DNA of 33,311 nt. Source: Bacteroidota bacterium. Lineage in GTDB: Bacteria > Bacteroidota > Bacteroidia > Bacteroidales > UBA7960. The notes under the pieces are model-generated. The model was not told the origin of the DNA. It did no database searches and was given only the letters and a program-made list of their open reading frames with translations. Location: NCBI GenBank assembly GCA_007693555.1, contig REDJ01000093.1:1-33311 (forward strand), read 5' to 3'. The number at the start of each line of letters is the position of its first letter. The stretch's first letter is position 1. Made by a program: the position numbers and the translations under genes. Shown in pieces: positions 1-33,311 of this stretch.

Positions 1-1542
1 CTTGATAACATAAACGTTGATTTACTGAAAGAATACTACAACACCTATTTCAAGCCCAATGTGGCCTATATGGTAATCGTAGGCGACATCAATGCTGATG
101 AAGCCAAAGAACTCATGGACGAGTATTTTGCTCAATGGGAGCGCGGTGATGTACCCACACATACTTACCAAACCCCAACTCCGCCTGAAGGCCGCAGAGT
201 AGCTTTTGCAGAAAGAATGGGAGCGAGCCAGTCGAATGTAGCTGTAACCTATCCGCTGGAGTTTACTCCCGGTCATGAAGATGCCATTAAGGTAAGTGTT
301 ATGAACAGCATCCTGGGTGGCGGTGTTTTCTCAGGCCGTTTGATGCAAAACCTTCGTGAGGACAAAGGTTACACTTACGGTGCCCGTTCCAACATCTCAT
401 CAGATCCGGTGGTAGGGCGTTTTGTTGCCCAAACAGAGGTTCGTAACAGTGTTACTGACAGCACCTTTGTTGAGATCCTTTTTGAAATGGACAGACTAAG
501 AAATGAACCCGTTACAGAGGAAGACCTTCAACTGGTAAAGAACTTCATGAACGGTTCCTTTGCCCGTTCGCTGGAAAGTCCACGAACTATTGCCAACTTT
601 GCTTTGAACATTAAAAGGTATAATTTACCTGAAGACTATTATGCTACCTACCTTGAAAAACTTGCAGCAGTAAGTGTAAATGACGTGCAGCAAATGGCAC
701 AAAAATATCTGAAGCCCGATAATGCAATCCTTATTGCTGTTGGAAATAAGGAAGAGGTGGTTCCCACACTCGAAAAATTCAGTGCCACAGGCGAAGTAGA
801 CCTTTTTGATGCTTTTGGCCGCCCATGGGTTCCTGCAGAACTGGCAGAAGCACCTGCTGACGTAACCGTAGAAACAGTTTTGGAGAAATACTTCAATGCC
901 ATTGGTGGCAAAGAAAACTTTGAAACCATCAAAGATATGACCCAGGTAATGAAAACATCCATGATGGGAATGGAATTTACCATTACTTCGTACCAGAAAG
1001 CACCCAACCTTTTGAAAGTAGAAACTGCAATGGGAGGAAATGTAATGGCAACACAGGTTTTTGATGGTAACAAGGCTATAGATGTTAATCCAATGGGTAA
1101 GCAGGAGTTCACAGAAGGACCTCAGTTTGAAATGATGAAAATGCAGGCAATCATGAACATGGAAATGAATTACAAGGATTTTGGTATTCAAAAAAATCTT
1201 TTGGGCCTCGAGCAGATTGACGGTGCCTATGCATACAAAGTGGAAGTTATATCTCCACAGGGAGAGAAATCCTTTGAGTATTACGATAAAGCCAGCGGGT
1301 TAAAAATCCGGACAGAATCAACCCAGGGTGCAGCTGTAATTTCTGATTACAGAGAAATTGTAATAAAAGAAGGTGAAAGACCTTCATTTTTTGCCAGATT
1401 ATTCGGAAGAAAAGCTACAGAGCCCGTTGCACTCAAATTCCCCCATCGCATTGAGCAGCAGGCAGGACCCCAGGTTTTAGATATGGAGGTCATTGAAGTG
1501 AAAATTGATTCAGGTTTAGATAAATCCATATTCAGTTTATAA
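1..1542 (+). CDS. M16 family metallopeptidase, C-terminal part with lipoprotein-sorting-like tail (5' partial)
   Basis: The reading frame is open from base 1, so the true start and the zinc-binding HxxEH half lie outside the window. The visible first ~230 residues are an M16 C-terminal domain: the segment with GGGVFSGRL followed by R-x-x-KGYTYGA is the classic Arg/Tyr substrate-binding motif of pitrilysin-type peptidases. From about residue 280 (counting from the first Met at base 61) a second domain begins with ETVLEKYFNAIGG, then methionine-rich strands and a KFPHRIEQ stretch. This resembles the outer-membrane lipoprotein-sorting (LolA/LolB-like) fold often attached to secreted Bacteroidota M16 proteins. 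It is probably periplasmic, degrading peptides. The gene ends 15 nt before a strong terminator. The family call is firm; the role of the tail is inference. Confidence 0.88.
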   Translation, partial: LDNINVDLLKEYYNTYFKPNVAYMVIVGDINADEAKELMDEYFAQWERGDVPTHTYQTPTPPEGRRVAFAERMGASQSNVAVTYPLEFTPGHEDAIKVSVMNSILGGGVFSGRLMQNLREDKGYTYGARSNISSDPVVGRFVAQTEVRNSVTDSTFVEILFEMDRLRNEPVTEEDLQLVKNFMNGSFARSLESPRTIANFALNIKRYNLPEDYYATYLEKLAAVSVNDVQQMAQKYLKPDNAILIAVGNKEEVVPTLEKFSATGEVDLFDAFGRPWVPAELAEAPADVTVETVLEKYFNAIGGKENFETIKDMTQVMKTSMMGMEFTITSYQKAPNLLKVETAMGGNVMATQVFDGNKAIDVNPMGKQEFTEGPQFEMMKMQAIMNMEMNYKDFGIQKNLLGLEQIDGAYAYKVEVISPQGEKSFEYYDKASGLKIRTESTQGAAVISDYREIVIKEGERPSFFARLFGRKATEPVALKFPHRIEQQAGPQVLDMEVIEVKIDSGLDKSIFSL

Positions 1543-1557
1543 TCTAACCTGGTTCAT

Positions 1558-1600
1558 AAAAAAACCCACCATAGATACATTTCTGATGGTGGGTTTTTTT
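1558..1600. terminator. Bidirectional intrinsic terminator
   Basis: A perfect stem pairs ACCCACCAT (1564-1572) with ATGGTGGGT (1586-1594) around a 13-nt loop. It is flanked by an A-run on the left and seven T residues on the right, so it can work on both strands. It lies between the convergent M16 gene and the minus-strand secreted-protein gene ending at 1622. Confidence 0.85.
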
Positions 1601-1621
1601 ATTGGTAATATATCAGAGTTT

Positions 1622-2380
1622 TTATTCCAGCGACGTTAAAAAATTTCCCAACCGGATCAGGTCATCACGTTCATCAAATGAGATGGATTCATTCCTTAAA
1701 AACGCACGGATATCAGAACGATGGTCGGGAAATAACCGGTTTAGCTGTCTTCTGTTGATGATGGTTTCAGGTTCACCATCAATAAAATAAACAAAAACCG
1801 GCCTTCGTAATATGTTTATCTGAACTTCTCCTTCCGAAAGATTTTGAACAGTAAGATCTGTAATATGCTGTCCGGTTCTTCCTGCCACACTTGAAGCACT
1901 CACAATATTAACAGCCTGGGTGGAGGCAGAAGGTGTAGGTTCACCATAGGCACCCCTAACCACCTCATCCTGGGTATATGTTGATTGATGCTTGATATAA
2001 AAGGCATTACCATGATTTTCAAATTTTTCGATAAATCCAAGATTTCTATCAAAAATAAAAAGCATATCATTTATCCGAATGCTGTCAAAAACATCTCCCC
2101 TGATCATGGATTGTATACCCCTTCTTTCGGTTTTAACAATCATATCGTCAACCAAAAGTCTGTAGTTGACATACATTTCAATGATTCTTTCATTCGGATA
2201 GTAAACCCTTGCCTTTTGAAAATCTTCAAACAAATAGACAACTTTAGGATCAGCAAGGTTTTCCAGATCAATCTCTCGTTCAATAGTCGTAAAACTTACT
2301 CTGTGAGTCTGTCCATAAATCCCTTGCAGCAGGAACAACCCAAATAGCAAGGTTACATAAACTTTTACTGATGTCTTCAT
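1622..2380 (-). CDS. Secreted protein of unknown function
   Basis: This 252-residue protein starts with a clear Sec signal peptide (lysine, then the hydrophobic VTLLFGLFLLQGIYG, cleavage probably just before or after Gln24). No lipobox or transmembrane anchor is seen, so it should be periplasmic or exported. The mature part is mixed alpha/beta without cysteine. It contains a Ser/Thr/Ala-rich stretch around residues 150-170 and an Arg/Asp-rich C-terminus with FPDHRSDIRAFLRNESISF. I do not recognise a family. It has its own upstream promoter of the Bacteroidota type and its own terminator, so it is probably a single-gene unit. Whether it is a real protein is not in doubt; the function is unknown. 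Confidence 0.8.
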   Translation of the reverse strand: MKTSVKVYVTLLFGLFLLQGIYGQTHRVSFTTIEREIDLENLADPKVVYLFEDFQKARVYYPNERIIEMYVNYRLLVDDMIVKTERRGIQSMIRGDVFDSIRINDMLFIFDRNLGFIEKFENHGNAFYIKHQSTYTQDEVVRGAYGEPTPSASTQAVNIVSASSVAGRTGQHITDLTVQNLSEGEVQINILRRPVFVYFIDGEPETIINRRQLNRLFPDHRSDIRAFLRNESISFDERDDLIRLGNFLTSLE

Positions 2381-2611
2381 GATTTTGAAATTTTTAATTG
2401 GTGAATAGAGTCGTAGGTATGATTAGATATTTTGAGATGAAACCTCCATGAGCACTGCGGCTCACAAAAAAAGGATGAACCGAGCGAAGCGAGATCAGCG
2501 AAGCTAATTACTTAATCAAATCATTTTCTAATGAAAACCCGTTTTATCTGCATTTCATGCAAATATAAACCATATCTCATTTTTCCCCAAAAAAATAGCA
2601 TTTATTATAAT
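2381..2611. other. Intergenic leader with GCTTCGCT-type repeats
   Basis: This 231-nt spacer lies downstream of xseA and upstream of the secreted-protein gene. Read on the minus strand it carries a short palindrome GCATgaaATGC (2550-2560 area) and the near-repeat AGCTTCGCTGATCTCGCTTC around 2484-2507. No ORF long enough to be xseB, the small exonuclease VII subunit, is present; the best minus-strand reading is 19 codons. Confidence 0.5.
2560..2591 (-). promoter_or_regulatory. Bacteroidota-type promoter for the secreted-protein gene
   Basis: On the minus strand the sequence has TTTG (2591-2588), a 20-nt spacer and TATATTTG (2567-2560). These match the Bacteroidota -33 (TTTG) and -7 (TAnnTTTG) elements with the expected spacing. 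Transcription would start near 2553 and give a 5' leader of roughly 170 nt before the ATG at 2380. Confidence 0.6.
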
Positions 2612-4003
2612 TTAATCATGCTTATGGGTACTTTTTATTACAACTGATTCTATTTTTCCTTTATAGAATTGTGTCTGCAATACATCATCCTTTTTCAGAC
2701 TACGGGTATCTTTTATTACCCTCCCACCTTTAAAAGTAATCGAATAGCCTCTCTTCAAAATATTCGAGGGATTTAAAAGCTCAGTTTTGTTGCTTAAACT
2801 ATCTATCCTGTTGTTTTCTATGCACTTGAGGTTAGCAACCGCCATTTGCAGTGTATTGCTCATCGCAGAAATGTGACATTCACTCCGGATTAGGAGCCGG
2901 GAGGGAATTATGGATAAACGAACCCCCAGGTCTGTAATAATTCCGGATTGCTCCCTGTTTATCAACTTCACAGAGTCCATCAACGACCCTTGTCTGTTAT
3001 CAAGAAGGACCTTGCTTCTGTTGAGCATTAAGGATGATCCCTGAAAGATGTCTGAAGAGAATTGTCTCAGGTTTTGTTTCTCTTTAAATAATAAAGTATT
3101 TAACTCTGAATTTAAAATTTTTGCAGCATTTTCAATCCTTGTTTCAAAATCATTGAATTTACCGAGTAAAAAATATGCCACATCGGTGGGAGTTATTTTA
3201 TTTGCCCATGCCACCATTTCTGTAATGGTTTCATTTGTGGAATGACCAATCCCGGTTATTACGGGCAAAGGAAATGTGGCTACCTCGCGGGCCAACTTGT
3301 AATCATCGTAGCAACTTAACCCAATATCACCACCACCTCCTCTGATGATTGTAACCAAATCAAAACGATCACTAACTTTTTTGATGATCCTCAATTGTGA
3401 AATAATTCCTTCTACAGCCTTTTCTCCCTGCAATATTGAGGGGAAAAGATAATGCCACACGGAATATTTTGAAGATTGTGATTGAATAATTTTCAAAAAG
3501 TCATGATACCCTTTACTGGTCTCAACAGAAATTACTGCAACCTTTTTAGGCAAAAGGGGCAGGAATAGCTGTTTATTTTGATCAAAAACGCCTTCATTTC
3601 TCAGCTTTTCGATGGTTTTTGATTTTTCCAGAGCCATCTCCCCCAGCGTAAAAGCCGGTTCTATTTCATGCACCTGCAGGGAAAGCCCGTACACCGGATG
3701 AAAAACAACGGATGCCCTGAAAAGAATACTAAGCCCCTCTTTTATGGTTTCACCAGTAACCTTGATAAATTCTTTATTTGCACGTTCAAAATCAGATGCC
3801 CATACTGTAGCCCTCATCTGAGCCTGAATAACACTCCCTGACTTGTCAACCAGCTCAGGATAACAATGACCACTGCGGGGATAATAGTTCAATTTTGCTA
3901 TTTCGGCTTTAATCCAGTAGGTGTTAGTATAGTTACGCTCAATGACAGAGCGAAGGCTTCTGCCAATGTCGGAAAGGGTAAATATCTTGCGGGGATCATC
4001 CAT
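2612..4003 (-). CDS. xseA: Exodeoxyribonuclease VII large subunit
   Basis: The enzyme degrades single-stranded DNA into short oligonucleotides and acts in repair together with the small subunit XseB. The protein has 463 residues, a normal family length. It starts with the OB-fold (residues ~7-110, IFTLSDIGRSLRSVIERN...WIKAEIAKLNYYPRSGHCY). The nuclease core follows, with PKKVAVISVETSKGYHDF (152-169), RGGGGD (221-226) and GIGHSTNETITE (251-262). Residues ~270-400 are helical, as expected for the coiled-coil stalk. The Gly-rich loop and GIGHST differ slightly from the proteobacterial RGGGS and GHExD, as I recall is usual in Bacteroidota. No xseB gene is adjacent. The ATG is preceded by only 70 nt after the neighbouring kinase gene. 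Confidence 0.93.
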   Translation of the reverse strand: MDDPRKIFTLSDIGRSLRSVIERNYTNTYWIKAEIAKLNYYPRSGHCYPELVDKSGSVIQAQMRATVWASDFERANKEFIKVTGETIKEGLSILFRASVVFHPVYGLSLQVHEIEPAFTLGEMALEKSKTIEKLRNEGVFDQNKQLFLPLLPKKVAVISVETSKGYHDFLKIIQSQSSKYSVWHYLFPSILQGEKAVEGIISQLRIIKKVSDRFDLVTIIRGGGGDIGLSCYDDYKLAREVATFPLPVITGIGHSTNETITEMVAWANKITPTDVAYFLLGKFNDFETRIENAAKILNSELNTLLFKEKQNLRQFSSDIFQGSSLMLNRSKVLLDNRQGSLMDSVKLINREQSGIITDLGVRLSIIPSRLLIRSECHISAMSNTLQMAVANLKCIENNRIDSLSNKTELLNPSNILKRGYSITFKGGRVIKDTRSLKKDDVLQTQFYKGKIESVVIKSTHKHD

Positions 4004-4073
4004 TATGCAAAATTATGCATAGAATTTTTAAATATTAACAGACATTGAGTTTTAAAATTTTTTTAATGATTTA

Positions 4074-7000
4074 TCAGTTATTGAAAAGACGATTTATAAG
4101 ACTTTCAAAATCAAATGAAGTAACCGGCTTGGTTAAATATTCATCCATGCCCAGATTCATATACTTTTCCCTGTCACCTTCAAAGGCATTGGCACTCAAA
4201 CCCACAATAGGCGGTAATTTTTTATATTTCTTTTTCAGTAATTTAGTAGCTGTAACACCATCCATTACAGGCATTTGAATATCCATCAGGATAAGATCAA
4301 ACTTTTCAGGATCAAATATACTAACTACTTCTTTACCGTTTTTTGCAAGACTTACGTTATGACCAAGTGATTTCAGCATCAGAAATACAACTTTTTGATT
4401 TACAATCTTATCCTCAGCAAAAAGTATACTTAATGCTTTTGTTTTTTCAAGCTTATTTTTTAATTTTTTAATGTCCTGAACCTCATCCATTTGGTTATCT
4501 GAAACTATTTTTGCTTTAAATGTAAACCAGAACATACTCCCTTCACCGGGGGAGCTATCTACACCTATTTCTCCATCCATAAGAGCCACAAGTTCTTTAC
4601 AAATGGATAAACCTAAGCCTGTACCGTCAATATTTCTTGTATCATCTGTTTCTATCTGCTCAAAAGGATTGAAAAGGTGCTCCATACTTTCGGGCTTGAT
4701 TCCTATACCGGTGTCCGTAACCATAACTTTAACAAGCAGGCTCTGGTCATCAAGCCATTTTGCGGGTTGAGCTTCAATTATAATTTTTCCCTTATGGGTA
4801 AATTTTACTGCATTAGACAAAAGATTGTTAATAATCTGGCTGATACGGTATTCATCTGCTTCAATTACTTCTGGTAATTCAGGGTCAAGGTATGTTTCAA
4901 GGATTATATCTTTTTTACAAATGGAGCTATAAAGTTTTTTTGCATTTTCAAACATGAAGTCCTTTCTGAATTGCCGCATTTTGAGTTGCAATTGACCTGC
5001 CTCAATTTTTGAATAATCCAGTATTTGATTAATTATCTCCCTGAGGTTTTCAGTGGATAATCGCAGCGTATTTACATAATCAAGTTGGTTATGATCGAGT
5101 TTGGTTTGGGATAGTATTTCAATCATACCCAGCACACCAGTTAACGGAGTGCGTATTTCATGGCTCATATTTGCCAGAAAGTTTTGCTTAAATAAAACAG
5201 TTTGGTTGGCAACAGCTACCTGGCTTCTGAGACTTTCATTATGTTTGCGTTCAGTGATATCTCTCATGATACCCAGAATAACGATCTTTTCTTTTGTGCT
5301 CATGGGAGTTGTACTTATCTCTATATCGCATATCTCTCCGGATTTTCTTTTGATTTGCAACTCATAAATTCCAGGAATATCCTTGCCTTGCAATCTGGCC
5401 TGTTTTCTCTCTTCAGCAATTTTTTTGCTCTTCTCTGTAAAAAGCGACCACAAGCTAAAATCCGGTGAACAAATCTCATCTGCAGAAAGTCCGGTAATTT
5501 CACAAAAGCGTTGGTTTACATATTGAAACTGTTCGTTTTCCAATAGATAAATCCCATCAAATGCATTTTCAGTTAAAATCCTGTATTTTTTTTCAGAAGC
5601 TTTCACAGCATCTTCTGCTTGTTTATGGTCTGTAATATCCTGATAAGTGCCCAATACACCCATTATCTGACCGTTAATATCCTCCAGTGGTATTTTGCTT
5701 GTAAGCAGCCATTTTTGCTCACCCTGAGGTCCGGTTTGAGGTTCTTCGAAATTTAATTTTGGTTTACGGCTTTGAATCACCAAACGATCATCAGCCTGGT
5801 ATAAAGCTGCCTGATCCATCCAAACCATATCAAAGTCATTTTTGCCGATGAGTTCCTCCGTGGAATGCAAACCTGCATCACGTGCAAAAGCCTGGTTACA
5901 CCCAAGGTAATTCAAATTCAAATCTTTCCAGAAAACTCTCACCTTAATGGTATCCAAAACATTACGAAGCATTTGACGAGAATGGGTCAACCCGATTTCA
6001 GCTTTTTTTCTTTCAAAAGCATTATAAACCAAATCGGCAAATACCTTTAAAATTTTCACTTCGTAATCCACCCATTCGCGTTTCTTTCTGACCGAATCAA
6101 ACCCAACAAAACCAACAAGCTTTTCCTGAGAAATAATGGGTACAACAAAAAGTGATTTTACTTCCTGTGGTTCAAGTATTTGCTTTTCAACCTCCCACTC
6201 TTTCGGAAGTTGACTAACATCGTAGATATTTATGGGATTAAATTTATTAAGCTCTGCCATCCATTGCGGAATTTCGCCACATGGTAATTCCTGAAGATAT
6301 TCAATCTGGGATGTAATACCCTTGTTGCACCATTCATGCGTATTTTGCAATGTATTTGTGGTTTCGTGCCAGATAAAAATATATGAGCGATCAATATCAC
6401 AAAATTTGCCGATTTTTTCTATGGCAAGATTCAGAATTTCATCAAACCGCTCAACAGACATATTAACAAAGTGAGAAGAAATATCAAGCAAAAGTCTTTC
6501 GAAAGCCTTGCGCTTATCCATCATGACTTCCAGCCTTTTTTGCTGGGTAATATCGAATACTATTCCGGTCCAAAGCGTCTGATCTTCATTTAATACCCGG
6601 GGTTCGGACTCAATACGCAGCCATTTTATTTCGCCATCCTTAAAAATGCGTCCTTCCCATCTAAAAGGTTTCCTGGTTTTTACAGCCTCATAGTTTTTAT
6701 CATAAAAACTCTTCAAGTCTTCAAAATGAATCATTTGGGTGATTAATTCCGATTTTGTAAATAAATCGGAATTGGAAATACCGGTTATTATCTCATGTTG
6801 ATCATTTAAAAACTCATACTTTAAAAGAGGCAATTGATCTCTGGTAAAGTTTATATCATTTCTTTGCAAAAGCCGGTATATTCCTGCGGGTTGTGCATTT
6901 ACCAGATCTTTGTAAAGTGATTCATTCCTTTGGCTTATTTTAAATGATTCCTGCAGTTTATTGTATTGCAGGGTTAAATAAATTACCAGAACCAAAGTAA

Positions 7001-7118
7001 CCAGAAAAGAAACGAAAACGTAAACCGGCAGATTGCTTAACAAGAGCGAAAGGACAGCATAAAGAAGAGTTATTATTAAAATGAGAAAGCTAATCAGATG
7101 TATGCGTGAAAACTGCAT
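4074..7118 (-). CDS. Hybrid sensor histidine kinase with PAS, GAF and receiver domains
   Basis: This 1014-residue signalling protein has two adjacent transmembrane helices at its N-terminus (about 8-28 and 30-50) with almost no extracellular loop. Sensing is therefore probably cytoplasmic or within the membrane. Domains in order are PAS (~65-195), GAF (~205-370), PAS (~385-500), PAS (~508-625), HisKA with phospho-acceptor His653 in NMSHEIRTPLTG, HATPase_c (N box NNLLSNAVKF at 764-773, G boxes DTGIGI and GTGLGLS), and a C-terminal receiver with acidic residues Glu902/Asp903, phospho-acceptor Asp946 (LMDIQMPVMDG) and Lys997. No Hpt or DNA-binding output domain is present. The catalytic and receiver modules are closely similar to those of the kinase at 8357-10537, which implies duplication. 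It sits 290 nt downstream of the methyltransferase. Confidence 0.93.
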   Translation of the reverse strand: MQFSRIHLISFLILIITLLYAVLSLLLSNLPVYVFVSFLVTLVLVIYLTLQYNKLQESFKISQRNESLYKDLVNAQPAGIYRLLQRNDINFTRDQLPLLKYEFLNDQHEIITGISNSDLFTKSELITQMIHFEDLKSFYDKNYEAVKTRKPFRWEGRIFKDGEIKWLRIESEPRVLNEDQTLWTGIVFDITQQKRLEVMMDKRKAFERLLLDISSHFVNMSVERFDEILNLAIEKIGKFCDIDRSYIFIWHETTNTLQNTHEWCNKGITSQIEYLQELPCGEIPQWMAELNKFNPINIYDVSQLPKEWEVEKQILEPQEVKSLFVVPIISQEKLVGFVGFDSVRKKREWVDYEVKILKVFADLVYNAFERKKAEIGLTHSRQMLRNVLDTIKVRVFWKDLNLNYLGCNQAFARDAGLHSTEELIGKNDFDMVWMDQAALYQADDRLVIQSRKPKLNFEEPQTGPQGEQKWLLTSKIPLEDINGQIMGVLGTYQDITDHKQAEDAVKASEKKYRILTENAFDGIYLLENEQFQYVNQRFCEITGLSADEICSPDFSLWSLFTEKSKKIAEERKQARLQGKDIPGIYELQIKRKSGEICDIEISTTPMSTKEKIVILGIMRDITERKHNESLRSQVAVANQTVLFKQNFLANMSHEIRTPLTGVLGMIEILSQTKLDHNQLDYVNTLRLSTENLREIINQILDYSKIEAGQLQLKMRQFRKDFMFENAKKLYSSICKKDIILETYLDPELPEVIEADEYRISQIINNLLSNAVKFTHKGKIIIEAQPAKWLDDQSLLVKVMVTDTGIGIKPESMEHLFNPFEQIETDDTRNIDGTGLGLSICKELVALMDGEIGVDSSPGEGSMFWFTFKAKIVSDNQMDEVQDIKKLKNKLEKTKALSILFAEDKIVNQKVVFLMLKSLGHNVSLAKNGKEVVSIFDPEKFDLILMDIQMPVMDGVTATKLLKKKYKKLPPIVGLSANAFEGDREKYMNLGMDEYLTKPVTSFDFESLINRLFNN

Positions 7119-7408
7119 GATGATTTGTCTTTAATAATATCATTTTGATAAAATATGCCGTTGGCATATCTGAATTTTTAACAGGTATTTTTTGTCTCTG
7201 TTATTGGTATAAACCCATTAAAAATCAGGTAAAGATGAAAAAAAATAAGAGATGCAATATCCGTGATTCTGGGATTTATGGAATGATGTAAATACCTGAA
7301 AAAATCAATATTTTACTTAGCTTTATTAAGAAAATCTCAGATGACTCAAAGAAACCAATAAAAATACTTTTTGATCAAAAAGCAGAAGAAAATCCAGTTA
7401 ATCAAGGG
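7119..7408. other. Intergenic spacer with two inverted repeats
   Basis: This 290-nt AT-rich spacer separates the methyltransferase from the large hybrid kinase downstream of it. It contains a compact palindrome, ATATGCC-gtt-GGCATAT (7153-7169), 35 nt upstream of the kinase start, and a wider inverted repeat, CAGGTATTT (7182-7190) with AAATACCTG (7290-7298). No strong terminator or exact TAnnTTTG box was found on the minus strand. The palindrome could be an operator or a small hairpin; that is inference. Confidence 0.4.
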
Positions 7409-8302
7409 CTATTGAGAATTTTTAAGCCTGATTGAGCCATTGCTTTTTATAACTTTTAAAAAAAGATTAATTCCCAGAGGTTCGCTGATAACCTCCAAAT
7501 CTTTATCAGAAACACCTACCTCCAGAGCAAAGTTTTTTAACTGGCCGGGAGTACGATGATAAAGATACCAATCACCCAAAACCTCCATAATTTTACGAGA
7601 GGGATTATTGTTACTGAAGTTACCAATAATCATCTGGCCACCTTCGTTTAAAAAAACATAAAACCTTCTTAAAAGGCGTGAGAACAATCTGTCATGGAAA
7701 TAATCAAATAATCCGGCGCTCCAGATAAGATCATAGCATTCGGGAGGAGCGAAACGAAGAACATTCTGATTGTGAAATGTAATAAAATCGAGGTATTTTT
7801 TATTTTTCTCCTTCGCGTATTCAATTGCCCTCTGATCAAAATCAATCAGATCAAAATACAGAAAATTATCTCTCACCTTCGAAAAATATTCATTTATTTC
7901 GGTTGCAGGACCACTTCCCAGGATTAAAACCTTTTTGGGTTGTTTGCCCGATGAAGCATTCAAAGTGTTGAGCAACTCTACTGCCATATCCTTACGATTA
8001 ATAACAGCAGTTGTTGCAGGCATACGGTGGAAAAACTCTTCCCATTTAATATAGTCGGCATTTTTGTGATGCTGGTAAATTTTTTCAATCATCTGATAGT
8101 CTCCACTATAACCCAATGGTTTGTTAAAACAGTGAGCAATTACAGTGTCTGCCTGATATACAGGCTCCATCAATTCTCTTATTTGCTCAATTTCTTCGGG
8201 TGTAGAAATTTGTTCTACCGAATGAATTATATCACCGAACTCTTCGACCAATGGTCCTTTCTGTGCGAGTATTTTTTTTATTTTTAAGACGTAGGCACTC
8301 AC
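7409..8302 (-). CDS. Class I SAM-dependent methyltransferase, PhcB-like
   Basis: This 297-residue soluble protein carries the SAM-binding Rossmann motifs: motif I VLILGSGPATE (125-135), an acidic motif-II strand DLIDFD (151-156), and YDLIWSAGLFDYFHDRL (190-206). Before the fold, residues 60-69 read NKPLGYSGDY, and near the end there is a DWYLYHRT stretch (244-251). I associate these signatures with the methyltransferase family that includes Ralstonia PhcB, which makes 3-hydroxy fatty acid methyl ester signals; this rests on memory of motifs. The only plausible start is a GTG at 8302 with no clear Shine-Dalgarno. The gene lies 54 nt after the six-TM hybrid kinase and in the same reading frame, so translation is probably coupled. 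The substrate is unknown: a fatty acid, another small molecule or a protein are all possible. Confidence 0.8.
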   Translation of the reverse strand: MSAYVLKIKKILAQKGPLVEEFGDIIHSVEQISTPEEIEQIRELMEPVYQADTVIAHCFNKPLGYSGDYQMIEKIYQHHKNADYIKWEEFFHRMPATTAVINRKDMAVELLNTLNASSGKQPKKVLILGSGPATEINEYFSKVRDNFLYFDLIDFDQRAIEYAKEKNKKYLDFITFHNQNVLRFAPPECYDLIWSAGLFDYFHDRLFSRLLRRFYVFLNEGGQMIIGNFSNNNPSRKIMEVLGDWYLYHRTPGQLKNFALEVGVSDKDLEVISEPLGINLFLKVIKSNGSIRLKNSQ

Positions 8303-8356
8303 TTCAAAATTTTTTTTAATAAGGAAACAAGGAGTGTTAATAGTTTTTAAAATTAA

Positions 8357-10537
8357 CTATTTATTTGTTAATTTCTGCAAAAGTAAAATAAAATCTTCTT
8401 TTTTAACAGGTTTGGTTAAATATTCATCCAAACCCATGCTTAAATATTTCTCCTTGTCACCTTCAAAGGCGTTGGCACTGAGCCCTACGATAGGCGGTAA
8501 TTCTTTGTATTTTGCTCTTAATTTACGAGTGGCAGTAACCCCATCCATAACCGGCATCTGAATATCCATGAGGATCATGTCAAATGCATTGGGTTCAAAT
8601 ATTTCAAGCGCCTGCTTACCGTCATTAACCAAAGTAACTTCATGGCCAAGCGAAGCAAGCATTATGTTAACCACTTTTTGGTTTACAATTTTATCTTCGG
8701 CATACAATATTCTGAGAGGTCCTGTATCTTTCACACCCGATAGTTCGAGGTTTTTCTTTATGTCCTCCCGCGAAATAATCCTGGCTTGAAAATTAAACCA
8801 AAATGTACTTCCTGAACCTTGTTGACTAATTACTCCAATTTCACCACCCATCAAATCGGTTAATTCCTTCGCAATGGACAGGCCAAGCCCTGTTCCCTCA
8901 AAATTTTTATTATCCAAATGTTCAAGCTGACTGAAGGGCTTAAAAAGCTGATCTATTTTTTCAGGATGTATGCCTTCTCCGGTATCAGTAACTTCAATTC
9001 TCAAGAGCAATGTGCCGTCTGCAAGCCATTTTTCAGGCAATGCGAGCAATTCAATACTTCCCTTTTTAGTAAATTTTATTGCATTATTTAAAAGGTTGTT
9101 AATGATTTGTGCAACACGATGGTCGTCTGCTTTGATAAATTCAGGAACCTGGGGATCAATAATTACTATAAGATTTACATCCGGAGGACAGAGACTTTCA
9201 AAAAGTTTCTGTGCATTGTTTATCAATTCATAAAAGTTGAAACCTCTGGGCTTAATAGTTACACGGCCTGCTTCAATTTTTGAATAATCAAGAATCTGGT
9301 TTATGATTTCCCTGAGATTTTCACTTGTAAGTTTTAGTGTTCCGAAATATTCTTTTTGTTCCTTATTCAGGCGCGTTTGTGAAAGAATATCTATCATACC
9401 AATAATACCTGTAAGCGGGGTGCGAATCTCATGGCTCATATTAGCCAGAAATTTCTGCTTAAATTGAACTGACTCCCTTGCGACTGCAATTTGTTTTTCC
9501 AATTGTTGTTTTTCAAGAAACTCCCTTCTGTCTTCTACCAATCCGATACCTCCGCTGGTTTTATTCATATCGGTTTTAATGGGTGCAAAAAGTATCCGAA
9601 CCGGGGTGCCTTTTCCTTTACCTTTTGCTTTGTACCTGCCTTCAAATGAGGCTTTATTTCCTTTTAATACTTGGCCAACAGCGTCAACGACTCTTTTGTC
9701 AGATAGCTCTTTCAGGCTCATTCCTTCAGCAACACTACGAGGTAACCCAATAATATTGGCAAATTGATCGTTACATTCCGTAACTATCCATTTATCATTG
9801 AAATGAAATACCCCAACAGGTGACCGCTCAAAAATCAACCGGTACTTTTCTTCACTCTCCTTAAGCTCCCTGGTGCGATCTTCAACAGCTGATTCAAGGC
9901 CCAGATTGACCTGTTCAAGATCTTTTTGTTTTTGGTCAAGCAGGCGGGATAAATAAAAGTTTCTGCGTCCGGAAAGCTCAAGGTAATAAGAACCGAACAT
10001 CCCAATAAGGTTTGCCGAGACAAAGAAGAAGTTAAAAGCGATGAACAGTTGGGGCTGAATATCCGCAACAAAATACATCATCAGATTGAATAATAACAAA
10101 TTTAACCACCCGCCTAAAGTCGCATAAATAAAGCTCAATCTGGCAAAGAAATAACCCACTGAAAATATCAGCATCAACCCACCGTAGTATGACCAGTTTT
10201 CCGGGGTCATACCAATCATGTAAGTAATGCCACCTCCGCCAACTAAAAATGCAATAAATAAAACCTGCTGCCAGATAAGAAAAAAAAATTTTGTTAAGGA
10301 AAGAATAATAACTGCAATAAGTATGGGAACAACAACACCAAAACGAATGATGAGAAAAGTATGCAAATATTCGGTAACAAATACAGTATCAAGTAGTCCG
10401 AAGAACCCGTACAAAAATGCGGCAAGAAGAAGGGCAACCCTGGTGATTGGGAGCGACTCTTCAAAAAAAGCTTTTTGAAAAAGCAGTTCTTCTCTTTTGT
10501 CAGGAAAAGCTAATGTTATTTTATGCAGTTTAACCAT
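8357..10537 (-). CDS. Six-transmembrane hybrid sensor histidine kinase with PAS and receiver
   Basis: The protein starts at the ATG at 10537 (MVKLHKIT..., 726 residues); a TTG five codons earlier is less likely. Residues ~30-185 form a block of about six hydrophobic helices with little loop, followed by a coiled coil (~195-230) and a PAS domain (~232-345). Next come HisKA with His369 in NMSHEIRTPLTG, HATPase_c (NNLLNNAIKF, DTGEGI, GTGLGLS) and a receiver with Asp658 as phospho-acceptor and Lys709. A compact multi-helix membrane sensor ahead of a kinase is also the layout of PhcS/LqsS-type quorum-sensing kinases, but many unrelated kinases and cyclases share it. It ends with a single TAG; the frame then stays open into the methyltransferase. 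The gene probably forms an operon with that methyltransferase. Confidence 0.92.
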   Translation of the reverse strand: MVKLHKITLAFPDKREELLFQKAFFEESLPITRVALLLAAFLYGFFGLLDTVFVTEYLHTFLIIRFGVVVPILIAVIILSLTKFFFLIWQQVLFIAFLVGGGGITYMIGMTPENWSYYGGLMLIFSVGYFFARLSFIYATLGGWLNLLLFNLMMYFVADIQPQLFIAFNFFFVSANLIGMFGSYYLELSGRRNFYLSRLLDQKQKDLEQVNLGLESAVEDRTRELKESEEKYRLIFERSPVGVFHFNDKWIVTECNDQFANIIGLPRSVAEGMSLKELSDKRVVDAVGQVLKGNKASFEGRYKAKGKGKGTPVRILFAPIKTDMNKTSGGIGLVEDRREFLEKQQLEKQIAVARESVQFKQKFLANMSHEIRTPLTGIIGMIDILSQTRLNKEQKEYFGTLKLTSENLREIINQILDYSKIEAGRVTIKPRGFNFYELINNAQKLFESLCPPDVNLIVIIDPQVPEFIKADDHRVAQIINNLLNNAIKFTKKGSIELLALPEKWLADGTLLLRIEVTDTGEGIHPEKIDQLFKPFSQLEHLDNKNFEGTGLGLSIAKELTDLMGGEIGVISQQGSGSTFWFNFQARIISREDIKKNLELSGVKDTGPLRILYAEDKIVNQKVVNIMLASLGHEVTLVNDGKQALEIFEPNAFDMILMDIQMPVMDGVTATRKLRAKYKELPPIVGLSANAFEGDKEKYLSMGLDEYLTKPVKKEDFILLLQKLTNK

Positions 10538-10855
10538 AATACACCGTCCCAAAATTATTCTTTTTCTTTAAACAGCAGGAAAAACAGCATCAATAGTTTA
10601 AACATAGCAAACTCATACATTACTATATACGACGAAATACTTCAATTAAAGTAATATTTTTTTATTCTAAAAGCTATTTTTTACAACTAATTTCAATTTT
10701 CCTGCAACATTTATTCTTGTTAATAACTTTCATTACCGGCATATCAAATGCATGGAAAATAAGTGACGCTGAAAAACAGTTTTAGTTTTAAATCAATAAA
10801 GTTGTGTAGAAAAGTAGCATACAACCAGATACCAAATTAATCAGAAAGGTTTAAG
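10538..10855. other. Gene-free AT-rich spacer
   Basis: This 318-nt stretch separates the PAS-GAF-PAS protein from the six-TM kinase, both on the minus strand. I found no exact TAnnTTTG promoter box, no convincing hairpin with a T-run and no plausible small ORF. It probably holds the kinase promoter, but I cannot place it. Confidence 0.4.
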
Positions 10856-12175
10856 TTATTTTTTTTCTGTATTTTTTGTTTTTTTACCTGTAGTTCTGTC
10901 GGCTGTGGGATCGGAAATATTAAGTGCAGTAAAGGTTACTCCCAGTGAAATATCCTCCTTGTAAAGGGGAGAAGAGCTTAATAATACTTGTAAAATTTCA
11001 CCACTTTTTGTTTTCCATAAGGTTTCTATGGTACCTAGTCCCGTGTGTTTAATTTGATTGTATTTTTCAGCTCCAACTCTTTCATATTCATTATCATCGG
11101 GGTAAAGAATCCTGGCATTCACTCCGATTAACTCTTCAGGTGTGTATCCTGTCATCCTGCATAAATAATCATTCACTTCAACAAATACCCTGTTCTTGAG
11201 TAATCCCATACCAACAGGGGCTGCCCGAAAGATGCTTTTCAGCTTTTCTTCACTTCTGGCGAGTTGATTCTGGGTTACTTTTTTATGGAATATCTGCATT
11301 ATAATTGCTACCTGGTCGGCCAGTTGACAGGCAAAACTTATTTCATCATGATTCCAGATGCGTTTTTCACCTATATGCTCAATACATAAAACACCCTTGA
11401 AATCACCCTCGGTTTTTATGCCAACATCCAGCATTGAAGTAATTCCTTTTGGTATCAGGTAACCATTTACATAACCCTCAACTCTTTTGTCATTAAGAGC
11501 GTCATGAGCATCAATATATCTGGCTTTTTTCAGATAGTTTATTTCCGAATAGTATTGCACTCCTGATAATACCTCACCGGATGTGTGTTTATTCTTTATA
11601 GCATCATAATTATCAAAACATCTGAGCTTTTCTCCATCTTCATCAAAAAACCACACACCTGCCTGGGCTACCTCCATTACGCGTGCTGCCTTTTCAGTAA
11701 GTAAATTTATAAATTCATAAATATTCCCTTCAGCATAATGCGGTGAGGAAATTATTTCCACGATAGCCTTATAAAACTTCTCCGCCTGCCGTTTTTGTTG
11801 TTGTAGGACCTTTTCAACAGTTAAATCGGCAAATATAAAAATGAGATGATCGTTTTCCGGGCAATACACCCTGATGCGATTCCATCTTTGCATCAAATGA
11901 CAATAATTCTGTACTTCCCGGAGCTCATTCTCCTGAATTTCTCCTGCCAATTTGAGCATCCAGACAATATCAACATTTAAGGAATCAGAGCAGATTGCTT
12001 TTAATTTATCCCCTTTCCGGATTTTTTTCTCCACAGTACAGGCATTTTCGAATGCAGGATTAAAATGCATGACATGAAAATCATAGGGTTTTCCGTCTTT
12101 ATTCCTGAGAGTCTTGCAATAGAGTAAAGCGTTGGGCAGGTGATGAATTACCGATTTAAGAAATTCATTTTTCAT
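10856..12175 (-). CDS. PAS-GAF-PAS sensory protein without kinase domain
   Basis: The 439-residue protein is soluble, with no signal peptide or membrane helix. A PAS-like domain (~8-120) is followed by a coiled-coil linker (~120-140), a GAF domain (~145-295, with LLTEKAARVMEVAQAGVWFF and GVLCIEHIGEKRIWNHDE) and a second PAS domain (~302-422, RAAPVGMGLLKNRVFVEVND...MTGYTPEELIG). It then ends in a Lys/Thr-rich tail where such proteins normally continue into a histidine kinase or GGDEF domain. The start is well supported by GGAGGG nine bases before the ATG. It is upstream of two hybrid kinases on the same strand and may modulate them. It could be a decayed kinase, but no kinase remnant follows in any frame. 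Confidence 0.82.
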   Translation of the reverse strand: MKNEFLKSVIHHLPNALLYCKTLRNKDGKPYDFHVMHFNPAFENACTVEKKIRKGDKLKAICSDSLNVDIVWMLKLAGEIQENELREVQNYCHLMQRWNRIRVYCPENDHLIFIFADLTVEKVLQQQKRQAEKFYKAIVEIISSPHYAEGNIYEFINLLTEKAARVMEVAQAGVWFFDEDGEKLRCFDNYDAIKNKHTSGEVLSGVQYYSEINYLKKARYIDAHDALNDKRVEGYVNGYLIPKGITSMLDVGIKTEGDFKGVLCIEHIGEKRIWNHDEISFACQLADQVAIIMQIFHKKVTQNQLARSEEKLKSIFRAAPVGMGLLKNRVFVEVNDYLCRMTGYTPEELIGVNARILYPDDNEYERVGAEKYNQIKHTGLGTIETLWKTKSGEILQVLLSSSPLYKEDISLGVTFTALNISDPTADRTTGKKTKNTEKK

Positions 12176-12390
12176 AGCAGATATCCCTCCATTTTGTGGA
12201 AATTTTTCCTCAGGGTTAAATCAGAATATAAGGAGCAAATTCAGGAAAAACCTCCGGTGAATGATTCTCCAAAGCATTTTTCATTCATAATATCGGGAAA
12301 CAGGATATATATGCTTGGTGCCTTAAATTTAACAATTTCTTAACATATAAAAAACAAAAAGAGTGAAAATCTCTGTAATTATTTTTCCTT

Positions 12391-14859
12391 TTAAAATGCA
12401 ACCTGCAAATTCAATTTTAATGTGAGATTTTCAATATGGTTTTCAAAACTGTAAGGCCCATAACGATATAAAATTTCAACTCCAGGACTAAAGCCAAAGA
12501 TGATATTCCTTATCCAACGTTGCGGTAAAATTTTATTAATAGCAATACCCGATTCAAAATACCCTTTTTCCCAGCCCCTAAATGCAGGATATATATGATT
12601 GTCTGTATTTCTTAGACTTCCCCATCCGAGATTACTTATCAATAGAAGTTCGGGTTGCCATATCCGGGTACGAAACAACAAACTCTGGAAATTATGCTGA
12701 AAGAAGATAGCCACAAACCTGTCAGCCATAAATTCATTCATATCCATGGTTCCAAAGTTGAATGGTGCTGCAAGCCATCCCCTCCTGTCGGCAGCATTGG
12801 CAGTAAAAAGTAATGGCCAGGGAATATCGGTACGATTAACCCAGCCTGCCTCAATCATCCAGTTTTGTATTCCCAATAATGGAATTGGGTAACTAACTGT
12901 AAGCTTGCTTTCCAGTTTTAAATAATCAAATTCTCCGCCAGCGACATTATCAAATCCTTTGATGATATTAAAATTTAAAACCGGGTAGCGTGAAGGCAGA
13001 TGTATAACCCGAAGCGGTGTATTCATCAATATTTCACCATATACGAACCTTAGTCTCAGAGCTGCTTCCGAATACCGAAACTGCCTTAAACCGATTTCAG
13101 AACCCGATGGTTTGAAAAAATAAAAATCATCCCACCAGGCTTTTCCTGTTGTGGCTGACAATTCTCCCTGGATGAAATTCTGCCACAGCCTGAAATTCAA
13201 ATATACCTTTTGCCTCCTGTTCAGATCTCTGACATTGGAGTAATAATTCAACAGGAGATTGTTTACCAGTGAAAAACTCTTGTCAAAAAATTGGGGTGAT
13301 CCCCGTTCTGTTACATCAAGGCTAAATGACCCGCCTAATCTCAAGTCATTTGCTTTGTGAAGAATCAGCTCACCAAAATAACCATACTTACTTTGTTTAT
13401 CACGAGTACCCCATGCATAGTATCCACCAAATGCAGTTCTTGAAGAAAAACTCCGGTTTGTTTGTAATCCGATACCGATACGGTGACCTTCATAACTATT
13501 TATACGGTATACATCGTTCAGCATCAGGTTAACCCGACCCATGGGCAATTCTCCGAAGATCAGAGGCTCTACAGTATTCAGTATTCTTTCAAAGTTATGC
13601 TCCTTCCCCAGGCTATCCATAAACCGGTAAGTATTCCTCTCGATCACAGAAAGAGTGTCGAAGCGAAACAATTCCCAGGTCTGGTGTGATACTTCATTTG
13701 CACCGGGGTCGAAATCAACCGAAAAAACTGAAAAATCACTTCGTATTAGCGGGGGATTTATAGTAACATCAGTGATGTAGCTTCTTCCAAGTATTCGCAG
13801 CGGCAGGAATTCCTGCGAAGCTCCTCCGGCAGGTTCTGCCATTTCAATATCCGTATTGAGCTGTGCCGGAAACCAGTGCTTCCTGTCGGGCCGTTCATAT
13901 TTTTGTTGAATACGGAAGTACAAGCCCCCATCAGCATTTTCCAGGGGCCGGGCAATTACATTCTGAATTGCCCATCCATCAGTATGTATGTAAAGCAATC
14001 CCTGCAGTCCTTCAAAATTAGCACTTTGAAGGGGCTTAAAACTGATAACAAAAACAGAGTCCTTCCCCTGATAAAGAGTATCTTTAAGATGATAAGAATA
14101 ACGGCTGAATGCAATCCGGTTAAGTGGACTCAGATAATCATTTCCCAAAAGGGTTATATAATTATCATAAAAGGAAAAGGATTGTAGTTCAGTAACCAGC
14201 ATGGTAAACAAAGGATTCTGCAACCCTGAAACCCTGTTGGCAACGACCTTCTCATTATCAAGATTGGAGTAGCGAAATTTCCTTTCGGTAACAGACTCCA
14301 TTAAAAAAAGATGTCGTTCTTCAAGTGTTTTAGCCATTCTGAAATGAACAGAATCACCTGTAAGGTTAAATTGATCAAGATAAAAATTTCTGTCAAGGGT
14401 TCCTGCCAGTTTGTTATAACTCGTATAGGAAAATGATGACAAGCGTTGAGGATTGTTTCGTCTTCTGTTTTCTATGGCATTTAATACAATACGATGGGCG
14501 GGGTTTTCACCGGGATAAACTACCACCTCGGCAAGCTCAACCGGGTGGCTTTGCAAAGCGATAAAATGAGTCGAAACTTCAGGTTTGGGACGGTATAATT
14601 TCGTAAAATATCCAACGTATGAAAGCCGAAGCACAGAATCGTTATGTTGCAACTCCAGAGAAAAATACCCGTCAATATCGGTCATGGTCCCACGTTGGCT
14701 GTTTTCAATGAGAATATGAACAAAAGCCAGCGGTTCACCGGTTTGGGCATCGGTTATGCGTCCCCGAACCTCGGATGCAAATGACTGACAAGGCAAAAAA
14801 CTTAATACTGCCAGTATGAAAAAAACTGTTGAGCGGCGCAAAAAAAGATTATAAACCAT
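12391..14859 (-). CDS. DUF5686 outer-membrane protein with carboxypeptidase-regulatory-like N-terminus
   Basis: The 822-residue protein starts with a signal peptide (FFILAVLSFLPCQSFA). Next comes a carboxypeptidase-regulatory-like beta-sandwich (~30-112, VRGRITDAQTGEPLAFVHILI...GTMTDIDGYFSL), typical of Bacteroidota surface proteins. The rest matches my recollection of the DUF5686 family: an AHRIVLNAIENRRRNNP region near residue 120, a middle domain, and a C-terminal half of alternating amphipathic strands ending in a final Phe (LNLQVAF), as expected for an outer-membrane beta-barrel. Function in the family is unknown. It lies 64 nt downstream of the M28 peptidase gene and is probably co-transcribed with it. 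Confidence 0.85.
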   Translation of the reverse strand: MVYNLFLRRSTVFFILAVLSFLPCQSFASEVRGRITDAQTGEPLAFVHILIENSQRGTMTDIDGYFSLELQHNDSVLRLSYVGYFTKLYRPKPEVSTHFIALQSHPVELAEVVVYPGENPAHRIVLNAIENRRRNNPQRLSSFSYTSYNKLAGTLDRNFYLDQFNLTGDSVHFRMAKTLEERHLFLMESVTERKFRYSNLDNEKVVANRVSGLQNPLFTMLVTELQSFSFYDNYITLLGNDYLSPLNRIAFSRYSYHLKDTLYQGKDSVFVISFKPLQSANFEGLQGLLYIHTDGWAIQNVIARPLENADGGLYFRIQQKYERPDRKHWFPAQLNTDIEMAEPAGGASQEFLPLRILGRSYITDVTINPPLIRSDFSVFSVDFDPGANEVSHQTWELFRFDTLSVIERNTYRFMDSLGKEHNFERILNTVEPLIFGELPMGRVNLMLNDVYRINSYEGHRIGIGLQTNRSFSSRTAFGGYYAWGTRDKQSKYGYFGELILHKANDLRLGGSFSLDVTERGSPQFFDKSFSLVNNLLLNYYSNVRDLNRRQKVYLNFRLWQNFIQGELSATTGKAWWDDFYFFKPSGSEIGLRQFRYSEAALRLRFVYGEILMNTPLRVIHLPSRYPVLNFNIIKGFDNVAGGEFDYLKLESKLTVSYPIPLLGIQNWMIEAGWVNRTDIPWPLLFTANAADRRGWLAAPFNFGTMDMNEFMADRFVAIFFQHNFQSLLFRTRIWQPELLLISNLGWGSLRNTDNHIYPAFRGWEKGYFESGIAINKILPQRWIRNIIFGFSPGVEILYRYGPYSFENHIENLTLKLNLQVAF

Positions 14860-14923
14860 ATACAGTTTTAACGAAAACAGGCTTTGTAAAATACTTTATT
14901 GAACAGGATTATTTTTCCAAATT

Positions 14924-16399
14924 TCAAAATCGATACCCTATGGAAAAATATCCGTTTGAGTCAAGCAGAGTTAATTCCTCACTTTGCATAAGATTCGTCA
15001 CAGCTCTGCGGCTGGTATATCCGATTGATATCCTGAAAATATCTAATCCAACCCCAATTGTATAGCCCCATTCATCACGGCTAAAAACGTTATCAAAATC
15101 CATTTTATTACCTGCAGATTCCCCGGAAAATGACCATCTGTAATATGGCCCTGAAAATAAGTAAAAACGGATATCCTGCCCCTGAACGTCAGGTGTACTT
15201 ATTTGTATATTTGCGGGAAAGGTAAGGGAATGACGCCGGAATACCCCATCCTGAATGCGGCTGCTGTTTAAATCATACAAAGCTTCCAGCTGAAGGCTCC
15301 ATAAATTTGCAAGGGGCAATCTGAAATAAAAGCCTGTTGAAACATTAAATGCAGGTTTTGCTTTAAAAAATTCATCGGGATAACGGTGAAAGCCCCTTCC
15401 TGTATTGAGTAGAAATCCGGCAACCGGCTTTCTTCCAATAATTCCGGTTTCCCGGAGCATATGGACCATTAACGAAGGAGACTGGCGAAGCTCGCTTTCA
15501 CGGGACAGATCAGAAATGAAATCTTTCATAAAATTATTAATTACCACCATTCCTTCGTAATCCAGCAAATCGTATTGATCCTCCGGCTTGTGGTAAGGAG
15601 ATTTCTGACCGGTATACACATGCACAGCCGGGATTCCTAAATCTCCAAAAGGAGCCGTATCGGTGCGCCTTTCAATATTGTCTCCCATCTGACGCAGATT
15701 AATATCATGTCTCCGGGCAACTTTCTCAGCTAACTCGTCACCCTGATCAAGTGATGCCATACCCCTGAGATGTAAACCTCTGTTGGCTTCATACATGCCC
15801 ACCATATCAAAACTAAACATCAGTCTGATATTTTCAAGCGGAACCGGGCTGTTCTCCACAAAATGCTTTGAACCCAGGAGGCCACTCTCCTCTGCATCAA
15901 AAGCAACAATGATTATACTTCTACCCAATACTTCAGGTAACGAAGCAAAAAACCTCCCTAATTCAATTATAGCCGCCACCCCTGATGCATTGTCGTCGGC
16001 ACCGGGAAAAATACGCTTTTCATCATTCCGGAAGTCATAGCCTAAATGATCATAATGAGCTCCGATAACAATAAATTCATGTTTTAAATAATTATCATGT
16101 CCCTCGATAATTCCTACAATATTATGAGCCGGTATCCAGGCCAGGTTTTGTCTGAAGCTGAAACTTTGAAGATAATTTTCAAACATAGGGGCTATTCCTG
16201 CTTCACGAAATTGCTCAACTATATAATTTCTGGCTTTTTCAGCACCCTCTGTTCCCAAACCACGCCCCTGCAATGTATCTGAGGCCAGTACTCTAACGTG
16301 CGAACGCAGCAGGTTTTTTAATTCATCATCACCTGGTTGGGCTAAGCTTGTAATAAATATTGAGAAAAAAAACAGAACGGAGAGGGATAACTTGGTCAT
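14924..16399 (-). CDS. Secreted M28 zinc aminopeptidase with C-terminal beta-barrel-like domain
   Basis: A signal peptide (LSVLFFFSIFITSLA, cleaved before Gln21) directs export. Residues ~25-300 are an M28 di-zinc peptidase. Expected metal and catalytic residues are all visible: His115 in GAHYDHLGYD, Asp135 in GADDNASGVA, Glu170/Glu171 in DAEESGLLGS, Asp198 in SFDMVGM and His270 in SPYHKPED. It should remove N-terminal residues from peptides outside the cytoplasm. Residues ~345-491 are not part of M28. They consist of alternating amphipathic strands (NVSTGFYFRLPLANLWSLQLEALYDL, GYTIGVGLDIFRISIGY) and end in GYFSIGYRF with a terminal Phe, like a small PorT/OmpA-type outer-membrane barrel. The fusion would tether the peptidase to the outer membrane. 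The peptidase call is firm; the barrel is inferred from pattern. Confidence 0.88.
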   Translation of the reverse strand: MTKLSLSVLFFFSIFITSLAQPGDDELKNLLRSHVRVLASDTLQGRGLGTEGAEKARNYIVEQFREAGIAPMFENYLQSFSFRQNLAWIPAHNIVGIIEGHDNYLKHEFIVIGAHYDHLGYDFRNDEKRIFPGADDNASGVAAIIELGRFFASLPEVLGRSIIIVAFDAEESGLLGSKHFVENSPVPLENIRLMFSFDMVGMYEANRGLHLRGMASLDQGDELAEKVARRHDINLRQMGDNIERRTDTAPFGDLGIPAVHVYTGQKSPYHKPEDQYDLLDYEGMVVINNFMKDFISDLSRESELRQSPSLMVHMLRETGIIGRKPVAGFLLNTGRGFHRYPDEFFKAKPAFNVSTGFYFRLPLANLWSLQLEALYDLNSSRIQDGVFRRHSLTFPANIQISTPDVQGQDIRFYLFSGPYYRWSFSGESAGNKMDFDNVFSRDEWGYTIGVGLDIFRISIGYTSRRAVTNLMQSEELTLLDSNGYFSIGYRF

Positions 16400-16562
16400 G
16401 GTTAAATTTTTAATTCATTTAATTGATTTAACTTTCAGGTATATATGTCGTTTGAAAACATGAAATTAAAACTTCTTAAAAAGCAAATTGTTGCAGATGG
16501 TTAAAAATAATGCGGATGGATAGAAATAACAAATGTTTAAGAAAAAAACACCTCTTTTATGA

Positions 16563-16570
16563 TATATTTG
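16563..16570 (+). promoter_or_regulatory. -7 promoter element for the PfkB kinase gene
   Basis: TATATTTG matches the Bacteroidota -7 consensus TAnnTTTG exactly and lies 22 nt before the ATG at 16593, giving a short leader. No clear TTTG -33 box is seen at the expected distance. Confidence 0.5.
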
Positions 16571-16592
16571 TTGCATTACAAAAAAATTTCTC

Positions 16593-17516
16593 ATGGAAAG
16601 GAAAGTATACGCAATCGGTGAAACAGTGCTGGATATTATTTTCGATTCAGGCCAGGTAAAAGCGGCCAGACCCGGCGGAGCAATGCTCAACAGCTCAGTT
16701 TCATTGGGAAGAGCAGGTATAAATGTTTCTTTTATTACTGAATTTGGTTTTGATCAAACCGGTAAACTCATTCTGGATTTCCTAAATAAAAACGGGGTAA
16801 GTACCCAAAATATTCATCAGTACAAAGATGGAAAGACACCACTTGCCATGGCGTTTCTCAATGAAAAAGGAGACGCAAGCTATGACTTTTACAAGCCCTA
16901 TCCTAACGAACGTTTAAAGGTAAAAATTCCTGATTTTCAAAGTAGTGATATATTATTGTTTGGTTCCTTTTTTGGGATTGACCCAGGTATAAGAAAAAAA
17001 CTACTTGAAATTGTCAAAGCTGCTCACAAGTCAGGTTGCTTGATTGTGTATGACCCAAATTTCCGCAAGCCCCATGCTCATGAGCTCGATAAACTCAGAC
17101 CATTCATTCTTGAAAATATGAATCTGGCTCACATCATAAGAGCCAGCAATGAAGATGCTGAAATTATATTTGGTGAAAAATCTATCCAGGGATTAGAAAA
17201 GGCAATTTCAAAAAAAGACAAGATCATTATCATGACTCATAGCTCGGAGAAGGTAGAACTGGCTTCTCCTTCAACGAATTCGACATATCCGGTAAAAAAA
17301 ATAAAAGTAGTAAGTACAATTGGAGCAGGGGATAATTTCAATGCCGGTTTGATTTACGGCCTGATTAAAGAAAATGTAAAACCGTCCGATCTTGAAAATT
17401 TATCACCAGAAAAATGGGAGAAGATAATCTCATTTGCAATTGATTTCTCTGCCAATGTTTGTATGAGTTTCGATAATTATATTTCAGAGGATTTTGCAAA
17501 AAGGATTGAACGCTGA
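16593..17516 (+). CDS. PfkB family carbohydrate kinase
   Basis: The 307-residue protein is a ribokinase/PfkB-fold sugar kinase that transfers phosphate from ATP to a hydroxyl of a sugar or related compound in the cytoplasm. It shows the N-terminal IGETVLDIIF, the sugar-binding PGGAMLNSSVSLGRAG (27-42), a DPNFRKP segment (154-160) as in fructokinases, and the C-terminal anion-hole and catalytic motif STIGAGDNFNAG (241-252) with base Asp247. Overall it looks closest to fructokinase-type members, but substrate cannot be fixed from sequence alone. It is transcribed on its own, divergent from the M28 gene, and 232 nt ahead of the receptor gene. Confidence 0.9.
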   Translation: MERKVYAIGETVLDIIFDSGQVKAARPGGAMLNSSVSLGRAGINVSFITEFGFDQTGKLILDFLNKNGVSTQNIHQYKDGKTPLAMAFLNEKGDASYDFYKPYPNERLKVKIPDFQSSDILLFGSFFGIDPGIRKKLLEIVKAAHKSGCLIVYDPNFRKPHAHELDKLRPFILENMNLAHIIRASNEDAEIIFGEKSIQGLEKAISKKDKIIIMTHSSEKVELASPSTNSTYPVKKIKVVSTIGAGDNFNAGLIYGLIKENVKPSDLENLSPEKWEKIISFAIDFSANVCMSFDNYISEDFAKRIER

Positions 17517-17714
17517 TAGCGCTGATAAATACGGTATGTTAAGATATTTATGGATCGTAGAATATAAAACCTTATAAGTTTTCACTGTATACGTTTTATT
17601 ATTTCTTCATAAGGGCATTATCCTGAAGTCCTTAATTGTATCATTATCAATATGTTAAAAAATTACTTATAAATCTTTAACACTATAAAATAAACACAAG
17701 AGACCTCGTATTGT

Positions 17715-17722
17715 TAATTTTG
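17715..17722 (+). promoter_or_regulatory. -7 promoter element for the outer-membrane receptor gene
   Basis: TAATTTTG matches TAnnTTTG exactly, 26 nt before the ATG at 17749. The upstream -33 position has no recognisable TTTG, so support rests on one element. Confidence 0.45.
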
Positions 17723-17748
17723 TGTTTAATTTACTATAAATCAATGTC

Positions 17749-20223
17749 ATGCACAAAAGTTTAACCACTATATTATTTTTCCTTACTTTTTTATCATTGA
17801 ATGCCCAGAATACCATTATAGGTATTGTAAAAAATGCAGAAAATAATTCACCACTTGAGTTTTCGCAGATTGCCCTGATGGAAAAGCAGGACAGCACCCT
17901 TGTTACGGGTACTACCACGGATTTGGATGGCAGATTCAGGATAGAAACCCGTCGTGGGGGAGACTTTTTACTCAGGGTAAGTTTTATCGGATTCGAAGAA
18001 CTCTGGATGCCTGTTACTGTTGAATCCGGCCGTAACAATCTGAGTGAGATTTATCTTGCTCCAGGAGCACAGCAGCTAAGCGAGGTACAGGTAACAGCGG
18101 CCGCAGCCCTGTTTCGTTCAGAGGCCGACCGTCGTGTATTTAACGTAGAAAACATGACTGTTGCCGAAGGTGGAACAGCCATACAATTGCTTGAAACTTT
18201 ACCTTCAGTTCAGGTTGATGAAGAGGGAAGGATTTCCTTAAGGGGCAGCGGCAATGTTTTAATTTATATCAACGGACGTCCCACAAATCTTGCCAGTGAT
18301 GACACAGAATCCATACTTGAGCAATATCCATCCAATGCAATCAAAGAGGTAGAACTCATAACCAATCCTTCTGCCAGGTATGAGGCCGAAGGCGTAGGAG
18401 GTATCATTAATATCATACTCAAAGAGCAACGATTGCAGGGTTTCAATGGCCAGGTAAATGTATCCTCAGGTACCGGTAATAAATACACAGCCGGGGTAAA
18501 TCTGAACATGCGGCAGGGCGACTGGAACTTTTTCACAAATTATTCTTATCAGTATCGTGAAATGTGGGAAATTACCAATAGCTTCCGTGAAAACTTCATA
18601 CCAGGTCTTTCTCCTGTACTTGACCAGGATTATTATACAGAAAACTGGCGCAGAGGACACCTTTTAAGATTCGGAACCGAATATCATTTCAACCCCAACA
18701 GTTCATTGAGGGCATATTCTAACATAAATGCCCGCAGCCGCGACCGTGAAAGGATTTACAACATACGCAGTATGACCTCCACAATGGACCTTGACAGTAT
18801 GTATGTCCGCTTGCTGGAAGAAGATCAAAGCCAGGTCAATTATGAGGTAGGTGCCGACTATGGATGGCAAAATGATAATGGTCGCCGGTTCAGGGCTTCA
18901 GCCAGCTACGCATGGAATAGTCAGGACCGCATTGAATATTTCGACCAGTCATTCTTAAACAGCAACATGCAGGAAATTGCCGACAGGCATGTGGATCAGT
19001 TTTACGAAAGACCTCTTTCAGGAAATTTACTATTATTACAAGCCGATTTTCAGGAAAATCTGGGTGAAGATATAAGAATTGAAACCGGTCTGCGCAGTGA
19101 AATGCGTTTCGATGACCGAGCCCAAAATTTCGGACAGCTTAACAGAGAAACAGGTTCCTATAATGATATTGTTTTGAATGGAATACCTGTAAGTAACGCT
19201 TTTACATACGAAAGAAATATTCATGCAGCCTATGTTTCATTTACCGATAACAGGAGAGCCCTGAGCTACCAACTTGGGCTAAGAGGCGAATATACCAACA
19301 CAGAGGCCTGGCAGGATTATGGTCTCAGAAGTGGATTTCTTGACGATGAAAATTTCAGCCCTGTAAGAGACACTTTAACCACTGATAATTATTTCCGCCT
19401 CTTCCCCAGTGCTTTTCTTAATTACCGTATCGGCGACAACCAGGATATTCAGGCCAGTTACAGCCGTCGCATCAGAAGACCATGGACCGGGAGCATGATG
19501 CCTTTCCTGAATGCGCAGGACTTTTTCAATCTCAGGCTTGGAAATCCTTATCTGCAACCGGCAAGTACAAATAATTTTGAAATAAACTACATAAGGGCAT
19601 GGGAAAACTATATGGTAACCGGAGGAGTATTCCATCGCTATACCACAGATGCACATTCACGCTTGTTTGTATTGTTTAATCAGGGCTCTTTGGTTACCTG
19701 GAATAATGCAAATACTACCAATGCTACAGGTGTTGAATTGATCAATTACTTTACGTGGAATGATAACTTTGATGCTACCCTGACTGCAAACTACTACTAT
19801 TCGCAGGTTTCCAGTGAGGTTGAAGGACGTTCTTTCAGCAATGAAAGCTATAGCTGGACGCTTAGCCTGCTTGGAAATATGAATTTCCCCGGTTTATTCA
19901 GTACCCAGCTTTCAGCTAATTACTGGGGGCCGAGAGTAATACCCCAAGGTTTTATAAGGCCTGTATTTAGCATGAACATTGGAATGCGCCGCAATGTCTT
20001 TAATAACCAGGGTACAATAAGTTTAAATATCAGCGATGTTTTTAATACCCGGAAATTTTCTCTTGAAACCAATGGTGATAGTTTTTTCCAGGAAAGAGAA
20101 TTTTACCGTGAATCAAGGGTGCTAACCTTATCATTTACCTGGCGTTTCCGCGATTATCGCGACAGAAACGGAAGCCGCAACGGAGGTAACGGTTATGAAG
20201 GAGACATGGATAGTTTGTTTTAA
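17749..20223 (+). CDS. TonB-dependent-receptor-like outer-membrane beta-barrel protein
   Basis: The 824-residue precursor has a signal peptide (LTTILFFLTFLSLNA, mature start near Gln20). A carboxypeptidase-regulatory-like domain (~22-104, GIVKNAENNSPLEFSQIALM...DLDGRFRI) is followed by a plug domain (~117-224, GGTAIQLLETLPSVQVDEEG, SLRGSGNVLIYINGRP, YEAEGVGGIINIILK). The rest is a long beta-barrel rich in aromatic residues that ends beyond SFTWRF with a short Gly/Asn/Asp-rich tail. This is the architecture of the 'outer membrane beta-barrel family' group of TonB-dependent receptors. There is no adjacent SusD-like lipoprotein, so it is not a standard glycan uptake pair. The substrate is unknown. 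Its stop overlaps that of the convergent tocopherol-cyclase-family gene. Confidence 0.9.
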   Translation: MHKSLTTILFFLTFLSLNAQNTIIGIVKNAENNSPLEFSQIALMEKQDSTLVTGTTTDLDGRFRIETRRGGDFLLRVSFIGFEELWMPVTVESGRNNLSEIYLAPGAQQLSEVQVTAAAALFRSEADRRVFNVENMTVAEGGTAIQLLETLPSVQVDEEGRISLRGSGNVLIYINGRPTNLASDDTESILEQYPSNAIKEVELITNPSARYEAEGVGGIINIILKEQRLQGFNGQVNVSSGTGNKYTAGVNLNMRQGDWNFFTNYSYQYREMWEITNSFRENFIPGLSPVLDQDYYTENWRRGHLLRFGTEYHFNPNSSLRAYSNINARSRDRERIYNIRSMTSTMDLDSMYVRLLEEDQSQVNYEVGADYGWQNDNGRRFRASASYAWNSQDRIEYFDQSFLNSNMQEIADRHVDQFYERPLSGNLLLLQADFQENLGEDIRIETGLRSEMRFDDRAQNFGQLNRETGSYNDIVLNGIPVSNAFTYERNIHAAYVSFTDNRRALSYQLGLRGEYTNTEAWQDYGLRSGFLDDENFSPVRDTLTTDNYFRLFPSAFLNYRIGDNQDIQASYSRRIRRPWTGSMMPFLNAQDFFNLRLGNPYLQPASTNNFEINYIRAWENYMVTGGVFHRYTTDAHSRLFVLFNQGSLVTWNNANTTNATGVELINYFTWNDNFDATLTANYYYSQVSSEVEGRSFSNESYSWTLSLLGNMNFPGLFSTQLSANYWGPRVIPQGFIRPVFSMNIGMRRNVFNNQGTISLNISDVFNTRKFSLETNGDSFFQEREFYRESRVLTLSFTWRFRDYRDRNGSRNGGNGYEGDMDSLF

Positions 20224-21263
20224 AGCTTAAGCAGTTCAAGATCTCCAACAAATTCAAGGCCCGAATGACGACCTGTACCTTTGAAAACCTCATTTCCTTC
20301 AAGGTCGGTGATGGTAACATGAATTTCTGCATCTATACTTTCATGAATAATCCTGTCCATATTACCCAGTACCGGTGCTTTTAATCCTCCCTTCGGCCTG
20401 TTTTCATCATGATGCTCAGCCTTTACTCCATGAATATGAATCAGATATTTATGCCCGGTTATGGTAATATGAACCTCACGATCAGTATAACTTAATTCGG
20501 AAATTTCGGCACCTGTATAGGTAGCAAATGAAATCAACTGGTTATCATGCAGAAAGAAACCCAAAAAACCGGTAAAAGTACTTCCAATCCATGGGATCCG
20601 CGCAACAGAAAGCATGAATGATGTGCCAGGCTGATCAAAATGATTGGTTTGCATCCATATCCATGCTTTGGGCATGGATGAACCCCAGTCCTTTTCAATG
20701 TAACCACGTCCATCTGAAAAATCAATTTGCTGGTCGCCATGATTTAAATAACCCTTTAAACCATGGTCAAGGCTCACCACTCCGTGGTAACATTCCATAA
20801 ATGGCATATAACGATACCAACCCATGATACCAGGTCTTGAAATGCTCACAGGATATCTGGTTATATCTTCAAAAAATATTTCTCCATTAAACCGATGATC
20901 ACCATCGTCCAAATCAAGATAAAGTTTTTCTGAAGAGAAATAATTTTTCCCCACCCAAACCTCAAATTTGTCATCAGTAAAAGCAAACTCATCAGCCGGA
21001 TAGCGAAAGTAAAAAGTTTTACCGCTTTGTCCGTCAATGGCCTGCACAAAAGCATGAGGATCAGTATCATTGAGAGATATTCCCGGAATAAATGACCAGC
21101 AATGCTTTTTGTCAGCACTTACATTTTTAAAATACCAACCTTCGAAATATTTTTTATCCTCACGGTTACCCTGAAACCAGTGAGGTTTAAAAACTTTGCG
21201 TAAATCATAAAGGTTAGAAGGTCTCTGAAAGGGTTTTAACAAAAATGGCCTGCGGATTTTCAT
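20220..21263 (-). CDS. Tocopherol cyclase family protein
   Basis: The 347-residue protein has no signal peptide. It shows the hallmarks of the bacterial proteins grouped with plant tocopherol cyclase: KKYFEGWYFKNVS (37-49), a WSFIPGIS strand, and the strongly conserved GRGYIEKDWGSSMP (185-198) followed by WIWMQTNHF. The fold is expected to be a two-part beta-barrel resembling lipocalin or AttH-like carotenoid-binding proteins. Plant members close the chromanol ring of vitamin E; bacterial members of this kind have no established reaction, so a role on a terpenoid, quinone or other lipid is only inference. The gene starts 42 nt after sufS on the same strand and may be the last gene of the suf transcript. 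Confidence 0.85.
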   Translation of the reverse strand: MKIRRPFLLKPFQRPSNLYDLRKVFKPHWFQGNREDKKYFEGWYFKNVSADKKHCWSFIPGISLNDTDPHAFVQAIDGQSGKTFYFRYPADEFAFTDDKFEVWVGKNYFSSEKLYLDLDDGDHRFNGEIFFEDITRYPVSISRPGIMGWYRYMPFMECYHGVVSLDHGLKGYLNHGDQQIDFSDGRGYIEKDWGSSMPKAWIWMQTNHFDQPGTSFMLSVARIPWIGSTFTGFLGFFLHDNQLISFATYTGAEISELSYTDREVHITITGHKYLIHIHGVKAEHHDENRPKGGLKAPVLGNMDRIIHESIDAEIHVTITDLEGNEVFKGTGRHSGLEFVGDLELLKL

Positions 21264-21305
21264 AGAAACTTTTACTTTTTTATGTAACGAGGATTATTTA
21301 TAATA

Positions 21306-22526
21306 CTATCCAAACATTTCCCTTACCGTATGCAATCCTTCAATAAGTTTGTCGATTTCCTGTTTTGAATTGTAAACCCCGAAGGAAACTCTGACCGTAC
21401 CGGGTACACCAAAATAGTCCATAACAGGTTGGGCACAGTGATGACCTGTACGAACTGCTATACCAAGTTTATCGAGGATAGTTCCGGTATCATAAGGATG
21501 AATATCATTGAAAAGAAATGAAATTACGGATGTCTTATCAGGAGCAGTGCCGATAAATCTCATATTGTCCAAAGCTGAAAGCTTTTTTGTTCCATAATCA
21601 AGAAGTTCATTCTCATGTGCAGCAATTTCATCATACCGCAGATACGAAATAAAGCGTATGGCTGCTTCCATGCCCAGAACATCTCCCACATTAGGTGTGC
21701 CTGCTTCAAACTTAAAAGGTAACTCGTTATAAGTGGTCTTTTCAAAAGTAACTTCCTTTATCATTTCTCCTCCTCCCTGGTATGGAGGCAATTGATTGAG
21801 CCATTCTTCCTTGCCATAAAGAACGCCTATTCCCATAGGTCCATAAATTTTATGCCCTGAAAAACAATAAAAATCACAATCCAGCTCCTGCACATCCACT
21901 TTCATGTGCGATAATGCCTGTGCTCCATCTATCAAAACCGGTACATTTTTTTTGTGGGCAAGATCTATAATTTCCTTTACCGGGTTTATAGTACCCAGTG
22001 CATTACTCACATGGGTAATTGCTACAATCTTTGTTTTTTTGTTAAGAAGCTTTTCATAGGCATTCAGGTCAAGAACACCCCTGTTATCCATAGGAATGAT
22101 TCTCAGATTGGCTCTAAAATTCTCACAAGCCATTTGCCATGGAACAATGTTGGAATGATGTTCCATCGCAGAAATAATTACTTCATCCCCGTTTTTCAGA
22201 AATTTTTTGCCAAATGAATTGGCCACCAGATTAATAGCTTCCGTTGTACCCCTGGTAAAAATGATCTCATGATTGAATGCTGAATTCAGAAACATCTGAA
22301 CGGTTTTCCTGGCTTCTTCGTAAGCTTCAGTAGCCATCTGGCTCAGATAGTGTGCACCACGGTGAATATTGCTGTTTTCCCGGCTGTAATATTGCAGTAT
22401 TCTTTCTATTACTGCTTTAGGTTTTTGTGTTGTAGCAGCATTGTCAAAATATATGAGAGGTCTTTTGTTTACTTCCTGTTGTAATGCCGGAAATTCCCGG
22501 CGAAGTTGCTCTATATTAAAAGGCAT
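21306..22526 (-). CDS. sufS: Cysteine desulfurase SufS
   Basis: This pyridoxal-phosphate enzyme takes sulfur from L-cysteine as an enzyme-bound persulfide for Fe-S cluster assembly. The 406-residue protein is full length for group II (SufS/CsdA) desulfurases. It has YFDNAATTQKP (26-36), the PLP-binding Lys226 in CFSGHKIYGPMG and the active-site Cys364 in TGHHCAQP. The short ordered loop around Cys364 is typical of SufS and needs a sulfur acceptor such as SufE or SufU. No such gene lies in this operon. It follows sufD by 35 nt and is the last of the recognised suf genes. Confidence 0.96.
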   Translation of the reverse strand: MPFNIEQLRREFPALQQEVNKRPLIYFDNAATTQKPKAVIERILQYYSRENSNIHRGAHYLSQMATEAYEEARKTVQMFLNSAFNHEIIFTRGTTEAINLVANSFGKKFLKNGDEVIISAMEHHSNIVPWQMACENFRANLRIIPMDNRGVLDLNAYEKLLNKKTKIVAITHVSNALGTINPVKEIIDLAHKKNVPVLIDGAQALSHMKVDVQELDCDFYCFSGHKIYGPMGIGVLYGKEEWLNQLPPYQGGGEMIKEVTFEKTTYNELPFKFEAGTPNVGDVLGMEAAIRFISYLRYDEIAAHENELLDYGTKKLSALDNMRFIGTAPDKTSVISFLFNDIHPYDTGTILDKLGIAVRTGHHCAQPVMDYFGVPGTVRVSFGVYNSKQEIDKLIEGLHTVREMFG

Positions 22527-22561
22527 ATAATTATTAGTATAAAAGAAGGATGATTAAAATC

Positions 22562-23971
22562 CTAAAGCTTACTTACATCAATATTAAACACTGTAGGCTC
22601 TTTACTGTTGCAGTGCAGCACGCACTGATCACAAATAGATAATTCTCCTTTGAGCCGCTTTTCAACCATATGATCAATTCTTTCTCTCAGGGGTTGAATG
22701 GAAATACGTCGAACAACTTCTGCCGCAAATGCATACATAAGCATTTGTCGGGCTGACCTTTCATTCAAACCCCGCGACCTGAGGTAAAACATAGCTTCGG
22801 GATCAAGCTGACCAACTGTAGCACCGTGACTGCATTTGACATCATCGGCATAAATTTCGAGCTGTGGCTGTGCATTGGCTTTTGCATCATCGGTCAACAG
22901 AATATTTTTATTATTCTGGTAAGCCAGTGTTTTTTGAGCATCACGGCGTACCATTATTTTGCCATTGAATACTGCGGTGGCTTCATCATCGAGGATTCCC
23001 TTGTAAAGCTGTTCACTCGTGCATTCAGGAGCAGCATGATCTACTTCCAACTGATTATCTACATGTTGATTGCTATCTACCAGGTATAACCCATTGTGCG
23101 TGGCAATACAGGCGGGCTCATTCAATAAAGAATAGATTATATTTTTTGTAAATCCTCCATTAAGTGTTAACGCACTGGATGTTAAATTACTGGCACTCAT
23201 CTGACTGAAAAAGCTTCCATTTATAACCGCTGAATTATGTCCTTTGTTTTGAATCTTATAATAATCCAGGTTACTTTCTTTTGCCAGGAATACTTCTGAA
23301 ACACTATTGGTAAAACTGATATTGTGTGTGAGAGAGTGATCGCAATGTACCAGGGTAAGTTTACTTTTGGGTTCCTGAATGATGAGATGCCGCGGATGAA
23401 GCATCAAAGGATTTTCGGAGTTGACAATATTAATGATTTGAATAGGTTTGTCAACAATTACTTCTTCAGGAACATAAATAAACAAACCATCCTGAAAAAA
23501 CATAGTGTTTAATGCTGTTAAGCCAGGTTTTTCCATGGGAGCTATAGTCCCCAGGTACTTACTTACAAGCTCAGGATAAACTTCCAATGCTTTGGAAAGA
23601 CTTCCTATAATTGTTCCATTTTTCAGGGTAGTAAGGGGAGCATTTTTATAAACGAACCAGCCGTTTAACAATGTTACGCTAAAAGTATCCAGGTCATAAA
23701 CATCGCAAGTAAAGATCTGCTCAATATCAAAGGGTCTGCTTTGATTGGTAAAATTAAAATCATAGGGAGATCTTAACAGCGGGTCAATATCAGTGTAACG
23801 CCAGTTCTCGGTAGTCAAATCCGGAAAACCCTGATCACGAACTATTTCAACTGCCTTTTCCCTAAGCATGGTAATAGTTTGGGGTTCAGCTCCTTTTATA
23901 AGTTTAAAATTAGACTTATAAAGGTCAATCATCCGCTGTTGGGCTGAAATATTTTCAGTAATATCCTGCAT
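22562..23971 (-). CDS. sufD: Fe-S cluster assembly scaffold protein SufD
   Basis: SufD pairs with SufB in the SufBC2D scaffold, where the cluster is built. The 469-residue protein has a helical N-terminal part (~1-130), the right-handed beta-helix core (~140-380) and a helical C-terminus. Within these, DDVKCSHGATVGQLDPEAMFYLRSRG is the family signature containing the His used at the SufB-SufD interface. The C-terminus carries a Cys motif, CDQCVLHC (Cys447, Cys450, Cys454), followed by 15 more residues; I recall similar Cys-rich tails in Bacteroides SufD. It lies 20 nt after sufC. Confidence 0.95.
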   Translation of the reverse strand: MQDITENISAQQRMIDLYKSNFKLIKGAEPQTITMLREKAVEIVRDQGFPDLTTENWRYTDIDPLLRSPYDFNFTNQSRPFDIEQIFTCDVYDLDTFSVTLLNGWFVYKNAPLTTLKNGTIIGSLSKALEVYPELVSKYLGTIAPMEKPGLTALNTMFFQDGLFIYVPEEVIVDKPIQIINIVNSENPLMLHPRHLIIQEPKSKLTLVHCDHSLTHNISFTNSVSEVFLAKESNLDYYKIQNKGHNSAVINGSFFSQMSASNLTSSALTLNGGFTKNIIYSLLNEPACIATHNGLYLVDSNQHVDNQLEVDHAAPECTSEQLYKGILDDEATAVFNGKIMVRRDAQKTLAYQNNKNILLTDDAKANAQPQLEIYADDVKCSHGATVGQLDPEAMFYLRSRGLNERSARQMLMYAFAAEVVRRISIQPLRERIDHMVEKRLKGELSICDQCVLHCNSKEPTVFNIDVSKL

Positions 23972-23991
23972 AGTTTAAATTCTTATATAAA

Positions 23992-24756
23992 TCAAAATGC
24001 TTCCTGTACGCCTGCCTCTTTTCTGATCCATTCATAACCTTTTTCCTCCAGTTCAATGGCAAGCTCTTTCCCACCGCTTTTTACTATTCTGCCATCATAT
24101 AATACATGAACAAAATCAGGAATGATATAATCCAGCAGCCTTTGATAATGGGTAATAACAATTGTGGAGTTTTCCGGGCTGCGAAGCTTGTTTACTCCAT
24201 TGGCAACTACTTTCAGGGCGTCTATATCAAGACCGGAATCGGTTTCATCCAGAATTGCCAGTCTGGGTTCAATCATCGCCATTTGAAAAATCTCATTCTT
24301 TTTCTTTTCACCCCCTGAGAAACCTTCGTTGACCGAGCGGTTTGTGAGTTTTGACTGTATGTCAACAAGTTTTTTACGGTCTTCCATAAGTTTAAGAAAC
24401 TCTGCTCCCGTCAGGGGCTCCAGGCCCAGGTATTTTCTTTTCTCATTTATAGCAGTACGTAGAAAGTTCGCCATGCTTACACCGGGAATTTCTACCGGGT
24501 ATTGAAACCCCAGAAATATACCTTCTCTGGCGCGGATTTCGGGTTCCATTTCAAGCAAATCCTGCCCCATATATGTAATGGTTCCTTCATCCACATCAAA
24601 CAAATCGCGCCCTGCAATAACTGCTGCAAGGGTACTTTTACCAGTACCATTGGGACCCATAATTGCATGTACCTCCCCGGATTTAACTTCAAGATTAAAA
24701 TCTTTCAATATGGTTTTACCTTGAATGGAAACCTTTAAATTTTTAATAGTCAGCAT
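23992..24756 (-). CDS. sufC: Fe-S cluster assembly ATPase SufC
   Basis: This 254-residue ABC-type ATPase powers conformational changes in the SufBC2D scaffold. All motifs are intact: Walker A GPNGTGKST (34-42), Q-loop Gln85 in GFQYPVEIPG, the signature SGGEKKKNE (147-155), Walker B RLAILDETDSGLD with Glu171, and the H-loop His in VITHYQRLL. It begins only 4 nt after the stop of the small gene orf77, so translation of the two is very probably coupled. Confidence 0.97.
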   Translation of the reverse strand: MLTIKNLKVSIQGKTILKDFNLEVKSGEVHAIMGPNGTGKSTLAAVIAGRDLFDVDEGTITYMGQDLLEMEPEIRAREGIFLGFQYPVEIPGVSMANFLRTAINEKRKYLGLEPLTGAEFLKLMEDRKKLVDIQSKLTNRSVNEGFSGGEKKKNEIFQMAMIEPRLAILDETDSGLDIDALKVVANGVNKLRSPENSTIVITHYQRLLDYIIPDFVHVLYDGRIVKSGGKELAIELEEKGYEWIRKEAGVQEAF

Positions 24757-24760
24757 TATT

Positions 24761-24994
24761 TTATTCTTTAATTTTTTCTATAAGTTTTTTAAACGCGTCA
24801 AGATTGTAAGCATATTTTGTGAAAAACAGCTTTGCAAATTCCTTAAAAGCAGCTTCATCAAATTCATCAATCTCTTCCATGAGTAAAATAACCCGAACAT
24901 CTTTATTGTTCATTTCCTGCCACTCTCCAAATAATTCATCAGGTAGGCTGATTTTATTATTTTCCACTTTTGATTTAAAAGCTAATGTTTTCAT
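24761..24994 (-). CDS. Small AbrB/antitoxin-like protein inside the suf operon
   Basis: The 77-residue protein is encoded between sufB (64 nt upstream) and sufC (4 nt downstream). Its N-terminal half, FKSKVENNKISLPDEL (6-21) followed by VRVILLMEE (33-41), resembles the swapped-hairpin DNA-binding fold of AbrB/MazE-type antitoxins or the orphan antitoxin-like proteins common in Bacteroidota and cyanobacteria. The C-terminal half is helical and acidic, then basic (FDEAAFKEFAKLFF...LDAFKKLIEKIK). No toxin gene is nearby. The tight spacing argues for a functional member of the operon. Whether it binds DNA, a toxin or a Suf protein cannot be told from sequence. The gene is real with good confidence; the fold is a guess. 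Confidence 0.75.
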   Translation of the reverse strand: MKTLAFKSKVENNKISLPDELFGEWQEMNNKDVRVILLMEEIDEFDEAAFKEFAKLFFTKYAYNLDAFKKLIEKIKE

Positions 24995-25058
24995 GTTGTA
25001 AAATTTTAAGCTTGAATATTCAGTTAAGTTTTAGCTAAAGCAATCAGCCACAAAGATT

Positions 25059-26510
25059 TTAACCTACGCTACCTTCAAGACTGATAGACAGGAGTTTTTG
25101 TGCTTCTACGGCAAACTCCATGGGGAGTTTATTCAATACTTCCTTGGCATACCCGTTAACGATAAGGCCAATAGCAGCTTCCATATCCATTCCTCTTTGC
25201 AGGCAATAGAAAAGCTGATCTTCTGATATTTTACTGGTAGTTGCTTCATGCTCCACGATAGTGGATCTGTTTCCAACTTCCACATACGGGAAGGTGTGAG
25301 CACCACATTTATCACCAAGAAGTAATGAGTCGCATTGAGAAAAATTTCTTGCATTTTCCGCTCTGCGGGAAGATTTTACCAAACCCCGGTAACTGTTATT
25401 GCTCTGTCCGGCAGAAATCCCCTTAGAAATGATAGTACTTTTAGTATTTCTTCCAAGATGAATCATTTTAGTGCCGGTGTCAGCCTGTTGCATATTGTTG
25501 GTAACCGCTACAGAGTAAAACTCACCTTTAGAATTGTCGCCCAGTAACACAACACTTGGATATTTCCATGTAATAGCTGAACCAGTTTCTACCTGGGTCC
25601 AGGAAATTTTTGAATTTTCTCCTTCGCAAATGCCACGTTTTGTCACAAAGTTATATACACCACCTTTTCCTTTTTTATCGCCGGGCCACCAGTTTTGTAC
25701 CGTCGAATACTTTACCTCGGAATCTTTCTTTGCAATGATCTCTACGATGGCGGCATGCAACTGGTTTTCATCACGCATGGGTGCCGTACATCCTTCCATA
25801 TAACTGACATAGCTTCCTTCTTCAGCAACTATAAGTGTCCGTTCAAACTGACCGGTATTGGCGGCGTTAATTCTGAAATAGGTTGATAATTCCAGCGGGC
25901 ACCTAACACCTTTGGGTATATAGCAAAAAGAACCATCACTGAAAACTGCCGAGTTAAGTGCAGCATAATAATTATCTGTGTAAGGTACTACTGTACCCAT
26001 GTATTTTTTAATGAGTTCGGGATGTTTCTGAACTGCCTCACTGAATGAGCAGAATATAATTCCTTTTTCTGCCAAAGTTTCTCTGAAGGTCGTTGCAACT
26101 GAAACACTATCCATCACTGCATCCACTGCTACACCAGCAAGCATTTTTTGTTCATCCAAAGGTATTCCAAGCTTTTCAAAAGTTTCAAGTAATTCCGGAT
26201 CAACCTCATTAAGACTTTCATATTTTGGCTTTTTCCTGGGTGCCGAGTAGTAAATGATATCCTGATAATCTATAGGATGATATTGCACATGTGCCCATTT
26301 GGGTTCCTTAAGTGTTTTCCAGTGACGAAAAGCTTTCAACCTGAATTCCAGCATAAATTCGGGTTCATTCTTTTTTGCAGATATAAAACGAACAGTATCT
26401 TCATTTAAGCCTTTAGGGGCCTGATCCATTTCAATATCCGTATAGAAACCATATTTATATTCGGCGCTGGTTAATTCATCCAGTATGTCATTATTTTTGT
26501 CTTCTGCCAT
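25059..26510 (-). CDS. sufB: Fe-S cluster assembly scaffold protein SufB
   Basis: SufB is the main scaffold subunit of SufBC2D, receiving sulfur and iron to form a cluster. At 483 residues it has the normal length. The C-terminal signature is intact: [28 protein letters not shown] carries Cys393, which matches the functionally key E. coli Cys405 by spacing, and [18 protein letters not shown] carries Glu422, which matches E. coli Glu434. The N-terminal [23 protein letters not shown] is also typical. It is the first gene of the operon, with its own promoter at 26633-26664 and a leader of about 115 nt. Confidence 0.97.
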
Positions 26511-26632
26511 GTATACTTATTCTTATAATTTAAGCTCATTAAAATAACAACAATGAAATCAGTTTCTTGTTGATTGTCTTATGTTCAAATATTCTTCGTT
26601 AAGCTTATTTAGATTAATTACAAATTAGGGTA

Positions 26633-26664
26633 CAAATATACAAAACCCCTTATATTAATTCAAA
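26633..26664 (-). promoter_or_regulatory. Promoter of the suf operon
   Basis: On the minus strand TTTG (26664-26661), a 20-nt spacer and TATATTTG (26640-26633) match both Bacteroidota promoter elements exactly. The predicted start near 26626 leaves a leader of about 115 nt before sufB. No IscR-like or other operator could be recognised in the leader. Confidence 0.65.
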
Positions 26665-26702
26665 AGAAAAGTTCTTTGCCACTGAGTTTACACTTAGAAA
26701 AA

Positions 26703-26728
26703 AAGCTGTCCTTACAGACAGCCTTTTT
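26703..26728 (-). terminator. Intrinsic terminator after rprY
   Basis: The stem pairs GCTGTC (26705-26710) with GACAGC (26717-26722) around a 6-nt loop. A T-run follows on the minus strand (A-run 26698-26704 on the plus strand); the plus strand also has six T residues after the stem. It lies 36 nt past the rprY stop. Confidence 0.75.
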
Positions 26729-26764
26729 TAAAACATAATATTATATTTTTAATTAAAAACTGAA

Positions 26765-27481
26765 TTACTCCACACTGGCATCTTCATTCACAATAAGCTT
26801 AAACCCTTTACCATGAACATTAAGCAATTCAACATTGGGATCTTTTTTCAGATATTTACGCAATTTGGCAATGTAAACATCCATGCTTCGTGCATTGAAG
26901 TAATTATCATCCAGCCAGATTTTTTTCAAAGCAATTGAACGATCAAGAACATCATTGGTAAAGTCACAAAGCATTTTAAGCAATTGTGCTTCCTTGCTTG
27001 TGAGTTTCTGTTCATCACCTTTGTAGTTCAGGATTTGTCTGGAGAAATCGAAAGTATAATCACCAATATGGAAGAAAGTCTTCTGTGATTCGGAAGCATC
27101 TTCAATATTTGATCTTCTTAAAATGGCATTAATTCTGAGCAGTAGCTCGTCCATACTGAAGGGTTTGGTGAGATAATCATCAGCACCCAATTTGAGTCCT
27201 TCGATAATATCTTCCTGCATAGTTTTGGCTGTAAGGAAAAGAATAGGCACTTTTTTATCAATCTTGCGTATTTCTTTTGCCAGTGTAAATCCGTCCTTTT
27301 CAGGCATCATTACATCAAAAATGCAGAAATCAAATGATTCCTTCAAAAACATATTGTAAGCTTCAGCGCCGTTAACAGCAAGCTTTGCAGGAAAACCTTT
27401 GGCTTCCAGGAAAGCTTTTAGAATGGTTCCCAGGTTGGGATCATCTTCTGCAAGTAAAATTTTTATTTTTTTAGTATCCAT
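26765..27481 (-). CDS. rprY: OmpR-family response regulator, RprY-like
   Basis: The 238-residue protein has a receiver domain (~7-122) with acidic Asp13/Asp14, phospho-acceptor Asp56 in FCIFDVMMPEKDG, and Lys106 in ADDYLTKPFSMDELL. A winged-helix DNA-binding domain (~135-232) follows, with LTSKEAQLLKMLC and YIAKLRKYLKKDPNVELLNVHGKGFKL. It follows rprX by 25 nt on the same strand and is surely its partner. The similarity to Bacteroides RprY is from recollection of that sequence; RprY in Bacteroides is linked to stress responses. Target genes cannot be read from the window. Confidence 0.92.
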   Translation of the reverse strand: MDTKKIKILLAEDDPNLGTILKAFLEAKGFPAKLAVNGAEAYNMFLKESFDFCIFDVMMPEKDGFTLAKEIRKIDKKVPILFLTAKTMQEDIIEGLKLGADDYLTKPFSMDELLLRINAILRRSNIEDASESQKTFFHIGDYTFDFSRQILNYKGDEQKLTSKEAQLLKMLCDFTNDVLDRSIALKKIWLDDNYFNARSMDVYIAKLRKYLKKDPNVELLNVHGKGFKLIVNEDASVE

Positions 27482-27506
27482 AGCTTATAACCTCCTAATC
27501 AAAGTT

Positions 27507-29132
27507 TTATGATTTATCGGAAGAATTCTCATCGAACCCAAAGGGTACAAAAACACTGAATCTGGAACCTTTTTTCAATTCACTTTGTAGTTTAATGTCT
27601 CCTCCGTGTAATTCCACAATAGCTTTTACATAGCTCAACCCCAATCCAAAACCTTTAACGTTGTGAATATTGCCGGTTGATACTCTGTAAAGATTTTCAA
27701 ATATCTTTTTTTGGTTGGACTTGCTAATGCCCATACCTTTATCTTCAACATGAATTACTATGCCCTTGTTCATATTCTCAGTAGATATAGTAATATGCGG
27801 TGCCTCATGCGAGTATTTGATTGCATTATCCAGCAAATTTAATACCACATTTGTAAGATGCACTTTATCAGCTTCCAGGAAGCTGAACTCAGCATTCAAA
27901 TTGGTGAAGATCTTTCCATGCCTGGTTTTTAATTGCAGATCAATCTTTTGAATAGCATCTTCAATAACATCATGCAAATTAAACCCTACTTTATTTAAAC
28001 GTAACTTTCCTTTTTCTAATTGTGCCGTTTGCAGTACCTTTTCAGTCATCATACCCAGGCGCTGATTTTCCTCATTAATTACCCTGATATAGTTTTGATA
28101 GAGAATTTCCGACTTTTGCACATCCTGGTCGCTAAGAGCCTGGCAGGCCAGCGAAATTGTGGATATGGGCGTTTTCAATTCATGGGTCATATTGTTAATG
28201 AAGTCATTCTTTATCAAAGATAGTTTTTTCTGGCGAATAATGGTGATTATTGTATAGGTAAATGAACTGATAATGACAAGAATAAATATTGTAGAAACAG
28301 CAGTCATAATATTCATTTGCTGTATCAGATATGTTTTCTGATTTGGAAAGTACAAAAATAACCACTCGGGATTGCGAAACACATCGTTGGGAAACAAACT
28401 GAACATATATCCTTGCTGCAGGAGTTCACTGGGATAATTCCCTGTTTTTTGTGCAAGAAAAGTATTATACAAAGGGTCGTAAATACCAAACTCAAATTCT
28501 GTATTGATACCTTGCCTTTCAAGTTCACGGCTTAACAATGAGTCCAACAGATTTTTATTTTCTGCTGCTGAAGAACTGTAAAGGTAATTTCCGGAAAAAA
28601 GATCGTCAAACAATTCATTTACAAACTTGCTTCTTTGAAAAAATTCTGCCAGGGGATCAATTGCCTGGTTACCTGAGCCCGAACGCATGGCGTAACCCCT
28701 CTCATTCATTGCCGGGTTATTACCTGAAAATGCAGTATCTGAAGTAACTCCAGCTCTCCTTCTTTCAAAAAAAGGCTCGTTAAAGGGATAGTATGGCTCT
28801 GGCTGCCAGCCGGGCAATTGCTCGTCAATACCATGTCTGTCATTTTCCATTGCAGCCATTACTTCACGATAATGTCTCCGGTTAATGGAATCAACGGTTT
28901 CAAAAAAGCGCTCAAATTTCCTGTCCTGTTCCTGACGATGCAAAATGACATTAGCCATTTCAATCTTATTATACTTATTTATGGCCGCACTAACAGCCTC
29001 ACTTACTCCCCTGTTAAAATTTGATTCTTTTACTGACAATGCATTGCGCATCCAGTATAGTTGCATACCTACCAAACCAATAAGCGACAGGGTTATTATA
29101 ACTATTACAAATATGATTACGTTCTTTTTCAT
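27507..29132 (-). CDS. rprX: Membrane sensor histidine kinase, RprX-like
   Basis: The 541-residue kinase has a transmembrane helix at ~4-26 and another at ~274-298. These enclose a ~245-residue periplasmic domain rich in Arg, Glu and Asn without a recognised sensor fold. The cytoplasmic part has HisKA with His317 in NNMTHELKTPISTI, and HATPase_c with N box Asn436 (LNLLDNAIKYSHEAP), EDKGMGISKSNQKKIFENLYRV and GFGLGLSYVKAIVELHGG. The TPISTISLACQAL and NIHNVKGFGLGLS sequences fit the RprX group of Bacteroidota. Transcription runs into rprY. It is divergent from the mini-transcription unit at 29355. Confidence 0.92.
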   Translation of the reverse strand: MKKNVIIFVIVIITLSLIGLVGMQLYWMRNALSVKESNFNRGVSEAVSAAINKYNKIEMANVILHRQEQDRKFERFFETVDSINRRHYREVMAAMENDRHGIDEQLPGWQPEPYYPFNEPFFERRRAGVTSDTAFSGNNPAMNERGYAMRSGSGNQAIDPLAEFFQRSKFVNELFDDLFSGNYLYSSSAAENKNLLDSLLSRELERQGINTEFEFGIYDPLYNTFLAQKTGNYPSELLQQGYMFSLFPNDVFRNPEWLFLYFPNQKTYLIQQMNIMTAVSTIFILVIISSFTYTIITIIRQKKLSLIKNDFINNMTHELKTPISTISLACQALSDQDVQKSEILYQNYIRVINEENQRLGMMTEKVLQTAQLEKGKLRLNKVGFNLHDVIEDAIQKIDLQLKTRHGKIFTNLNAEFSFLEADKVHLTNVVLNLLDNAIKYSHEAPHITISTENMNKGIVIHVEDKGMGISKSNQKKIFENLYRVSTGNIHNVKGFGLGLSYVKAIVELHGGDIKLQSELKKGSRFSVFVPFGFDENSSDKS

Positions 29133-29354
29133 TGTTTAACACTTGTGAAATATAATCTATTCACAGCAGTAAAATTACAAACACTATAGGCGATTGTTTT
29201 GATTTTAACATAATTTAATTGGCCTAATGTATTGAAAACAAAATATTTGTTAATACCTGGCGAATAAATCATGCTCACAATTAAACTATGTAAATACTTA
29301 ACAGTAATTAACACCCCTTAACTTTTTTTAAATCGTATTTCAAAATAATTATTC
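29133..29354. other. AT-rich divergent regulatory region
   Basis: This spacer lies between rprX (minus strand) and the mini-unit (plus strand). It is strongly AT-rich. No exact TAnnTTTG box was found for rprX. Nothing else is recognisable in it. Confidence 0.4.
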
Positions 29355-29362
29355 TACTTTTG
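29355..29362 (+). promoter_or_regulatory. -7 promoter element of the mini-transcription unit
   Basis: TACTTTTG is an exact TAnnTTTG match. Transcription would start near 29369, only about 11 nt before an ATG at 29380. The -33 region (about 29331) lacks a clear TTTG, so this is one-element support. Confidence 0.5.
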
Positions 29363-29379
29363 TATTAAGGCAAACAAAC

Positions 29380-29439
29380 ATGAAAATACCAATAGTTCTC
29401 ATTGGTTTTTACAGTGTATTAGTTTTTGTGGTTATTTAA
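29380..29439 (+). CDS. Candidate 19-residue membrane peptide (or small RNA) in an isolated unit
   Basis: An ATG-to-TAA reading frame encodes MKIPIVLIGFYSVLVFVVI: one Lys followed by a continuous hydrophobic stretch, just long enough for a single membrane-spanning helix. The frame sits between an exact -7 element (29355-29362) and a strong intrinsic terminator (29450-29482), giving a transcript of about 115 nt that contains nothing else. A weak AAGG lies about 9 nt before the ATG. Possible natures are a small membrane protein, a type I-toxin-like peptide, a leader peptide attenuating the downstream perR-dps region, or a non-coding RNA with a chance frame. The structure is seen; that the peptide is made is inference. 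Confidence 0.5.
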   Translation: MKIPIVLIGFYSVLVFVVI

Positions 29440-29449
29440 TTGTGGATTG

Positions 29450-29482
29450 AACCGGCAGGTGTGGTTACCTGCCGGTTTTTTT
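29450..29482 (+). terminator. Strong intrinsic terminator
   Basis: An 11-bp perfect stem, AACCGGCAGGT (29450-29460) with ACCTGCCGGTT (29467-29477), encloses a 6-nt loop and runs into seven T residues. It closes the mini-unit 10 nt after the TAA and shields the perR region from read-through. Confidence 0.88.
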
Positions 29483-29589
29483 ATTTCCCCTCCCTAAAGC
29501 ACCATCACACTACTTTAACATAATTTCTAATTTGTATTGATTCCAGTTTAAAAACAATTCTCGCTTTAAAGTTGTTAATGATTATAGTT

Positions 29590-30003
29590 ATGAAAACTAT
29601 TCAGGAAATAGCGAAAAGCATAAGCGAAAGCGGATTAAAAGTTACACCACAGCGTGTGGCAGTCATGCAGGCATTTGAAAAGCTGAATCATCCGCGTGCA
29701 GAAGAAATTTATAAGGAAGTATACAACAGCATACCAGGACTTTCACCGACTACGGTTTACAATATTTTAGACGTGCTTGTGAATAAAGGTATAGTGAAGA
29801 GGGTAAAAACCGAATCTGGCGTTATGCGCTATGATGCTGTATCTGATCATCACCACCATATGTATTGTTTAAGCAGCGATCGTGTTGAGGATTTTTTTGA
29901 CCCTGAGCTTGATAAAATATTGCAGGAGTATTTCGAAAAAAAGAGAATTGACGGATTTAAAATTGAGGATATTAAGCTTCAATTGATGGGAAAATTCGAG
30001 TAA
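29590..30003 (+). CDS. perR: Fur-family peroxide regulator, PerR-like
   Basis: I chose the ATG at 29590 (MKTIQEIAKSISESGL..., 137 residues), which gives the usual family start; upstream TTG/ATG codons would add an unneeded hydrophobic stretch. The N-terminal winged helix has KVTPQRVAVMQAF and GLSPTTVYNILDVL. By alignment to my memory of B. subtilis PerR, all five regulatory metal ligands are present at a constant offset: His34, Asp82, His88, His90 and Asp101. The Asp at the last position marks PerR rather than Fur. Of the four structural-zinc cysteines only Cys93 remains; the second is Ser96 and the C-terminal CxxC is absent. It is 48 nt ahead of dps, a classic PerR target. Confidence 0.88.
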   Translation: MKTIQEIAKSISESGLKVTPQRVAVMQAFEKLNHPRAEEIYKEVYNSIPGLSPTTVYNILDVLVNKGIVKRVKTESGVMRYDAVSDHHHHMYCLSSDRVEDFFDPELDKILQEYFEKKRIDGFKIEDIKLQLMGKFE

Positions 30004-30023
30004 AAATCGAATTTTTCGAGTAA
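29991..30023 (+). repeat. Inverted and direct repeats at the perR-dps junction
   Basis: A 9-bp inverted repeat, AAAATTCGA (29991-29999) with TCGAATTTT (30007-30015), spans the perR stop codon. The 9-mer TTCGAGTAA occurs at 29995-30003 and again at 30015-30023. The hairpin is AT-rich and lacks a long T-run, so it is at best a weak terminator. It could instead be an operator or processing site between the genes. Confidence 0.45.
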
Positions 30024-30051
30024 TTAATTTCTAACTTAAAATTTTATAATT

Positions 30052-30531
30052 ATGACAAATACAACAAATCAGATTGGACTTGAAAACAATCAGGTTAAAG
30101 AATTGATTGAAAAATTAAATGATCTCCTGGCAAATTACCAGGTATTCTATCAGAATACACGCGGATTCCATTGGAATATACGCGGACATAAGTTTTTCGA
30201 GCTACATGCAAAGTTTGAGGAGCTATATGATGACCTTCATGCAAAGATTGATGAAATTGCCGAAAGAATTCTCACCCTTGGAGGCACACCCTTGCATACT
30301 TTTGATGATTATATGAAGATTTCTGATGTAAAAGCCATCAAAGATGCTTCAGAAGATGTAGTCTGTGTAAAAGGAATTCTGGATGCATTTCAGATTCTGC
30401 TCGAAAAGCAACGAATAATTCTTGAATTGTCAGACAAAATGGATGACGAAGGTACAAACGCCATGGCCAGCGACTATATCCGTGAACAGGAAAAACTTGT
30501 CTGGATGTACTCATCATGGTTAAATAATTAA
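30052..30531 (+). CDS. dps: Dps family DNA-protecting ferritin-like protein
   Basis: Dps oxidises and stores iron in a 12-subunit shell, using peroxide and protecting DNA. The 159-residue protein has the four-helix pattern and the inter-subunit ferroxidase residues with the same spacing as E. coli Dps: His40 (GFHWNIRG), His52 (LHAKFEELYD), Glu56 in place of the first Asp, Asp67 and Glu71 (KIDEIAERI). The N-terminus is short with little Lys or Arg, so direct DNA binding is doubtful. It follows perR by 48 nt and may share its transcript; it ends before a strong terminator. Confidence 0.95.
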   Translation: MTNTTNQIGLENNQVKELIEKLNDLLANYQVFYQNTRGFHWNIRGHKFFELHAKFEELYDDLHAKIDEIAERILTLGGTPLHTFDDYMKISDVKAIKDASEDVVCVKGILDAFQILLEKQRIILELSDKMDDEGTNAMASDYIREQEKLVWMYSSWLNN

Positions 30532-30578
30532 ATTTGGTTTTGTTTATTTCTCAGGCCTGCATTTTAAGGCCGGATATC

Positions 30579-30615
30579 AAAAGACTGCCTAATTACGGGC
30601 AGTCTTTTGTTTTTT
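30579..30615 (+). terminator. Intrinsic terminator after dps
   Basis: An 11-bp perfect stem, AAAAGACTGCC (30579-30589) with GGCAGTCTTTT (30598-30608), has an 8-nt loop and is followed by G and a run of T residues. It lies about 48 nt after the dps stop. Confidence 0.85.
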
Positions 30616-30716
30616 TGGCAGAGGATATAAGCTATACTAACATTATAAACCTCTCTAACCGATAAATACTTTCAAAACAATTTCTATCTTTATCCGGGAA
30701 AGTATAAAACGCACCT

Positions 30717-31565
30717 ATGAGTAAATCCGTAATCATTAAGAAGGCTTCCGGAGAAAAGGAAGCATTTGATCCTGATAAGCTGAGAAATTCACTGAAAAGA
30801 GCCGGAACAGGTGAAGATACTGCTGAAGAAATTGTGTCCAGTATTTTACCAACGCTAAGTGAAGGTATGACAACAAAGGAAATATACAGAAAAGCCTTTG
30901 GTATGCTGCGTAAAAGAAAAAGTTCTGATGCAGCAAGATATAGTCTTAAAAACGCGATAATGGAGCTTGGTCCCACGGGGTATCCTTTTGAACAATTTGT
31001 TGCCCAGGTACTTGTTCATCATGGTTTTGAGGTAAAAGTGGGAGAGGTCCTTCAGGGTAAATGTGTAACCCATGAAGTGGATATTGTGGCAGACTTCGAA
31101 AACACACAATATTTGGTTGAATGTAAGTTTTACAACAGCCCCGGTAAATACTGCAATGTAAGAGTTCCTCTTTATGTGCGTTCACGTGTTGATGATATTA
31201 TTCAATTCAGGGAAAAAACACCAAAACACAAAAATACCCGGTTTTTTGGCTGGGTAGTAACCAATACCCGGTTTACAGAAGATGCTGTGAATTATGGCCG
31301 TTGTGCAGGGTTGCATATGCTTAGCTGGAGCATGCCAAAAAACAAAGCATTAAAGGATATGGTTGAAGAGGCCAGGGTTTTTCCCATTACCGTATTGACC
31401 AATCTGACGAAAAAACAGAAGGAATTTCTCCTGTCAAAAGATATAGTTTTGTGCCGGCAACTAAAAGAAAAACCCGGTGTTCTGAATGAAACCGGGATAA
31501 CTTCAGCTACAAGAAAAAAAATATTAACCGAACTTGATGAGCTGATTGCTAATTCAAAGGATTAG
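30717..31565 (+). CDS. ATP-cone domain fused to a PD-(D/E)XK (Mrr-like) nuclease
   Basis: The 282-residue protein begins with an ATP-cone (residues ~4-88: VIIKKASGEKEAFDPDKLRNSLKRAG ... RKAFGMLRKRKSSDAARYSLKNAI), the nucleotide-binding regulatory domain of ribonucleotide reductase and NrdR. It continues into a restriction-endonuclease-like fold (~88-215) with GYPFEQFVAQVLVHHGFEV containing Glu92, HEVDIVAD with Asp122, and the ECK catalytic motif Glu135-Cys-Lys137. The C-terminal ~60 residues (VLCRQLKEKPGVLNETGI...KKILTELDELI) look helical, perhaps helix-hairpin-helix-like. It is probably a DNA nuclease whose activity responds to nucleotide levels; no methylase is adjacent, so it is not a classical restriction system. 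Its 3' end overlaps the convergent lipoprotein gene by 17 nt. Confidence 0.85.
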   Translation: MSKSVIIKKASGEKEAFDPDKLRNSLKRAGTGEDTAEEIVSSILPTLSEGMTTKEIYRKAFGMLRKRKSSDAARYSLKNAIMELGPTGYPFEQFVAQVLVHHGFEVKVGEVLQGKCVTHEVDIVADFENTQYLVECKFYNSPGKYCNVRVPLYVRSRVDDIIQFREKTPKHKNTRFFGWVVTNTRFTEDAVNYGRCAGLHMLSWSMPKNKALKDMVEEARVFPITVLTNLTKKQKEFLLSKDIVLCRQLKEKPGVLNETGITSATRKKILTELDELIANSKD

Positions 31566-32091
31566 CTGTCATTCTGGTCCTGAAAGTAAACACTACAGTG
31601 AAATCTGCGGGTGTTTCGTCAACCTGCGCTTCCATAAATAACCCAAAGCTATGCGGAGAATTTTCGATAAGATTATTCAACTTCTGAATCCCCTGTGAAT
31701 TGACATTGAGAACAGTTGGGTTATTCAACAAACCTGACAGAACCACGTCCTGCAGCTCAACTATACTCTGGGGATCAGAACCATCTGCATTTGCAGATTT
31801 TAGGCTCAGATTTACAAGTTTTTGTTCCTGTGAGCCGGTATGCGCTTTCAGGTGGTATTTTACCTCCTGGATTTCAATTTTTTTGATTTTTGAACCATAT
31901 TGTTCAATGAGAGTTTCCTTTTGTGAAAGGTTGATGGAGACAAACTCCTGGAAGGAGTCATCATTTTCGAATACAACGAATTCATGCTCGAAAGTAAAGG
32001 TTTCTGTTACGTCAAATAAATCTTTATCGCAACTATTAAGCAGGAATAAACCAAAAATGGCAAAAAGCGGTAAAAATGAAAAAGTTCTCAT
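31549..32091 (-). CDS. Small lipoprotein of unknown function
   Basis: The 180-residue precursor has a lipoprotein signal peptide: hydrophobic FLPLFAIFGLFLLNSC with the lipid-modified Cys at residue 21, followed by Asp-Lys-Asp. The mature part appears beta-rich and contains VELQDVVLSGLLNNPTVLNV and FGLFMEAQVDETPADFTVVFTFRTRMTANPLN, a pattern seen in small Bacteroidota lipoproteins with no known function. It should be membrane-anchored facing the periplasm or the surface. It has its own two-element promoter. No family is named with confidence. Confidence 0.8.
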   Translation of the reverse strand: MRTFSFLPLFAIFGLFLLNSCDKDLFDVTETFTFEHEFVVFENDDSFQEFVSINLSQKETLIEQYGSKIKKIEIQEVKYHLKAHTGSQEQKLVNLSLKSANADGSDPQSIVELQDVVLSGLLNNPTVLNVNSQGIQKLNNLIENSPHSFGLFMEAQVDETPADFTVVFTFRTRMTANPLN

Positions 32092-32123
32092 GGGAATTGG
32101 TTTTGGTTAGAATAAGCTTTGTG

Positions 32124-32154
32124 CAAAAATAGCATTTATTTCGGCCAATAGCAA
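32124..32154 (-). promoter_or_regulatory. Promoter of the lipoprotein gene
   Basis: On the minus strand TTG (32154-32152), a 20-nt spacer and TATTTTTG (32131-32124) match the Bacteroidota -33/-7 pattern. The leader before the ATG at 32091 would be about 25 nt. Confidence 0.5.
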
Positions 32155-32180
32155 CTTTTTTTCTTTTTATCTCAATTTAT

Positions 32181-32906
32181 ATGTTCAAAAGACGATTCAC
32201 CGGTATCGATGCTTGCAGAAAAGGATGGCTACTCATATACATCCAAAACGAAGACCATGGATATAATTTTGATGAAAGCCTGGAAAAAATTATCAACAAT
32301 TTCCCTGCGCAATCACGAATTCTTGTGGATATGCCTGTTGGACTTCTGGAAAAGAAATCATCTGTATTTATTCAAAGACCTTGTGATGCAGATGCGCGAA
32401 AAATGCTGGGGAAAAAACACTCTTCCATCTTCAGTCCGCCCTGTATAGAAGCTCTTTACGAGAAAAGTTATGTGGATGCAAGCAGGGTAAATTTTGAAAT
32501 ACTGGGTAAAAAACTCAGCAAACAAAGCTGGAATATCGTTCCTAAAATCAGGGAAGTAAATGCTTTTCTACATTTACATCCGAAATGGCGTGGCAAAATT
32601 CTTGAATCGCATCCTGAACTGGCCTTTCAATTCCTGAATAATAACCAGCCCCTGCTACATTCCAAAAAGACAAAAGAAGGCATAACAGAAAGGATTCAAA
32701 TTCTTGAAAAGCATTATCCTCCGGCAGGAAGTTTATTTCAATCATTTCTTGAAAATAACGCTCTCAGGATTAAAGCAAACAAAGATGATATGGCAGATGC
32801 ACTCTGCCTGGCAGTATTGAACTATACACGTGGAGAGAAGCTTCGGAATATTTCAGACCAATATCCTGAGGATAGCCTGGGAAACAGAATGGGAATATGG
32901 GTATAA
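32181..32906 (+). CDS. DUF429 family protein (predicted RNase H-fold)
   Basis: The 241-residue protein shows the DUF429 signatures in order: GIDACRKGW (8-16, Asp10), ILVDMPVGLLE (47-57, Asp50), RPCDADARKMLGKKHSSIFSPP (66-87), KQSWNIVPKIREVN, LESHPELAF (141-149, Glu142) and the C-terminal KDDMADALCLAVL. These Asp/Glu positions fit a metal-dependent RNase H-like active site, hence the prediction of nuclease activity; no biochemical role is established to my knowledge. It has no signal peptide and is cytoplasmic. No exact promoter box was found in the 89-nt gap to the divergent lipoprotein gene. Confidence 0.88.
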   Translation: MFKRRFTGIDACRKGWLLIYIQNEDHGYNFDESLEKIINNFPAQSRILVDMPVGLLEKKSSVFIQRPCDADARKMLGKKHSSIFSPPCIEALYEKSYVDASRVNFEILGKKLSKQSWNIVPKIREVNAFLHLHPKWRGKILESHPELAFQFLNNNQPLLHSKKTKEGITERIQILEKHYPPAGSLFQSFLENNALRIKANKDDMADALCLAVLNYTRGEKLRNISDQYPEDSLGNRMGIWV

Positions 32907-32963
32907 ATTTAAATGGTTTGCTTTTGAGCCTGATCATTACCCGGGATCAGCTTTTAATCAATA

Positions 32964-33029
32964 AAGCAAAGGATTTCAACATAGCCGGGTGTTCTGCAAA
33001 AAAATAACCGTTGCTGAAATCCTTTGCTT
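32964..33029. repeat. 15-bp perfect inverted repeat between convergent genes
   Basis: AAGCAAAGGATTTCA (32964-32978) is the exact reverse complement of 33015-33029, with a 36-nt spacer. It lies between the convergent DUF429 and T9SS-protein genes. A shorter stem, CTGATC/GATCAG, with a four-T run lies at about 32930-32957 and may terminate the DUF429 transcript. The long hairpin may be a bidirectional transcript end or the relic of a small mobile repeat. Confidence 0.6.
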
Positions 33030-33055
33030 CATTTTATAAATTCAGAAAAATATTC

Positions 33056-33311
33056 TCAGGGCTGTATAATAACTTTTATGGTTTGCAGATCGTTTCCAAA
33101 CAATACCTGTATGAGGTACAACCCCTCTTCAAAATTATCAATGGTGAGCTGATACGAAGCCCGGGGGCTTTCTGACCGGTAAACTTCCCTGCCATTCAGA
33201 TCAAATACCCTTATGGCGTCAGGGGTGGCCGGGGATTGAATATACAGGATCCGGGTAGCCGGATTGGGATATACTTCCAGATCTTGCCAATTACTCTCTG
33301 CCACATTGGTA
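33056..33311 (-). CDS. C-terminus of a T9SS-secreted protein (type A sorting domain, 5' partial)
   Basis: The frame is open to the right edge of the window, so only the last ~85 residues are visible. They form a type IX secretion C-terminal sorting domain: LEVYPNPATRILYIQ (start of the domain), IRVFDLNGREVYRS, YQLTIDNFEEGLYLIQVLFGN, and a short basic/hydrophobic end KVIIQP. Such domains carry proteins across the outer membrane and are removed on release or anchoring at the cell surface. What the passenger is cannot be told. The presence of this domain implies a T9SS (Por) system elsewhere in the genome. Confidence 0.92.
   Translation of the reverse strand, partial: TNVAESNWQDLEVYPNPATRILYIQSPATPDAIRVFDLNGREVYRSESPRASYQLTIDNFEEGLYLIQVLFGNDLQTIKVIIQP

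Follow-up and report, generated by a model that had tools for sequence, protein, structure and literature searches.

We propose that a methyltransferase gene (MT) and the neighbouring six-transmembrane (6TM) hybrid kinase gene (HK1) in a Bacteroidota bacterium encode a signal-synthase/receptor pair working like PhcB/PhcS, in which MT would methylate a lipophilic metabolite and HK1 would sense the product; we put the probability of this reading at roughly 0.6. In Ralstonia, the methyltransferase PhcB produces methyl esters of 3-hydroxy fatty acids, which are sensed by the neighbouring membrane kinase PhcS. The system described here is best read as PhcBS-like, not as Phc itself, and may serve quorum sensing, for which few systems are known in this group; to our knowledge, few signal synthases have been described for Bacteroidota. 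The genes lie on a contig of 33,311 nucleotides, all of which is referred to as the window. As the initial annotation had stated, four reading frames are open there, all on the minus strand:

12175-10856, minus strand: PAS-GAF-PAS protein gene without a kinase domain (intact ORF, Pfam)
10552-8357, minus strand: HK1, hybrid sensor kinase 6TM-PAS-HisKA-HATPase-REC, proposed receptor (ORF, Pfam)
9848-10537, minus strand: HK1 six-helix membrane sensor domain (profile homologue of the PhcS sensor; nothing in Pfam up to E 0.1)
9527-9850, minus strand: HK1 PAS domain (Pfam)
9266-9460, minus strand: HK1 HisKA phospho-acceptor domain, MSHEIRTP (Pfam)
8783-9127, minus strand: HK1 HATPase_c domain (Pfam)
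8387-8710, minus strand: HK1 receiver domain (Pfam)
8302-7409, minus strand: MT, class I SAM-dependent methyltransferase, proposed signal synthase (ORF, motifs)
7118-4074, minus strand: HK2, PAS/GAF hybrid kinase of 1014 aa (ORF, Pfam)

A gap of 54 bp separates HK1 from MT, which has 297 aa and a GTG start. HK1 has 731 aa if counted from TTG at 10552; the ATG at 10537 fits the relatives better and is the likelier start. In HK2, Pfam recognized PAS, GAF, HisKA, HATPase and REC domains. The block had initially been taken as a unit of four genes, but its conserved part consists of HK1 and MT only. An HK2 orthologue lies near MT in three of eight same-genus loci overall, or three of the six with the downstream side on the contig (the window, L019 and L024), and in L019 two other kinase genes sit in between. 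The PAS-GAF-PAS gene adjoins HK1 in the window only, i.e., in one of seven same-genus loci carrying HK1 and MT on one contig. As both genes are poorly conserved beside HK1/MT, they were rejected as parts of the system. Some other flanking genes, such as DUF5686 and XseA, are common to the same-genus loci.

The HK1 sensor domain is, judging from profile comparisons, homologous to that of PhcS. Aligned with hhalign, the HK1-type and PhcS-type sensor profiles matched with 99.1% probability (E 1.3e-18, 188 columns), and the window HK1 sensor by itself reached 96.3% against the PhcS-type profile. The 20 multi-TM control proteins, from which proteins with a BLAST match to the sensor had been left out by design and of which seven carry a kinase core (green sulfur kinases included), gave at most 5.3%, and with reversed profiles the values stayed at or below 1.4%. 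From profile Bn, a weak sensor match (L179) was removed. The six membrane helices claimed at the outset are backed by an AlphaFold model of HK1 residues 1-235 (pLDDT 88.8); a hydropathy count alone gives five segments. The modelled sensor fold resembles the membrane anchors of adenylyl cyclases, with membrane adenylyl cyclases matched at Z 13-17 (13.4-17.4 in the first 12 matches listed). The match to mycobacterial Rv1625c was weak (Z 7.8, rmsd 8.0), and Foldseek returned nothing at E <=0.001 for this model (best 3.8e-3).

The pairing of MT with a multi-TM kinase is conserved among relatives; the lack of conservation that was to speak against the proposal was not seen. In 27 of the 38 MT loci read in Bacteroidota including green sulfur bacteria, a 6TM or multi-TM kinase gene lies on the strand of MT and is separated from it by no more than three genes; the kinase has an HK1-type sensor in 20 of these and another membrane domain in seven, all from green sulfur bacteria. 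Four further loci stop at a contig edge on the expected partner side, one is unlinked, and six have no such kinase; one of these six is a second MT copy in the window's own genome (C98, a short contig). Three weak MT matches (G040, G013, G007:C86) were left out of the counts, as was a 2778-aa frame in G487 with its two MT-like domains. Across an order-level sample of 247 genomes, the HK1-type sensor was found in 15/16 genomes with MT vs 14/231 others (Fisher p 3e-15, phylogeny not corrected), and in the phylum sample the co-occurrence was weak (2/12, p 0.057). The sensor domain often occurs where MT is missing, namely in 6 of 20 relatives having it, 14 of 29 sensor-bearing order genomes and 8 of 10 sensor-bearing phylum genomes; thus, an HK1-type sensor need not sense an MT product.

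Pairing of MT with an HK1-type kinase is conserved through three gene orders spread over several families, all of which carry the HK1-type sensor: 6TM-HK>MT in the window genus (arrangement A), 6TM-HK (REC fused or encoded by the next gene)>REC-HisKA_2>REC-LytTR>MT (arrangement B) and MT>6TM-HK-REC>REC (arrangement C). The PAS domain is present in the window-genus kinases and missing from the aligned kinases of arrangements B and C. Between arrangements, identity amounts to 21-35% for the kinase core, 36-43% for the sensor and 42-52% for MT. The kinase core therefore diverges more than sensor or MT, and the pairing outlasts changes in it. A distance correlation with MT did not tell sensor and kinase core apart (r 0.908 and 0.914; of 20 adjacent HK1-type loci 17 were supplied and 16 used, the histidine of G538 having been missed by the motif search).

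The kinases had also been described as lacking a visible output partner. This holds for the window, but not for the relatives with arrangement B, which encode REC-HisKA_2 and REC-LytTR proteins between kinase and MT. A LytTR relative with 45% identity lies on contig C41 of the window's genome. It looks like a separate paralogue because G017, G019 and G024 have a counterpart besides their linked copy, and it was accordingly rejected as the missing output partner. For the REC-HisKA_2 protein, only partial relatives were found elsewhere in that genome. A Bacteroidota-type promoter pattern had 2 matches in the window vs 1.9 expected.

Both motifs pointed out in the initial annotation, GYSGDY and SAGLFDY, are found in MT, the former as part of KPLGYSGDY. 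MT belongs to the "KPxGYxGD" methyltransferase superfamily, as does PhcB; both are class I methyltransferases, and both carry the KPxGYxGD and AGLFDY motifs. In the tree, from which Pantoea L184 was omitted as it lacks the motif, the MT clade groups with one cNMP-type and one PKS-type methyltransferase (97/84; long branches flagged). The closest solved fold is 3ocj (Z 20.8, 249 residues, rmsd 3.7, 20% identity), and the fold matches are too general for naming a substrate. Relatives of MT also occur beside EAL/GGDEF genes, joined to an apparent cyclic-nucleotide domain (L168, judged by eye) and within a type I polyketide synthase, which makes the family wider than signal synthesis.

In green sulfur bacteria, MT and a multi-TM kinase occur in two gene orders. 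Profile comparison detected no relation between the membrane domain of these MT-linked kinases and the HK1 sensor. In both of the two kinases scanned, LuxN was the best match; it covers the kinase core and scores far less than the family cut-off.

The proposed mechanism would start with MT using SAM to methylate a lipophilic metabolite; in the simplest case, the methyl group would go to the carboxyl of a fatty acid of the 3-hydroxy or a related type. The product would then leave the cell, and HK1 would sense it through its six-helix membrane domain, which would set HK1 autophosphorylation and a phosphorelay. We infer that MT makes the HK1 ligand and that this is a methyl ester which is exported and reports density. 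A different role for MT deserves attention, although we consider it unlikely: HK1 could sense another hydrophobic cue, and the co-transcribed MT could be an output or intracellular modulator whose part in the response is to produce a methylated lipid or metabolite, or to modify a membrane or signalling component by methylation. The frequent presence of the sensor without MT would fit this, as would the company of EAL/GGDEF genes, a cyclic-nucleotide-like domain (by eye) and a type I polyketide synthase among MT relatives. Yet the pairing persists despite changes in kinase core, regulators and gene order. The partner sensor is also a relative of the PhcS sensor; in Ralstonia, PhcS is reported to sense the product of the superfamily member PhcB (PMC11960443).

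An actual Phc system, in which HK1 would be PhcS and MT a PhcB orthologue that produces methyl esters of 3-hydroxy fatty acids, appears improbable. Shared motifs, sensor homology and 25% identity to a PhcB-type protein across most of MT speak for it, but the 14 PhcB rows form their own clade in the tree (99/94) with MT outside, and orthology was rejected on this ground. Moreover, the PhcB proteins of Ralstonia and Cupriavidus in the tree have 463-470 aa with the motif at residue 219, whereas it lies at residue 61 in MT, which lacks this N-terminal extension (158 residues more, ~160); the PhcS-type kinase (~445 aa; sensor, HisKA, HATPase) has neither the PAS nor the REC domain of HK1; and PhcR and PhcQ are absent from the window block, where the genes have other domain layouts. 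The label "PhcB/PhcS-like" given at the outset is nevertheless apt, since the pairing is conserved and the sensor homologous, as long as MT is not equated with PhcB. It is very improbable that MT is a CheR-like protein carboxyl methyltransferase which tunes a receptor or the kinase. CheR is the annotation of one family member, and a PDB sequence search with MT gave two CheR chains at E 0.8, but the PF01739 match of 18.7 bits stays below the cut-off of 27 bits, and MT is fitted better by general methyltransferase models and by the solved structure 3ocj. No CheR chain was among the 50 MT fold matches listed, which excludes nothing. That MT and HK1 are neighbours merely by chance, through an unrearranged lineage, is scarcely credible; the DUF5686 and XseA flanks suit it within the genus, but the rearranged orders, three in several families and two in green sulfur bacteria, refute it.

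If the synthase/receptor reading is true, a PhcBS-like pair across families of a Bacteroidota order extends methyl-ester-type signalling to Bacteroidota. The one distribution study found, a survey within Proteobacteria, describes the phc cluster as restricted to Betaproteobacteria (PMC10653808), and among the papers listed in searches of literature outside subscription journals, none linked PhcB, PhcS or phcBSRQ to Bacteroidetes. Quite possibly, if slightly more open to doubt than to belief, this would be an undescribed Bacteroidota quorum-sensing family made up of an autoinducer-producing methyltransferase and a six-helix receptor kinase of the PhcS type, to which several families add a REC-HisKA_2/REC-LytTR relay. 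In green sulfur bacteria, the same MT clade goes with a second multi-TM kinase that has a LuxN-like core and shows no detectable relation to the first; on this reading, the synthase-receptor pairing would have arisen or changed partners more than once. MT and HK1 offer a defined gene pair for testing, LytTR offers a defined output in relatives, and a candidate quorum receptor with a candidate ligand maker becomes tied to the adenylyl cyclase anchor fold.

Among known systems, the solved fold nearest to MT, 3ocj, is that of a Bordetella parapertussis methyltransferase of unknown function. The closest parallel to the pair is phcBSRQ of Ralstonia, Cupriavidus and Paraburkholderia, where a methyltransferase of the same superfamily adjoins a kinase whose six-helix sensor is homologous to that of HK1. 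At named PhcB loci (Ralstonia, Cupriavidus, others), a PhcS-like kinase adjoins PhcB in 79 of 80, ten of these 79 kinases having been matched by BLAST within the kinase core only. The differences are that MT stands outside the PhcB clade and lacks its extension, that HK1 adds PAS and a fused REC, and that arrangement B relatives have REC-HisKA_2 and LytTR outputs. Kinases of the CqsS/LqsS/LuxN type likewise are multi-TM sensor kinases beside a putative signal synthase; CqsA and LqsA, the synthases of the CqsS/LqsS systems, are aminotransferase-type, whereas the partner here is a methyltransferase, and our comparison of membrane domains with HK1 used the green sulfur kinases. The same helix arrangement as in the HK1 sensor model is seen in the six-TM anchors of adenylyl cyclases and in ImcA, presumably a diguanylate cyclase; there the anchors are attached to cyclases, here the sensor is attached to a kinase. 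In an eLife study, an adenylyl cyclase whose membrane anchor was swapped for the quorum receptor CqsS came under regulation by CAI-1 (PMC4821796).

The four genes described in the initial annotation as a candidate PhcB/PhcS-like signalling locus, after the methyltransferase and sensor kinase pair of Ralstonia, were confirmed on a shared minus strand and at the coordinates assigned there. In transcription order the genes are:

12175-10856, minus strand, PAS-GAF-PAS protein, first in the series
10552-8357, minus strand, hybrid sensor kinase HK1 (Pfam PAS-HisKA-HATPase-REC; N-terminus without Pfam match)
8302-7409, minus strand, methyltransferase MT (general methyltransferase models only in Pfam)
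7118-4074, minus strand, second hybrid kinase HK2 (Pfam PAS/GAF domains and HisKA-HATPase-REC)
4003-2612, xseA, after HK2

The PAS-GAF-PAS protein (10856-12175) carries no output domain. MT was named by no NCBIfam model; the top scorer, BioC, reached 31.9 bits, short of its cut-off of 184.95.

A search of 41 relatives yielded 15 strong MT matches in 14 genomes. As read from the neighbourhoods, 12 of these 15 are accompanied by a same-strand kinase with the HK1-type six-helix domain, separated from MT by no more than two genes; in two genomes (G004, G012) the MT locus ends at a contig edge and the kinase lies near the edge of another contig. Of the proposed four-gene block, only the pair of HK1 and MT is kept: within the window's genus HK1 precedes MT with a gap of 15-54 bp in the seven loci holding both genes on one contig, whereas an HK2 orthologue lies near MT in three of the six loci with a readable downstream side (the window, L019 and L024) and the PAS-GAF-PAS gene adjoins HK1 in one of seven same-genus loci, the window itself. 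The HK1-type sensor occurs without MT in 6 of 20 sensor-bearing relatives. The last of the 15 matches is a second MT relative in the window's own genome (G000; L031, 2794-3768 on the 4.9-kb contig C98), 38% identical to MT and located 673 bp after two genes that, judged by eye, resemble a LytS-like kinase and a LytTR regulator; a relative of this copy in G475 (51%) lacks such neighbours.

In the order sample, MT was detected in 17 of 247 genomes, or 16 without G487, which was left out and whose two tandem MT-like domains (C4, 505729-507354) sit inside a 2778-aa open frame. The sensor was found in 29 genomes of this sample, namely 15 of the 16 with MT vs 14 of the 231 others (Fisher p 3e-15, uncorrected for relatedness), so that 14 of 29 sensor-bearing genomes lack MT. 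Eleven MT loci were added to those from the relatives, eight of them with an adjacent kinase and at most three genes between (G403, G442, G448, G491, G503, G527, G538, G543; the kinase of G448 reads as two frames). Among the others, G367 ends at a contig edge, G475 lacks the sensor, and in G402 the operon is split: contig C64 (L209) carries MT alone, and contig C45 (L210) carries the 6TM kinase, with REC-HisKA_2 and REC-LytTR genes close by. In the phylum sample, 12 of 296 genomes contain MT; leaving out the window's genome, the remaining 11 account for 12 loci, seven beside a multi-TM kinase, one at a contig edge and four without such a kinase. BLAST against the reference domains found no kinase beside MT in G289, G294 (two loci) and G054. 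Eight of the ten sensor-bearing phylum genomes lack MT. Altogether, 27 of 38 MT loci adjoin a multi-TM kinase, four lie at edges, one is unlinked and six lack such a kinase.

All eight genomes of the family supplying the seven kinase-adjacent phylum loci encode the FMO protein, which identifies them as green sulfur bacteria. By hydropathy alone, their MT-linked kinases have three to six membrane segments, and profile comparison detected no relation of this membrane part to the HK1 sensor; the cores of two, when scanned, gave LuxN as best NCBIfam match, far below its cut-off. At L159-L164 and L170 the MT relative adjoins a multi-TM hybrid kinase, with alanine dehydrogenase genes near some loci; the MT gene of L170, one of the seven, reads as two frames. 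For green sulfur Prosthecochloris, the available text of one study mentions the CAI-1 system alone (PMC10158934), and in passages of published accounts on green sulfur bacteria cqsA/cqsS is all that is named.

Three gene orders were distinguished: A, in the window's genus, 6TM-PAS-HK-REC > MT; B, 6TM-HK > REC-HisKA_2 > REC-LytTR > MT, with REC fused to the kinase (G019, G024, G017, partly G012) or as the next gene (G403, G491, G503, partly G367); and C, MT > 6TM-HK-REC > REC (G031, G038, G442, G448, G527, G538, G543). A DNA-binding output, absent from the window, is present in B. Between arrangements (16 loci), identity is 21-35% for the kinase core, 36-43% for the sensor and 42-52% for MT, and the HisKA motif of type C is HDFNN in place of HEIRTP; MT and sensor thus remain paired while the core changes. 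Distance correlation over the same loci did not separate sensor from core (r 0.91 each).

The AlphaFold model of the HK1 sensor comprises six helices (pLDDT 88.8). The best Foldseek match of this model had an E-value of 3.8e-3, and none reached 0.001. The first 12 realigned matches were ImcA and membrane adenylyl cyclases at Z 13.4-17.4, followed by 8.6; helical bundles can, as the tool warns, score Z 13 through arrangement alone. A cyclase can reportedly be regulated by the 6TM domain of a quorum receptor replacing its own anchor (PMC4821796). The HK1-type profile (21 rows) matched a PhcS-type sensor profile, whose 22 rows include some longer PhcS-like kinases from outside Betaproteobacteria, at 99.1% (E 1.3e-18, 188 columns). 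The value from a separate pair of alignments was 98.4%; it did not exceed 1.4% with reversed profiles, or 5.3% with 20 multi-TM control proteins from the same loci. As single sequences, the window's sensor domain reached 96.3% and Ralstonia pickettii PhcS 95.8%. The PhcS-type membrane domain (L033, 6929-8266) matched MASE8 below cut-off (E 0.0044), so this sensor type seems to have no Pfam model of its own.

The best plasmid match of MT was a Paraburkholderia protein, 25% identical across nearly all of MT, with genes for a kinase and two regulators after it. Scanning with an alignment headed by this protein gave at least 571 confirmed loci; the 80 analysed are the best of these and therefore biased to close PhcB, and include Ralstonia pickettii, other Ralstonia and Cupriavidus. 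A PhcS-like kinase immediately follows PhcB in 79 of these 80, and the remaining locus ends at a contig edge. PhcB relatives adjoining a PhcS-like kinase of 861-896 aa also occur beyond Betaproteobacteria (L104-L108, L110-L112, L114, L115), in MAGs labelled Thiotrichaceae, Planctomycetota, Hyphomicrobiaceae and others, and in one Salinisphaera isolate. In the available text of a Proteobacteria survey, phc is called restricted to Betaproteobacteria (PMC10653808), and a literature search outside subscription journals found no publication on PhcB in Bacteroidota.

A 44-row tree places PhcB in one clade (support 99/94) and MT in a separate clade of Bacteroidota and green sulfur bacteria (99/99). 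The MT clade groups with one cNMP-type and one PKS-type member at 97/84, a placement with long branches flagged. In L168 (5541-6998), the N-terminal region of an MT relative resembles, by eye, a cyclic-nucleotide-binding domain. The nearest structure to the MT model (pLDDT 94.1) is 3ocj (Z 20.8), itself of unknown function. Several points count against MT as maker of the signal sensed by HK1: its relatives also adjoin c-di-GMP genes, join a cNMP-like domain or sit in a PKS, six MT loci lack such a kinase and the sensor is frequently present alone. MT may instead be an output.

The product of PhcB is reported as 3-OH PAME or 3-OH MAME (PMC10653808), and 3-OH MAME as sensed by PhcS (PMC11960443). 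MT is without the N-terminal extension, roughly 160 residues long, that PhcB carries. By analogy with PhcB/PhcS, we infer that MT would methylate a lipophilic carboxylate and that the membrane domain of HK1 would sense the methylated product.
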